From Desulfamplus sp. (GTDB lineage Bacteria > Desulfobacterota > Desulfobacteria > Desulfobacterales > Desulfobacteraceae): a DNA stretch of 64,000 nt. Below are positions 1 through 64,000 of this stretch, piece after piece. The position numbers and the translations under genes are program-made. Each line of letters starts with the position of its first letter. The first letter of the stretch is position 1. The notes beneath the pieces were generated by a model that worked only from the letters and a program-made list of their open reading frames with translations, was not told where the DNA came from and did no database searches. The stretch spans positions 1 through 64,000 of the forward strand of contig JADFZJ010000014.1 in assembly GCA_015232555.1 (NCBI GenBank). The letters run 5' to 3'.

Positions 1-114
1 TGTGACCTTGTGGAAGAGTACAGATGTGATATGGGTGATCGTTTAGTTTTGAATCTTATGAATAAAAAAATGGTTAAGCCTGACGATTTCATCATCAGAA
101 CCAATGCACGGTAA
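1..114 (+). pseudogene. Truncated inverted cas1 fragment (partial, runs off left edge)
   Basis: Frame 1 of the plus strand encodes 37 residues, starting CDLVEEYR and ending FIIRTNAR, then a TAA at 112-114. This matches the part of the intact Cas1 at 343-1359 that carries the last active-site acidic residues, but the roughly 60 following residues of Cas1 are missing. The first 108 bases are the reverse complement of 550-657 with one mismatch (ATG in place of TTG, Met for Leu). The piece is therefore either the end of a second, opposite-facing and truncated cas1 gene, or the result of a recent inverted duplication. Its left part lies outside the window. Confidence 0.8.
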
Positions 115-342
115 AAAAAGGAACTGTATTTTGAGTATTATTTTGTCGTAATATATTGAAATAATTATAAATAAAAAAGTATCGGATTTAAAACGGTAAC
201 TTATATAGATAACTATTTGAAATATTTAATAAAACATGTTGTTGTAACACATTCCATCATGCTCTGAGGAAACATCCGATTTTTTCAAGGTTCACAAGTT
301 GTCAAAGATCAATAAAATTAAAGAGTTATCTGTGTTGCCGTT
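115..342. other. Intergenic region between the cas1 fragment and cas1
   Basis: About 230 AT-rich bases with several stop codons in each frame. I see no CRISPR repeat, no hairpin with a T-run and no gene. It is the spacer of the inverted duplication of cas1. Confidence 0.6.
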
Positions 343-1359
343 TTATATACGGACAGTTGTATAACTTTTTTCAGGTTTAATCAGGTAATCTGCAAATTTG
401 CGAACCTGCTCTCTTATTATATTTCTATATGGTTTTGTTCCATGACTCATCATTGACTCATAAGAGGCAAGCAGTGTTCTGCACAAATATGGTTTCATCT
501 CCACAGGTCTTTTATCTGCCATCTCTTTTTCGTCTATATAATTTTGGGGTGCATTGGTTCTGATGATGAAATCGTCAGGCTTAACCATTTTTTTATTCAA
601 AAGATTCAAAACTAAACGATCACCCATATCACATCTGTACTCTTCCACAAGGTCACATGCCAAAGATGGTCTGCCGTAGCTTATTTCGTGCAGTGAACCG
701 CGATAGGGATCAAGTCCGCATATTTTTATGGCAGAGAGAACTTCATTTGTCAACAAGGTATAAACAAATGATAGCAGAGCATTTACAGGGTCAAGCGGTG
801 GTCTTCGACTTCTGTTTTTGAATGTGAATTCAGGATTTTTTATCAACCTGTCAAATACTGAAAAGTAGATTCTTGTGCCTGCACCTTCGATACCCCTGAC
901 AGCCTCTTTAGAAACATCCTGTGACAGTAATTTGTCTAATGCTTTAATTCTGATAGCCGTGTTTCTTAACACCTCATCATTACTATATCTGCCTCTCGCA
1001 AGCAGGAAAGAGATCATATTGTCAAGTTTTCCTTTGACAAGAATTTTCATGGTCTGTTTGCAGAATAATTCATCTCTCAAATTAAGATACTGAGCTTCTC
1101 TTAATTCAACATGACGATGTTCATCAACCATCAATCGCCCTCTAAATCTTCCAGTTGGCGTGATAAAGACCGTTTCGATTCTGTTTCTGATGCAAAAATC
1201 TATGACAGCACCAGTCAAAGAGACATAACCAGAGAGCACAATTTTCTGAAGTCCCTGAGCTGGAATTGTCCGGATTATGGTCTTATCCTTGACGATACTC
1301 AGAGCCTCACCATCTTTTTTAAGATATGCTCCGGGTTCTACGACATAGAGTGTTTCCAT
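343..1359 (-). CDS. cas1: CRISPR-associated endonuclease Cas1
   Basis: Cas1 integrase, 338 residues, the usual family length. With Cas2 it forms the complex that inserts new spacers at the array leader. The three expected metal-binding positions are visible: E158 in GIEGAGTR, H224 in GSLHEISYGRP, and the acidic cluster D236/E239 in ACDLVEEYR. The N-terminal beta-rich part (MET LYVVEPGAYL) and the all-alpha C-terminal half look complete. It is the last minus-strand gene of the CRISPR locus and is separated from cas2 by a TPR gene. Part of the gene is duplicated in inverted orientation at the left window edge. A DNA sequence able to recombine with that copy lies within the active-site region. 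Confidence 0.95.
   Translation of the reverse strand: METLYVVEPGAYLKKDGEALSIVKDKTIIRTIPAQGLQKIVLSGYVSLTGAVIDFCIRNRIETVFITPTGRFRGRLMVDEHRHVELREAQYLNLRDELFCKQTMKILVKGKLDNMISFLLARGRYSNDEVLRNTAIRIKALDKLLSQDVSKEAVRGIEGAGTRIYFSVFDRLIKNPEFTFKNRSRRPPLDPVNALLSFVYTLLTNEVLSAIKICGLDPYRGSLHEISYGRPSLACDLVEEYRCDMGDRLVLNLLNKKMVKPDDFIIRTNAPQNYIDEKEMADKRPVEMKPYLCRTLLASYESMMSHGTKPYRNIIREQVRKFADYLIKPEKSYTTVRI
550..657 (-). repeat. Inverted repeat partner of bases 1-108 (inside cas1)
   Basis: This 108-base stretch of cas1 is repeated in inverted orientation at 1-108 with 107 of 108 identical positions. The two arms are separated by about 440 bases containing the cas1 3' end and an intergenic stretch. The near identity means the duplication is recent or maintained by gene conversion. 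Confidence 0.9.
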
Positions 1360-1427
1360 GATACGTCCTCTTCAGTGTCGGTCATTTCTTTATACGGTCT
1401 TAATTTGACCTTTTAATTTCATTTATC

Positions 1428-1520
1428 GCCCTGAGCTGAAGCTCTGGGCTATTCCTTAACCCAAGCCCTCTTAAGAGGGCTTCTTTTATGCAGTAGCCGA
1501 GGGCTTTAGCCCCACGGCTG
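1428..1520. repeat. 93-bp triple-hairpin repeat, copy 1
   Basis: Three adjacent stem-loops: a GCCC-N-GAGC / GCTC-N-GGGC stem with one T:T mismatch, the perfect palindrome AAGCCCTCTTAAGAGGGCTT, and AGCCGAGGGCT / AGCCCCACGGCT. A second copy of the same length lies at 14639-14731. The second copy differs at paired positions so that pairing is kept. It resembles REP/BIME-type non-autonomous repeats; no transposase is nearby. Confidence 0.8.
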
Positions 1521-1624
1521 AATTAAATCATAATAAATTCACCTTACAGGAGGAATTACCCCATCCTGTAAATTCTTTTATCCTGATCATCCTGATTCAG
1601 ACAACGCAAAAATCAGGTTTCAGG

Positions 1625-3070
1625 TTATCCTTCCTTAATTGTTGCCAGCAACGCCCCTAATTTGGAATAGTGGGGGCAGTTTTTTTGAAGTTCCATTGCA
1701 AGCGTTTCAGCCTCTTTGCGTCTGCCCATTCTGAAAGTTGCAAGAGATTGCCAGAACAGACCTTCATTGTATGGGTTGTTCCACTGCTGACGGAAAAACT
1801 GAACAGCCTGTGCTGCTGCTTTTTCTGCCCTCTCAAAATCTCTTTGCATATAGTGGATTTTTACAAGACGAATCAGGGTTTTATGTTTTGACATCATATC
1901 TCTTTCCAAAGCAACCCTAAGTGTCTGTTCAGCCTCCTTAAAACAATGAAGGGAGCAGAGAACATCAGACTCAGTCCAGCGAAAATACGGGCGTTTCATC
2001 TTTTCTGGAACAGTTCTCAGAAGTTCTAAAGCCTTTTCAGACTCCCCAAGGGCAAGAAGAGTTCTTGCAAGCAACTCCACAACAAACTGATCAGGCTGAC
2101 CTGATGTGCCGCTTTTCATTGCAAACACAAGAGCATCTTTGGCTTTTTCGTGGCTGCCAAGCTGAAAATAGACCTTTCCTAAGGCAAAGTATTTAAAGGA
2201 GGGGCTAAGATAATTTCTCTTCTCATCCTCTGCAATACAGATGGTTATTCTTGCAAGTGCACCTTTTGCATCGCCCTTTTCCAAAATCAGGCTGGCAAGA
2301 CGATAGAGAGATTTGATATAGTTTTTCTTCTCCTGATGACGCTCTAACCGCTGATCTCCAGTAAGTTTTTCCCAGTTAAGACAGGCTTTACTGAAAAGCG
2401 GAATTGCAGGGTCTGGTTTGTTCTCAATCTGGGTGTAGAGCATTCCTTCCCGATAAAAGCAGGTAACATTGTCTGGTTTAAGCTGCCGTGCTTTTGCAAA
2501 ATTTGTGTGTGCAAGAGCTATTCTCTGAGCCTTTACCTGAGGGGTTAGCATAATCTCTCTGTTTTTCAGGGCAAAGAGTGAATTATAAGCAATGTATCCT
2601 AAAGATGATCGAGTATAGAAATTTTCTGGCTCTCTTTTAATACACGTTTCAAGCTCTGCAATTGCTTCATCAAAACGTTGAAGCTGTCCAAGGGCAAACG
2701 CAACTTTTTCACGTATCGGAAGGTCTGCCCCTGATACAACCAATTCAGGATTTTTCTCATCAACAGGGTAATAAAGCGAGATAATATTGTCCCACTGATT
2801 TGCCTGCATCATCAAGAGAATATCGTCAAGGCTTTTATGTTTCGCCTTTTTGATAAAATCGCTCTCAGGTGTAAGAAACTCCTTGAGGTTCAGAAATTGA
2901 TCCTCAAAAGGTGCAGCTTTGTTTTCTGAGATGGTATTCGGAGTCTCCCTTGAAACAATCTTTAGCTTAACATCTGTAGATACTTTAGATTGACCAATTG
3001 TGAAAAGCTCTATCGGTTGATTAGAGTTAGAATTATTAATGATCCTTGCGGTTGACCCTAAAGACGGCAT
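1625..3070 (-). CDS. TPR-repeat protein in the CRISPR adaptation module
   Basis: A 481-residue protein built mostly of tetratricopeptide-type helical pairs. Clear examples are ALGQLQRFDEAIAELE, ALGKVYFQLGSHEKAKDAL, LARTLLALGESEKALELL and ATFRMGRRKEAETLA. The N-terminal 100 residues are less regular. I start it at the ATG at 3070 because CAGGGGGAACACATT lies just before it; an upstream in-frame ATG at 3133 has no comparable site. No catalytic motif is visible. TPR folds bind proteins, and its place between cas1 and cas2, near a primase-polymerase that also has a helical N-terminus, suggests a scaffold for spacer acquisition. That role is inference. Confidence 0.75.
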   Translation of the reverse strand: MPSLGSTARIINNSNSNQPIELFTIGQSKVSTDVKLKIVSRETPNTISENKAAPFEDQFLNLKEFLTPESDFIKKAKHKSLDDILLMMQANQWDNIISLYYPVDEKNPELVVSGADLPIREKVAFALGQLQRFDEAIAELETCIKREPENFYTRSSLGYIAYNSLFALKNREIMLTPQVKAQRIALAHTNFAKARQLKPDNVTCFYREGMLYTQIENKPDPAIPLFSKACLNWEKLTGDQRLERHQEKKNYIKSLYRLASLILEKGDAKGALARITICIAEDEKRNYLSPSFKYFALGKVYFQLGSHEKAKDALVFAMKSGTSGQPDQFVVELLARTLLALGESEKALELLRTVPEKMKRPYFRWTESDVLCSLHCFKEAEQTLRVALERDMMSKHKTLIRLVKIHYMQRDFERAEKAAAQAVQFFRQQWNNPYNEGLFWQSLATFRMGRRKEAETLAMELQKNCPHYSKLGALLATIKEG

Positions 3071-3224
3071 AATGTGTTCCCCCTGAAAATCATGGTTGTA
3101 TGGATTATATGCTTGCGAAATGGTTGTCAGCATTTTTTTGTTTACGAATCACAACGATTTTTTTCCTTCCTACAATAATAAACGGAATTGAATGGAGATT
3201 TTTTCAAAAAAATATTTTTTATAA

Positions 3225-3254
3225 GGTAGAGACGCACGGCCGTGCGTCTCTACC
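3225..3254. repeat. Dispersed 30-bp palindrome, copy 1 (perfect)
   Basis: GGTAGAGACGCACGG followed by its exact reverse complement. Related copies lie at 47549-47578, 53100-53127 and 59501-59530. All are intergenic. It sits between cas2 and the TPR gene and, as RNA, would form a 15-bp stem. Confidence 0.9.
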
Positions 3255-3291
3255 GTTTGTGTTAAATTTAAAAAGGCTACATTCGTCAGGT

Positions 3292-3570
3292 TTATGCCAC
3301 CGCATATTTTTGCAAAATAGGTTCAGTGCCAACACCAGAAAGTTCAACCGATTTGACACATGCTGCACATAACTTGTAATAACGAACAGTGTCCTCTCCA
3401 TGATCAATAAGCTCCTCAACTCTTGATACCATCTTAAGAAATTTGTGCTCTGTCATGTCTGAACATTCAAACACCGATTTCTGGACTCTTACGCCATAGC
3501 CTTTAAGAGTCTTTGACACACGATATCTTGTTCGGTTGTCAACGATATCAAAACATACGAGAATAAACAT
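3292..3570 (-). CDS. cas2: CRISPR-associated endoribonuclease-fold protein Cas2
   Basis: A 92-residue Cas2 with the family start MFILVCFDIVDNRTRYRVSK, which holds the conserved Asp after the first beta strand. The phrase GYGVRVQKSVFEC is the usual second conserved block. Cas2 dimers bridge two Cas1 dimers during spacer integration. The gene starts just after GAGAGGCGAT and is 46 bases downstream of the primase-polymerase gene, so the two are probably cotranscribed. The C-terminus has several Cys (CAACVKS) which are not catalytic in the family. Confidence 0.95.
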   Translation of the reverse strand: MFILVCFDIVDNRTRYRVSKTLKGYGVRVQKSVFECSDMTEHKFLKMVSRVEELIDHGEDTVRYYKLCAACVKSVELSGVGTEPILQKYAVA

Positions 3571-3616
3571 ATCGCCTCTCTATATAACTTCATCCCTTGG
3601 GTGGGTGGGCAATCAG

Positions 3617-5293
3617 TTACGCCATAAACCTCTGCAACTGAATAATTGCAGCTTTCATGTTTTCTAAAGCATCTTGAAGATTCTCTATTCTCATGCTTTT
3701 AGGGCTTTTTTTTTCTGCCATATCTTTCCACGCTTCAAGGTGAATCAAAGGGTGCAGATAGCCTGTGCTGTCAGGTTCAAGAGGGCAGTAATCTCCTGTA
3801 AATCCGAGAAGAGAGTGGATTTTTTTGCAACCAAGAGGAGTTCCAGTAATTTTGCTGATTTTAAAATCAACTATATGGGGATTGTATTCTGAACATGAAG
3901 CCATAAGATGGTGCATAAGATGTTTGGCACGGGGCAAAAAACCGATGGTCTGAAATAGAACTTTCTCTTCACGGGCAGAAAGATTTTTACCTTCACGGCA
4001 TATTGCAATCACCTGTCCTACAGGCGGACAAAGACGCTCAAGCTCATACAACTCAGGGTAATCCTTTGCAATTGATGCCATTCGAGGATGGAGAACAATC
4101 TGCTCATTTTTTTGAATCTTGTCTGACTTTTGACGATTAATTGGATGGATAGCAGCACAGTTAACACCATCAAGAATCTGAGGATCAATCAACTCGACTT
4201 TTCTTAAGAAATCAAGCTGCGATTCAATATCTCGTTTTTCACACTCCATAAAAAACGATGGTTTGCCATTTTTCCTATGAATTCCAAGTGGAAGTTTTAC
4301 AAGATTCCCAAGCCCCTTTTCAGTAAGTCTATCCTGCTTTGGAAATACCTCAAGATCAAAACTTGAAATGTCACGGTTTACAGGCTCTGCAATCCTTGTG
4401 AGAAGAGCCTTGACCTTGGAAGCATCAACAGGCTGGCTGAAAAAATACCAGAAGTGATACCCCTTATGACCGCTGTACTCTAAAAGAGGCCTGATACCAA
4501 GTTGTTTGGAGTTCTCAAAAATCCTTGAAATCATCCATGACTTTTCACGATAAAGGGTGTTTTTCTGTTCAGCAGTTATTTTGCCTTTTCTGTATTCAAT
4601 GTTAATGTCAGCGTCAATAACTCCACATTTTACTTTGGAATCAGATTTAAGAAGATAAATCCCGTAGGTCTTAAAGCCGTTCAGATGCTCTTCAACATGG
4701 GCAAGAGTCATGGCATATTTTACAGGAACATAACCCGCCTTGTTCTCATTTTTGTCTGACCATTGCCTTGCAAATACATTCTCCCTTCCTGAAAAGAGAT
4801 TCAGGAAGTGTTCCATAAGCTGTCTTTTTCGTATCATACCTTCAAACGGCAATGATGCAGCCGAGTCAAGAGATGCTGGATGTAATGGCGATGAGGTAGA
4901 ATTGTCAAAAGCTACTGCATAGTCTTTTGATGATGATTGAAACTCCTCTTTTTTATTCAAAAGAGAGAGAAGTTCAAGATACTCAATTCTTCCCTTTTCA
5001 AACTCGGGAAAAGTTATGGTCAGATAGCTATAGATTTCAAGTGCAAGTTCAATCTCTCCCGCCATCTGGGAAAGTGCTGCCCATTCTGCCATCTGTTCAG
5101 GGGCAAGAGTTTTCCAAACATTACTGTTTTTAAGAATAGCTCGTGCATCTGTAGTAGCTTTTTCAAAGGATTCAGCTTCAGAATGAAGAAAGCTATCTTT
5201 TACCCTTTTCAAAAGAAGGGAGTAATCGGTCTTTGGTGGCTGAACAACCTCGTCAGCCTCATAGCTATTTTTAATGGAAAGGTTTGGCTGCAT
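3617..5293 (-). CDS. CRISPR-associated primase-polymerase (CAPP) with helical N-terminus and Fe-S-type C-terminus
   Basis: A 558-residue archaeo-eukaryotic primase (AEP) protein. Residues 1-120 are helical and TPR-like. The AEP core shows the metal-binding motif D227-x-D229 in GVIDADI, the SxH nucleotide motif at S274-H276 in YSGHKGYHFW, and a third acidic residue D313 in FDLEVFPKQ, followed by GNLVKLPLGIH. The C-terminal part has four Cys, C422, C467, C489 and C503, spaced as in PriL-type 4Fe-4S domains. CRISPR-associated prim-pols of this layout are known next to cas1/cas2 in type III loci and are thought to help spacer acquisition or repair. The gene lies directly before cas2. Its start is preceded by a hairpin that overlaps the ribosome-binding site. 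Confidence 0.85.
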   Translation of the reverse strand: MQPNLSIKNSYEADEVVQPPKTDYSLLLKRVKDSFLHSEAESFEKATTDARAILKNSNVWKTLAPEQMAEWAALSQMAGEIELALEIYSYLTITFPEFEKGRIEYLELLSLLNKKEEFQSSSKDYAVAFDNSTSSPLHPASLDSAASLPFEGMIRKRQLMEHFLNLFSGRENVFARQWSDKNENKAGYVPVKYAMTLAHVEEHLNGFKTYGIYLLKSDSKVKCGVIDADINIEYRKGKITAEQKNTLYREKSWMISRIFENSKQLGIRPLLEYSGHKGYHFWYFFSQPVDASKVKALLTRIAEPVNRDISSFDLEVFPKQDRLTEKGLGNLVKLPLGIHRKNGKPSFFMECEKRDIESQLDFLRKVELIDPQILDGVNCAAIHPINRQKSDKIQKNEQIVLHPRMASIAKDYPELYELERLCPPVGQVIAICREGKNLSAREEKVLFQTIGFLPRAKHLMHHLMASCSEYNPHIVDFKISKITGTPLGCKKIHSLLGFTGDYCPLEPDSTGYLHPLIHLEAWKDMAEKKSPKSMRIENLQDALENMKAAIIQLQRFMA

Positions 5294-5296
5294 GGC

Positions 5297-5330
5297 TTAC
5301 CTCCGTTATTTTATTATGCCTATAACGGAG
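5297..5330 (-). promoter_or_regulatory. Hairpin that can hide the ribosome-binding site of the prim-pol gene
   Basis: On the minus strand CTCCGTTAT (5330-5322) pairs over nine bases with ATAACGGAG (5309-5301). The 3' arm contains most of the Shine-Dalgarno sequence GGAGG (5304-5300), seven bases before the ATG at 5293. A second CCGTTAT just upstream offers an alternative 5' arm. The pairing is seen directly; control of translation is inference. Confidence 0.55.
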
Positions 5331-5374
5331 ATAACGGAATTGATGTGTGTTTTTTCAGAACTTTGTGTAATCCT

Positions 5375-5560
5375 CTAATCTTCATAGCTATCCCCATCCC
5401 AGTCGTCATCATTATAATCATCGTGATCGCAATGATGTTTGTCTGATACATCATGATCTTTATTTCGCTGATCGTGAATGAAAAAATAACCGTCGTGCTT
5501 AACGTCTTCCTTTGAAGATAATAGCCACAACACGAAGAATCCAACAATGATTTCAATCAT
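5375..5560 (-). CDS. Small single-span membrane protein with His/Asp-rich tail
   Basis: A 61-residue protein. Residues 1-16 (MIEIIVGFFVLWLLSS) form a probable membrane segment; the rest is hydrophilic and very rich in His and Asp (KHHCDHDDYNDDDWDG). It begins after a strong AGAGGAGG site with six bases of spacing, which is good evidence that it is translated. It lies 50 bases downstream of cad1 and 82 bases upstream of the prim-pol gene, in the same direction. I do not recognise the family. The tail could bind divalent metals. Small membrane proteins do occur as ancillary genes in type III loci, but no specific role can be read here. An overlapping reading in another frame (5320-5556) lacks such a site and was not chosen. 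Confidence 0.6.
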   Translation of the reverse strand: MIEIIVGFFVLWLLSSKEDVKHDGYFFIHDQRNKDHDVSDKHHCDHDDYNDDDWDGDSYED

Positions 5561-5609
5561 TGAAAACCTCCTCTAATAGTTTATGAATCCGGATTAACCT
5601 GATTTCTTC

Positions 5610-7793
5610 TCATGTTTCCCGTTGAAGTAACCTGACTATACTCTCTTCAGCTTTTCTAAGAATCGAATGGCGTACATGCCGGGGAGCAAAAGCAGCTTTG
5701 AAGCTGTTGCGAATAACGGATAATATCTCCCACATGCTCAATCCACCAGGAGTGAGGCGGCAGGCTCTGTGCAGCTCTTTTGAAAAATCGGTTCTGGATA
5801 TCCCTGGATTATCCGTGTTTACAGTAACCTTAAGCCCCTTTTCCAGATACTCTTTCAAGGGATAGACTGTCAGGTGGTTAGTGGCTGGATAATAGTTATC
5901 ACGGTAGCCGATAATCTGAAAATTGCTTGAAGGGCACATCTCTAAAACAATATTTCGATCCAAAAAACGTTCCATAAGCTCAGGGTTTTCATTTAATGTC
6001 AGGCAGTGCCCAATCCGCTCTGCATTGAGATGATAGACAGCCTCCCAGATGTTTTTAACCGGCTGGTTTTCTCCGGCATGTATTGTAAAATGGAGGCAGC
6101 GTTCCATTACAGGCATCAGGCAGGGTTGCATTTCCGATGGCTTGCAGGCACTCTCGTCTCCTGCCAGATCAAAACCTCTCAGCCCGACATTCTGGTTACC
6201 TGTTTTACCCTCTTTGTCGAGTATTTCGCAGGCAAGATCAACATGACGCTCCGCACTTTTCATATCTCCGTGGCGGCTTGCAATAAAGATAATGGAGCAG
6301 TAGAGCCTGTCCTGATATTCAGCCAGAGTTTCCTGTATTATTTCATAAACCTGCTTTGATGAAAGGTTTCCGTCCAAAGAATAGTTGACAGGAGAACATC
6401 TCAACTCAAGATAACTAACCTGATGCTCAATGGCCTTTTCAGCTATAACCCGACATGCCTCTCTCAGGCACAAAGGATGTGTAAGAAGTCCCGAGCCTTG
6501 AAGGTCTCCTAACTTCTCATAAACATTAAATTCAACTCCGCAGAAAAGCTCTTCATTAATATACCCGCCATATATCACCTCATCTAAGAGTTCTGGAGCA
6601 TCTTTAAACAGCAGAATAAAGGATGCAGTACATATACAGGAAGGCACTTTGCCAGATAATTGTGCTGGTTTCCCTACATCTTTTAAAGAGACAATATGCT
6701 CTTTGATTTTCCCGACATCTCTGAGTGTTATCAACAATTTAATATTTTTATGCCACGGTTCAAGCAGGTCAGCATGACTATTAATATCGTCCTTTGCAGC
6801 AGACGCAATCCGTATCAGCTCATGCACATTTGCAACTCCGCCCAGATGGCAATGAAGCTCTGCTTTGGGAAGTTTTTCCAAAAAAGATAATTCTGCCTCC
6901 TCTTTTGCTGGATCAATACCCATTCTCCACCGTTTCAACTCTTCTATCTTCTTTTCAGGCAGACTGTAGAGAGCAAGAAAATTTGTCTGAGACTCTCCTT
7001 GAAGCATGGTGTTTGTGTAGTTGCACATAAGATATCCTGCATTAGCTTGAAGCTTTTCAAGGGTGGTGGTCAGAGGGAAAGAGAGGTCAACAGGCAGATT
7101 AACCGGCTTGAGGGCAGAAGTATATGGAACAGGGTATCTGTTCACACCGCCAGATAGTGCCCTGTTCCCTGATTTTGCAATGGAGAGTATTGGATTTACA
7201 GCATATTGTCCAACAATGAACGGTGTAAAAAGTTCGCCAAATTTCTTAGGGACGGGTTTCACAAAAGAATCTACAGGCCAGTCTCTGACTTTCAGTTCGA
7301 AGGCTTTGTCTGTGTCCTCCACCACATGAATCATTGCTTCGCAGCCAAACCAGGCCGCAGCCTTCTGTAAATCGGTGCTCATTGTCTTGCGGCCTCCTGT
7401 CAGGGAGAGAAACAGGTTTCCGTTTTTGGAGCAATGCCTTGCATGGAACACAATTGTATGAATCGCTTCACACATCCTGCGGCACTCCTCTTCCGTTGCA
7501 AGATTATTGGTATGATCAACCTGCCATATTCTGAGGGTTGGACGTGTGTTTGTTGCAAGCTCTTCATACCATTCCATGGCAGTTTTAAGGCTCTTGTTTG
7601 TCTGCTCTCCATAGGTTGTTACCATCCATAACTCATCTACAGGAGTGATTCCATGCCTCTGACGCTCCTGCTCAATATTTTTTATGCGGGGATGGTGTTT
7701 GAAAAGATCAACCAAATCCGGATTGGTAAAGCCCATAAGTTCCGGCAAAATCTGCCATGAACCGCCAAGTGTTGTTACAAGGATGTTTGTCAT
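5610..7793 (-). CDS. cad1: CARF-adenosine deaminase fusion, Cad1-type type III effector
   Basis: A 727-residue fusion. The N-terminal half is a CARF domain: a first strand ILVTTLGGSWQ and the ligand-loop motif SLTGGRKTM at 130-138. From about residue 300 it is an adenosine/AMP deaminase: H314-x-H316 in ELHCHLGG, H572 and E575 in HAGE, H596 in RIGHC, CPSSN, and D661 in NTDNPG. All the metal and catalytic residues of the deaminase family are present. Cad1 proteins bind cyclic oligoadenylate through CARF and then deaminate adenine nucleotides (ATP to ITP in published work), stopping growth or blocking phage. I start at the ATG at 7793, 13 bases after the preceding gene, because the first strand of CARF begins there; an ATG at 7853 would add 20 residues and overlap that gene. 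Confidence 0.9.
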   Translation of the reverse strand: MTNILVTTLGGSWQILPELMGFTNPDLVDLFKHHPRIKNIEQERQRHGITPVDELWMVTTYGEQTNKSLKTAMEWYEELATNTRPTLRIWQVDHTNNLATEEECRRMCEAIHTIVFHARHCSKNGNLFLSLTGGRKTMSTDLQKAAAWFGCEAMIHVVEDTDKAFELKVRDWPVDSFVKPVPKKFGELFTPFIVGQYAVNPILSIAKSGNRALSGGVNRYPVPYTSALKPVNLPVDLSFPLTTTLEKLQANAGYLMCNYTNTMLQGESQTNFLALYSLPEKKIEELKRWRMGIDPAKEEAELSFLEKLPKAELHCHLGGVANVHELIRIASAAKDDINSHADLLEPWHKNIKLLITLRDVGKIKEHIVSLKDVGKPAQLSGKVPSCICTASFILLFKDAPELLDEVIYGGYINEELFCGVEFNVYEKLGDLQGSGLLTHPLCLREACRVIAEKAIEHQVSYLELRCSPVNYSLDGNLSSKQVYEIIQETLAEYQDRLYCSIIFIASRHGDMKSAERHVDLACEILDKEGKTGNQNVGLRGFDLAGDESACKPSEMQPCLMPVMERCLHFTIHAGENQPVKNIWEAVYHLNAERIGHCLTLNENPELMERFLDRNIVLEMCPSSNFQIIGYRDNYYPATNHLTVYPLKEYLEKGLKVTVNTDNPGISRTDFSKELHRACRLTPGGLSMWEILSVIRNSFKAAFAPRHVRHSILRKAEESIVRLLQRET

Positions 7794-7806
7794 AAAATTC
7801 CAAGTC

Positions 7807-9144
7807 CTAAATTCTAATGAAGATTTTGCTGCTGATACTTTTAAAGTTATCAATGATAGATTTAGCAGATTTGGCTGTATTATTTTTTTCAGTCAGATAC
7901 CCACCATGATTAATATCGTTTCTGATACTACGTAATGATTCAAGATCACTTGCAAATTCTATCAGAAGAGGATTATTCATCAAATTTCTTACCTTCTCAG
8001 CAGATTCAGGAGAATCATATCTCTGTTCCTTGAACACGGCTTTTTTATCAGCTATCAGTTTAATGGCATCCGAAGCCGCATCTCTATTATCTTTAATACC
8101 CCAATCAAGACCCTCCTCAGATAGAATAAATGTTACCATGTTTTCCTGAAACATAGTAATTGCCTGCTGATAAAGCCCATGTTCAACGCACCATTCAACA
8201 GCTTTAAATCCGCTTTTTACGTCATCTTTTACAAAACCCTCTATTTTCTTTTCAATAACTTTCATAAGAGGTGCAAGAGGTTTTATGAAAATATCGCTGT
8301 TTTCAATGTTTTTGATATTTTCTTTAAGACGAGCATAATCACATTTGTTTATAAGCTCTGCACCTCTGTTGAGCATAATATTCTGGCTTATGTTATTTAT
8401 GTCTCTTACGATACTGCCGATATCTTGAGCAGCGTTTTTCTCCTCTTTTCCGCAGCTTTTTTTCATTACCAATCCAATGTCTGTATTTGCAAGTGATGCA
8501 AGCTCTGAGGCACTTCCATTTTTAACAAAACTATGCGTTGCCTCTGTCCACTCAATCAATTTTTCAAAACTTGTAAGGTCAAATACAGGTGCAATCCTTT
8601 CATCTTCTGGTATATTTTTTTCAACATCAGACGGGCGGCCAAGAATCTCGAATGCCCCGTAATAGATTGCTTTAACAGAGATATTTTTCGTAAGCCGTGC
8701 ATAACCTACAAGCACCATAAAAAGCATAGGAATAGAGCGGAAACTGTGGGTTATATCAAATATTATTTCGTCATTCTCTTTTAGAGAGTCGTAAATTCTC
8801 TGAAAAATCTGCCATATTTCATCTTCGCTGTTGCCTACCGGAATACCATATCTTTTTACAGATGCCGTAAGCCTCATGTTCTCAAGACATTTTCCAAGCC
8901 CCTGATTAATCTTTCTCTTCTCCTCTGAACCTCTCTCGTTATGACCATTATCGTCCCAGTTGAGCTTTTTTGCATCATCAGTTGTGAAAATTCTTATCTC
9001 ATCTTCTGTACTCCAATCTTTGCAAAAACGGCTGATAACATCTTCTTGAACATATTTAACAACATCTCCAACCTCTTGATTAAAAGCGTATCTGCACTTT
9101 GTATAATCACCAGTGCCAAGAAACGATATAAATGCCTTTGCCAT
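7807..9144 (-). CDS. CARF-HEPN ribonuclease, Csx1/TM1812-like family
   Basis: A 445-residue protein. The N-terminal Rossmann-like CARF domain starts MAKAFISFLGTGDYTKC and carries FDITHSFRSIP at 129-139, the signature of the TM1812 (TIGR02221) group. The C-terminal region is helical and ends with R408-NDIN-H413, the R-x4-H motif of HEPN ribonucleases. It should be a cyclic oligoadenylate-activated, non-specific RNase. It begins after TAGGAGAATATAGAGTT. It lies 60 bases downstream of another CARF gene and 13 bases before cad1, so all three are probably made from one transcript. Confidence 0.88.
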   Translation of the reverse strand: MAKAFISFLGTGDYTKCRYAFNQEVGDVVKYVQEDVISRFCKDWSTEDEIRIFTTDDAKKLNWDDNGHNERGSEEKRKINQGLGKCLENMRLTASVKRYGIPVGNSEDEIWQIFQRIYDSLKENDEIIFDITHSFRSIPMLFMVLVGYARLTKNISVKAIYYGAFEILGRPSDVEKNIPEDERIAPVFDLTSFEKLIEWTEATHSFVKNGSASELASLANTDIGLVMKKSCGKEEKNAAQDIGSIVRDINNISQNIMLNRGAELINKCDYARLKENIKNIENSDIFIKPLAPLMKVIEKKIEGFVKDDVKSGFKAVEWCVEHGLYQQAITMFQENMVTFILSEEGLDWGIKDNRDAASDAIKLIADKKAVFKEQRYDSPESAEKVRNLMNNPLLIEFASDLESLRSIRNDINHGGYLTEKNNTAKSAKSIIDNFKSISSKIFIRI

Positions 9145-9204
9145 AACTCTATATTCTCCTATTTTTTATCGTTCATTGTGCCTGTTAAGGCATATCTTTA
9201 TATC

Positions 9205-10341
9205 TCATTGAGCTAAATAGTTTTCATTTAACCAGACAATTGCAGCATCTCGCTCCTGTATGGTTTTTGCGGTCGTTTTTACAGTAAACTTTGTTATGGC
9301 TCCGTCATTGGAATACCAGCCATCTATTTCGCTTATACTGTTAGATGATGTTCTGCGAAAAGTGTTTTTCTTCTCAAGATCACGATTATAGTAATAGAGA
9401 TAAATACCGCTTACAAAAGGTGCTTTCACAACTTTTGCAAGATGCTGTTTCAGCCCCTTGTGTTTACTTGCATTGTTATCTTCATATACAATTTTTCGAT
9501 CTTCTATGGCTATTGTAGATTCAGTAGGCAGAAGCTCTTTTTTAGCTTTAAATCTGCTTCTAAAAGTCTCGTGGAACAAAAGTCCTGTTGGAGTGAGATC
9601 ATAATAATGTTTCCCATCACTTTCGATATGATCAACAAGAACATCAAAACGATCATCTGGCAGAACCCATGCTTGATCTAATTCAAGTACACTATCAAGG
9701 TCACAGAAAATTTCATAATAACGAAGCCAGAATTCAAAATCAAAAGAGAGGGGCTGAGGCGGCAAGGTGATAACCTCATTAAATCCCTCAAACATATAAC
9801 ATACAGGAATGGCAAGTGCCTGTCCGATCATTCCTGCAAATGAGATTTGAGCCTTGTATCCGCCTGTTGCGTTTATCAGAATTCTGTCTGCCCCATAATC
9901 TCTTACAATAGAGACTATTATACGGACAAGATTTTTAAGTCCCTCATTTTTGAACCGCTTTGCATCGTCAGAAGTTAAGCCCTCCACCTTATGGAGTTTT
10001 GTATTCTGGAATCTGCTTTTTTTATTGGAAGAATCGCTATAATAGCCTGTTAGAATATTACCCACAAACTCTCCATCTTCTGTGTCAGACACAAGGACAA
10101 GATGAAGAAACCGTCCATGCAGCAACCCTTGTGAAATGATGCCGGCAATAGAGTTTATCTCTGCTCCGCAGAGTCTGTCAGTATCATCAAGCTGACACAA
10201 CCATTCAGCAATCTTACGGCTGTCTTTAGATGCAAAATATTTTTTCAGATGCTCGTTTTCACAATCAGCCTGATTCTTGAGCATATTTTTAATATTGCCC
10301 GGAAGGCTTGTTCCGGCGGTGCTGACAAGAATATCACGCAT
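9205..10341 (-). CDS. CARF protein with C-terminal domain of unclear type (possibly RelE-like, Cami1-type)
   Basis: A 378-residue protein. The N-terminus MRDILVSTAGTSLPGNI and the motif LINATGGYKAQI at 155-166 place it in the APE2256/NE0113-like CARF group. After a winged-helix-like linker (about 215-285) there is a final domain of about 85 residues with many basic and Asn/Thr residues (YYYNRDLEKKNTFRRTSSNS, WYSNDGAITKFTVKTTAKT). No R-x4-6-H HEPN motif is present. Size and basic character recall the RelE ribonuclease of CARF-RelE (Cami1) proteins, but I cannot confirm the fold. It starts after AAGGAGAAATCAAAA. It sits between csx20 and the CARF-HEPN gene. Confidence 0.72.
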   Translation of the reverse strand: MRDILVSTAGTSLPGNIKNMLKNQADCENEHLKKYFASKDSRKIAEWLCQLDDTDRLCGAEINSIAGIISQGLLHGRFLHLVLVSDTEDGEFVGNILTGYYSDSSNKKSRFQNTKLHKVEGLTSDDAKRFKNEGLKNLVRIIVSIVRDYGADRILINATGGYKAQISFAGMIGQALAIPVCYMFEGFNEVITLPPQPLSFDFEFWLRYYEIFCDLDSVLELDQAWVLPDDRFDVLVDHIESDGKHYYDLTPTGLLFHETFRSRFKAKKELLPTESTIAIEDRKIVYEDNNASKHKGLKQHLAKVVKAPFVSGIYLYYYNRDLEKKNTFRRTSSNSISEIDGWYSNDGAITKFTVKTTAKTIQERDAAIVWLNENYLAQ

Positions 10342-10378
10342 TTTTGATTTCTCCTTCTCTCTTCATCACAGTTCAGGG

Positions 10379-10801
10379 TCAACTCAAATTCCCTGATTTG
10401 TTAAAATCACATCTCTCATATTTTCTAAAACGCACATGCCGGAAAGTGTGTGTCAGACGGATTTCTCCGTTTGTACCACGAACCTCCTCAGCCCTTCTTG
10501 CTGTTGTTGAATAGACAGGAACAAGACCAAATCTGAACGCCAGATTTACAAGATAATAGACGGCACCGAAATCACCCTGAATCAGAATATAATTCCCGTT
10601 TGTTGCGTTTTGGGACAACCATTCAGAGATGGGTAAAAGATAATCTTCCACACTTTCAAGCTCTGGTGGAATTTGACTCCAAAGCTCTTTGAGCGTTGGT
10701 GATAAATCGACAAAACCTGAAATGCCAAGACTCTTTTCAGCGTCCTGTTTCTGTTCAAGGGTGATTTGGTGGTTGAATATTAAAAAAAGTGTTTTTGACA
10801 T
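10379..10801 (-). CDS. csx20: CRISPR-associated protein Csx20, probable ring nuclease
   Basis: A 140-residue protein with the Csx20 family start SKTLFLIFNHQITLEQKQDA and the block NYILIQGDFGAVYYLVNLAF, then PVYSTTARR and HVRFRKYERCD. Csx20 was classed in the CARF superfamily as a likely ring nuclease that degrades cyclic oligoadenylates and so turns the response off. It sits right after csm5 and before the first CARF effector. The ATG at 10801 gives the family N-terminus; an ATG three codons upstream (10810) is one base after the csm5 stop and is equally possible, which suggests translational coupling. Confidence 0.85.
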   Translation of the reverse strand: MSKTLFLIFNHQITLEQKQDAEKSLGISGFVDLSPTLKELWSQIPPELESVEDYLLPISEWLSQNATNGNYILIQGDFGAVYYLVNLAFRFGLVPVYSTTARRAEEVRGTNGEIRLTHTFRHVRFRKYERCDFNKSGNLS

Positions 10802-10811
10802 TTTATTCATT

Positions 10812-12305
10812 TTAACTCGCAATAATACCCTCAACAATCTCGTTACGCTCTCTTACTGTTTTCCACTTCTTTTTACTGACATCGTTTTTAGACCACTGCT
10901 TTTTTTCCTGCCAGTAATTCTTTAGAGCTTCTGCAATTCTTTTACGATAATCAGAAGCATAATTTTGAATGTTATTAAAAATATCATTCCCCTCATTATC
11001 GGACACAGCGTTATTACTAAATTTTAATAATAACTGCTCTTCAGTAGTCATAGCTTCAAAATCCCGTTTTTTCTCCTCTTCAATTGACCGCTGTTTTTCT
11101 CTCTCTTGTCTGTCAAGTTCCTCTTTCTCTTGTTGCTTTTTTTCTTTCTCTTTTTGTTCCTTTAACTTCTGAATCCTTAATTCAAGATCATTCGCTGTAA
11201 AAGGCATATTTTTCAAAATAGCTGCTTTATGCTTATTTTTATCTACCTCATTTGATGGGATTCCATTAAATTCAAGTTTGCACCAGCCAAATGGATAAAT
11301 CCCATTTGCAAGGGTTCTTGTAGTTCCCCAATTTTTTCCTCTTGGCACTCTTGGACTTCTTACGTTATCAAGAGTCATGCACTCAACGTGCGAATGCTGA
11401 CCAACACGAATCAAGGCTTCATTGGGTTTTAGGCAGGCAACAGCAAGAGAGGCTGGAGCAATCGCATCTTCAACCTCTTCTGAAACATCTTTGTAGAATG
11501 TTTTATATTCTTCAATATATTTTGGAACATAAAAGCTGTTAAGCGATTCAATAAGAAAGTTTACATCTATTTTTGTGTTAAATATTTTTAACTGCATTAT
11601 ATTTTCAGGCTCAAGAGTTAAACGAGTATTATATTTTATCGGCTCTAAATTTCTGCAAAGGCTTACAGCACACTCTTTAGACCCTTTTGGAGTAAGGCTT
11701 TTATCTTTATTATTGGTGTACTCTTTTGCCTCAACAATACAAGTGCCATGCTCTTTTAGCGATATGTCAGAGAGTCTAAGATACCTTAAAGGATCATCTT
11801 TAATTTGACCAAAAATTTTGGTTTCCCAATTTCTCCTTTGCCCGTCAGCAGATTTAACTCCTGCCTGCTTTACAAATCTATTTGCAATTGCTGTTCTGAT
11901 TGCTCCTTTTATTGAACTGCCCGGAATATAGGCATAACCATCAATTTCATTTCTTGTCATTGAGTTTACAAGCACCTGATTGGCCGCATTCTGCAATTTA
12001 ATAGCTTTCTCGTAATCTTCAAACAGCTTAGAGCTATCCACAGGTATTGAAACTTTATCATAACTGCCTGTCGTATAATTTTTGGCAATAAAGGTTCTGA
12101 TTGCACTGAAACTGTCTTTCTCCATAAGTGATAAAAGCTCTTCTTTTTCAGGGTAATCAGCAATCCAATCAATCAAATTTATGATGTGTAGATGTCCATC
12201 TCTTATAATGTATGAAAATGGATCGATCTCATCGCCAGAACCAACATGAACAGGGGTCAATATGTGAAAGCTAACTTCGTATTGCTTGGGGTTGCTTTTA
12301 TTCAT
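10812..12305 (-). CDS. csm5: Type III-A effector subunit Csm5
   Basis: A 497-residue RAMP (Cas7-like) subunit that caps the 3' end of the crRNA in the Csm complex. The N-terminus YEVSFHILTPVHVGSGDEI and the glycine-rich AYIPGSSIKGAIRTAI are typical RAMP motifs. Residues about 375-420 form a highly charged Lys/Glu/Gln coiled coil, longer than usual for Csm5, followed by a basic C-terminus. The start follows GAAAGGAGAAATTTGATTT. It lies 40 bases after csm4 and one base before csx20. Confidence 0.9.
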   Translation of the reverse strand: MNKSNPKQYEVSFHILTPVHVGSGDEIDPFSYIIRDGHLHIINLIDWIADYPEKEELLSLMEKDSFSAIRTFIAKNYTTGSYDKVSIPVDSSKLFEDYEKAIKLQNAANQVLVNSMTRNEIDGYAYIPGSSIKGAIRTAIANRFVKQAGVKSADGQRRNWETKIFGQIKDDPLRYLRLSDISLKEHGTCIVEAKEYTNNKDKSLTPKGSKECAVSLCRNLEPIKYNTRLTLEPENIMQLKIFNTKIDVNFLIESLNSFYVPKYIEEYKTFYKDVSEEVEDAIAPASLAVACLKPNEALIRVGQHSHVECMTLDNVRSPRVPRGKNWGTTRTLANGIYPFGWCKLEFNGIPSNEVDKNKHKAAILKNMPFTANDLELRIQKLKEQKEKEKKQQEKEELDRQEREKQRSIEEEKKRDFEAMTTEEQLLLKFSNNAVSDNEGNDIFNNIQNYASDYRKRIAEALKNYWQEKKQWSKNDVSKKKWKTVRERNEIVEGIIAS

Positions 12306-12345
12306 AAATCAAATTTCTCCTTTCTGAATCACAGATTGACACAGA

Positions 12346-13380
12346 TTAAAAGATTACACAGATACCAACAGTTACAGGCAAGCCGCAATGTCTGATCTTT
12401 TCGTCAGTGTGAACACCTTTTAAAAGCCTCTCTCTGTTCAAATCGTTATCTGTAAAGAACAACGCACCGGGTTCATACATCAAAATAGGCTTTTTAAAGG
12501 GTCTTGGGTTTCCACCAGTTGGGCTTGAGACTGCATAAGTTCCGCCAAGTCTGCCAAATTTCGTTTTTAGCCTGTAAAATGAGCTATATTTTTCCATACC
12601 GTCAAACGCACTCAACGATAAAGCCATTTTAGCATTAGGCTTTATTGCCATGATTGAAGATTCTTGAAATTCACGATCCCGACAAATCTCAAGTGTTCCC
12701 ATACCAATATTTTTATCAGCACCAAAACCATTGGCTGGAAGAAATTTAGTCAAAAACCACTCCACATCTGATTCAAATTCTGGCTGATTTACCTCAACAT
12801 AAATATCAAGAGCTGCATTTTCTGGGTACCACCTCTTTTCTCGAACAAACAGACCACCAGAGGCATCAACCGCTCCAGTCATACGGTTAATAACATTTGA
12901 GGCTGACACTTCGTTTTTTATATGTTTGTTGGGATTGGTGATAAAATTGCTATTTTTTGAGTTCTCTCTGTGAAAAATGGATATAAGAGCAGATTCAGAA
13001 TAGTTATCTTTAATTTCACTCCAATGCTCCAGAGATATAAATTGAGACTTATTCCACTTTTTCATTTGGCTACGTGCCTCAAACATCTGCTCTTTGTTAT
13101 CTCCATTATTATCTTTTTTGAGCATATTTTTCTCAATAAAATCTTGAGCCTTTTTTCGACTCAAAGGTGGCAGCACGGGTCTTGGCAAAAAACCCGCAGG
13201 AAATGCAGAAGAAAAAATAACAGGTGCGATCTTGTCATCTTCATACAGAGCAAGAAAATCTGTAAGAGATGACTCCCCTTTATTAAATGACAATGCCCAG
13301 CAAAAATGACCAAAAAAGGTATCTGACATAAAGGGCGTAATCACAGGAGATATTGGTTTTATCTTATATTTCAGCAGCAT
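12346..13380 (-). CDS. csm4: Type III-A effector subunit Csm4 (Cas5 group)
   Basis: A 344-residue RAMP protein. The family start is visible as a beta strand followed by SDTFFGHFCWAL, and the proline-rich FPAGFLPRPVLPP is typical of Csm4. Near the end, RLGGTYAVSSPTGGNPRPFKK is the glycine-rich loop region. Csm4 binds the 5' handle of the crRNA and contacts Cas10. It lies between csm3 and csm5 with short gaps, in the usual order. Confidence 0.9.
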   Translation of the reverse strand: MLLKYKIKPISPVITPFMSDTFFGHFCWALSFNKGESSLTDFLALYEDDKIAPVIFSSAFPAGFLPRPVLPPLSRKKAQDFIEKNMLKKDNNGDNKEQMFEARSQMKKWNKSQFISLEHWSEIKDNYSESALISIFHRENSKNSNFITNPNKHIKNEVSASNVINRMTGAVDASGGLFVREKRWYPENAALDIYVEVNQPEFESDVEWFLTKFLPANGFGADKNIGMGTLEICRDREFQESSIMAIKPNAKMALSLSAFDGMEKYSSFYRLKTKFGRLGGTYAVSSPTGGNPRPFKKPILMYEPGALFFTDNDLNRERLLKGVHTDEKIRHCGLPVTVGICVIF

Positions 13381-13435
13381 ACAAAAGCCTCCATATTATA
13401 TTTATAAACAACATTGATGGAATAACTCCTGTTTT

Positions 13436-14113
13436 TTAGTTGAGTTTAATTGACTCAAGAAAACCATCACCTTTTTTCTCTCCGTCAATCTCAATATTTG
13501 TAAAGCGTATCTGCCCGCAACCTCTTGAGCCTCCGCCTCCAAGTGCATCAAGCTGCAAGAGACGCATGGATTTAAAAAGAACATTCAGGTAATTTTTCTC
13601 AGCATCTTTGGGGTCAGTGTCAAACACTCTAAATGAGATAAAAAAATCAAACTCTACACCAGCAGGAACACGCTCAATTGGTCGAGGGTTGGCAATGCCT
13701 GTTATTCTGTTAATGCTATTTTCATATTTTATCTCTAAAGGTAGCTCACCTTTTTCAAATCGCTCTTTCCATTTGAGAGATAAATGTGCATCTCTTACAA
13801 CAAGGCGTGTTGGACCAAGCTCTGGCGGTCTTTTTGAAGATGATGTTCCAAATACCGCACACACTTCGCATTTTGCACAGTCACAAGGATTACCTTTTGA
13901 TGTATAGCGACCCTCTTTCATTTCATAAAGAGAGCGAAGTTTTCCCTTTAAAGATGAACCCGGAATATAAGGTGCATTGCTTCCAGGTAGAGGGTCTTTT
14001 ATAATTGGGTTATCAAGTCCGCCAATTTCTATAGTCTCTTTAGATGCTCCAATATGAAGCCCTGTCATTACCTCAATTGTGCCATGTATATTTTTAATTA
14101 TGGAAAGTTTCAT
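13436..14113 (-). CDS. csm3: Type III-A backbone subunit Csm3 (target RNase)
   Basis: A 225-residue Cas7-type subunit that forms the filament on the crRNA and cuts target RNA every six nucleotides. The catalytic Asp is D34 in EIGGLDNPIIKD. The RAMP motif APYIPGSSLKGKLRSL follows, then a Cys cluster CDCAKCEVCAVFG that matches the zinc site of Csm3. The C-terminal glycine-rich ALGGGGSRGCGQI is also standard. Length is typical, so target RNA cleavage should be intact. Confidence 0.95.
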   Translation of the reverse strand: MKLSIIKNIHGTIEVMTGLHIGASKETIEIGGLDNPIIKDPLPGSNAPYIPGSSLKGKLRSLYEMKEGRYTSKGNPCDCAKCEVCAVFGTSSSKRPPELGPTRLVVRDAHLSLKWKERFEKGELPLEIKYENSINRITGIANPRPIERVPAGVEFDFFISFRVFDTDPKDAEKNYLNVLFKSMRLLQLDALGGGGSRGCGQIRFTNIEIDGEKKGDGFLESIKLN

Positions 14114-14184
14114 TTTCTAATTCTCCTGACTTTTATATATAAAATGTTTAAATACTTTAATTATTCTTATTTAATATGAGAGCA

Positions 14185-14607
14185 TCAGCTATTAGATACG
14201 CCCATTCCATAGAAAAAACCTACCACAGCTTCAAAGTGGAGCATGAATGCTTCAAACTCCTTTTCTGTATCTATTTTATCTAAATTAGTAACAAGAAAAT
14301 CTTTAAAAGCGGGGATTATTTTGCCGTTACGTTTTGGATTTGAAGCATAAGAGGCTTTTGATTTTACCATTTTAATAAGAGGTTTTACTTTTTGAAAACC
14401 ATCTACATGTACTCGTTTTTCCAATTGTCTGAACTCATTGAAAAATCTTCTAAGTTGAGCAGAAGATAATGAGTTTTTATCATCTGGTTCATTACTGTTA
14501 GTATTTCTATTGAATCTATAAACAATAAAACTCTTGGCAACTTTTTCTGCCTCTGTATCAAGTAACTCTTCTTTTATTATGTTGTTCTTGTCAAAATAAC
14601 TCATCAT
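14185..14607 (-). CDS. csm2: Type III-A small subunit Csm2
   Basis: A 140-residue all-helical protein. It shows the Csm2 core SSAQLRRFFNEFRQLEK and ends in a helix of the type EFEAFMLHFEAVVGFFYG. Csm2 lines the inside of the Csm complex. The N-terminal half has a polar insert rich in Asn/Ser (about residues 34-47). The gene begins after AAAGGAGAATTA with two successive ATG codons (14607 and 14604). It is separated from cas10 by a repeat element at 14639-14731. Confidence 0.88.
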   Translation of the reverse strand: MMSYFDKNNIIKEELLDTEAEKVAKSFIVYRFNRNTNSNEPDDKNSLSSAQLRRFFNEFRQLEKRVHVDGFQKVKPLIKMVKSKASYASNPKRNGKIIPAFKDFLVTNLDKIDTEKEFEAFMLHFEAVVGFFYGMGVSNS

Positions 14608-14638
14608 TAATTCTCCTTTTGTATTTGTCTATATTTAA

Positions 14639-14731
14639 TGCCCAGAGCTAAAGCTCAGGGCTTAATTTTACCCAAGCCCGCTTAAGCGGGCTTCTTTTAT
14701 GGGTTAGCCGAGGGCTTCAGCCCAACGGCTG
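14639..14731. repeat. 93-bp triple-hairpin repeat, copy 2
   Basis: Same length and layout as 1428-1520. The central palindrome is AAGCCCGCTTAAGCGGGCTT, in which the CTC/GAG pair of copy 1 is replaced by CGC/GCG. The first stem keeps a single mismatch at the same place, A:A here and T:T in copy 1. It separates cas10 from csm2 within the csm operon. Confidence 0.8.
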
Positions 14732-14778
14732 AAATATTGAATAAAAATTAAATTTGTAACCGTTAAAAATATACTTTG

Positions 14779-17367
14779 TCAATCTTCTCTGTTAAGATTC
14801 ATGGCATAAAACAGCGGAATATTTAACAGATTAAGTTCATCACGCTCTTTTGCTCCAACTGCAAAAATCTTTTGCAGCATAGCCATCTCTTCAAGATTAT
14901 TTCGTGGTTTTCCATTTTTATTTTGAATATTTCTGCCAATATCGTAATAGGCATGTGAAAGATAAATTCCATCTTTAATATTTTTACCACTAATAAAACG
15001 TCTATACATACGCTGGTATTGGTGTAAGCGATAGAGAAATGCCATTGAAAAACCTGTTCTCTCTTTCTCTTTCAACGCTTTATCAAACATATCACCTTTA
15101 TTGAGAAGCTCCTCTAACTCTTGCCACGAGACCACCTCGTCAAGAAATGAGACAGAATCTTTAAACCGTCTTGAATTGCTGTTTTTGTTGTTATTATCAA
15201 ACTGCTTTGCATTTTCAAGAGCCTCTTCTGCACTCTCTGCCGCCTTTCTCATTGGCATTCTTGGCTTTGCCACAAAAAGACCTCCTGATATTGTGATGTC
15301 TGGGTTGTTAGCACAAAATTGGGTGAGCTTGTTTTTCAAAAGAATTGAAAACCTTGCTGTCTGCCACCAGGGTCCAATTAAAAAAAGATCATCACCGCCT
15401 GAATAGACAACATAAATATCTGGATACTCTTGTTTAATGAGATTAACGATATAGTCTGAAAAGAATATATTGAGCATTCTTGATAAAGAGCTAAATCGTG
15501 CGACTGAAAATTTATCATTGCCAAGACCTGTGCTAAAAATGAGTCCTAAATTATCCACATCAGCCTTAAAAAATGCGATAAGAGATCGCCCTTTCATCTT
15601 TATTTCAGATGATAATTCATCTTTTTTCTTTGATTTATGGGCAATCATGGAAAATGTTTTTATCCGTTCATTCTCATTTTCTCGCTTACACAACTCATAA
15701 AAGCCATCTTCATCTTGAAAAATTTTGTAGAGCCACTCATCTGCAATTTCAGAGTTAGATACAATTGGAAGATGCCTTGCAATCCTTGCTTTAGCAAAAT
15801 CATGGCTATTATCATCAAGCCGCTCTATATGAATCACATCTTGAAATGAATCTGGAGTTTTAGTCATAAGGTTAAGGTGTAAATCCCCCATAAGCTGAAT
15901 TTTTCCATCTCTGCTGTAAACAAGGTGAGATGTTCCGGGTAGCTTTGCACCTATATAGGTTATCTGATCGCAACAATCCCTACATATTCTTATATCTTCT
16001 GACATATCAAACTGCTCATATCTTTTATATTCAACAGATGCTTTGTCATCTGCTGCATTTATTTGGCAGATTGAGCAGTTGCCGTTTTCAAAATCGTTGT
16101 AATCGCCCTCAATCACGCACCCCATAGTTTCAAAGGTTCTGCCAAGTTTATTTAGCTTTGCAGCGTTAATGGATTCATTGACCTCATCTAACTTTTCTCT
16201 AAAAAGAGCCATATCAAAATCTTGCTGACTTGCTTTTACAGTTGATGATAGAACCGCTGAAAGTTGCCCTTTAAACCGAGTTCTGAACCATATCTGCATT
16301 TCTCTATCAACATTATCAAGATGCTTAACAACCTCTTTACAGTTAGGAAGCACAAGGATAAATTTCCCGCCAGAATCAACTAAACGGCATACAGAGTTAA
16401 GTCCCCCAAATTGAGGCAGAGTATCCAACCCCTGAATATTTAAAATCAAAGAGCGTGTAATTGCCTGAAGGAAAAATGACCTTGCCCTTAATATTTTTGA
16501 TACGCCTCTTCCGCTGTTTTTGCTTATTCCAAAGATATAGTTTTGAATGCCTGAAATATCTCCACCAGCAAGTATAAATTTTTCCTCTTTTTTGTCTGAT
16601 AGAGCTGGTATTCCCCCATTTTGTTGATGATAAATATAGAGTGATTGGGCAATTGCTGCTGTGCTAAAGCTATGATCAAAGAGCGAAACATCAGATAAAG
16701 TGTTATAGCTTGATGATGGAACAGCCCATGTAAATTTTTCCAAAACTGATATTAAAGATTCAATATAAAATCTAAATTCAAGAGTTTTATCTATCTGCTT
16801 TAATGCATCAAGAAATTGATTAAAGAGCTTTACATAATCCTTTTCATCACCAGAAGGCTTGCCTTTTTTAGGAAACATGCTCTCATCATTGGTATTTAAG
16901 GCGTTTAGCTCATAAAAGTAGTTACCTTGCCCTTTAAAAGTGTGTTTTCTAAGCTCAATCTCATCAAAAACAGAGATCAACCTTGCCTGTCTAAAATTTG
17001 GACTTCCTTTGTCATGCTCTTTATCTTCATCTGATAAGCCCTCTTTTTTAAAGCGATCTGTTCCAGCACTTAAGCAGTCAGCAACATGAATGCACATATC
17101 AAACAGGTTAGCTGTATCAGGTTTGTGATGCGTAGATGCTATGCGTGCAATTACAGAACGTGAATCTTTAAGCTCATCAGGTAAAGGCAGATCATTTTCA
17201 ATAAAATAGTCTGTATAAACTGCATGCCAGTGAGAGTATGTGCTTTTATAAGATGGTAGATATGTTCCAATAAGATTCTTTGAATAGGGACGCTTTGCAC
17301 GTTGAGCAAATTTTCCAACATCGTGCAGCAATGCCCCTGTTAGCAATATTTTTAAATTTTTATCCAT
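14779..17367 (-). CDS. cas10: Type III-A large subunit Cas10/Csm1, cyclic oligoadenylate synthase
   Basis: An 862-residue Cas10. The N-terminal HD nuclease shows H15-D16 in GALLHDVGKFAQRA. A zinc-finger region has CSICQ and CRDCC. The catalytic palm has YSGGDDLFLIGPW with GGDD near residues 657-660. Both active sites look intact, so it should cut single-stranded DNA and make cyclic oligoadenylates on target RNA binding. That product is the signal for the three CARF effectors downstream. The start follows AAGGAGAATACTGATTT. It is 94 bases downstream of cas6. Confidence 0.95.
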   Translation of the reverse strand: MDKNLKILLTGALLHDVGKFAQRAKRPYSKNLIGTYLPSYKSTYSHWHAVYTDYFIENDLPLPDELKDSRSVIARIASTHHKPDTANLFDMCIHVADCLSAGTDRFKKEGLSDEDKEHDKGSPNFRQARLISVFDEIELRKHTFKGQGNYFYELNALNTNDESMFPKKGKPSGDEKDYVKLFNQFLDALKQIDKTLEFRFYIESLISVLEKFTWAVPSSSYNTLSDVSLFDHSFSTAAIAQSLYIYHQQNGGIPALSDKKEEKFILAGGDISGIQNYIFGISKNSGRGVSKILRARSFFLQAITRSLILNIQGLDTLPQFGGLNSVCRLVDSGGKFILVLPNCKEVVKHLDNVDREMQIWFRTRFKGQLSAVLSSTVKASQQDFDMALFREKLDEVNESINAAKLNKLGRTFETMGCVIEGDYNDFENGNCSICQINAADDKASVEYKRYEQFDMSEDIRICRDCCDQITYIGAKLPGTSHLVYSRDGKIQLMGDLHLNLMTKTPDSFQDVIHIERLDDNSHDFAKARIARHLPIVSNSEIADEWLYKIFQDEDGFYELCKRENENERIKTFSMIAHKSKKKDELSSEIKMKGRSLIAFFKADVDNLGLIFSTGLGNDKFSVARFSSLSRMLNIFFSDYIVNLIKQEYPDIYVVYSGGDDLFLIGPWWQTARFSILLKNKLTQFCANNPDITISGGLFVAKPRMPMRKAAESAEEALENAKQFDNNNKNSNSRRFKDSVSFLDEVVSWQELEELLNKGDMFDKALKEKERTGFSMAFLYRLHQYQRMYRRFISGKNIKDGIYLSHAYYDIGRNIQNKNGKPRNNLEEMAMLQKIFAVGAKERDELNLLNIPLFYAMNLNRED

Positions 17368-17461
17368 AAATCAGTATTCTCCTTGTTTTGATAGTGCTGC
17401 AATAATCATATTAATCCATCATAAAAATCTTTTATTCCTGACCATATTGATTCAGACGACG

Positions 17462-18418
17462 TTACGACTCCTGCACCTTTACGAACGATACCTTCCCCAA
17501 CCCAAAAGCTGTATTTTTACCAATATGCACCTTTTCAGCCATCTTCATAAATGGCAAAAAGGGTGTAAAATCTCCCTGATACTCAACTTTGCCCACAAGT
17601 CCGCCCATGAACATCTTTTTATCTTGAGTTGATGAATAGCGTTTCCAGTCAAACCACTTTAAAGAGTTTGCTGCAATGGTTATCTGGTCAGCCTGTGAAA
17701 CCAACCCTGAATAGTCAATATCTGGCTCACCATCACCGTAAACATTTAAAAGAGCTGTTGTTCTTCTTATTATGTTTCTCATAAGAAGCGGAAAGGGCAA
17801 ATTTGCCACTGGTACTTTGCGTGCAATTATTCGCAAAGGCGTATGAATCTGCATAGTAATCTTGCTTATTGCTGATGAAACTCTATCTGCATCTTCAATA
17901 AGTGTAAGAGACTCAAGTGCCTCTGGAATTGCTATGCTTAGGCTTTTATTGGTATAAATTTTAGAGCCAGAAGATGTAAAGGTAACAGATTCCAAAACAA
18001 AACGGCTCCGCTTTCCATTCATAGTTTTGCCAATGCCAATCTCTCCCATCTGCTGGAACGCATAGACAAAATATGGAAGATTACGGTTGATGTCTCCAAA
18101 TAGCATAAGGGTGCAATCAAGAGTCTCTCCTTTTTTGAACTCATAGCGTGTTGAGACAGGCGGTTCGAGCACTAATGGTGAAGGTGCTGATGAGACTCTT
18201 GAACCATCAGGGATTGCGATAGCATCAGCAGTCTCAAATATCATTGAGTAATTACAGTTCTCTCTGAGCAGACACGTTGGACACTTCTGTTGTTTAAGGG
18301 CACACACCACTTTTTTTAACGCATGTCCTAACACTCCACGAAAGGTTGACCCTTTGTAATATGGAAGAACGGCATCATCTTCTAATCGTATAACAAATTT
18401 GTAGCTGCCAAATATCAT
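17462..18418 (-). CDS. cas6: CRISPR RNA-processing endoribonuclease Cas6
   Basis: A 318-residue RAMP protein of the COG5551 group. It has the early motif YYKGSTFRGVLGHALKK, a Cys set CPTCLLRENCNY typical of this branch, and the C-terminal glycine-rich loop AFGLGKVSFV. Cas6 cuts the pre-crRNA in the repeat. The catalytic His cannot be picked with certainty. It is the first gene of the csm operon, starting after GGGAGTTTTAA, and probably defines its promoter end. Presence of Cas6 implies a CRISPR array elsewhere, since none is in the window. Confidence 0.9.
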   Translation of the reverse strand: MIFGSYKFVIRLEDDAVLPYYKGSTFRGVLGHALKKVVCALKQQKCPTCLLRENCNYSMIFETADAIAIPDGSRVSSAPSPLVLEPPVSTRYEFKKGETLDCTLMLFGDINRNLPYFVYAFQQMGEIGIGKTMNGKRSRFVLESVTFTSSGSKIYTNKSLSIAIPEALESLTLIEDADRVSSAISKITMQIHTPLRIIARKVPVANLPFPLLMRNIIRRTTALLNVYGDGEPDIDYSGLVSQADQITIAANSLKWFDWKRYSSTQDKKMFMGGLVGKVEYQGDFTPFLPFMKMAEKVHIGKNTAFGLGKVSFVKVQES

Positions 18419-18699
18419 TTAAAACTCCCAATTTGTTTTATCCATTATTCATAATATCCTGTTATATATAACGTCATTGACACAATTTTTTTTCAAAAAA
18501 AATCAGCTATGAGCAGTTTTATTTATATGCTCATAATTAATGCGTGATTTTAAGTAAAGAGAAAATAGTATTTTTTGATTTAAAAATCTACTATATAACA
18601 GATGGTGTGTATATACTATATTTATAGCATAAGTGACTTCTGGTTTGTTGTAATAAAGGGCAAGTAACGGCGGGTCATAGTGAGAATATTATTTTATAG
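18419..18699 (-). promoter_or_regulatory. Intergenic region with the probable promoter of the CRISPR operon
   Basis: About 280 very AT-rich bases with no gene. On the minus strand it leads into cas6. It includes the 12-base palindrome GTTATATATAAC at 18461-18472 and a TTGAAA-like element about 20 bases upstream of it. The spacing does not fit a textbook promoter exactly, so only the region is proposed. Confidence 0.4.
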
Positions 18700-18717
18700 C
18701 TCCTTTGTGCAAAGGAG
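18700..18717 (-). terminator. Hairpin just after the permease stop codon
   Basis: CTCCTTT-GTGC-AAAGGAG forms a 7-bp stem directly after the permease stop codon at 18719. The following minus-strand bases are AT-rich (CTATAAAATAAT) but hold no pure T-run, so it is a weak terminator candidate. Confidence 0.45.
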
Positions 18718-18718
18718 G

Positions 18719-19825
18719 TTAATTGCCCTGCTTTAGGAATTTATTTACTCCTTTAGAGTGCTTGATAACAACCTTGTGTTTCAAAAAGTAGTCGCCCATA
18801 ATGAGAAAAACAAGCAAAATACCATTAACAATTTGAACAGTTGCACCTGGCAAACCCAAAGATATCTGGATCGCATCTCCACCAACAAGAATACCTGCAA
18901 AAAATAGTGCAGAAACAAGCACATACATGGGGTTAAGTTTAGCAAGCCATGCCACAATAATGGCAGTAAATCCATAACCAGAGGAGATTGATGCAGGATA
19001 TCCAAGATAGTGGTGAATGCCAGCAAGCTCTCCTACGCCTGCAATGCCTGCAAGACCCCCGCTTAAAATCATAATCACAATTGTAGTTCTGAAAAAATTG
19101 ATCCCTGCATATCTGCCAGCCTCAGGATTTTCGCCAATAACTCTCACCTCATATCCGAACCGCGTCCGATAGACAACAATTGAAAGGATAACTACAGAGA
19201 TAATGGCGACAATCAGTGTTACATAGTGTATTCTTGAGCCGGGCATTACTCCAAGAAGTGCCGAAGGATTTAGGTTATTTGTGCCGGGAAATCCAAAGCG
19301 GGTGCTGCCTTTCCATGGTCCTACAATAAGCATGGTTATAAATTCAGCACAGATGTAGTTGAGCATCAAAGTGGAGATAACTTCATTGATGGAAAACTTT
19401 ATTTTAAGTATTGCTGGAATAAGTCCAAGCAGTGCACCGCCAGCAAAACCTGCAAAAAACATAAGAGGAATCAGCAAGTATGATGGAAGAGTATCACCCC
19501 ATGCAAGACCAACCCATGTTCCCATAAGAGCACCCATGAGAAGCTGCCCCTCAGCACCGATATTCCAGAACTTGCCTCTGAACGCAAGAGCAAGCCCGCC
19601 GCCGATAAGAATCAAAGGAATGGCTTTGGTCACTGTCTCCTTAAATCCATACATTGAACCAAAAGAACCTGTAAATATCTTGGCAATTGCATAGAGCGGA
19701 TTAACGCCGCACAGCAAAAATACAATACCAATAGCGACCAAAGATGCAGCAAGAGAGCCGATGTTTGTCATAAGAGATCTAAGCGGTGTAACGGAATCTC
19801 TGTCATATACGTTAATTTTAAACAT
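18719..19825 (-). CDS. Nucleoside-type ABC transporter permease (BMP family system)
   Basis: A 368-residue inner-membrane permease of the BPD_transp_2 family with about nine to ten hydrophobic segments. The EAA-like phrase KFWNIGAEGQLLMGALMG near residues 85-102 is typical of NupP/YufP-type permeases that import nucleosides with a BmpA-type binding protein. It follows the ATPase gene by 58 bases. These systems normally have a second, shorter permease next; here the gene is followed by a hairpin and then the CRISPR operon, so the second permease is missing or placed elsewhere. Confidence 0.88.
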   Translation of the reverse strand: MFKINVYDRDSVTPLRSLMTNIGSLAASLVAIGIVFLLCGVNPLYAIAKIFTGSFGSMYGFKETVTKAIPLILIGGGLALAFRGKFWNIGAEGQLLMGALMGTWVGLAWGDTLPSYLLIPLMFFAGFAGGALLGLIPAILKIKFSINEVISTLMLNYICAEFITMLIVGPWKGSTRFGFPGTNNLNPSALLGVMPGSRIHYVTLIVAIISVVILSIVVYRTRFGYEVRVIGENPEAGRYAGINFFRTTIVIMILSGGLAGIAGVGELAGIHHYLGYPASISSGYGFTAIIVAWLAKLNPMYVLVSALFFAGILVGGDAIQISLGLPGATVQIVNGILLVFLIMGDYFLKHKVVIKHSKGVNKFLKQGN

Positions 19826-19883
19826 GTTATCTTATTTGATCCTTAAATTAAAAAGCTGTATCTCTATATGAGTAAAAATATTT

Positions 19884-21401
19884 TTAATAACGCACAGAAC
19901 CTGCCATCATCAAGCCGATATCTGCAAGTTTTTCTTTGTCTGATGAGTCAAGAATTCCTGTAAATTCTCCCTGAAACATAACTGCAATTCTGTCGCACAG
20001 CTCAAATATTTCATCTAAGTCTTCGGAAAAAAGAAGTACTGCTCCACCTTCACGTCTTCTTTTAAGAAGCTGTTCACGCAGATATTCGGTTGCTCCGACA
20101 TCAAGTCCATAAGTTGGGTGAGATGCAACAAGAAGAGATGGTTTTTCGCTTATCTCACGTCCTAAAATCAGCTTTTGAATATTGCCGCCAGAAAGGTTTT
20201 TAATCTGTACATCTATAGAGTGTGTGGCAACTTTGTAACTATCTACAAGTGATTTAGTGTGATTTTTAATTCTGCCATACTCCAAGAACATATTTTTTGA
20301 GAACTTTTCAAGGTGGTGCTGCTTTAAAATTGCGTTATCATAGAGAAAAAGTCCTGGGGCAATGCCAAATTTAATTCTCTCTTCAGGCACATGAGATACT
20401 CCGTGATCATAAATTTTTCTCGGAGACATATTTGTGATGTTTTTCTTGCCAGCAAAAACCGCCCCTGATTTTATTGGTCTTATTCCAGTTATCGCTTCAG
20501 CAAGCTCTTTTTGACCATTGCCTGCAACTCCAGCGATGCCAAATATCTCGTTTGCATAGACATCAAAAGAGATATACTTAACTACAGGAAGCCCCTTATC
20601 GCCAATAACATGCAAATTAGAAACTTTAAGCACCTGCTCTCCTCTTGGCAGAGGCTCACGGTTGACATTAAAGAGCACTTCCCTGCCGATCATCATTCTT
20701 GCAAGAGAGCGTTTATCCATATTGGCAGTATCAGCATGCCCCGCAATCCGCCCTTTTTGAATTACAGTTACTCGATCGCATATATCCATGATCTCATCTA
20801 ATTTGTGGCTGATGATAATAACCATGTGACCCTGTGCCTTCATATCCTTTAAAATTCTGAAAAGCTCTTTTGTCTCCTGCGGAGTAAGCACCGATGTTGG
20901 CTCATCTAAAATCAGAAGATCAGCACCATTTAAAAGAGCTTTGATGATCTCAACTCTCTGCTGCTCTCCTGCTGACAGTTGCCACACTTTTTTATAAGGC
21001 TCAATGGCAAAGTTGAACTTTTCAGAGAACTCAACCACCTTATCGCGTATTCTTATCTTTGGAAAAAAGAATGGTGTTTTTTCATATCCAAGGGCAATAT
21101 TTTCAATCACAGTGTGGTTCTGTATGAGCATGAAATGTTGGTGCACCATGCCAATACCGTGATGTATAGAGTCTATAGGGGAGTTTATTTTAACACTTTC
21201 ACCATTTATCCTAATCTCTCCTGAATCTGGCTGGTAAAGTCCATAAAGGATATTCATCAAGGTGGTTTTGCCTGCTCCATTCTCGCCGAGAAGCCCAAGA
21301 ATTTCACCTGAATTTATGTGAAGATTTATATCTTTATTGGCAAAGTTACCTTGAAATGATTTGGAGATATTGACCATTTCAAGTTTCTGGATTTTTTTCA
21401 T
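19884..21401 (-). CDS. Nucleoside/sugar-type ABC transporter ATPase (double ATPase)
   Basis: A 505-residue protein with two ATP-binding halves, the pattern of RbsA/NupO-type importers. The first half has Walker A GENGAGKTTL, signature LSAGEQQRVEI and Walker B LLILDEPTS. The second half has a degenerate Walker A (GVAGNGQKEL) and the signature LSGGNIQKLILGREI. It energises uptake through the adjacent permease. The binding-protein gene that should start this operon lies about 7 kb upstream, beyond the restriction-modification island. Confidence 0.9.
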   Translation of the reverse strand: MKKIQKLEMVNISKSFQGNFANKDINLHINSGEILGLLGENGAGKTTLMNILYGLYQPDSGEIRINGESVKINSPIDSIHHGIGMVHQHFMLIQNHTVIENIALGYEKTPFFFPKIRIRDKVVEFSEKFNFAIEPYKKVWQLSAGEQQRVEIIKALLNGADLLILDEPTSVLTPQETKELFRILKDMKAQGHMVIIISHKLDEIMDICDRVTVIQKGRIAGHADTANMDKRSLARMMIGREVLFNVNREPLPRGEQVLKVSNLHVIGDKGLPVVKYISFDVYANEIFGIAGVAGNGQKELAEAITGIRPIKSGAVFAGKKNITNMSPRKIYDHGVSHVPEERIKFGIAPGLFLYDNAILKQHHLEKFSKNMFLEYGRIKNHTKSLVDSYKVATHSIDVQIKNLSGGNIQKLILGREISEKPSLLVASHPTYGLDVGATEYLREQLLKRRREGGAVLLFSEDLDEIFELCDRIAVMFQGEFTGILDSSDKEKLADIGLMMAGSVRY

Positions 21402-21433
21402 GCTTTATACTACTTTTAACCCTTTAATGTTTA

Positions 21434-21486
21434 GATTGAAATTCTTGAACAGAATATAGGCAGCTTTCGCTGCAATTATTGCCGAA
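21434..21486 (-). repeat. Dispersed element with GCAGC/GCTGC hairpin, copy C
   Basis: Read on the minus strand, CAATAATTGCAGCGAAAGCTGCC matches elements at 41101-41149 and 50648-50694. On its far side a GAATTTCAATCT stretch resembles the start of another unit. It lies directly after the broken end of hsdR. Confidence 0.6.
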
Positions 21487-21487
21487 T

Positions 21488-22757
21488 TTATAATGTCCGC
21501 TTGATAATGACTTTGAGTTTGGATTTTACGCTTTCCTTTATAGTCCAGTCAATATAAGCATTCTCACGCGCTTTCTGAGTCAGCACAACCGCAAGCTCCA
21601 TCAGGCTTTTGCTTTGCGGTGTATGTAGCATTTGGCAGGGCATCACGTAAATATTTGGCAAAACCATACACAACCTTTTTGCCTGTGATATTGCCAATGC
21701 CATCTTTTACATCAAGGGTCTTGGCAGCAAAACCATATTGACTGCGGTGAGCTTCATCAACCATCACAATAATATTACGGCGGTTTGAAAGCTGTTCATA
21801 AACATTGCCATCTTCTGGCTGGAACTTTTGAATAGTTGAAAAAATCACACCACCAGAAGCTACTCTCAACAAATCCTTTAAATGCTCTCGATTCTCAACC
21901 TGCTTGGGTTCTTGTCTTAACAACTGAGTTGATGCTGCAAAAGTATCAAACAACTGGTCATCTAAATCGTTACGGTCAGCTATTACCAAAACAGTCGGGT
22001 TATCAAGTGATAAAACTAATTTACCTGTATAAAAAACCATTGAGAGAGATTTACCGCTGCCTTGAGTATGCCAGATTACGCCTGCCTTCTGATTGCCACC
22101 TTCACTGCTTTTCCAAGCCATGAATCTTGTTAAATTTGCAGACAATGAACCAGCTTTAGCTTCAAGACCATCTGAAATAATAAGCAGAGCATTATAAGTG
22201 AACAGCGAGGGGATAGTGTTTTCGTAGGTGTCAAACTGTTGATATGCGGTTTTTATTGTGGCATTTTCATCGGCAGGGTTTTTAAGCTCAATGACTACAA
22301 GTGGCAAGCCATTTACAAACAGCACCAAATCAGGGCGTTTGTTCTGATTGTTTTCAATGACTGTGAATTGATTGGCAACTATAAAATCGTTGTTTTCAGG
22401 ATTGGCAAAATCAATCAACCATACCAAATCACCCCTTTCCTGATTATCATGGCTGTAACTGACATTGACCCCTTCAGTAAGCAGACGGTGAAAGGTCTCA
22501 TTATTAGTAAGTATCTCTGGTGAGTTGATGCGTGTAATCTCTTTAACTGCCTGCTCTCTTGCAAATTCTGGAATCTTAGGGTTTATCCTTTGCACAGCAA
22601 TATTAAGACGGTCAGTTAAAACAACTTCATCGTAGCGGGTTCTCTCTGCTCGGTCGCCATCAGGGGCAATGTCTGGAGCGTAAATATACTGATAACCAAG
22701 TTGTTCAAATAATTGAATTGCAAACTCTTCAATAGCTGATTCTGTAAGGCGGGTCAT
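21488..22757 (-). pseudogene. hsdR: Type I restriction endonuclease subunit HsdR, internally deleted
   Basis: The first 378 or so residues are a normal HsdR start: nuclease block PDLVLFVNGLPLVVIELKNP, Walker A QGSGKS, and the helicase box VDEAHRSQYG. After YLRDALPNATY (about 21620) the sequence jumps: motif III (FTGTP) and the rest of the motor are absent, and the reading frame ends at 21564. The family C-terminal block (ENAYIDWTIKESVKSKLKV) is found in another frame just downstream, to 21488. So several hundred codons are deleted and the ends are out of frame. Restriction should be lost. The start overlaps the preceding small gene by four bases. Confidence 0.85.
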
Positions 22758-22969
22758 TGTTTTATAATCCCAAATTTTTTGGCATCATCTTGGTTTAACA
22801 CCACAATATCTTCCAAAGCAAAAGCCTTTTTTGTCCCTTTCATCTCTTTTCTTAAACAGTCAGAAATTTGAGGAATCCATTTTTTATAAGTAGGAGACTC
22901 TTCAGGCAGGAAAACAGAACAATCATCATATTCAAAAACCATATCTGACTCTTTTTTTTCTTTAACCAT
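22754..22969 (-). CDS. Small hypothetical protein between AAA-ATPase remnant and hsdR
   Basis: A 71-residue acidic/basic mixed protein (MVKEKKESDMVFEYDDCSVF at the start). It overlaps the end of the AAA-ATPase remnant by eight bases and the hsdR start by four, which suggests a translationally coupled operon in the ancestor. No family is recognised and no motif is visible. It may be the partner of the neighbouring ATPase, a common arrangement, but this is inference. Confidence 0.55.
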   Translation of the reverse strand: MVKEKKESDMVFEYDDCSVFLPEESPTYKKWIPQISDCLRKEMKGTKKAFALEDIVVLNQDDAKKFGIIKQ

Positions 22970-23840
22970 TCAACATAACCTCTAATTCCTCTTCATAAAG
23001 CCTTATAGACTCATCAATAATTGAATTATCTGGAAGACCACCTTTTAAGTCAGAAAAACGATACATCTCATTATCAAAAGATAAAACATCAATGGTTTCT
23101 TGTTTTTGTTTAGCTATAAGAGCTAATGTACCTATTGCCAAGCAATACATCAAAAATAGCTATCTTTTTAATACCTTCAGCAGTAACAGAAATTCCAAAA
23201 GAAGTCCGACCCTGCTTGTAAATCCAATTATCTGAAGAAGATTCATACTTGACTTTCCCTTGCAGTATTTTTTCAAGAGATTTTCTTGATTCTGCAAATT
23301 TAGGAAAATTCTTCCCTTTCTGAGTTTGGATTGAAAGAGCCTTTACAAGGTCATAGCACGTATCATTAAAACCAAAACTTTTATCTATCTCTCTTGATTT
23401 TCTGATATTGCCAAAAAGAGAAAGCACCTCTTTGGCTGGAATAAAGATTGAGTTATGTTCTCTTTTATCAATGGTTTTAGAACAATCAACAATTGTATTT
23501 TTTGTTTTCTCGCCAAAAGCAAAATGAACTTCTCCTCCGTCAATCGCAGCTTTAAAAAAAGTTTTTCTTTTACTCCAGTTGTTACCAAGTCTCCAAATTT
23601 TTCTACTTGAAAAACCCAATATAATTTATCAGCTAATATTGTTTCAAATTTTCTCGGGTCTTTACCCAATCCAAACTCTTCAATTGATTTAATAGCAGAA
23701 TAGAGTGCTTTTAAAAGAAATGTTTTGCCGCTGCCATTTGAGCCAATTATCAAATTCAACCTTGAAGGTTTATTCCAGATTAAATTCTTAATGGGTCCAA
23801 AGTTTCTAATTTCTACATTCTCAATCATATTGTAATCCAT
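22962..23840 (-). pseudogene. AAA/OLD-like ATPase remnant with frameshift and deletion
   Basis: Three reading frames together give one ATPase. The first (to 23385) has ENVEIRNFGPIKNL and Walker A IGSNGSGKTFLLKAL. Homology shifts to a second frame at a run of seven A/T bases (23554-23560), continuing as FFKAAIDGGEVHFAFGEKTK. At about 23150 it stops after DVLLGNRY and resumes in a third frame as KQKQETIDVLSFD to 22962. The Walker B region that should lie at the junction is absent. It therefore looks doubly broken. The homopolymer shift alone could be a sequencing error or slippage site; the lost Walker B segment could not. Confidence 0.75.
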
Positions 23841-23843
23841 TCT

Positions 23844-24122
23844 TCAGTTTATATTCAAATCTTCCTCTTGAATAAGCTCTATACCCTTATCACCAGCCTC
23901 AATGATTTTTTCTATCTTTTCTAAAGGCAGACTTGTAACAACTGCAATCTCATTAAGGGGCATATTAAAATTACATAGCTTTTTAATCATCTGGAATTTT
24001 TCTTTTATACGCCCTTTAGCCATTCCTTTAGCCATTCCTTTAGCCATTCCTTTAGCCATTCCTTTAGCAATCCCTTGAGCTTCCCATTCTTCTCTCCATT
24101 CGGTAAGTGTTTCTGCTAACAT
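23844..24122 (-). CDS. Probable internal gene for a short Rpn C-terminal protein (RpnS-like)
   Basis: An in-frame ATG at 24122 (Met247 of the long protein) is preceded by AAAGGAGG with eight bases of spacing, a near-ideal ribosome-binding site. Translation from here gives a 92-residue protein starting MLAETLTEWREEW, containing the GMAK repeats and the C-terminal tail. Gene-within-gene antitoxins of this kind have been described for Rpn nucleases. The site is seen directly; the function is from that precedent. Confidence 0.65.
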   Translation of the reverse strand: MLAETLTEWREEWEAQGIAKGMAKGMAKGMAKGMAKGRIKEKFQMIKKLCNFNMPLNEIAVVTSLPLEKIEKIIEAGDKGIELIQEEDLNIN

Positions 24123-24860
24123 AGAATCTACCTCCTTTAGTTCCTGAAATTCTGGAATATTATCATTTTTAAACCGAGACCTTAAAAGGCGGCTTAACCA
24201 TAAAGCAAATGTCCGCCTTATCTCTTGATTTTCTGGTTCTCCAAGATGTTCATGCAGCCTTGCTATATGTTCTCTTATCTCTTGTGTGCTGCGGCAACGC
24301 TCAAACCCGATTAATTCTGCTGTAAGATTAAAATCTGTGCTTTCTAAATTTTTGGCATCAACTCTGCCCTCATCTAAAAGCCAATACGAAAGATGCGGAG
24401 TAAACTTCTTTAAACTTTGATGCACAGGATTAATCAATTCACTAATCTCACAAGGACTATTCCACTCTGGCTTGCCATTGTAAATCACCATTGGCACTAC
24501 AGGCGGAAGAACATCTCCCTTTTTCAGATTCTGGCTGCGGATAATGTCCTGATATAAAAGACCAATATATGTCATAAGCCTTACAGCCATAAAGTAGTTA
24601 TCTGATGATTGAAATTCAAGGATAAGATAGAGATACAACCATTGTTCCCGAAATCTCAAACGCCAGATTTTATCGTCATGGCGTTCCCGCATATCATCAG
24701 TTACAAACGAAACGTTGACAGGCTCAAGCGTGGAAAAATCCATCTCCCAAACCCAATCCTCTTTTACAAAGCCTGTCAAAAGGTCTTTGACCAAATCTGG
24801 ATGAGAAAACAGCAGCTTGTAGCCTGTATCATGGGGCATGTTGTCTTTATCGTTTTTCAT
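23844..24860 (-). CDS. Rpn family recombination-promoting nuclease (transposase_31 type)
   Basis: A 338-residue protein with the Rpn/YhgA layout: N-terminal DTGYKLLFSHPDLVKDLL, then a PD-(D/E)xK nuclease core with Asp around D62-D63 and E82-x-Q84 in YLILEFQSSDNY, then VPMVIYNGKPEW. The C-terminal part holds five imperfect repeats of GMAK, made by a 12-bp tandem repeat, and a short helical tail. Rpn proteins are DNA nucleases; several act in phage defence and are controlled by a shorter protein made from the same gene. It lies within the type I island, four bases from hsdS and three from the AAA remnant. Confidence 0.85.
   Translation of the reverse strand: MKNDKDNMPHDTGYKLLFSHPDLVKDLLTGFVKEDWVWEMDFSTLEPVNVSFVTDDMRERHDDKIWRLRFREQWLYLYLILEFQSSDNYFMAVRLMTYIGLLYQDIIRSQNLKKGDVLPPVVPMVIYNGKPEWNSPCEISELINPVHQSLKKFTPHLSYWLLDEGRVDAKNLESTDFNLTAELIGFERCRSTQEIREHIARLHEHLGEPENQEIRRTFALWLSRLLRSRFKNDNIPEFQELKEVDSMLAETLTEWREEWEAQGIAKGMAKGMAKGMAKGMAKGRIKEKFQMIKKLCNFNMPLNEIAVVTSLPLEKIEKIIEAGDKGIELIQEEDLNIN
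24013..24072. repeat. 12-bp tandem repeat inside the Rpn gene
   Basis: Four exact copies of CCTTTAGCCATT and a fifth degenerate one. A change of unit number keeps the frame and adds or removes one GMAK unit from both the long and the short Rpn products. Confidence 0.9.
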
Positions 24861-24864
24861 AAGT

Positions 24865-26346
24865 TTAGTATTTTACTCTCACCTCACCACTCATAAGTTT
24901 AGGCAACAGGGCATTTCGGAGTTTTTCAAGAGTGCGGATTTGTTTTTGGTTAATTAACTTTTTACAAAAATAAACCGCTATTTGTTTTTCAAATTCAATG
25001 ATTCTGCTTTCTATTGGGATATAAACTGTATTATCTTTGAAGGTTACTGTAGTAATAGTATCAAAAACACTACCATAAGCTGATGATTGAAGCTCACTGA
25101 CTACATGATTTATAATTAAATAAGTAAAGAAAAAACAATTATCAATTTTCGGTAGAACTCCATAGTTTGATTGACTATAAGTCATTTCTCTTGATAACAA
25201 GCAATATTTGCCAACCGTGCCTCGTGCTGAAATTACGGTCGTATATTTGGGTAATAACTTAGCAGAGCTGTTATTAAGTCCGTTCGCAGTAATCATTTTT
25301 TCGGAAGACATAACAAAAGACTTATGGTTAATGGCTATATCACCACCAGATAACCAGTAAATGTCTCCTTCCCAATATTCTGGTGTAGATGTTTTTGGTG
25401 TTCCCCCGCCTACTAATTGAACAACATCAAGCAAACTTTTTTCCTCCCAATCCTCCCTTGCCTCAACCACAAACCACTGCTTGAAAAGAGTTTCTGCCAT
25501 CGCTTCAAGTGTTTTATTCTGGCGGTGCAATAGGTCTATTTTATCGTCTAAACTGCTGAGGACTGAGGCTATGGCTTTTTGTTCGGGGAGGGGTGGGATG
25601 TTGAATATCAATTCTTTTAAAGATGATAAATTTAAAGTTGGTTGGACAGTATCATTTGTGTTTCCATATAATTGAAATTTTAAATCATCTAATTGAAAAC
25701 AATATTTTATATATCTTTTATCAAAATTATTTTTAATGCGAGCTACGCTAACGGCTCTGGCTACATTCCAACCTTTTAAAGAATTGGGAACAATTGCACA
25801 TTCACCTATACTACCAACAACTGTAATTAAAAGTTCTCCACCTTCTAATCGTGTTCTTTGATATTTATTTTCTATTTCTGACGCAACTTTCAACATAACA
25901 TTAGTGTCAATTATACCATTTTTAATGTTATTGACTCGTATAATTGGAACTGAGTTAATTTCAGTGTGTGATCCAGGCTGAACAATACCATAGGAAATAG
26001 ACTCATCAACAAGCATATGCGTAAATTTAACTTCCCGCCAACCCTTCCGATAAATCACAACTCCTTTAGTCTCGATATGCTCCCTTAATGCCTGATTATC
26101 AATAGTTGGGTAGGCGATAAAATCAAAGAAAAAGGGCAGATAGGTATCTTCTTCAAAGTCATATTGTATTTTTGCTGCAAGTGTTGCGTTTACTTTTTCC
26201 CCTTTCAAGGCAATATCAACATCAGATGCAGCTTTAAAAGTGTCTATGGCACGAGAGCCAAATAAAATAGCCTCTTCAACTTCAGGATATGAGCTTATAA
26301 GTCCTATGATTTCGTCAAGTTGTTTTTCACTTAAACCATATTTCAT
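24865..26346 (-). CDS. MntA-type nucleotidyltransferase fused to type I specificity subunit HsdS
   Basis: A 493-residue fusion. Residues 1-100 are a minimal nucleotidyltransferase with a perfect GSx10DxD motif (G30-S31, D42-x-D44). From about residue 103 (WREVKF, the usual HsdS start) there are two target-recognition domains, separated by conserved helices (PPLPEQKAIASVLSSLDDKI) and ended by LRNALLPKLMSGEVRV. HsdS chooses the DNA sequence methylated or cut by the type I complex. Free MntA proteins AMPylate and neutralise HepT toxins. Here the hepT-type gene lies immediately upstream and overlaps by four bases, so antitoxin and specificity subunit seem joined. I see no stop or start between the two parts that would suggest separate genes. 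Confidence 0.88.
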   Translation of the reverse strand: MKYGLSEKQLDEIIGLISSYPEVEEAILFGSRAIDTFKAASDVDIALKGEKVNATLAAKIQYDFEEDTYLPFFFDFIAYPTIDNQALREHIETKGVVIYRKGWREVKFTHMLVDESISYGIVQPGSHTEINSVPIIRVNNIKNGIIDTNVMLKVASEIENKYQRTRLEGGELLITVVGSIGECAIVPNSLKGWNVARAVSVARIKNNFDKRYIKYCFQLDDLKFQLYGNTNDTVQPTLNLSSLKELIFNIPPLPEQKAIASVLSSLDDKIDLLHRQNKTLEAMAETLFKQWFVVEAREDWEEKSLLDVVQLVGGGTPKTSTPEYWEGDIYWLSGGDIAINHKSFVMSSEKMITANGLNNSSAKLLPKYTTVISARGTVGKYCLLSREMTYSQSNYGVLPKIDNCFFFTYLIINHVVSELQSSAYGSVFDTITTVTFKDNTVYIPIESRIIEFEKQIAVYFCKKLINQKQIRTLEKLRNALLPKLMSGEVRVKY

Positions 26347-26762
26347 GGCAGAGTTTCCATTTTGCTTTTAAATTTAAAATACAGGTCTCTGACTATCGGA
26401 AAAAAATCATCATGGATAAACACAACTGTTTCAAGTAAAATATGGTTGTTATAGGTGTGGCTTGTAAGATTTCTTTTTAATAAAGCGACCATCCATGTTT
26501 CTGCGTCATCAATCAATTCATCTTGAAAAGCCACTCTTATTGCATGCTTACCGTTTTTAACTTCGTTATATCCGTCATTTTCCAAGTAATCTTTCATGGT
26601 ATTCCATGCCAACTCAAAGGTAAATTCAAAGGATTGAACTAATGCCATCTGAATTGCCTCATCTTGTGGCTCTTTCTCATAGCGGTCAATCATTCGATTA
26701 AAGGTGTTATACGCTTTTTCAAAATTCTGAAACCTTTGTTTCCATCGGATTTCGTTGTTCAT
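26343..26762 (-). CDS. hepT: HEPN protein of the HepT/HI0074 family
   Basis: A 139-residue helical protein of the nucleotidyltransferase substrate-binding (HI0074) family. It contains R97-x4-H102-x-Y104 in KRNLTSHTYN, the RNase and AMPylation motif of HepT toxins. Its stop overlaps the start of the MntA-HsdS fusion by four bases. In known pairs HepT is an RNase held inactive by AMPylation of the motif Tyr by MntA. It lies 110 bases downstream of hsdM. Confidence 0.88.
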   Translation of the reverse strand: MNNEIRWKQRFQNFEKAYNTFNRMIDRYEKEPQDEAIQMALVQSFEFTFELAWNTMKDYLENDGYNEVKNGKHAIRVAFQDELIDDAETWMVALLKRNLTSHTYNNHILLETVVFIHDDFFPIVRDLYFKFKSKMETLP

Positions 26763-26871
26763 GGTTTACCTCTTAATTTGGGGAGTAATTCAGACTCTTG
26801 TTTTACTTTCAAATTTTGCCGACACTGTCGTCAATTTCTTAGAATCATACAATTCAGAAACTTTTGTCATT

Positions 26872-28419
26872 TCACACCATCACCTTTGCTAAATTCTCAA
26901 TAATGGCTTTATTCAACTCAGCTTCCTCAATCAACTGAGCTTCAAATTCAGCTTTTAATGCTGTGAATCGCTCAACAAAGTTAAAGTCATCTTCTTCATC
27001 AGGCAAGCCGACATAACGACCAGGGGTTAGCACATAATCCAACTCTTTGACTCGTTCAATTGGTGTTGAACAGCAAAAGCCTTTTATATCTTCATATTTG
27101 CCGTCAGGATTACGCCAGTTGTGGTAAGTGTCGGCAATCTGTTTAATATCCTCTGCTGATAGCTCACGGGTTCTACGGTTGATTAGATGCCCTAAATTGC
27201 GGGCATCAATAAACAGAATCTCATTACTGCGATTTCTGAATTTGCCGTTGTTTCGGTTACGACTCATAAACCACAAGGCAGCGGGAATCTGGGTATTTAA
27301 AAACAACTTGGCTGGAAGATTTACGATGCAGTCAATCACATTTCCTTTTTCAATCAATGCTTTGCGAATATCTCCCTCACCACTGGTTTTGGAAGTCAAA
27401 GCACCTTTAGCCAAAACAACGCCAGCTTGACCGTTGGGTGATAGATGATACATAAAATGTTGTAGCCATGCAAAGTTGGCATTGCCTGTTGGAGGTGTAC
27501 CATAAACCCAGCGACCATCTGTTCTTAATTGCTCCCCACTCCAATCACTGACATTAAAGGGAGGATTGGCTATGATAAAATCAGCTTTCAGGTCTTTATG
27601 AGCATCATTCAAAAATGAGCCTTCATTATTCCATTTAACCTGTGAGCTATCAATGCCACGTATGGCAAGGTTCATCTTTGCAAGTCGCCAAGTGGTTTGG
27701 TTGCTCTCCTGTCCATAAATAGAAATATCATTGATTCGCCCCTGATGCTGTTCAACAAACTTTTCAGACTGCACAAACATTCCACCAGAACCACAGCATG
27801 GGTCAAACACTCTGCCCTTGTATGGCTCAAGCATATTGACCAGCAATTCAACAATACTGCGTGGTGTGTAGAACTGCCCGCCCTGCTTGCCTTCTGCCAA
27901 TGCAAATTCACCAAGAAAATACTCAAACACATGACCAAGCACATCAGCACTTCGAGCTTTGGCATCACCAAGAGCTATGTTGCCGACCAAATCAATCAAC
28001 TCACCTAAACTTGCAGGGTCAAGGTTTGATTTTGCAAAGATTTTGGATAATACCCCTTTTAGCGGTGTGTTTTCATGTTCAAGAACATCCATAGCACCAT
28101 CAAGCAATTTGCCAATATCTGGCTGTTTGGCGTGAGCTTGTAAAAATGACCATCTCGCATTGATTGGCACAAAAAATATATTTTCAGCTTTGTATTCGTA
28201 TCTGTCTTCAGGGTCTGCACCTTGATATTCTCCCTCTCCTTTTTGCAGTTTAGCAAAGTGTTCCTCAAAAGAGTCAGAAATGTATTTGAGAAAAATCAGA
28301 CCCAACACAACGTGCTTATATTCAGCAGCATCAATATTTTTACGCAACTTGTCAGCAGCTTTCCACAGTTGCTTTTCCAACGGCTCTTCGTTCGTATTTT
28401 TAGCTTTAGCCTTTGCCAT
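26872..28419 (-). CDS. hsdM: Type I restriction-modification DNA methyltransferase HsdM
   Basis: A 515-residue N6-adenine methyltransferase. The N-terminal HsdM_N domain has LWKAADKLRKNIDAAEYKHV; the SAM-binding motif is FDPCCGSGGMFVQ; the catalytic motif IV is IIANPPFNVSDW. It appears complete, so methylation may persist although hsdR is broken. I chose the ATG at 28419 (MAKAKAKN) because that is the family start; an upstream ATG at 28458 would run into the terminator-like hairpin. Confidence 0.92.
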   Translation of the reverse strand: MAKAKAKNTNEEPLEKQLWKAADKLRKNIDAAEYKHVVLGLIFLKYISDSFEEHFAKLQKGEGEYQGADPEDRYEYKAENIFFVPINARWSFLQAHAKQPDIGKLLDGAMDVLEHENTPLKGVLSKIFAKSNLDPASLGELIDLVGNIALGDAKARSADVLGHVFEYFLGEFALAEGKQGGQFYTPRSIVELLVNMLEPYKGRVFDPCCGSGGMFVQSEKFVEQHQGRINDISIYGQESNQTTWRLAKMNLAIRGIDSSQVKWNNEGSFLNDAHKDLKADFIIANPPFNVSDWSGEQLRTDGRWVYGTPPTGNANFAWLQHFMYHLSPNGQAGVVLAKGALTSKTSGEGDIRKALIEKGNVIDCIVNLPAKLFLNTQIPAALWFMSRNRNNGKFRNRSNEILFIDARNLGHLINRRTRELSAEDIKQIADTYHNWRNPDGKYEDIKGFCCSTPIERVKELDYVLTPGRYVGLPDEEDDFNFVERFTALKAEFEAQLIEEAELNKAIIENLAKVMV

Positions 28420-28437
28420 GCTTTTCCATTTAAGTGA

Positions 28438-28480
28438 AAAAGGGAGGAACAGTGGCACTATCCTCCCCCTTTCTTTTTTT
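28438..28480. terminator. Bidirectional terminator between bmp gene and hsdM
   Basis: GGGAGGA (28442-28448) pairs with TCCTCCC (28461-28467) and is flanked by A-runs on one side and CTTTCTTTTTTT on the other. On the minus strand it ends the binding-protein transcript before hsdM, with CCCTTTTTTCAC following the stem. Confidence 0.65.
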
Positions 28481-28501
28481 CAGTGCAACCTCAAGAGGCG
28501 T

Positions 28502-29680
28502 TTATTTAGGTATCGTTCCCTTAACATTATCCACATAATACATCATGCTCAACAAATCTTGCTTAGAGGCACGAGCACCAGCTTTTACCTTCTCTTTACC
28601 TGTATTGTCCTTGATTGGTCCCTGATATGGATCAAATGCCTCAACTCCTTTTTGCATCTGCTCATATCTTTTTAGTACAAGGTCATAAACTGTGAGTTCA
28701 CCAAGATCGGCGGATTTGGTTTTCACAGCTTTTAGGTCTTTTATGAACTTTGAATTGATGATCTCATCAAAGCTGCCTCCAAGAAGTGCAGCTTTTTCAG
28801 CAGCAAGCCACCACATATCTGCATTTGTCCATTTTCCACTATAAATATCCTCAAGAGCTTTCACATACATACCGCCCCAATCCATAAGCTGACCAGATAC
28901 AACTGAATCTTTTCCATAAGGCTGCATTGGGCTGTAGTGGCTGAATGTGTATATCTGTTTTCCTTTTTCTGTGTGAGCCTGACCAACTTCGATTACTGCT
29001 GGAGTGTCCTCTGTAAATGCAAGTGCATCGCACCCTTCTCCAACTAAAGACTCTGCTGCCTCTTTTGCCTTGTCTGGACCGTACCATGCGTAAGTCCATC
29101 TTACATCAACTGTTGCTTTGGGGTTTACAGCCTTTATTCCAAGTGCAAAAGCGTTGATATGACGAATAAGTTCAGGTATTGGAAAAGCTGCCACATATCC
29201 GATTTTATTGCTTTTGGTGAGTGCTCCTGCCATGATGCCATTTAAATAGTACATCTGATAGAGGTCCCCAAAATAGGTTCCGACATTGGGAAGATTTTTA
29301 AAACCTGAGCAGTGCATAAATTTTTTGTCTGGATACTTCTGTCCAGCAGCAAGGGTTGCATCCATGTAACCAAAACTTGTGGTAAATACCACATCGCATT
29401 TCTGCTCCTGAATTAAACGGTCAATGATTCTTGAGCAATCTGCATCTGTAACAGATTCAATAAAAACAGTTTCTAACCAAGGAAGTTTTGACGCTGCAAA
29501 TTTTCTGCCCTGATCATGTGCATGGGAAAAGCCATAATCTCCGACTGGTCCCACATAAATAAAGCCAGCCTTAAGTTTTTTCTCCTCTCCAGACGCAACT
29601 CCAGACAGAGATTGAGATGCAACACTAAAGACAAAGATCATACATAGAGATACAAGGCACATACGTTTTAACAGGTTCAT
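28502..29680 (-). CDS. BMP family ABC transporter substrate-binding protein
   Basis: A 392-residue exported binding protein of the BmpA/Med/PnrA family. It has a signal peptide (hydrophobic residues 5-28, ending near VASG) and no lipobox Cys. The mature part starts KLKAGFIYVGPVGDYGFSHA, the family block, and has the ligand-site phrase TTSFGYMDATLAAGQKYPDK. These proteins bind nucleosides and deliver them to the permease. Its own ATPase and permease genes are about 7 kb downstream beyond the restriction-modification island. Confidence 0.9.
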   Translation of the reverse strand: MNLLKRMCLVSLCMIFVFSVASQSLSGVASGEEKKLKAGFIYVGPVGDYGFSHAHDQGRKFAASKLPWLETVFIESVTDADCSRIIDRLIQEQKCDVVFTTSFGYMDATLAAGQKYPDKKFMHCSGFKNLPNVGTYFGDLYQMYYLNGIMAGALTKSNKIGYVAAFPIPELIRHINAFALGIKAVNPKATVDVRWTYAWYGPDKAKEAAESLVGEGCDALAFTEDTPAVIEVGQAHTEKGKQIYTFSHYSPMQPYGKDSVVSGQLMDWGGMYVKALEDIYSGKWTNADMWWLAAEKAALLGGSFDEIINSKFIKDLKAVKTKSADLGELTVYDLVLKRYEQMQKGVEAFDPYQGPIKDNTGKEKVKAGARASKQDLLSMMYYVDNVKGTIPK

Positions 29681-29967
29681 TTTTTTTGCTCCTTATAATA
29701 TTCTAAAAGTTTAATTAATTAAAAAAGTGTAAAATAATATTACAGAACTTTACACTCAAATAGATTTCGTAAATTACGATATTAAACCCTTTTCAGTCAA
29801 TCAAAATAATCCTAACCCTTTTGCGTACTTTGGTTAAATGTTGACATCGTAATGAAAATAATATTAATCAGTGATATTACGCAAAGCTCCTCCCCAGCCA
29901 TCACAGTGGAGGGGGTGGGGCGGATTAGTGCGTAACATGACTAAATAATAGATAGGATAAAAAAGTT
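29681..29967. promoter_or_regulatory. Divergent promoter region between bmp gene and Fe-S gene
   Basis: A TTGACA box at about 29839 and an ATTAAT box 16-17 bases later could drive the plus-strand gene at 29968. A GC-rich CTCCTCCCC...GGAGGGGGTGGGG stretch near 29887-29920 may form a hairpin. I see no purine riboswitch pattern. Confidence 0.35.
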
Positions 29968-31947
29968 GTGAGCATTATAGAGAAAAAAAATATTAAGAAT
30001 ATCAGTATTTTGAAGATAGTTAATGTCAGACGCATATCACAAATATTTTTTCTGTTACTATTTTTGTGGTTTTGTATTGCGGCTACTCTTGGCATAAACT
30101 GGTGGCAGCTTCGAGGCTGGACTGTCAACTGGTTTTTGGAACTTGACCCATTAGTCGGATTTGCCACACTTCTTACAACAGGCAGAATATACAAGGGGCT
30201 TTTGTGGGGAATTTTAACCATTATTTTAACCCTGATTTTCGGGCGTTTTTTTTGCGGATGGGTCTGTCCTTTTGGTACGCTGCATCAGTTTATTGGATTT
30301 ATTGGCAAACTTGGCAACTTTAAGACAAATAAAAGAGATAATAAATTTTTTAAACCAAAGTCTGAACTTGCCCGCTTAAATCAATACAGACCAGCTCAGT
30401 CAATCAAATATGGAGTTCTCTTTTTCTTTATCGCTTCTAACGTTGTAAGCTCTCCACTTCTGCCAATCTATCTATTGCAAACTACGCCTCTGCTTTTAAC
30501 TGGACTTCTTGACCCGATTCCATTTATTTATAGATTTGTCAACCTGACTCTGCTTCCATTTGCAGACAGTGCTATTTTACATCTCAGTACAAACCCAAGA
30601 TATTACGATGGTGCATGGATTATCGGTATTTGTGGAGTTGTGGCTCTTATTTTAAATTTATGGATTCCAAGATTTTACTGCCGTTATATCTGCCCGTTAG
30701 GTGCTCTATTTGGTCTGCTCTCAAGCATCAGCTTTTTTCAGATCGGCAAAAAAAGTTCGCCTTGTATTAAGTGTATAAAATGCCAGTTTCACTGTGAAGG
30801 TGCTTGCGATCCAATGGGTAAAATTCGCCTCTCTGAATGTGTTTTGTGTATGAACTGCTTAGATCAATGTGCTTTTTTGACCTATCAGGCAGCACCATCT
30901 GCAGCAGGACAAATATCTGAATCAACACTACTATCTGAAGTATTACCATTTAAACCAGTTAGAGAGGGAAAAGTTGATAATAAATCTTCTCAAACAGACG
31001 GACAATATGCATTGCCTGAAATTTCAAGAAGAGAGTTTGCAGCCTCTGTTGTTTTAGGCGTAACAGTAGTCCCTATGATTCACCTGAATGCAGCCGTTGG
31101 AAGTAACTGGAATACCAACCTAATACGTCCTCCAGGGTCGCTGCCTGAAAGCGAGTTTCTTGCAAGATGTATCAAGTGCGGTCAATGCATTCGCGTCTGT
31201 CCTACAAACGTAATTCAACCCGCTGATATTGTAACTGGAGGGTTTGAAGGGTTATGGACACCAGCACTTAATTTCAGGATTGGCTCAAGCGGGTGTCAGC
31301 TTCACTGTATAGCCTGCGGGAATCTGTGCCCTACTGGTGCAATTTTGCCTCTCAATCTTGACCAGCGTTTTGGAATTAACGATTATAAAGAGAAAGGACC
31401 AGTTAGAATAGGCACAGCATTTGTGGATCAGGGCAGATGCCTTCCATGGTCTATGACCAGACCATGTATTGTCTGTCAGGAGAACTGCCCTGTCAGCCCA
31501 AAGGCAATTATGATAAGCGAAACATTTGCAGTGTTGAAGAGCGGAACGATTAAATCTATTGAAAATTCAACCATGCTTAATTTAGATATATCAAACCTTG
31601 CTGAAGGAGCTTACAGCACAGGTGACTATTGTGCTAAAGATATGAACACCTTAACAAGACGGCTTATTGTTGCCAATACACAAAATTCAGTAACATTATC
31701 TTCTTCTAAAGAGAGCAATAGTAATAAAACGTCAATTAATGAAAATAATGTAGAATCTGATAAAGGGAATGGATTTAAAACTGGTTCAAAGGTTGTTATT
31801 GAGGTTAGATTGCAGCGTCCAGTCATAGACCCGAGCCGCTGTATTGGGTGCGGAGTTTGTGAACATGAGTGTCCTGTCAAAGGCAAGCGGGCAATCAGAG
31901 TTACGGCTGAAAATGAGTCAAGGAACAGAAATCATGCTTTGATATAA
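29968..31947 (+). CDS. NapH/NapG-like polyferredoxin membrane protein (fused)
   Basis: A 659-residue membrane Fe-S protein with a GTG start after GATAGGATAAAAAAGTT. The first 270 residues have about five membrane segments and two FxCxxxCP motifs (GRFFCGWVCPFG, FYCRYICPLG), the mark of NapH/NosR/RdxA electron-transfer proteins. Next come 4Fe-4S sets (CIKCIKCQFHC, CVLCMNCLDQC). A twin-arginine-like SRREFAASVVLG and a hydrophobic stretch follow, then a NapG/MauM-like ferredoxin domain (CIKCGQCIRVCP, CHGEN-type CIACGNLCP, CIVCQENCP, CIGCGVCEHECP). It likely passes quinol electrons to a periplasmic partner, plausibly the aldo/keto reductase 21 bases downstream. Residues about 570-600 are a Ser/Asn-rich insert. 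Confidence 0.82.
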   Translation: MSIIEKKNIKNISILKIVNVRRISQIFFLLLFLWFCIAATLGINWWQLRGWTVNWFLELDPLVGFATLLTTGRIYKGLLWGILTIILTLIFGRFFCGWVCPFGTLHQFIGFIGKLGNFKTNKRDNKFFKPKSELARLNQYRPAQSIKYGVLFFFIASNVVSSPLLPIYLLQTTPLLLTGLLDPIPFIYRFVNLTLLPFADSAILHLSTNPRYYDGAWIIGICGVVALILNLWIPRFYCRYICPLGALFGLLSSISFFQIGKKSSPCIKCIKCQFHCEGACDPMGKIRLSECVLCMNCLDQCAFLTYQAAPSAAGQISESTLLSEVLPFKPVREGKVDNKSSQTDGQYALPEISRREFAASVVLGVTVVPMIHLNAAVGSNWNTNLIRPPGSLPESEFLARCIKCGQCIRVCPTNVIQPADIVTGGFEGLWTPALNFRIGSSGCQLHCIACGNLCPTGAILPLNLDQRFGINDYKEKGPVRIGTAFVDQGRCLPWSMTRPCIVCQENCPVSPKAIMISETFAVLKSGTIKSIENSTMLNLDISNLAEGAYSTGDYCAKDMNTLTRRLIVANTQNSVTLSSSKESNSNKTSINENNVESDKGNGFKTGSKVVIEVRLQRPVIDPSRCIGCGVCEHECPVKGKRAIRVTAENESRNRNHALI

Positions 31948-31968
31948 AAATAATAAGGAGATATCCGA

Positions 31969-33237
31969 ATGTCAGACAACAAAAATACTCTTTTAAGAGA
32001 TAACAATTATCAACAATCACGCAGATCATTTTTAAAAAGTGCGGGAGTTGCAAGTTTAGCTGGTATAGGCACTATGGTTTCCCCTCTCTTATCTTCTGCC
32101 GAAGCAGCAACAAAAACAGATGAATCTAACCAGTTAGGCAAAAGCCTTGATAAGATGCCAACTCGCAAATTTGGCAAAACTGGTGTTGATGTCTCAATCC
32201 TTGGATTGGGAACCATGTTTGATGTGGTTGCAAACCAGATTCTGCTCAAGCAGGCTCTCAAATGGGGAGTTAATTACTGGGATACAGCAGACTGTTACAG
32301 CGGTGGAAACAGCGAAAAAGGGATGGGTAAATTTTTTGCAAAATATCCAGAAACCAGAAAAGAGGTCTTTTTAGTTACCAAATCTTGTGCCAGAAGCAAT
32401 GACGGAATGACACGCCTATTAAATCAATCTTTTGAACGTATGCAGACCAATTACATTGATCTCTATTTTGCACATGGAATAAGAGATATTTCAGAGGTCA
32501 CTGACGACACAAGACGATGGGTTGAAGATGCCAAAAAAGCGGGCAAGATAAAATTTTTTGGATTCAGCACCCACAGCAACATGGAAAAATGTATGATGGC
32601 TGCATCAAAGATGGATTGGATTGACGGCATTATGATGACATACAACTACAGAATAATGCACACAACTCAGATGAAAGAGGCAGTCGCAGCCTGCACAGAA
32701 GCGGGAATCGGTCTTACAGCCATGAAAGCTCAGGCATTGACTCAGGCAAATGCAGCCAGTGAAACTGAACTTAAAATGGTAGAAAATTTTATGCAGCTTG
32801 GTTATACAGATGCACAGGCAAAAATGAAGTTAGTTTGGGAGATGCCACAAATCGCCTGCATTGCCTCTCAGATGCCAAACATGACCATTCTCTCTGCAAA
32901 TACAGCAGCAGCGTTGAATACTACAAAAATTTCCCAAGTTGAGCAAAACTTAACACAGCAATATGCAATGGAGAGTTCATGTAATTACTGCCGTGGCTGC
33001 ACTGATATCTGTGAAGCTGCTCTCAATAATCAGGTGCCTGTAGGTGATGTGATGAGGTGTCTGATGTATTCACGGCAGTATAAAGATATAGAGCTTGCCA
33101 AGTCTGTTTTTTATCAGATTCCAGAGCAGACTCGTAAATCTATGGTTGAAATGGATTACTCAAGGGCAGAGCAACAGTGTCCGCATAAAATGGCAATTGC
33201 AAACCTGATCAGGCAGGCGGTTGAGGAGTTAGCTTGA
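31969..33237 (+). CDS. Tat-exported aldo/keto reductase with C-terminal Fe-S motif
   Basis: A 422-residue protein. It starts with a Tat signal (SRRSFLKSAGVASLAGIG). The barrel begins PTRKFGKTGVDVSILGLGTM and holds the reductase block NYWDTADCYSGGNSEKGMGK with the catalytic Asp/Tyr pair, and FLVTKSC. The end carries CNYCRGCTDIC and a later Cys in QQCPHK, a likely 4Fe-4S site. This AKR subgroup is usually found with Fe-S proteins. Together with the upstream gene, 21 bases apart, it suggests an exported redox pair; the substrate is unknown. Confidence 0.85.
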   Translation: MSDNKNTLLRDNNYQQSRRSFLKSAGVASLAGIGTMVSPLLSSAEAATKTDESNQLGKSLDKMPTRKFGKTGVDVSILGLGTMFDVVANQILLKQALKWGVNYWDTADCYSGGNSEKGMGKFFAKYPETRKEVFLVTKSCARSNDGMTRLLNQSFERMQTNYIDLYFAHGIRDISEVTDDTRRWVEDAKKAGKIKFFGFSTHSNMEKCMMAASKMDWIDGIMMTYNYRIMHTTQMKEAVAACTEAGIGLTAMKAQALTQANAASETELKMVENFMQLGYTDAQAKMKLVWEMPQIACIASQMPNMTILSANTAAALNTTKISQVEQNLTQQYAMESSCNYCRGCTDICEAALNNQVPVGDVMRCLMYSRQYKDIELAKSVFYQIPEQTRKSMVEMDYSRAEQQCPHKMAIANLIRQAVEELA

Positions 33238-33250
33238 TTTCCAGCAGTTT

Positions 33251-34045
33251 TTATGAAACAGCAGCCTCTATTCTCAGCATTTTTATGGTCTCGTTGTAAT
33301 CAGAAGTCTTAAAGATAGCAGAGCCTGCCACAAACGATGTTGCTCCAGCAGCCGAGACCTTGCCAATAGTGTCGGCTGCTATACCTCCATCAACCTGAAT
33401 TATAGCTTTTGAGCCTCTGCTTTTTAACATGGCTGCAAGTGATTGTATCTTTTCAACGCTTGATTGGATAAATTTCTGACCGCCAAATCCTGGATTTACA
33501 CTCATAATTAGAATAAAGTCGATATCGTCAATTACCCACTCAATTGCACTAAGAGGAGTTGCTGGATTTAGGGCAACTCCTGCTTTTATTTTATTACCAT
33601 CACATTTGTTCTGTTCCTCGAATCCGTTTTTACTGATATCAGTAACATCACACTTCTCCTTAGAGCTATTCTTATCTTTATTTTTGTCTTTGTATCTTTC
33701 ATTATCTAACGATTTTATAAGCTGAATTGTTCTGTGAAGATGTGTGCAGGCTTCAGCATGGACAGATATAAGGTCAGCACCCGCCTTTGCAAATTTAGGT
33801 ATTATAAGATCAGGTTTTTCAATCATAAGGTGAACGTCAAGAATTAACTTAGTTGCCTTTTTACACGCCTCAACAATTATTGGTCCGTAGGATATATTGG
33901 GGACAAAATGACCGTCCATAACATCAATATGTATCCAGTCAGCCCCCCCCCTTTCTACATCATTTAGTTCTTGACCAAGTTTTGTAAAATCTGCTGAAAG
34001 TATTGATGGTGCGATTATCGCATTTGCTAATGTGTTGCTTGACAT
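33251..34045 (-). CDS. rpe: Ribulose-phosphate 3-epimerase with a charged insertion
   Basis: A 264-residue epimerase, about 35-40 residues longer than the family norm. It interconverts ribulose-5-phosphate and xylulose-5-phosphate in the pentose phosphate pathway. The motifs [34 protein letters not shown] and IIQVDGGI cover the active-site residues. The extra length is a hydrophilic Lys/Asp/Asn-rich segment at residues 114-151 (33593-33706), placed in a surface loop just before the conserved [11 protein letters not shown]. Activity is likely kept. It lies 52 bases after rsmB. Confidence 0.93.
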
Positions 34046-34086
34046 ATTTTATAGAATTCTCCTGTTAAACTATTATATTTAGGGAT

Positions 34087-34118
34087 AAACTGCCCCTCAG
34101 CTTGCTGTGGGGCAGTTT
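34087..34118 (-). terminator. Stem-loop overlapping the rsmB stop codon
   Basis: AAACTGCCCC and GGGGCAGTTT form a perfect 10-bp stem with a 12-base loop. The rsmB stop codon (34097-34099) lies in the loop and the last codons are in the stem. On the minus strand TTTATCCCT follows, so termination is plausible but the T-run is short. Confidence 0.6.
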
Positions 34119-35545
34119 ATTTGACGTTCCATAAGTGCGGCAAAAAAACCGTCCATCTCAATACTGTCAGGGTATGTTCTAAACTCTTTTTTAACCACAA
34201 AATCGGGTCTCTGTTTCAAAAAGCTCTCTACCACATCTTCATTTTCCCTTGTCTCGCAAGAGCAGACTGCATAAAACAGGGTACCGCCGGGTTTTACAAG
34301 ATTTGCAGAATTTAAAAGCATCTTCTCCTGTCTGATTGCAAGACGTGCAAGGTCTTTTTTTGTTCTCTTCCACTTTGCATCAGGGTTGCGTCTCAAAACC
34401 CCCATTCCTGAACATGGAGCATCAACAAGAACTTTATCAAACAGAAGAGAGTTGTCTGACAATTTAATATCAACAGATTCGTTAGTTTTACTTAAATTAC
34501 TCAGACTATTAACATCATAAAAATCATTTAAATCAGCTTTTAGGATATCTTTACAAAGAGTCCGAACAATATCTACTCCAAGCCGATTCATCTCTTTTTC
34601 AAGACTTACAAGTTTTTGAACATCGGTATCGCAAGCAATGATAACTCCCTGATTCTTCATAAGCTGTGCAATATGTCCTGTCTTTCCACCAAGCCCTGCA
34701 CAAGCATCAAGTATCCGCTCTCCGGGCAGAGGGTTCAGCATTATGGTTACAAGCTGTGCGGCTTCATCTTGAACCTGAAAAAAACCATACTTAAAAGGCT
34801 CGCTTTCATGTATGGGCATTGAGGGTTTTGTAAAAGAGATGCCATCTGGCGAATGTTTGGTTGGTGCAATATTTTCAACATCAGCAGAGTACATAGATAT
34901 AAGTTTATCTCTGTCTGTTTTCAGTGTGTTGGCTCGTATTGTAATGGGGGGAATGGTATTGATGGTGTCACATAACCTCAAGGTTTTATCAAATCCAAAT
35001 CGTGTTATCCATCTTCTGACAAGCCACAGGGGCATTGATTTTGTAACTGATATGTAAAGTTCAGGCTCTGCTTTTGGATCTGGCAAAACAATATTTTTAA
35101 AACTTGTAATATCTCTAAAATCTGCAATCTCTTTAGAATTTATAATATCCTTAAAATATGTAGATGCTTTTCTCAATACGGCATTTACAAATCCTGCGGT
35201 ACCTTGATGAGAGACTTTTTTTGTCATATTAACAGCAGTGTTTACAGCAGCAGAAACAGGAATCCTGTCCATAAAAACGATCTGAAACATTGCCATACGT
35301 AATATATAAGCAACTTCGATTTTAACGGTTTCGATTCGTCTGTCGGAGAACGGCTCAATTATCCAGTCAAGAGTTCCCTGCCATCTGAGGGTACCGTAAA
35401 TAATTGCATTGGCAAGAGACCTGTCAAGTTTTGAAAGTGTCTCAAGTTGTGGTGCAAATTGGTCAAGAATTGTGTCAAGAGGAAGTCTTGTACGGCTGCT
35501 TTCTGTAAGAATTAATAGAGCAACGTAACGGGGGTCGTGTTCCAA
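34097..35545 (-). CDS. rsmB: 16S rRNA m5C967 methyltransferase RsmB
   Basis: A 482-residue protein: an N-terminal NusB-like RNA-binding domain (RSLANAIIYGTLRWQGTLDW) and a C-terminal SAM methyltransferase. The SAM loop is DACAGLGGKTGHIAQL; the active-site Cys pair lies in LVDAPCSGMGVLRRNPD and YAVCSCETRENED. Two low-complexity inserts are visible, at about 35079-35165 (rich in Lys/Asp/Ile) and 34455-34530 (Asn/Ser-rich, before the catalytic strand). The family is usually about 430-450 residues. It precedes rpe on the same strand. Confidence 0.92.
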   Translation of the reverse strand: MEHDPRYVALLILTESSRTRLPLDTILDQFAPQLETLSKLDRSLANAIIYGTLRWQGTLDWIIEPFSDRRIETVKIEVAYILRMAMFQIVFMDRIPVSAAVNTAVNMTKKVSHQGTAGFVNAVLRKASTYFKDIINSKEIADFRDITSFKNIVLPDPKAEPELYISVTKSMPLWLVRRWITRFGFDKTLRLCDTINTIPPITIRANTLKTDRDKLISMYSADVENIAPTKHSPDGISFTKPSMPIHESEPFKYGFFQVQDEAAQLVTIMLNPLPGERILDACAGLGGKTGHIAQLMKNQGVIIACDTDVQKLVSLEKEMNRLGVDIVRTLCKDILKADLNDFYDVNSLSNLSKTNESVDIKLSDNSLLFDKVLVDAPCSGMGVLRRNPDAKWKRTKKDLARLAIRQEKMLLNSANLVKPGGTLFYAVCSCETRENEDVVESFLKQRPDFVVKKEFRTYPDSIEMDGFFAALMERQINCPTAS

Positions 35546-35653
35546 AAGTTTTTAATCTCCGAGAGTTAATATAGTTTTCTAAATAACATTTATTTATAAC
35601 CAATTGTGATTTATAACCATTTATTTTGTAAAGATGTCTATTGAATCAAAACA

Positions 35654-35684
35654 GAGGGGAGAGCGGTGTTTATGCTCTCCCCTC
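35654..35684 (-). terminator. Terminator after nifJ
   Basis: GAGGGGAGAGC and GCTCTCCCCTC make an 11-bp perfect stem with a 9-base loop, 27 bases after the nifJ stop. On the minus strand TGTTTTGATTC follows the stem. Confidence 0.7.
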
Positions 35685-35711
35685 AAAAAAAATCAGTGAA
35701 TTATTAATTCA

Positions 35712-39398
<3,687 letters not shown>

Positions 39399-39510
39399 TT
39401 ATGTATTTGAATTCACGCCTTTAATGGCAATTTTTAAAGAGTTTTAACCCGCTCTTAGTACAATAAATAAATCTATACGTAAACAATAAACATGGTTTAT
39501 TCCATGAAGA

Positions 39511-39542
39511 CATCAATGCAGACAAATTGTGTTGCATTGATG
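39511..39542. repeat. Inverted repeat upstream of nifJ
   Basis: CATCAATGCA and TGCATTGATG, 12 bases apart, about 125 bases before the nifJ start. It could be an operator or the end of a transcript; nothing else supports either reading. Confidence 0.4.
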
Positions 39543-39643
39543 CGAATGGCAAAGTTTTGTTAATAATATCCATGCAATGATTCACATCGAATAATTTACA
39601 CAACGAAAAATCAAAGTCAGTTAAGAGATTTTCATATAAAACA

Positions 39644-41113
39644 TTATTTTAAGCCGCCTCCAAGTGCTCTGAAGAGGGAGATACGATCCTTAAAAAGAGC
39701 AGCTTTTTGCTCTAACAGGTTTATCTCCAAATTTTGGACATTCAGCTCCTCTGTTACCACCTGAATGAATGAATCTATCCCTTTTATATAACGATTACGT
39801 GCCTCTTCTAACGCAAGCTTTGCAGTGGCAAGCTCTATTTTTAGAAGCTGAATCCATTTAATACGCTGAGTTTCAGCAGCAATGCTGTTCTCAACCTCCA
39901 TAATTGCAGCAAAGACAGTTTTTTGATATGAAGCCAAACGCTCGTCCATAACTCCAGACGCTAAATCAATTGCAGCACTGTTCTTACCGCCGTCAAAGAG
40001 CGTTGCATTAAGAGTTGAAGCAAGGGTAAATATCCAATTTTTCAGGATATTCTCAAGGCTTGTGTGCTGTAGAAGAAAACTTCCGTTTAAGGTCAAAGAG
40101 GGCAATCTATCAGCTCTTGCCTGAAACAGTGCCCATTTAGATGCAGTAAGGCGAAAAGCTGCACTTTTAATATCTGGTCTGTTAGATAGAAGATTAGCTG
40201 GAATACCAGTTTGCGGTATATGGCTTATCTCTCCAAGGGTTGGCGTGGTAATAAATATCTCTTTACGAGATGATTTACCGCACAGAAGAGCAATAGCATT
40301 TAAAAGATTTGCCTCTCTGATTTCAAGAGGCGGTATTCTTGCACGGCTCTTTGCGACTACTTCCCGCTGCTGCAATACATCTAAGGCTGTTGACATTGAG
40401 TTTACAAATCTAAGTTCCAAAAGCTCAAGCAGCATGGTATTGATTTCAATCTGTTGTTTTACAAGAGCTATCGTTTCTCTGACTGTTATCAACTCCACCC
40501 AGTTGTTAGATATTTCAGCAGCCACAGAGATTGCAGATGTTTCAACATCAAAACGAGCTGCCATTGTTCTGCTCTCATATTCAAGAATACGGGCATTAAT
40601 GTTACCCCAAAGATCAATTTCATAAGATGCTCCGGGTCCTGCGGAAAAGCTGCTGTATGAGGATGATGAACTGCCTCCTGAAGATAAAATGCCTGTATTG
40701 GCTGTTGTTTCAAGAGTTTTTCGTGAAGCAGATGCGTTAAAGTTAATTGATGGAAATAGTGATGAATTTTGGCTGTCGTGTGCAGCTTTTGCCTGTTTAA
40801 GCCTTGCCCAAGCCTCTTTTAATGTGAAATTCTCTCCAAGTGAAGTCTCAATAAGACTATTAAGCTCTGAACTTCCAAAACTTTCCCACCATTCAGGTTT
40901 TGAAGATTGAGATTTTAAAGGCTGATGAGTAACACCTATGTATGATTCAACATTTAAGGAAGAATCTTGACCTAAATTGTAGTAATAATTTGGAATTAAA
41001 ACGGTATTGTGAGGATTTTCAGGCTCAGGGATAATGTTTCTGCAACTGCTTAGAAAAGAAGTTAATATTATAAGTATCAAAATTGATATTGTTTTATTGC
41101 TAAGGAATGTCAA
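39644..41113 (-). CDS. TolC/NodT-like outer-membrane efflux lipoprotein
   Basis: About 490 residues, the outer-membrane channel of a tripartite efflux pump. It has a lipoprotein signal ending FLSSC, then the family blocks WWESFGSSELNSLIETSLGEN, GPGASYEIDLWGNI and NRPDIKSAAFRLTASKWALFQARADRLPSL, and two long coiled-coil hairpins (OEP repeats). I suggest the TTG at 41113 as start because it gives a normal lipoprotein signal. An ATG at 41203 would add 30 residues encoded by a dispersed repeat. No pump or adaptor gene lies next to it in the window. Confidence 0.82.
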   Translation of the reverse strand: MTFLSNKTISILILIILTSFLSSCRNIIPEPENPHNTVLIPNYYYNLGQDSSLNVESYIGVTHQPLKSQSSKPEWWESFGSSELNSLIETSLGENFTLKEAWARLKQAKAAHDSQNSSLFPSINFNASASRKTLETTANTGILSSGGSSSSSYSSFSAGPGASYEIDLWGNINARILEYESRTMAARFDVETSAISVAAEISNNWVELITVRETIALVKQQIEINTMLLELLELRFVNSMSTALDVLQQREVVAKSRARIPPLEIREANLLNAIALLCGKSSRKEIFITTPTLGEISHIPQTGIPANLLSNRPDIKSAAFRLTASKWALFQARADRLPSLTLNGSFLLQHTSLENILKNWIFTLASTLNATLFDGGKNSAAIDLASGVMDERLASYQKTVFAAIMEVENSIAAETQRIKWIQLLKIELATAKLALEEARNRYIKGIDSFIQVVTEELNVQNLEINLLEQKAALFKDRISLFRALGGGLK

Positions 41114-41149
41114 TCCAATCTTAATTGTAGCGAAGCTGCCTATGTTCCA
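41091..41149. repeat. Dispersed element with GCAGC/GCTGC-type hairpin, copy B
   Basis: TAAGGAATGTCAATCCAA, then TTAATTGTAGCGAAGCTGCC and ATGTTCC, matches 50638-50694 closely. It covers the extreme 5' end of the efflux gene, which is why a start inside or before it is doubtful. Confidence 0.7.
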
Positions 41150-41248
41150 GAAGTATTTGATAATAAATGGGATGTAAGTAACCGTTAGCAGGGGTTCAAA
41201 CATTATGAACCCCCCATATAATCTCTCATTCGGTATAGCCTAAAAATA

Positions 41249-41710
41249 TTAATTCTCGTTTGCTGCAAGGAAATCATCATACATTGTTTCTAATCCAAGT
41301 TTATGCTTTGCCTCTTCCTGAGCAAGAATATTCAAAACCTTAATAACTTCAGCATTGTCTGTCTTACCTGCAAGGTCTTTGTAGAGTTTTACAGCCTGCT
41401 CTTCACGCTTCATGGCTATTCTTAAGATATCTTGCATAAACATACCCTCTTTGTACTCAGTATCAACAAGGTAGTCACTGATTTTAAGATCGGGTATAGA
41501 TTTAAGTTCATATTCACTAACCTTGCTCTTATCTTTACCTAAGCCCAAAAGCAAATCCGCATGTTTTTGCTCCTCTTTTGCAAAGCTAATAAAAGTCTCC
41601 TTTACAGATTTAAAATTATCTTTGCCGCTCAGATATGTATAAAACTTAACGGCTTCGTTCTCTTTTTCAATTGCATAGGCAAGAATATCATCAACAGATT
41701 TGAAATTCAT
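41249..41710 (-). CDS. Rubrerythrin-like ferritin-fold diiron protein
   Basis: A 153-residue four-helix protein. ExxH-type ligand motifs are visible: EKENEAVKFYTYL, AKEEQKHADLLL, KREEQAVKLYKDL and AQEEAKHKLGLE. There is no C-terminal rubredoxin domain. Such proteins act in peroxide or oxygen protection in anaerobes. I start at 41710, where AAGGAGACAACT precedes the ATG; an upstream ATG at 41770 has no such site. Confidence 0.9.
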   Translation of the reverse strand: MNFKSVDDILAYAIEKENEAVKFYTYLSGKDNFKSVKETFISFAKEEQKHADLLLGLGKDKSKVSEYELKSIPDLKISDYLVDTEYKEGMFMQDILRIAMKREEQAVKLYKDLAGKTDNAEVIKVLNILAQEEAKHKLGLETMYDDFLAANEN

Positions 41711-41865
41711 AGTTGTCTCCTTAAGATTAATTGGTTTATTGCATTTTGTTCTATTGTGTTTGATTAACATCCATTTTGCAAGTGTATGATACTATAGTCT
41801 TAAACTGTCTCGGTTGCAAGTGCCAAACTTTATTTTGACGGTAATATTCAAAAGTTGAATACCCA

Positions 41866-43293
41866 TTAAAAATCAATATTGCCAGGAGTTCTTGGAAATG
41901 GAATAACATCTCTGATGTTGGTAATTCCTGTTATGAGCATCAAAAGCCTTTCAAATCCCATACCAAAACCTGCATGTGGAACAGAGCCAAATCTCCTTGA
42001 ATCTAAATACCACCAGTATGACTCTTTTGAAAGTCCCATCTCTTCCATACGCTGTTCAAGCATCTGAAGCCGTTCTTCTCGCTGGCTTCCCCCTATAAGT
42101 TCGCCGATTCTTGGTACTAAAAGATCAACAGCGGCAACAGTTCGACCGTCATCGTTGAGCCTCATGTAGAATGGCTTAATAGTTTTGGGGTAATTCATAA
42201 GAAACACGGGTTTCTTAAAATACTCTTCTGCAAGAAAACGCTCGTGCTCAGACTGTAGATCATTTCCATTGACCACTTTATATTCAAATTTTTTTCCCGA
42301 CTTTAACAGCAGATCAACAGCATCATAATAGCTGACTCTTTCGTAGGTTTCATTGATGATTTTATCCAGAAGGTCTTTAAGCTCTTTGTCAACAAAATCT
42401 GTAAAAAGAGCTATATCTTCACTGCAATGTGTTACTGCATGAAGTGTCAGATATTTTACAAGCTCCTCAGCATGATCCATGTTTCCTGCAAGATCGCAAA
42501 ATGCCATTTCAGGCTCAACCATCCAGAACTCTGCAACATGGCGGCTTGTGTTAGAGTTTTCTGCCCTAAATGTAGGTCCAAATGTGTAAACATCTCCAAG
42601 AGCCAAGGCAAACATCTCAGCAGACAACTGACCAGATACTGTAAGATTTGCCTCTTGTCCAAAAAAATCCTGTTTAATATCCATTTTTGCTGCGTTTGAA
42701 TCTGGTAATAGCTCTGATTTTGAAACTTTTAAACGGTCAAATGCAACTATTTCTAAAGGATTAAGAGTTGTCACCCTAAACATCTCTCCAGCCCCTTCAC
42801 AGTCTGAACCTGTGATAATAGGAGTATGGAGATATCTAAAACCCTTTTCATGGTAAAATTTATGAATCGCAAAAGCCATCTCTGACCTTATACGGAAAGC
42901 TGCCCCATACTTATTGGTTCTTGGACGAAGGTGAGCAATTGTCCGTAAAAATTCATCAGAGTGCCTTTTTTTTTGAAGCGGATAATCTTCAGGAGCAACG
43001 CTTATTACATCAACTCTATCAGCGTGAATCTCCCATCGCTGACCTTTTCCTGGAGACTCTATAAGTTTTCCCTCCACGCTAACAGCAGAACCAGTTGTAA
43101 CAGAAGCTATCTCCGCATAATTTTCGAGACGGCTGTCTGCAATAATCTGGATATTTTTCAGGCAGGATCCATCATTCAGTTCCATGAATGAGAACTCTTT
43201 AGAGTCACGCTTTGTTCTGACCCACCCTTTGACAATAATTTTGTTTATAGCTGCATCTGATTCGAGAAGTCTGTTTATCTTGATTCTTTTCAT
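41866..43293 (-). CDS. asnS: Asparaginyl-tRNA synthetase
   Basis: A 475-residue class II synthetase that charges tRNA-Asn. The N-terminal OB fold has KGWVRTKRDSKEFSFMELND. Class II motif 2 is FRAENSNTSRHVAEFWMVEPE-like (split here as RAENSNTSRH and AEFWMVEPE) and motif 3 is GFGMGFERLLM. The residues match AsnRS rather than AspRS (no long GAD domain). It is followed upstream, in the same direction, by kdnB with 24 bases between. Confidence 0.94.
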   Translation of the reverse strand: MKRIKINRLLESDAAINKIIVKGWVRTKRDSKEFSFMELNDGSCLKNIQIIADSRLENYAEIASVTTGSAVSVEGKLIESPGKGQRWEIHADRVDVISVAPEDYPLQKKRHSDEFLRTIAHLRPRTNKYGAAFRIRSEMAFAIHKFYHEKGFRYLHTPIITGSDCEGAGEMFRVTTLNPLEIVAFDRLKVSKSELLPDSNAAKMDIKQDFFGQEANLTVSGQLSAEMFALALGDVYTFGPTFRAENSNTSRHVAEFWMVEPEMAFCDLAGNMDHAEELVKYLTLHAVTHCSEDIALFTDFVDKELKDLLDKIINETYERVSYYDAVDLLLKSGKKFEYKVVNGNDLQSEHERFLAEEYFKKPVFLMNYPKTIKPFYMRLNDDGRTVAAVDLLVPRIGELIGGSQREERLQMLEQRMEEMGLSKESYWWYLDSRRFGSVPHAGFGMGFERLLMLITGITNIRDVIPFPRTPGNIDF

Positions 43294-43317
43294 AGGTACC
43301 TTTTTGAACTGTTTTTA

Positions 43318-45686
<2,369 letters not shown>

Positions 45687-45800
45687 TCATAAGTGCTAAT
45701 TATATTGTATCTTTTTTTATAGACTGATTTAATTTACATTAAATTGTGTAGAGTCTATATAACATAAAGTGCACCATATTCAAGTTTTTTGTCCTTTTAG

Positions 45801-45829
45801 TTGACTTTACACTATCTGTTTTGTATAGG
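45801..45829 (+). promoter_or_regulatory. Sigma70-type promoter placing transcription start near the start codon
   Basis: TTGACT (45801-45806), 17-base spacer, TATAGG (45824-45829). Transcription should start about seven bases later, at or next to the ATG at 45837, so the mRNA may be nearly leaderless. Confidence 0.5.
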
Positions 45830-45836
45830 CTGGCAC

Positions 45837-46679
45837 ATGAAATATCTTATAGTAGCAAATGGCATTATAACCGTTGATCACCACCTTTTAAAATTGACCA
45901 GAGAGGCTGACGTTGTGGTGTGTGCTGATGGGGGTACAAGACATCTGCAAAGGATCAATGTCGTTCCTGACGTTGTGATAGGAGATATGGATTCAATAGG
46001 AGAGAATATAGAGCATCAATTCAATAACCATATCAATCATTTAAGTCAAAAAAGTGCCCATTCAATAAAGAAGAAAAAATTCAACCACAACATAAACAGT
46101 TTAAATGTAAAAAATACTCAATCAATAAATAATAAGACCACTTTTATAAAATATCCTGAACGAAAAGATTTTAGCGACACTGAGTTAGCAGTTATGTGGG
46201 CAATTGATCAAGGTGCTTCATATATCACTTTGACTGGAGTTACTGGTACCCGCATGGATCACACATTGAGCAATATTTTTCTATTAAGAAGCATTGAACA
46301 AAAAGGTGTCAAGTGCAGAATCATTGATGACCACAATGAGATATTTTTACTCTCGCATGACTCTCCGATAGGTGAATTCATATATGACGCTGACAGAACT
46401 CAATTGTCTGAACAATCTAAAGATGCATCTCATGTTGATGAACAATATGCTGAATCAACTCGATCCATATATGTTAATGGGAAACCAGGTGAGCTATTGT
46501 CAATTATTTCAGTTACAGAAGAGATTCGAGGAATAACTCTAAAAGGGCTTGAATATCCTTTAGATGATGCCACCCTAACATTTGGGTCGTCTAAAGGAAT
46601 AAGCAATGTATTTAATACGGAGACCGCCCATATCTCTTTGAAATATGGCATTTTATTGATTACAAAATCTTTTGATTAA
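45837..46679 (+). CDS. Thiamine pyrophosphokinase
   Basis: A 280-residue enzyme that converts thiamine to thiamine pyrophosphate with ATP. Motifs: VVVCADGGTRHL, VVIGDMDSIGE, FSDTELAVMWAI and GVTGTRMDHTLSN. The family is about 210-220 residues. The extra length is mostly an Asn/Lys/His/Ser-rich insert at about 46023-46130 and a second one at about 46400-46460. The start is the ATG at 45837 (MKYLIVANG), the family N-terminus. No TPP riboswitch is visible upstream. Confidence 0.9.
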   Translation: MKYLIVANGIITVDHHLLKLTREADVVVCADGGTRHLQRINVVPDVVIGDMDSIGENIEHQFNNHINHLSQKSAHSIKKKKFNHNINSLNVKNTQSINNKTTFIKYPERKDFSDTELAVMWAIDQGASYITLTGVTGTRMDHTLSNIFLLRSIEQKGVKCRIIDDHNEIFLLSHDSPIGEFIYDADRTQLSEQSKDASHVDEQYAESTRSIYVNGKPGELLSIISVTEEIRGITLKGLEYPLDDATLTFGSSKGISNVFNTETAHISLKYGILLITKSFD

Positions 46680-46743
46680 TGCTCTTGCTATTTTTATATT
46701 ACCCTTAATCTTTTTTGATGACAAAGTGAGTTTTTCAAGAACT

Positions 46744-47508
46744 CTAATGAGCTGCAATTTGATTAATACTTGATGCCATGTAACCCGCACCAAATCCATT
46801 GTCAATATTAACTACAGCAACATTTGAGCTGCACGAGTTAAGCATTCCTAAAAGAGCCGCAATCCCGCCAAATCCTGCACCATAGCCAACGCTTGTAGGA
46901 ACAGCAATTACAGGGGCTTTTACCATACCAGCTACAACGCTTGGAAGAGCACCCTCCATACCGGCTACAACAACAATTACAGATGCTCGCTCAATTTTTG
47001 CTCTATGTGCAAACAATCTGTGGATTCCAGCAACTCCAACATCAAAGATAGTAGTGACATGGTTTCCCATTGATTTTGCTGTAAGATACGCCTCTTTTGC
47101 AACTGGAATGTCAGATGTTCCGGCAGAGATAACAAGGATATTGCCGTCTGATTTTATTCCAGGCTCTTTACGGCTTAAAATCAACATATTGGCATCTGAA
47201 TGAAATTGTGCATCAGGAAAGGCTTTTATAACATCAAGAGCCTTTTCGCTGCCGATACGGGTAACTAATATCACTTCATCACTTGCTTTTGACATAGCAC
47301 TCATAATTCCGACTATCTGCTGAGATGTTTTACCTTGACCAAATATCACCTCTGGAAAGCCTTTTCTGATAGCTCTATGATGATCAACATTTGCATAACC
47401 GTCAACATCTTCAAATGCTATGTTTTTTAAATGAGTCTGTGCTTTTTCTACAGATAAGGAACCTTTAGCAACACTTTCAAGCAGAAGTCTAAGCTCTTTT
47501 TCGTTCAT
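46744..47508 (-). CDS. larB: Nickel-pincer cofactor biosynthesis protein LarB
   Basis: A 254-residue protein. The N-terminus has DHHRAIRKGFPEVIFGQGKT and the C-terminal PurE-like domain has VISAGTSDIPVAKEA, VVVAGMEGALPSVVAGMV and PTSVGYGAGFGG. LarB carboxylates and hydrolyses nicotinic acid adenine dinucleotide, the first step to the nickel-pincer nucleotide of lactate racemase-type enzymes. larC and larE are not in the window. It converges with the thiamine pyrophosphokinase gene. Confidence 0.92.
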   Translation of the reverse strand: MNEKELRLLLESVAKGSLSVEKAQTHLKNIAFEDVDGYANVDHHRAIRKGFPEVIFGQGKTSQQIVGIMSAMSKASDEVILVTRIGSEKALDVIKAFPDAQFHSDANMLILSRKEPGIKSDGNILVISAGTSDIPVAKEAYLTAKSMGNHVTTIFDVGVAGIHRLFAHRAKIERASVIVVVAGMEGALPSVVAGMVKAPVIAVPTSVGYGAGFGGIAALLGMLNSCSSNVAVVNIDNGFGAGYMASSINQIAAH

Positions 47509-47548
47509 AAATTAGCCATTGTATTATCTATATATAAGGATTGTTTTT

Positions 47549-47578
47549 GGTAGAGACGCACGGCTGTGCGTCTCTACC
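47549..47578. repeat. Dispersed 30-bp palindrome, copy 2
   Basis: GGTAGAGACGCACGGCTGTG and its partner arm CGTCTCTACC; one mismatch from the perfect copy at 3225. Downstream, CTCTGTGCACCTCTATC and CTCTGTGAGTCTTTAC look like decayed half copies. Confidence 0.85.
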
Positions 47579-47681
47579 TATTATATCTCTGTGCACCTCT
47601 ATCTATTATCTCTGTGAGTCTTTACTCTATTTGAAATAAAAACCCTGCTGTGAGGATTTATGGGGTAGGGTTAAAGTATAA

Positions 47682-49127
47682 TCAATATCTATAATAATCA
47701 GGCTTGAATGGTCCGTTTACTGGAACACCAATATAATCAGCCTGCTGTTGAGTAAGTTTTGTAAGTTTTACACCAAGCATATCCAAATGCAGCCTTGCAA
47801 CCTCTTCATCAAGCTCTTTAGGAAGCGTGTAAACTTTTTTCTCAAGTTGTTCAGTTGCAAGTTTAATCTGGGCAAGTGTCTGATTTGTAAAACTTGAACT
47901 CATAACAAAACTTGGATGTCCGGTTGCACAACCTAAATTGACAAGTCTGCCTTCAGCAAGAACAATAATAGATTTACCAGATTCAAGTGTCCATTTGTCA
48001 ACTTGAGGCTTGATATTTATTTTTTTGTGGGCAGGATTGTTTTCAAAGAAACGCATCTCAATCTCATTATCAAAGTGACCGATATTGCAGATTATTGTCT
48101 CATCTTTCATCTGCTTGATATGTTCGCCTCTAATAACTTGATAGTTGCCTGTTGCAGTTACAAAAATATCTCCAATAGATGCTGCATCCTCCATAGTCAT
48201 TACCTGATACCCTTCCATTGCTGCCTGAAGAGCACAAATAGGGTCAATCTCTGTGATGATAACCCTTGCACCATAACCTTTCATTGAAGATGCACAACCT
48301 TTTCCTACATCTCCATATCCAGCAACAACAACAACTTTGCCTGCAAGCATAATATCAGTTGCCCGCTTGATTCCATCAGCTAAAGATTCACGGCAGCCGT
48401 AAAGATTGTCAAATTTTGATTTTGTTACAGAGTCATTTACATTAATTGCTGGAAATAGAAGCTCGCCTTTTGAAGCTAAATGGTAGAGGCGGTGGACTCC
48501 AGTAGTTGTCTCTTCTGATACACCTCTTATCTTTTCCGCAATCCGCGTCCACTTTTTGGGGTCTGCTGAATATGAGTATTTAAGACGTTCCATCAGGAAT
48601 TTCTCGTCTGCACTGTGGGTCTCAATTTCAAGCAAAGACGGGTCATTTTCAACTCTAAAACCTTGATGCACAAAGAGAGTTGCATCTCCTCCATCATCAA
48701 CAATAAGGTCTGGTCCTGAACCATCAGGCCATGTTAGAGCCTGTTCTGTACACCACCAGAACTCCTCTAAAGTTTCGCCTTTCCATGCAAAGATTGATGC
48801 ACTGCCTTTGTCTGCAATGGCTGCTGCTGCATGATCTTGTGTTGAGAAGATGTTGCAGGTCGCCCATCTTAAATTTGCCCCAAGCTCATAAAGGGTGTCT
48901 ATCAGCATGGCAGTCTGAATAGTCATGTGAAGGCTGCCCATAATCTTTAACCCTTTAAGAGGTTTGGACGTACCATATTTTTTACGAAGAGCCATAAGGC
49001 CTGGCATCTCTTTTTCTGACAACTGCATATCTTTATGACCATCTGAGGCAAGTAAGATATCTTTAACCTTGTTTTTAAGTGTAAGGTCAAGTGGCATAAA
49101 AGATGAGTTCATATTTGTTTGATACAT
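47682..49127 (-). CDS. ahcY: Adenosylhomocysteinase
   Basis: A 481-residue NAD-dependent enzyme that splits S-adenosylhomocysteine into adenosine and homocysteine. Motifs: [16 protein letters not shown], the NAD loop [20 protein letters not shown], and the C-terminal FKPDYYRY that completes the active site. It lies 27 bases downstream of metK and is probably cotranscribed. The two enzymes run the methyl cycle together with the nearby kinase. Confidence 0.96.
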
Positions 49128-49154
49128 TATAAAAATCCTTTATCTTAAAAAATT

Positions 49155-50339
49155 CTAAAGTCCTGCTTTTACTCTTATCTCTTCTGCCTTGTCTGTATGC
49201 TCCCATGTAAAGTCAGGGTCTTTGCGTCCAAAGTGACCATAGGCTGATGTTTTTCTGTATATTGGACGTAAAAGATTCAGAGTCTTGATAATGCCTGCTG
49301 GTTTGAGGTTAAAAACTTCTCTTATAATCTGAATGGCTTTTTCTTCTGAAATTTTTCCTGTTCCCATAAAATCAACAAGCAGAGATACAGGTTCTGCAAC
49401 ACCTATAGCATAGGCAACCTGAATTTCACATTTGTGTGCAACACCTGATGCAACCATGTTTTTTGCAATGTACCTGCCCATGTATGACGCACTTCTATCA
49501 ACCTTGGAGGGGTCTTTACCAGAAAAACAGCCGCCGCCGTGGCTTCCCTGTCCGCCGTAAGTATCAACAATGATCTTTCTGCCTGTCAATCCACAGTCTC
49601 CCATTGGACCGCCAATAACAAATTTACCAGTTGGATTGATGAAAAATTTTGTATCTCCATCTATCATCTCTGCAGGAATAACCTTTTTAATAACCTCTTT
49701 GATAATAGCTTCACTTAACTCATAATGGCTTATATCTGGTTTGTGCTGGGCAGATACTACCACTGTATCAACGCGTAAAGGCTTGCCATCTAAATATTCG
49801 ATGGTTACCTGAGATTTTCCGTCAGGACGTAAGAAATCAAGAGCACCGTTTTTTCTAACCTGTGCAAGCCGTTTGGTCAATTTATGGGCATAGCTTATTG
49901 GCATCGGCATAAGCTCTGGAGTCTCATCTGTAGCAAAGCCAAACATCAGCCCCTGATCGCCTGCACCCTGCTCTTTAAAAAGCCCTTCACCCTCATCAAC
50001 GCCTTGAGCAATGTCAGGCGACTGATGACCAATACTGGTGACTACCGAGCATGTTCTCCAGTCAAATCCCATGTCAGAGGAGTGGTATCCGATATCTCTG
50101 ATAGTCTCTCTTACAATTGCTGGAATATCCACATAACAGCTTGTAGTTATCTCTCCCGCAATCATTGCAAGACCAGTAGTTACAAGAGTTTCACATGCAA
50201 CCCTACACTTTGTGTCCTCAGCCATTATTGCATCAAGTATGCTGTCTGATATGGCATCTGCAACTTTGTCAGGATGCCCCTCTGTTACAGATTCAGAGGT
50301 AAAAAATGACCGTTTCCCATTAGTATTGCTATTAGTCAT
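49155..50339 (-). CDS. metK: S-adenosylmethionine synthase
   Basis: A 394-residue enzyme making S-adenosylmethionine from Met and ATP. It starts [20 protein letters not shown] and has [16 protein letters not shown] and the loop [18 protein letters not shown]. All family motifs are intact. No SAM riboswitch pattern is visible in the 300 bases upstream. Confidence 0.96.
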
Positions 50340-50637
50340 TATATTGTATTCTCCTTTAAATTAGTGGTATTTATGAGCCGTTTTATACTTAGTTGATGTA
50401 TAACAATTTGTTATTTATTAATATATTTGATACATTAATTGATTAGAGCGAGGTTTAATAGTATTTAAAAGAAAAGAATTTATGCCATGACCATACCTTT
50501 GTCAACTATCAGTATATATTTATCACCACATCATAAAAACTTAAGATAGATCATGAAAATCCTTAATTTAATTTTGGAATCATTGTTAGGAGTGTGTTAG
50601 TATGTTGATTATATTTTGCAAAACAACACGATTATTA
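50340..50637. other. Divergent intergenic region metK / PfkB-family kinase
   Basis: About 300 AT-rich bases. Both flanking genes read outward, so promoters for both should lie here. I see no riboswitch, tRNA or open frame worth reporting. Confidence 0.5.
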
Positions 50638-50694
50638 TTTTATTACTTAGGAATTTCAATCCAACAATAATTGCAGCGAAGCTGCCGATGTTCC
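50638..50694. repeat. Dispersed element with GCAGC-GAA-GCTGC hairpin, copy A
   Basis: TTAGGAATTTCAATCCAA, then CAATAATTGCAGCGAAGCTGCC and ATGTTCC. It ends 11 bases before the kinase start codon. Copies B (41091-41149) and C (21434-21486) share the core. Confidence 0.7.
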
Positions 50695-50705
50695 GTAGGT
50701 GTAAT

Positions 50706-51767
50706 ATGTCTAAAAATATACTTAAACACAGGCTTCAAGATTCAAGAATAACTGGCGTGGGTTCGGCTCTTATTGATTTTTTAATACATGAAACTGATGA
50801 TTTTTTAGTCAAGCTTGGCAAGCAGAAAGGTGGCATGACTCTTGTTAGTGACTCCGATATTGAGGCGATTCTAAAAAAAATTGCTGAACAAAATAGAGAT
50901 AATAAACCAGTTGTTGTTCCGGGAGGAGCAACCTGTAACACAATTATTGGTGTAGGAAAACTTGGAGGAGAAGCCTGTTTTATTGGGAAAAGGGGTAATG
51001 ATTATTATGGAGATTTTTATGAGGATAATCTAAAAAAATCGAATGTTTATCCGCTGTTTCACACATCTGCTACCCCCACAGGCAAGGTGCTCTCTATAAT
51101 TACTCCTGATGCTCAGCGTTCAATGTTCACCTGTCTTGGTGCATCAACAGAGCTTGAACCTGAGAGCATTACCCCTGAAATGTTCAACAATACTGGTATT
51201 GCACTTATGGAAGGTTATCTTCTTTTTAATCCTGATTTGATGATGGCGTGCCTTAAAAGTGCCAAGGGAGCAGACAGTATGATAGCCCTTGATTTAGCAA
51301 GATTTGAGGTTGTGGAGGCATCAAGGGATATATTGAATGATATTGTAAATGAATATGTGGATATTTTGATTGCAAATGAAGATGAGGCAAGAGCATATAC
51401 AGGCTTTTCAGACGAACTGACAGCACTTGAGGCTTTGGGAGAAAATGTCATCATCGCAGTTCTAAAGGTAGGGGAGAGGGGCAGTTATATATCTTATAAA
51501 AACTCTGCTGCTAATTCTGTTACTGATATTAATCTTGATAAAGGAACATCTAAGGTCATAAGAGTTTATGCCAAGAGTAGAGAGGCTGTAAAAGATACCA
51601 CTGGTGCGGGTGATTTATGGGCAGCAGGCTTTTTGTATGGAATTGCAAATGGATACTCTATAGAAAAAAGCGGGGAAATTGCATCTGCATGTGGATATGA
51701 GGTGTGTCAGGTTGTAGGGGCACAAATACCCGAACATGGATGGCAGCGTATCCGCAGCTTACTGTAA
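50706..51767 (+). CDS. PfkB-family carbohydrate/nucleoside kinase, probably adenosine kinase
   Basis: A 353-residue kinase. It has the N-terminal PfkB block PGGATCNTIIGVGKLGGEACF and the C-terminal active-site block DTTGAGDLWAAGFLYG with the catalytic Asp. The neighbours metK and ahcY suggest it removes the adenosine made by AhcY, and similar sequences are often named adenosine kinase, but a sugar substrate cannot be excluded. The start is the ATG at 50706, four bases after AGGTG; an earlier ATG at 50616 would read through the repeat. Confidence 0.82.
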   Translation: MSKNILKHRLQDSRITGVGSALIDFLIHETDDFLVKLGKQKGGMTLVSDSDIEAILKKIAEQNRDNKPVVVPGGATCNTIIGVGKLGGEACFIGKRGNDYYGDFYEDNLKKSNVYPLFHTSATPTGKVLSIITPDAQRSMFTCLGASTELEPESITPEMFNNTGIALMEGYLLFNPDLMMACLKSAKGADSMIALDLARFEVVEASRDILNDIVNEYVDILIANEDEARAYTGFSDELTALEALGENVIIAVLKVGERGSYISYKNSAANSVTDINLDKGTSKVIRVYAKSREAVKDTTGAGDLWAAGFLYGIANGYSIEKSGEIASACGYEVCQVVGAQIPEHGWQRIRSLL

Positions 51768-51951
51768 TAAAATGTATCTTTGGGGTGTGGTTTTTGATTG
51801 ATGATTGATGAACATTCGTCTCTTATTGACATGAGCCTGTTTAGCTATTATTTTGGTTTATTTTTTGCATTACAAATTCTATTTATGAGTTTGTAATAAT
51901 ATGTATGTTATTTTTATTTTATTTTTTCTTTCAATGCAAAGGAATTGAATT

Positions 51952-53031
51952 ATGAATCGAATTTTCAAGATTTTTCTATGCTCTATGCTATTTTATGTAT
52001 TTGCAGCATCACACTCCTGGAGTGCTGACGCAGTTGAGCAAAAAAAGGAAGTTGTAAAAACTGCCTCTGTTTTTTTCCCTGAACCAGCTTATCAATTTGC
52101 TTCAATAGTTGATGGTGTGGAGGTAATTCACGATTTTGTGATTATGAACAAAGGAACAGATACCCTTCAAGTTCAGAAGGTTAAAACTGGTTGAGGGTGT
52201 GCAACTGTCTCTTATTCAAGAGAAATCCCTCCAGGTGGAGAGGGAAAAATATCAATAAAGGTTAATACAAGAGGATATGGCGGTCGTAAACTTATGAAAA
52301 CTATTGCTGTTATGACAAATGATAGCAAGAATCCAGAAATCAGCCTTACAGTATCAGGAAATGTTGATAAGTTTGTAACCATAACCCCTTCTGTTGTGCG
52401 GCTTAACGGCAAGGTTGGTGAAGAGTTGAAATCTATGGTTAAAGTTATACCAGAAGATAAATATCCATTTACAGTAACTAAAATCCGTGCTCAAGAAGGA
52501 AAAGATATAAAATATGAGCTTAAAGAAGAAAAATCTGTATCTGGAGGCAAGGAATACTCGGTTTCAGTTGAGAATCTTAAAAAAGATGCGGGTTTTTATT
52601 ATGATGTTTTGATTCTTGAAACTGATAGTAAAATTCAGCCTGAAATAAAGATCAATATTATGGCAAGACTTATCGATCCAAATCAGGAAAAAACACCTCT
52701 GCAAGGACTTAATGGAAATAATGGAAATACAGGGGTTTCAGTAAATGGCGGAGCAAATCAAATTCCTTTTGGAAAAGGAGCTGCTGGAAGTGAGACTGCT
52801 GATGGAGCTAAAAATAATAATTTTCTTGAAGTAATTCAAAAAATAAAACAACAGAATGCTCAAAAAGCAGATACAACACAAGGTGAAAATCCAAATTCTG
52901 CACAAGTGCAAAGTCAAAATGCACCTGTTCAAGACCCCAAAAGATCAGAAGAGCTAAAAAAGAAATTTGAAGAGCTTATAAGGCAGGCTCAGGAAAAACA
53001 GAAGGCTCAAGAGACTACAAAAAAAGAGTAG
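51952..53031 (+). CDS. DUF1573 exported protein, probable selenoprotein (UGA as selenocysteine at codon 81)
   Basis: The frame is open for 360 codons except for one TGA at 52192-52194. Read through, the product is 359 residues: a signal peptide (residues 1-26), a DUF1573 Ig-like domain, a second beta domain (about 140-235) and a Gln/Asn-rich, then charged helical tail. The TGA falls exactly where DUF1573 proteins have the first Cys of their CGC motif: KVKTG-U-GCATVSYS here, against a usual SCGCT. The domain continues normally after it (IPPGGEGKISIKVNTRG, MTNDSKNPEISLTVSGN). Codon 81 as Sec with Cys83 would make a U-G-C redox pair. A start follows AAAGGAATTGAATT. A point mutation is the alternative. 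A type II secretion gene set follows. Confidence 0.8.
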
Positions 53032-53041
53032 GGTTTCGTTT

Positions 53042-53082
53042 AAAAGCACTTGATTTATTTAAAAAAACAAGTGCTTTTATTT
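53042..53082 (+). terminator. Terminator after the DUF1573 gene
   Basis: AAAAGCACTTG and CAAGTGCTTTT make an 11-bp stem with a 15-base loop, followed by ATTTAA. It starts 11 bases after the stop codon. Confidence 0.75.
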
Positions 53083-53099
53083 AACAGACAGCATGATAT

Positions 53100-53127
53100 G
53101 TAGAGACGAACGGATGTGCATATCTAC
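53100..53127. repeat. Dispersed palindrome, copy 3 (degenerate)
   Basis: GTAGAGACGAACGGATGTGC followed by ATATCTAC; three to four mismatches in the arms compared with the copy at 3225. Confidence 0.7.
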
Positions 53128-53204
53128 TTTTAATAAAAACTCAAATTTTAATAAACACTCAAAAATGCTGCGATTAAATCAATAATATATAAGGTGTTCA
53201 TTTT

Positions 53205-53678
53205 ATGCAGAAAAATCTTACGCAAAAAAACGTATATAAAGTTAATAACAATCAAATAAAAAACCATAAAGATCAAAGAGGCTTTACCCTGATAGAGATT
53301 ATGGTTGTAATTATCATTGTAGGGCTTTTATCAGCATTAGTTGCACCAAAGTTTTTTGGCAAAGTTGATCAGGCAAAGATAAAGACCACAAAGACCCAGA
53401 TTGAGCTTCTTGGTTCTGCTCTTGACAGTTTCCGTCTTGATAACGGCAGATATCCGACAACAGAAGAGGGATTAAACGCATTAAGAGACAATCCCGGAGA
53501 GCTGAAAAATTGGGACGGTCCCTATCTTCCAAAACCTGTGCCTAAAGATGCGTGGGATAATGAGTTTATATATGTCTCTCCAGGAGAACATGGTCAATAC
53601 GACCTTTTAAGCTATGGTGCAGATAATGCTCAAGGTGGCGAAGACAAGATGACTAAGGATATTGTGAGTTGGGAATAG
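53205..53678 (+). CDS. gspG: Type II secretion major pseudopilin GspG
   Basis: A 157-residue pseudopilin. The prepilin peptidase site is RG-FTLIEIMVVIIIVGLL, with a 26-residue basic leader that is longer than usual. The C-terminal part has the GspG blocks NGRYPTTEEGLNAL, WDGPYLPKPVPKDAWDNEF and YDLLSYGADN with the calcium-site acids. It forms the pseudopilus that drives secretion across the outer membrane. Its end overlaps gspE by 10 bases. Confidence 0.93.
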   Translation: MQKNLTQKNVYKVNNNQIKNHKDQRGFTLIEIMVVIIIVGLLSALVAPKFFGKVDQAKIKTTKTQIELLGSALDSFRLDNGRYPTTEEGLNALRDNPGELKNWDGPYLPKPVPKDAWDNEFIYVSPGEHGQYDLLSYGADNAQGGEDKMTKDIVSWE

Positions 53679-55201
53679 TAGATGAAATAGCTGAGATAGC
53701 TGAAAAAGATATTCCTGAAACTCCGCCTCAAGTTCTGCTGCTGCCTGTTCATTTTATGAAGAGATTCAGGTTTCTTCCTGTCAATGATTCTGAAGAGAGA
53801 CTTCAGGTAATCATGGCAGACCCGCTTGATTTTAATACCCGCGAAATTATAAGAAAAGCCTATTCAAAAAAGTTGGATGTTTACAAAGCCTCAAATGAGG
53901 TGGTGAGCCAGTACATTTACAGATGGTATGAAGCTGACGCTGACATGACTGGTGAAGAGGGGGCAGATGCTCTTAATTTATCTCTTGAAGATGCCCTGTG
54001 GGATGATCCTGAACAGCTGAAGGGAATGGCTACAGAAGCACCTGTTATAAGGCTTGTAAATCACATTATTAACCGTGCCTTAGAGCTTGGCGTCTCTGAT
54101 ATCCACATTGAGCCAAGACGTCATACTGTTTTGGTAAGATATAGGATTGATGGTGTTCTTCACGATCAGGAGAGTATATCCGTAAAGCTCAAAGCTGCCA
54201 TAATCTCAAGAATCAAACTTATGGCAAAACTTGATATTGCAGAGAGAAGGCTTCCTCAGGACGGCAGAATTAAAATAAAAGCTGGACATGATGAAGTTGA
54301 TATTCGTGTATCCACAATTCCCACCCATTTTGGAGAGAGTATTGTTTTAAGGCTTCTTAATAAAGAGAACGTCTCTTTAGATCTTAAGAAATTAGGATTT
54401 GATGATACTCTATTGAAAAAATTCAGGTCTGTAATATCAATGCCGTTTGGAATTTTATTGGTTACAGGTCCTACAGGTTCGGGCAAAACAACAACCCTTT
54501 ATGCAGCATTAAGCGAAATAAACACACCTGATAAAAAAATTGTAACGGTAGAGGATCCTGTTGAATACCAGATGGATGGAGTAAATCAGGTACAGGTGCA
54601 ATCCTCGATTGGGTTGACCTTTGCTCATACACTGCGATCTTTTCTCCGCCACGATCCTGATGTTATGTTGATAGGAGAGATAAGAGACAGCGAGACTGCT
54701 GAAATTGCGGTTCAGGCAGCATTGACAGGACACATGGTATTTTCCACGCTTCATACAAATGACGCAGCAGGAGCAGTAACTCGCCTTGAGGATATGGGAA
54801 TTGAACGCTTCATGATCTCCTCTTCCCTTGTTGGCGTACTTGCCCAGCGTTTAGTGAGAAAAATCTGCCCTAACTGTTCACGACAGATAACGCTATCCTC
54901 GGAACAGCTTGAATCTCTTGCACTTGATTTTGATGTTGCATCAGACAAATTAACACCCGCTTTTTTGAGGGGAGAAGGGTGCAAATTGTGCGGCGAAACA
55001 GGTTATAAAGGGAGGATTGGAATATTTGAGCTGATGGTTCTTGACGATGAGCTTCAAGGTGAAGTAGTCGCTGGTGCTGACAGAAATCGCTTATTTAAAA
55101 AAGCTATTTCAAAAGGTATGATATCACTTAAAATGGATGGTATTCACAAGGTAAAACAGGGGCTTACCACTTATGAAGAGGTCTTGCGGGTGTCCAGATA
55201 A
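53669..55201 (+). CDS. gspE: Type II secretion ATPase GspE
   Basis: A 510-residue cytoplasmic ATPase. Motifs: VSDIHIEPRRHTVLVRYRID (Asp box region), Walker A GPTGSGKTTTLYAAL, Walker B MLIGEIRDSETAEIA, His box STLHTNDAA, and a tetracysteine CPNC...CKLC. Start is a TTG at 53669, overlapping gspG; no ATG or GTG in frame lies nearby. The N1 domain is short. Confidence 0.93.
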   Translation: MGIVDEIAEIAEKDIPETPPQVLLLPVHFMKRFRFLPVNDSEERLQVIMADPLDFNTREIIRKAYSKKLDVYKASNEVVSQYIYRWYEADADMTGEEGADALNLSLEDALWDDPEQLKGMATEAPVIRLVNHIINRALELGVSDIHIEPRRHTVLVRYRIDGVLHDQESISVKLKAAIISRIKLMAKLDIAERRLPQDGRIKIKAGHDEVDIRVSTIPTHFGESIVLRLLNKENVSLDLKKLGFDDTLLKKFRSVISMPFGILLVTGPTGSGKTTTLYAALSEINTPDKKIVTVEDPVEYQMDGVNQVQVQSSIGLTFAHTLRSFLRHDPDVMLIGEIRDSETAEIAVQAALTGHMVFSTLHTNDAAGAVTRLEDMGIERFMISSSLVGVLAQRLVRKICPNCSRQITLSSEQLESLALDFDVASDKLTPAFLRGEGCKLCGETGYKGRIGIFELMVLDDELQGEVVAGADRNRLFKKAISKGMISLKMDGIHKVKQGLTTYEEVLRVSR

Positions 55202-55267
55202 GATATTTGATAGCTCAATTCACTGTAAATTATATAATGCTGTAATAGTAATAGAGGTTGTTCGCTG

Positions 55268-56488
55268 ATGCCACAGTTCAGATTTGAAGCCATAAATCCT
55301 GATGGCAAAAAAGTTATAGATACCATTGAGGCACGAGACAGGGATGAAATTTTTCTGATGCTTCAGGCAAGAGGGGCTGTTCTGTTACGCTGGCTTGATG
55401 GAAAATCATCTAATGGAATAGGCAGCGGATTAAAACTCTTCTCTACTGGACGCAGTTTAAATAATGCCCGTCTTTTGCAGCTTACCTCTGATCTTGCCCA
55501 CCTTTTCAGTTCAGGACTTCCTATTGACCGTGCCTTATCTATTGCAGGCAGTGCCACATCTGACTCAAAAATTAGGGCAATGACGGTCTATCTTCAGGAT
55601 GCTCTTAAAAAAGGTACAAATCTTTCTGATGCAATGGCTGAAAAACCTTATGATTTTAACGATCTTTATGTGAATATGGTGAGAGTCGGAGAAATGGGCG
55701 GCATTCTCCCCTCTGTAATGGAGAGGCTTTCTGAATTTATTGGAAGGACAGAGGAGATTAAAAAATATGTAATCTCATCTTCTATCTATCCTGCAATTTT
55801 ACTTTCAGTTGGATTTTTATCACTTCTCGTTATTTTAGGATTTGTTGTGCCCAAATTTGCGGGTATCTTTGCAGATATGGGGCAGCAGATTCCGCTTTCC
55901 ACACAGATTTTGTTAGAGATCAGCAATTTTTTAAGAGTCTGGTGGTGGCTGCTTCTCTCTGGTTTTATTATACTTGCTATTTTTTTATGGCGTTTCCTGA
56001 AAACCGAACACGGTAAAAACATCTCTGACAAAAATATGCTGAAAATTCCATATATTGGCGATGTGATGCTTGATATTGAGATGAGCCGATTCTCCAGAAC
56101 TCTTGGCACTTTGATTAAAAGCGGAGTTCCACTGATGAAGGCGTTACATATTGTGAAGGCTGTAGTTTCAAACAGCCAGGTTAAAGATGCTGTAGAGCAC
56201 ATTTACAGACAAGTTAAAGAGGGTAGAAGCGTAAGTTCTCTTATGCGGGAGCGTAAAATATTTCCTCCGCTTGTGGTTCAGATGGTCTCGCTTGGCGAAG
56301 AGACCGGCAAAATCGGTGATATGCTTGTTTCTGTAGCAGAGGATTTGGATAGAAAAATTCAATCAAAGGTTAAAACCTACCTCTCACTTTTAGAACCATT
56401 CTCTATTCTTTTTCTTGGACTTCTTATCGGCGGTGTGGTTGTCTCCATGCTGACCACAATTTTTGGTGTTAATGAAATACAGTTCTAA
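55268..56488 (+). CDS. gspF: Type II secretion inner-membrane protein GspF
   Basis: A 406-residue protein with two GspF domains, each with a hydrophobic segment. Motifs: DLAHLFSSGLPIDRALSI, NMVRVGEMGGILPSVMERL, and in the second half RTLGTLIKSGVPLMKALHI and MVSLGEETGKIGDML. It is the platform for pseudopilus assembly. It overlaps gspH by 17 bases. Confidence 0.93.
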   Translation: MPQFRFEAINPDGKKVIDTIEARDRDEIFLMLQARGAVLLRWLDGKSSNGIGSGLKLFSTGRSLNNARLLQLTSDLAHLFSSGLPIDRALSIAGSATSDSKIRAMTVYLQDALKKGTNLSDAMAEKPYDFNDLYVNMVRVGEMGGILPSVMERLSEFIGRTEEIKKYVISSSIYPAILLSVGFLSLLVILGFVVPKFAGIFADMGQQIPLSTQILLEISNFLRVWWWLLLSGFIILAIFLWRFLKTEHGKNISDKNMLKIPYIGDVMLDIEMSRFSRTLGTLIKSGVPLMKALHIVKAVVSNSQVKDAVEHIYRQVKEGRSVSSLMRERKIFPPLVVQMVSLGEETGKIGDMLVSVAEDLDRKIQSKVKTYLSLLEPFSILFLGLLIGGVVVSMLTTIFGVNEIQF

Positions 56489-57038
56489 GTTCCTCATCGG
56501 TGCAAAACGTAATTCAAAAGGTTTTACTCTTATTGAGATTACAGTTGTGATAATACTTGTTGCCATTGCAGGCTCTCTTGTATTGATGAACATAGGGCAG
56601 TCAGGAAGAATGAAGAAGAGCCGCATGTTTGCATCTGAAATGTTATCTATGTGCAAAAAAGCACGAATCACTGCTATAACTAAAGGTGTTCCAGCATGTC
56701 TGACCATATCATCTGAATCAAGAGAGTGCCACATTGGCTTTGCTGATGAGGTTATCTCTGACCCTATTTCTAATACAGTTGATGATAATTCTAATACAAC
56801 CGATGATAATGAAGAGAGCAGATCAGACTCAAGTAGTCTTAAAATACCTGAAAATATTCTGCTTGAAGGAGAAAATATAAAAGTAGATTCGAATGGTGTA
56901 TATTATATCTGCTTTTATCCTGACGGCAGTTCTGGTGGAGGTATTTTAACGATATCTGTTGAAAATGAGTTTGAGTTTACATTTCAAGTTGATATGCTCA
57001 CAGGAAGCGTCAGAGAGGTTATAGATTCTGATTCATGA
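56472..57038 (+). CDS. gspH: Type II secretion minor pseudopilin GspH
   Basis: A 188-residue GspH/FimT-type pseudopilin. The cleavage site is KG-FTLIEITVVIILVAIAG. The globular part has CKKARITAITKGVPACLTIS and a final VDMLTGSVREVI. An Asp/Asn/Ser-rich insert lies at about residues 103-122. I choose the ATG at 56472; a TTG at 56463 is possible. No gspI, gspJ or gspK follows, so the operon is split or partial here. Confidence 0.85.
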   Translation: MKYSSKFLIGAKRNSKGFTLIEITVVIILVAIAGSLVLMNIGQSGRMKKSRMFASEMLSMCKKARITAITKGVPACLTISSESRECHIGFADEVISDPISNTVDDNSNTTDDNEESRSDSSSLKIPENILLEGENIKVDSNGVYYICFYPDGSSGGGILTISVENEFEFTFQVDMLTGSVREVIDSDS

Positions 57039-57121
57039 TGTATATATACTGTGCAAGGTGATAATAAATTGAGTTTTACCAAAACAGTAATATAAAAACT
57101 GATTTTAAGGAGGATTTATCC

Positions 57122-59419
57122 ATGGTTTTTAAAAAAAAGAGATTAGAAGATAAAATAAGTTGTAAAAACAAAAGTTTGGGAAACAAGAGAATTATTGGAG
57201 TATTGGGGGGTATTTGTACAGCTATTATAATTCTTTTGACTCAACCTGTTTTTGCTGCTGAAGTCTTAGTTACAACAGCAGAAGAGGTTGCTTTAAATTT
57301 TATTGACTATCTTGATGAGACATACTTTGGTGAAAAATATACAATAAGCAAGATAGAACCTTTTGAAGATTCTGGTAAAATAGTTGGATACCTTGCTATA
57401 CTTGCTCCTCAAGGATACATTCTTGTTGCTGCTGATACAATCCGAGTTCCGATTAAAGCCTACTCTCTCTCATCAAACTTTGATACCCTGCCACCTGCAT
57501 ATATTAAAGTGCTTTTAAATGAGCTCAAAATCGAATCAGTCTCAAATTTATCGTCTGCAACAACATCTAATTCTGGAAATAGAGCCGCATCTTCAAACAC
57601 TGCCTTAAACATTCAACCAGAAGAGATAAATAGTTCTTATTGGGAATTTTTAACTCAGGCAGGTATTTTATCCAGAAAAAGCCTTAGAAGCTACACACCT
57701 GACACATTCTTACTTACCACTAAGTGGAATCAGGGTTATCCCTACAATAAATTCAATCCAAAAGTTGGTGAACAATTAACTCTGACAGGCTGTGTACAGA
57801 CAGCTTTAGCTCAGGTTATGCGGTATCATCGCTATCCATCATCAGGCGGCGGAATTTTTGAACATACATGGAATGGTCAAACTCTTACTGCCGTTATGAA
57901 TCATCCATTTAACTGGGACATTATGCCAGACAGTGTGAATGGAAGTGCTCCTCAATATCAGCAAGATGAGGTGGCAGCACTTATGCGTGATCTTGGTGTG
58001 TTAAATGAGGCTAATTTTGGCACAGACGGAACAAGTGCCTATTTTCATAATGAAGAGTTTGAACGGGCATTTGGTTATGCCCCTATTTCACAAATGGATA
58101 GTGATAATGTAAATTTTTTTACTACCATTAAAAATGAGATTAACAACTTGCGACCAGTTCTTCTATCTATGCCAGGACACCTGACAGTTGCTGATGGATA
58201 TGCTTCTGATGCAAGCGGTAAAAAAATTCATGTAAATCTTGGCTGGGGTGGTTCTAATGACGATTATTATTATCTTGATCAAACAATTATAACTGACCAA
58301 TATACTTTCCCTCCAAATCACACTATTTACTATAATATCAAGCCGTGCCAGGCAGGAGAGTGTAATCCGTATACTCCAACCCAGTCGGGAAACGCCCCAA
58401 TTATTGCCTCTGACCTTAGTGATATGATTATTGAGAATAGTGATACCATTCGTATTGAAGCCTATGATCTTGACGGAGATACAGTAACACTTTCGGCAGA
58501 TTCTTCATGTGATAACATACAAACATCATTAAACGGTAATTTACTTACTATTACACCAATTGCAACCAATATATTTTGTGAGTTGACTATCACAGCAAAC
58601 TCCTATGACGGCACAGCAGAAAAGAGTTTCAAGGTTTTAGTGCTTGAAGATACTATATATATTGGAGAGCAGTATGATATAGGCGGACGGTTTGCGGATG
58701 AAGCAGAGATAGATGAATATAAGGCATATCTTGAAGGCAACACAATAATAAGCGGTAATAGAGGTTACAGTAATCAGGCATTCTATATATGGGTTAAAGA
58801 TAGCAGCGGCAATATGATAATATCTGCATTAGATTCATCAATTTCAGGTTTTCTAACTGCTGGTTTATATACCATTGGCTCTTCTTTGAGACACCCATCT
58901 AATGGGTCTTACTATAAATATAATTCTGATTTCAGTGGATACACTTTAACAGTAAAATGCAACTCCCTTAATTCAACTGTCTCTGACTTAGCATATAGCA
59001 TGGGGATAACGCTTTCTGATGACACAAATAACCCTCCATTGCCAGAAAGCATAACTTCATATAAAGTTTTAACATCTCAATCCCCTCAACTAACCGTCAA
59101 TTATGGAGAATATGTTAAGGTGTTTGGTTCGTCAGGAATTAACACAGTTAACGTTAAATCTGGCGGACGGGTAGAGTGTGCAAATTTTGCTGGAGCAAAT
59201 GTGGTGAATATAGATGATTACGCATCATATTTTATGATTCATCGCTCAGGTGCTACGGTCTATTTAGAGAGCAATACCAAAGGGACAAAGATTAAAATTC
59301 CAGCAACAAAAACCTCTCAAACTTTGAACTTTGGAGATAAAAATTTTAACCTTGTTATTAGTAATGGCAAAGTTATGTTAGGAGATCAACAGGTTACATT
59401 GGCAGACGCTCAGTTTTAG
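57122..59419 (+). CDS. Secreted C10-family (streptopain-like) cysteine peptidase
   Basis: A 765-residue exported protein. The signal segment ends VFAAE near residue 42. A Spi/propeptide-like domain follows (VALNFIDYLDETYFGEKY, GYILVAADTIRVPIKAYS). The catalytic Cys is in LTGCVQTALAQVMRYHRYP and the His in PGHLTVADGYASD, with HVNLGWGGSND after it; the usual HxNWGWGG has Leu here in place of the first Trp. After about residue 410 come beta-rich domains, one like a bacterial pre-peptidase domain. The start follows AAGGAGGATTTATCC. It lies 84 bases after gspH and may be a substrate of that system. Confidence 0.87.
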   Translation: MVFKKKRLEDKISCKNKSLGNKRIIGVLGGICTAIIILLTQPVFAAEVLVTTAEEVALNFIDYLDETYFGEKYTISKIEPFEDSGKIVGYLAILAPQGYILVAADTIRVPIKAYSLSSNFDTLPPAYIKVLLNELKIESVSNLSSATTSNSGNRAASSNTALNIQPEEINSSYWEFLTQAGILSRKSLRSYTPDTFLLTTKWNQGYPYNKFNPKVGEQLTLTGCVQTALAQVMRYHRYPSSGGGIFEHTWNGQTLTAVMNHPFNWDIMPDSVNGSAPQYQQDEVAALMRDLGVLNEANFGTDGTSAYFHNEEFERAFGYAPISQMDSDNVNFFTTIKNEINNLRPVLLSMPGHLTVADGYASDASGKKIHVNLGWGGSNDDYYYLDQTIITDQYTFPPNHTIYYNIKPCQAGECNPYTPTQSGNAPIIASDLSDMIIENSDTIRIEAYDLDGDTVTLSADSSCDNIQTSLNGNLLTITPIATNIFCELTITANSYDGTAEKSFKVLVLEDTIYIGEQYDIGGRFADEAEIDEYKAYLEGNTIISGNRGYSNQAFYIWVKDSSGNMIISALDSSISGFLTAGLYTIGSSLRHPSNGSYYKYNSDFSGYTLTVKCNSLNSTVSDLAYSMGITLSDDTNNPPLPESITSYKVLTSQSPQLTVNYGEYVKVFGSSGINTVNVKSGGRVECANFAGANVVNIDDYASYFMIHRSGATVYLESNTKGTKIKIPATKTSQTLNFGDKNFNLVISNGKVMLGDQQVTLADAQF

Positions 59420-59500
59420 AGTTAATGTAAAAATCACATATTTATAGAAGTTATACTCAAAGCTGTAATCAATTGAGCTTTTATATCTATTATTTATCCA

Positions 59501-59536
59501 AGTAGAGACGTACGGCTGTGCGTCTCTACTTTTTTA
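59501..59536 (+). terminator. Dispersed palindrome, copy 4, acting as a terminator
   Basis: AGTAGAGACGTACGG and CTGTGCGTCTCTACT pair with one or two mismatches and are followed by TTTTTT on the plus strand, so this copy of the repeat has the shape of an intrinsic terminator for the peptidase gene. Confidence 0.75.
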
Positions 59537-59584
59537 TGTGCAATATCACTCAAATGCAGGACTACCCCTTAATTTGGAAAACTT

Positions 59585-60274
59585 ATGCGAAACAGCTTAA
59601 AAATACTTGAGGCAAACAATCTGTCTAAATCCTACAAGCAGGCAGATTCAGGCACTCTAAAGGTGATTGACAACACAACTTTTGGGATACATAAGGGAGA
59701 GACAGTTGCAATCACAGGACAGTCAGGCAGCGGCAAGACAACGTTGATGGCTCTGCTTGCTGGTCTTGATACTCCTGATTCTGGGGATATTTTGATTGAT
59801 GGAACAAACTTAAACCTTATGAACGAGGATAAACTTGCAAAGTTTAGAGCCGAGAAGATAGGCGTGATTTTTCAGCAGTTCCACCTTATGCCGCATCTAT
59901 CAGCAGAGGAGAATATATCTCTTCCGCTTGAAATATTAAAGGCTGACGACATTGAGAACAGAACTAAGACAGTACTAAAGCAGGTTGGACTTGAACATAG
60001 AAAAACACACCTTCCAAGTCAGTTGAGCGGAGGAGAGTGTCAGAGAGTGGCAATTGCAAGAGCACTTGTTGTAAGACCAGCTCTTTTGCTTGCTGATGAG
60101 CCAACTGGCAACCTTGATACTAAAACTGGCGAGCAGGTGGCATCTCTTTTGTTTGATATAGTTGCAGATTCAGGAATGACTCTTGTTGTGGTAACACATA
60201 ACGTCAAGCTTGCAGGCAGATGTCACAGAGTCCTGAAACTTGACGCTGGCAGATTGGTTGAATGTGAAAATTAA
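59585..60274 (+). CDS. ABC exporter ATPase (LolD/YbbA-like)
   Basis: A 229-residue ATPase of the MacB/LolD/YbbA group. Walker A GQSGSGKTTLMALL, signature LSGGECQRVAIARAL, Walker B LLLADEPTGNLD, and the switch His in VVVTHN. It pairs with the FtsX-type permease that starts 66 bases downstream. Substrate unknown; this group often moves lipoproteins or peptides, or works mechanically. Confidence 0.92.
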   Translation: MRNSLKILEANNLSKSYKQADSGTLKVIDNTTFGIHKGETVAITGQSGSGKTTLMALLAGLDTPDSGDILIDGTNLNLMNEDKLAKFRAEKIGVIFQQFHLMPHLSAEENISLPLEILKADDIENRTKTVLKQVGLEHRKTHLPSQLSGGECQRVAIARALVVRPALLLADEPTGNLDTKTGEQVASLLFDIVADSGMTLVVVTHNVKLAGRCHRVLKLDAGRLVECEN

Positions 60275-60340
60275 TAAAATCTGCACGGTTTCTACAGAAG
60301 AGATAGGGTGTAGCTGCGAGAATTAGGAGGTTGTGGTATT

Positions 60341-63139
60341 ATGATATTTTGGTTAAAAATGGCATTTAAGGAGCTTAAAAGAAACAGAGGATTTTCTCTC
60401 TTTTTTATATTAAACCTCTCAATTGGTCTTGTTGGATTTATTGCCCTTAATTCGTTTAACAACTCTCTTCAATCATATTTTAAAGATAATCTTAAAGAGA
60501 TATTAACTGCCGATATTGTCGTAACATCGCCCAGACAGCTTAATGAGACAGAGATAAAACTTATTGACTCAACTCTTGGCTCTGACAAACGAGAGTCAAG
60601 ACAGATATCATTTTTTTCTATGATTTCAAGTTCAGAATCTTCTGATTCAGGCTATAATTCTGGTTCAGGCAAATCTTTAAAATCTACTAATATGACTTCA
60701 AAACTTGCAAATATAATTGCAATTGATAAAGCTTTCCCTCTGTATGGCAGCATTATTTCTGAACATAGCGATTTTAAACAATCAGGTTCAAAAATATTTA
60801 ATTCAAACGCTTTAATTTCTAATGACGTATCAACCTCACCGAATTACCCATCTTCTTTATCCTTAAATCAAGGCAGAGCTAAGGCATGGATAAGCCGAGA
60901 TATCGCAATTGCAATGAATTTAACAGTCGGTTCAACTTTAAAGATAGGAGACAAAGAGTTTGTTGCGAGCGATATTGTAACTCCTCCTCCTGATGCCTCA
61001 GTATCGTCAATTGAGCTTGCACCTAAAATTTATATAGGACTTGAACAGGCACAAGAGACAGGGCTTCTTAAATTTGGCAGCCGCATAAGTTTTAAGCGGT
61101 TTTACAAGTTCGCTTCAGGCACTGACGTTAAGGCAAAGACAGTTTTATTGCGTAGTAAGATTCATGATCTTTTTAATGGCTCACCAATAATCAGCATCTA
61201 TGACAGTGAAGATGTAAACCAGAATCTGAATAGAATTTTTGGTTACTTTACAGGATATATGGGGCTTATAGGCGTTGTGGCTCTATTTTTAGCTGGCATT
61301 GGAACAGCCTATTTGTTCAGAGGATATTTAAATACAAAGATAAAAGAGATTGCAATTTTGATGAGTCTTGGAGCAAAAAGAGTTGATGCTTATATGCTCT
61401 TTATGTTGCAGGTTATATCTCTTGGTGCAGTATCTACAATATTTTCTGTGATGCTCTCTTTTTTTATTCTTCCGCTGTTTCCAGAGGTTCTGCAAGGTCT
61501 TATTCCTCCAAATTTTCGTGCAGCAGCAGATATTAAAAGCATATTTTCGGCATTTATTCCGGGTATATTTGGCAGCATAATATTTTGCTTACCCGTGTTT
61601 GTTAGAATTCACACGCTTAAACCTGTCATACTGCTTCAAGGAGGTTACAATCTTACTCCGATAACTTCATACGTTCCCAATATTTTGAGCTTTCTGCCTG
61701 CAATTTTAACCTTTTGGCTTCTTTCTGTAGGTCAGACAAAATCGTTTGAGCGGGGAACAATATTTTTTTTAGGTACGCTATCTGTCATGGCAGTTATGAC
61801 AGTAATCGGCTGGCTGATACTTATACTTTTGAAGAGATTATCATCAACAAAGCAGTTTATTCGTAAAATAGCATTTAGAAATTTATACAGAAACAAGACC
61901 GCATCTATCTCATGCTTTGTAACCATTGCAATGGGTGCATTTTTGATAAACATAATTCCTCAGATAAAAAACGGAATACAAGATGAGATAAGCCAGCCTA
62001 AAGGCATGAAGATTCCTGGATTTTTTCTTATAGATATTCAGCCTGAACAACTGACTCCGCTTACTCAATTTCTCGAATTAAAAGAATATGCTCTTACAAA
62101 TATCTCGCCAATTGTAAGAGGAAGAATTCTTAACGTAAATGGTGAGGGTTTTTATGAGCGTTTGGATGAGCTGGATAAAAGGTCAAAGGAAATTTTTGGC
62201 AGGGAGAAAAGAGATGACGGCTCATTTAGAGGGCGTTACAGACGAAGAGAGTTTAACTTTTCCTACCGAGAACAGCTTGATAAGTCAGAAAAGATTGTAA
62301 AAGGCAAGCCTTTGAATGATACGCATTGGAGCTTTGAAGATACCTCCTCATCTGTAGAAGTTCCAACTCAACCTGAAAAACTTACGAAAAACTCCAACCA
62401 ACCTTTGTCACCTGAATCTTCATATATCGAGATATCGCTTGAAGAGGGTTTTGCAGATAGATTTAGTATTACAATCGGCGATATTATGGAGTTTGACATT
62501 CAGGGAATGCAGCTAAAGGGCAGGGTGGTAAATTTAAGAAAGGTTAAATGGAACAGTTTTCAGCCGAACTTTTTTATCCTGTTTCAAAAAGGTGTTCTTG
62601 ATGATGCACCAAAAACATTTTTGGCATCAATTCCACAGATGATACCGGAAGAGAAACAGGCTCTTCAAAATGAGCTTGTCAAAAGTTTTCCAAATATATC
62701 TGTTCTTGATGTAAATCAGACTGTAAAGCAGATAATAAACATTACTGACCGCCTCACTTTTGCAATCAATTTTATGGCTTCCCTTGCAATACTTGCGGGT
62801 TTAGTTGTTCTCTTTTCTATTGCAAGACATGAGACTCACGGGCGTTCGTGGGAGATAAATCTTCTTAAAGTTTTAGGTGCTGGATTTGGCGATATCAGAA
62901 AGATAGTTCTGCTTGAGTTTGGATTTTTAGGATTTTTGGCAGGATTTTTTGCAACAATTGTAAGTTTAATTGTCTCATATATGATTGCATGGTTTTTCTT
63001 TGAAAGGCTCTGGTCATTTAGATGGGAGTACAGCCTATTCTGCCTGATTGCCATAACTTTAATTTGCGTTATAACTGCAATGCTCGCTACAGGTAAGGTA
63101 ATCAGGCAGAAGTCTGCTGCGTTGTTGTCAGAATCCTGA
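60341..63139 (+). CDS. FtsX-type ABC permease, YbbP-like
   Basis: A 932-residue protein with an N-terminal membrane segment (about 19-38), an exported domain (about 40-305), a membrane block (about 308-505), a second exported domain and a final FtsX block of three spans (about 800-930). The double-FtsX layout with LMSLGAKRVDAYMLFMLQV and LLKVLGAGFGDIRKIVLLEF is that of YbbP, longer than MacB-type permeases. It forms a transporter with the upstream ATPase. A Ser-rich low-complexity stretch sits at about residues 100-125 (SSESSDSGYNSGSGKS). Confidence 0.9.
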   Translation: MIFWLKMAFKELKRNRGFSLFFILNLSIGLVGFIALNSFNNSLQSYFKDNLKEILTADIVVTSPRQLNETEIKLIDSTLGSDKRESRQISFFSMISSSESSDSGYNSGSGKSLKSTNMTSKLANIIAIDKAFPLYGSIISEHSDFKQSGSKIFNSNALISNDVSTSPNYPSSLSLNQGRAKAWISRDIAIAMNLTVGSTLKIGDKEFVASDIVTPPPDASVSSIELAPKIYIGLEQAQETGLLKFGSRISFKRFYKFASGTDVKAKTVLLRSKIHDLFNGSPIISIYDSEDVNQNLNRIFGYFTGYMGLIGVVALFLAGIGTAYLFRGYLNTKIKEIAILMSLGAKRVDAYMLFMLQVISLGAVSTIFSVMLSFFILPLFPEVLQGLIPPNFRAAADIKSIFSAFIPGIFGSIIFCLPVFVRIHTLKPVILLQGGYNLTPITSYVPNILSFLPAILTFWLLSVGQTKSFERGTIFFLGTLSVMAVMTVIGWLILILLKRLSSTKQFIRKIAFRNLYRNKTASISCFVTIAMGAFLINIIPQIKNGIQDEISQPKGMKIPGFFLIDIQPEQLTPLTQFLELKEYALTNISPIVRGRILNVNGEGFYERLDELDKRSKEIFGREKRDDGSFRGRYRRREFNFSYREQLDKSEKIVKGKPLNDTHWSFEDTSSSVEVPTQPEKLTKNSNQPLSPESSYIEISLEEGFADRFSITIGDIMEFDIQGMQLKGRVVNLRKVKWNSFQPNFFILFQKGVLDDAPKTFLASIPQMIPEEKQALQNELVKSFPNISVLDVNQTVKQIINITDRLTFAINFMASLAILAGLVVLFSIARHETHGRSWEINLLKVLGAGFGDIRKIVLLEFGFLGFLAGFFATIVSLIVSYMIAWFFFERLWSFRWEYSLFCLIAITLICVITAMLATGKVIRQKSAALLSES

Positions 63140-63247
63140 CTCCGTGGCATAAAATCCAGCAATTCTAAATTTGAGAATTTATCCTATTTTAGGGATTCTG
63201 AGTTGTTCGAACATAAAGCTCATCAGGTGCTATATTGAATCTTTTAA

Positions 63248-64000
63248 TTAATGGTGGCAATCACAATTGGAGTGTTCCTTTCTACCTTTTATATGCGTTA
63301 TTTTTGCGATAAACGGTCTGAATACAAGGAGCAGCAGGATAAAACCCGCGAGAACTGAGATAATACCATGCTCTTCGTTCATATTTGACTGCACCCATCC
63401 TGTAATATCAAGGCCAAGCAGACCATAAAGCCAGTTGGTAACCATTCCCATAATCAACGAACATCCCATAATTGATGCAAGGTAGATAGCAGTTGTTTTT
63501 CTGCCCATCAGCTTTGAAACCACTGTAATGGTTGCCATGTTTGTGGCAGGACCTGCAAGCAGAAATACAAGTGCAGCACCAGGGGACAATCCTTTAAGGG
63601 CAAGAGCTGCAGCAATTGGTGTCGATGCTGTTGCACAAACATAAAGCGGCGTTGCCAGAGCAATCATCATTATCATTGAGAAGATGCCGTCACCAAGGTA
63701 CGATTCAATGAACTCAGGTGTAATGTAAACGGTTATGATGCCGGCAAGCATTATTCCGGCTAAAAGCCAGGGACCTATATCGCCAAGAAGTTCTCCGAAG
63801 GCAAAGCTCATTCCACGCCTGAATTTATCCTTGAATCCATTTTTTATTTTTGTTTTTACAAAGCCGGAACAGCAGCCATCTGAACACGATGAAATACTTT
63901 TATTTGCTGGTTCATATATTTTTATCTCCTGTTTGTGTGCCTGATTATCATCCAATATATTTACTGCAATACCGGCTACTGCTGCTGTAAGAAAGGCTGC
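63248..64000 (-). CDS. COG0701/DUF318-type permease, SO_0444-like metal efflux (partial, runs off right edge)
   Basis: The visible 250 or so residues are the C-terminal part of a membrane permease. The frame continues to the window edge with another hydrophobic stretch (AAFLTAAVAGIAVNIL), so the gene starts outside; the TTG at 63955 is probably not the start. The middle linker has a Cys cluster (SCSDGCCSG) and is followed by FGELLGDIGPWLLAGIMLAG and TASTPIAAALALKGLSPGAALVFLLAGPATN, the repeat motif of this family. The end is His/Cys-rich (HSNCDCHH). The family exports metals or metalloids; the exact ion is not readable. Confidence 0.82.
   Translation of the reverse strand, partial: AAFLTAAVAGIAVNILDDNQAHKQEIKIYEPANKSISSCSDGCCSGFVKTKIKNGFKDKFRRGMSFAFGELLGDIGPWLLAGIMLAGIITVYITPEFIESYLGDGIFSMIMMIALATPLYVCATASTPIAAALALKGLSPGAALVFLLAGPATNMATITVVSKLMGRKTTAIYLASIMGCSLIMGMVTNWLYGLLGLDITGWVQSNMNEEHGIISVLAGFILLLLVFRPFIAKITHIKGRKEHSNCDCHH

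Follow-up and report, generated by a model that had tools for sequence, protein, structure and literature searches.

Selenoproteins with a DUF1573 domain have been tabulated repeatedly. A GOS table from 2008 lists OS_HP2 under pfam07610 with a UxC motif (PMC2398784), a selenoprotein table from 2022 lists DUF1573 with UGC and credits it to that paper's reference 63, the 2007 work of Zhang and Gladyshev on the Olavius algarvensis symbiont (PMC9312934), and a 2026 table again gives DUF1573 with UGC, crediting its reference 60, which is cited there for the Olavius symbiont too (PMC13188914). In the parts of the literature covered by our searches, we found no function for the DUF1573/OS_HP2 selenoprotein. 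In the sections of PMC13188914 available to us, the bSECIS consensus is given as a hairpin with G in the first two loop positions at 16 to 37 nt from the UGA, and some genuine selenoprotein genes are said to fail the bSECIS model. A literature search by topic, limited to the terms used and to the accessible text of the papers, returned no published description of a two-hairpin bacterial SECIS.

We analyzed a window of 64,000 nucleotides from a Desulfamplus genome that contains a gene of this family (Table 1). The reading frame has a single internal stop, a TGA at codon 81, and terminates with TAG. The TGA sits exactly at the first Cys of the conserved CGC motif (context KVKTG-U-GC-ATVSY), giving the U-G-C pair that an earlier, sequence-only reading of this DNA had described. 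The PF07610 match spans the TGA and scores 66.9 bits against a gathering cut-off of 26.1, and the NCBIfam model NF041425 ("OS_HP2 family (seleno)protein") scores 141.3 bits against a curated cut-off of 100. The window gene therefore shares the family model, the U-x-C motif, and the apparent use of Sec for the first Cys with the described family; it differs in that the C-terminal tail of the Desulfamplus members is longer than that of most aligned copies, and in the tandem hairpins of these genes, which are not described in the portions of the literature searched. The earlier reading had called the protein a probable new selenoprotein, a claim that does not hold because OS_HP2, pfam07610, and UxC already stand in the 2008 table, followed by the later tables and NF041425. 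We regard the gene as a further member of a published family, with low novelty for the protein and moderate interest for the RNA. The same reading had expected annotation pipelines to split the gene in two. Plain ORF calling does so, producing pieces of 80 and 245 aa, whereas NF041425 now passes the protein, leaving the expectation partly true today. The case is still useful, as the order abounds in DUF1573 genes of this kind and standard ORF prediction breaks the gene apart. The closest named relatives are Desulfamplus MAGs (57 to 62% identity) and D. magnetovallimortis (53%), among 324 relatives found, of which the best 80 were kept.

Table 1. Features of the putative selenoprotein gene and its surroundings, with positions in the window
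Feature	Position	Strand	Basis
Putative OS_HP2/DUF1573 selenoprotein gene, 359 codons plus TAG	51952..53031	+	Reading frame, PF07610, NF041425
Probable export signal, residues ~1-25	51952..52026	+	By eye; helix 4-19 in model
DUF1573 domain, residues 43-138	52078..52365	+	PF07610, NF041425
Predicted Sec codon TGA, residue 81	52192..52194	+	Sequence and alignment of 111 copies
Cys83 codon, presumed resolving partner in U-G-C	52198..52200	+	Cys codon in 93/94 Sec copies
Hairpin A (TCTCTT-ATTC-AAGAGA), usual bacterial SECIS position	52208..52223	+	Folding, shuffles
Hairpin B (TCCCTCC-AGGT-GGAG-A-GGGA), second conserved hairpin	52226..52245	+	Pairing by eye; MFE draws larger loop
Second beta-strand domain, residues 142-241	52375..52674	+	Predicted structure
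Downstream neighbor gspG (type II secretion)	53205..53678	+	Common to 5 Desulfamplus loci, best 80 of 324 relatives

A search of the genome for selA, selB, selC, and selD, which the earlier reading had named as a check, found the complete set: a tRNA-Sec (selC) with anticodon tca at 74.4 bits, selB at 376.7 bits, selA at 577.8 bits, and selD at 364.5 bits. The selD gene itself has an in-frame TGA (G000:C21:14120-15043), as does an fdhA gene (one TGA; G000:C35:33308-35311), and the genome therefore probably encodes further selenoproteins. A whole-genome search detected two DUF1573 copies, the window gene with its one TGA and a paralogue on contig C73 without TGA, which has TGT at the Sec-codon column.

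We aligned 111 copies of the gene, made up of the Cys paralogue in the same genome, the top 30 matches, and another 80 of the matches listed; together they represent 93 genomes from 52 families within one order. At the Sec-codon column, 94 copies have TGA, 11 have TGC, 6 have TGT, and none has any other codon, and 49 of the 52 families include a TGA copy. Among the 94 Sec copies, 93 retain the second Cys; the sole exception, L099, reads UAS. A second collection, here called the named set, consists of the best 80 of the 324 relatives, found via a peptide pattern in the region coding for hairpin B; it shares organisms with the 111-copy set and is no independent replicate. Within it, 79 loci have TGA and one (L171) has TGT, and two Olavius-associated Delta symbionts and D. 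magnetovallimortis are among these best 80 of 324, all three with TGA at this codon. A quick tree has the Sec/Cys label switching at least eight times, with four of these switches forced by supported branches.

With the DUF1573 protein as query (C written for U), a match was obtained in 127 of 145 genomes of the order, our own included, and most of the matches listed have one TGA. In a draw from the phylum, matches were obtained in 108 of 297 genomes, and many of those from outside the order have a TGA, counted at any position. SelB is above cut-off in 127 of the 145 genomes of the order and gives some match at 1e-40 in 138, and SelD is above cut-off in 125 (own genome included in each case of a cut-off); with SelB so widespread, an association between TGA copies and selB over genomes is uninformative. 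Three genomes have TGA at the site and no SelB match at 1e-40 (G012, G078, and G117, loci L097, L110, and L053, with completeness of 78, 68, and 91%, respectively). Among the matches listed, SelB-lacking G096 has solely a Cys DUF1573 copy (L066); a TGA does occur in one FdhA gene of this genome, so the genome may just be incomplete.

Two other explanations of the TGA have to be weighed. If it were a true stop, the locus would be a decaying gene or two separate proteins, as the two pieces returned by ORF calling would have it. We consider this very improbable, given that no codon besides TGA, TGC, or TGT occurs at the site, that every one of the 111 copies stays open for 156 or more codons beyond the site (157 or more in the 94 with TGA), that the PF07610 match crosses the TGA, and that RNA structure past the TGA appears to be selected in Sec and not in Cys copies. 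Decay, which the earlier reading had named as the outcome that would overturn its proposal, is ruled out for practical purposes by the spread of TGA copies across families. Genome-wide reassignment of TGA, for example to Trp or Gly, for which we saw no supporting evidence, has a still smaller, practically negligible probability: homologues otherwise carry only Cys at the site, and the tRNA with anticodon tca that is present is tRNA-Sec. The full Sec machinery, the strict exchange of TGA and Cys codons, and the apparently selected RNA after the TGA all support the proposal that Sec replaces the first Cys of CGC. Judged from these sequence comparisons, residue 81 is almost certainly Sec, and the window gene very probably encodes a selenoprotein of the known OS_HP2/DUF1573 family.

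We also scanned the window for frames that are open both before and after a TGA, which gave 15 other cases. The longest, at 23846 on the minus strand, would join a Transposase_31 protein to an AAA-type protein, and we read this TGA as a normal gene end. This pair occupies 23385-24860, where the AAA-type ATPase gene comes directly after the Transposase_31 (YhgA-like) gene in the same frame; the arrangement has the look of a read-through candidate but is best taken as two ordinary genes. The next two longest TGA-spanning frames in the window have no Pfam match.

Both stems that the earlier reading had pointed out downstream of the TGA are present. The TCTCTT/AAGAGA stem of hairpin A begins 14 nt past the TGA (52208-52213 paired with 52218-52223), and the CTCC-AGGT-GGAG stem within hairpin B lies at 52229-52240, with 38 nt between the TGA and the loop. 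We compared RNA folding energies with those of shuffles drawing synonymous codons from the same gene. In fixed windows, the mean shuffle z in Sec genes (n = 94) was -2.22 for A and -1.66 for B, and in Cys genes (n = 17) it was -0.36 and +0.12. Averaging over 60 groups (genera within the window's family, and other families taken whole) gave -2.25 and -1.69, and the 79 Sec loci of the named set (from the best 80 of 324) gave -2.40 and -2.38. A sliding 8-codon profile of the Sec genes dips at window starts +3 to +5 (-2.25 to -2.43) and again at +10 to +12 (-1.07 to -1.85), with shoulders of -0.71 at +2 and -0.49 at +9 and all remaining values between -0.37 and +0.40; the profile of the Cys copies stays between -0.78 and +0.25. 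Two of six control windows in the Sec genes are slightly negative (-0.46 at codons -10 to -3, p 0.01; -0.37 at +46 to +54, p 0.005), both far smaller than A and B, and the other four range from -0.18 to +0.06. Shuffle z and sliding profile both place conserved RNA structure directly past the UGA of Sec genes. An Rfam search of 51900-52700 gave six matches, all far under their gathering scores.

Covariation is clear in hairpin A. When one copy per group was counted (47 of the 60 copies have the residues concerned), the identity of residue +5 (Val or Ala) was linked to the wobble base of Arg/Lys +9 (26/3/0/18, p 2.9e-10): Val at +5 goes with wobble A at +9 in 26 of 29 copies, and Ala with wobble G in 18 of 18. 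The corresponding counts are 36/6/0/24 in the full Sec set and 41/11/0/21 in the named set (from the best 80 of 324), and the Cys copies show no link (3/2/4/2). Hairpin B covaries more weakly, with the wobble positions of Ile +11 and Glu +16 at 36/5/11/26 (p 1.5e-7, uncorrected for relatedness) and Pro +12 against the wobble position of Gly +15 at 4/14/23/9 (p 0.001). In the named set (best 80 of 324), these positions are nearly invariant (70/0/5/1, p 0.08; 0/20/0/20, p 1).

We also counted hairpins by energy thresholds that we set ourselves at -3 kcal/mol for A and -5 kcal/mol for B. Hairpin B reaches its threshold in 93 of 94 Sec genes and in 79 of 79 from the named set (best 80 of 324), hairpin A in 87 of 94 and 78 of 79; among the 17 Cys copies, 5 reach the threshold for A and 7 that for B. 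Three Cys copies of the window's own clade (L025, L108, and L109) keep B and have no A. In tree-based independent pairs of hairpin loss with Sec/Cys change, of which four lie on supported branches, changes in the same direction number about 2.0 for A, 1.7 for B, and 2.8 for both, and changes in the opposite direction almost never occur; with a quick tree and four pairs, this is not significant. Taken from sequence comparisons, selection on both hairpins in Sec genes is likely.

How these hairpins relate to the published consensus is mixed. The window gene shares with it a hairpin directly past the UGA, with A at the usual position; it differs in that A has no loop G, the B loop lies 38 nt away, and there are two conserved hairpins instead of one (consensus as given in the accessible sections of PMC13188914). 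The published SECIS consensus is matched in position by A and in loop by B. The earlier reading had judged neither stem a perfect bacterial SECIS, and indeed no hairpin of the window gene satisfies the loop and spacing rules. Scoring only uninterrupted stems of at least 4 pairs and leaving the energy rule aside, we found hairpins that satisfy these rules in 57 of 94 Sec genes, 23 of 79 Sec genes from the named set (best 80 of 324), and 9 of 17 Cys genes.

We considered three accounts of which hairpin SelB reads. One is that A alone is the SECIS and that B is an accessory, acting in pausing, readthrough, or stability, or is unrelated to Sec insertion, for which the chances seem about even. In relatives, SelD genes (25 of 30 loci; five were dropped because the TGA lay outside the SelD frame, and L232 of those kept looks wrong-frame) and FdhA genes (29 of 30; one without the Sec motif was left out) show selected structure solely at A's position, apart from a weak value in FdhA at codon 14 (-0.46, p 0.04), and the cleaner covariation is in A. 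Against this account, A has G in the first two loop positions in just 11 of 94 Sec genes and 1 of 79 from the named set (best 80 of 324), and B passes its energy threshold in more Sec genes than A does.

The opposite assignment, in which SelB binds B as the SECIS and A serves as a spacer helix bringing B near the ribosome, is possible but rather unlikely. The B loop has G in the first two positions in 89 of 94 Sec genes and 73 of 79 from the named set (best 80 of 324), as the model in the available part of PMC13188914 asks, and its distance to the UGA is mostly 37 to 39 nt, which is at the upper limit of the published 16 to 37 or over it. The loop G is weak evidence, however, because conserved Gly codons supply it and it also occurs in 12 of the 16 Cys copies with a B loop; the three Cys copies that keep B without A count against this assignment as well. 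The third and most novel account, also with about equal chances of being right or wrong, is that the OS_HP2/DUF1573 mRNA carries a bipartite SECIS, with tandem hairpins selected in Sec genes across the order and not favored in Cys copies, in which either a spacer helix would place a distal SelB-binding hairpin or a second hairpin would tune Sec insertion of this protein. If true, a bipartite SECIS would be an architecture beyond the published one-hairpin model, and the presence of two hairpins may be the reason that this DUF1573 gene is missed by a consensus SECIS search.

We modeled the protein with AlphaFold2 from 32 sequences, all chosen Sec copies in which C was written for U; the mean pLDDT was 82.3 and the pTM 0.59. 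The two strand-rich domains score near or above 90, residues U81 and C83 sit in the turn that joins strands 72-79 and 84-88, and the tail is weak except for helices 291-305 and 329-358. Invariant residues in the 32 copies are F49, N66, G68, L72, U81, G82, C83, I92, G98, T106, and G108, with His60 nearly so, a pattern that speaks neither for nor against a metal site. The protein also matches the HYDIN/ASPM-SPD-2 Ig-like model PF22544 (41.3 bits against a cut-off of 25.5), and Foldseek aligned the predicted structure with ciliary HYDIN/ASPM-like chains (9ijj and 7sqc) and with Porphyromonas gingivalis 2qsv (E 1.1e-8). The likeness is of fold only and gives no basis for transferring a function: among the 50 matches listed, identity is 8 to 16%, and TM-scores by query length are 0.17 to 0.33, therefore single domains match and not the whole protein. 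A PDB sequence search returned no chain up to E 1.

From these features, we infer Sec insertion itself, a selenenylsulfide, export, and a redox role. The gene product would be an exported two-domain DUF1573 protein of the OS_HP2 family, with UGA81 decoded as Sec by SelB and tRNA-Sec, aided by the two-hairpin RNA just downstream. U81 and C83, in the turn of an Ig-like (HYDIN/ASPM-SPD-2-like) domain, would most likely form a selenenylsulfide/selenol pair that could engage in electron or disulfide exchange beyond the cytoplasm. A thiol-disulfide role is in keeping with a U-x-C pair on an Ig-like domain that is exported; the U-x-C mechanism and the idea of export draw on general background knowledge. 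An exported redox function is a tentative proposal, with somewhat less than an even chance.

The gene neighborhood gave little guide to function. Among the best 80 of 324 relatives, the commonest downstream neighbor is a HAD-type hydrolase (54 of 80, median gap 9 bp) and the commonest upstream neighbor a PriA-like helicase (35 of 80), names that we checked on matching genes beside Cys copies; these say little, and no single function is indicated. Type II secretion genes follow only in the five Desulfamplus loci (among the best 80 of 324 named relatives). In the window, they occupy 53205-57038, where GspG exceeds its cut-off, GspE falls just short (622.8 against 630.25 bits), and GspF- and GspH-like genes were recognized by eye.

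An HdrA-like gene lies within 6 kb of 8 of 17 Cys copies and of 0 of 79 Sec copies (from the best 80 of 324; Fisher 1.8e-7), and FdhA is also within 6 kb in four of those eight; this comparison is confounded because a Sec-type profile was used to collect the Sec set, the flanking sequence there totals 10 kb at the median, and Sec and Cys copies belong partly to different paralogue lines. At L273, L282, L283, and L284 (copies L066, L108, L109, and L113), a Cys-type DUF1573 gene lies 121 to 256 bp from an FdhA gene, with an HdrA-like gene near. The FdhA near L066, L108, and L109 has Cys in place of Sec, and that of L113 is at 178 bp. Possibly, the Cys DUF1573 and the FdhA/HdrA-like genes make up a selenium-free spare set. 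Some relatives also have a second, lower-scoring SelB-like gene (G044:C1:576722-578614, G098:C31:144350-146230, and G133:C1:1778894-1780000); the one in G044 adjoins a Cys DUF1573 copy (L118), and those in G098 and G133 are approximately 7 and 12 kb from one.
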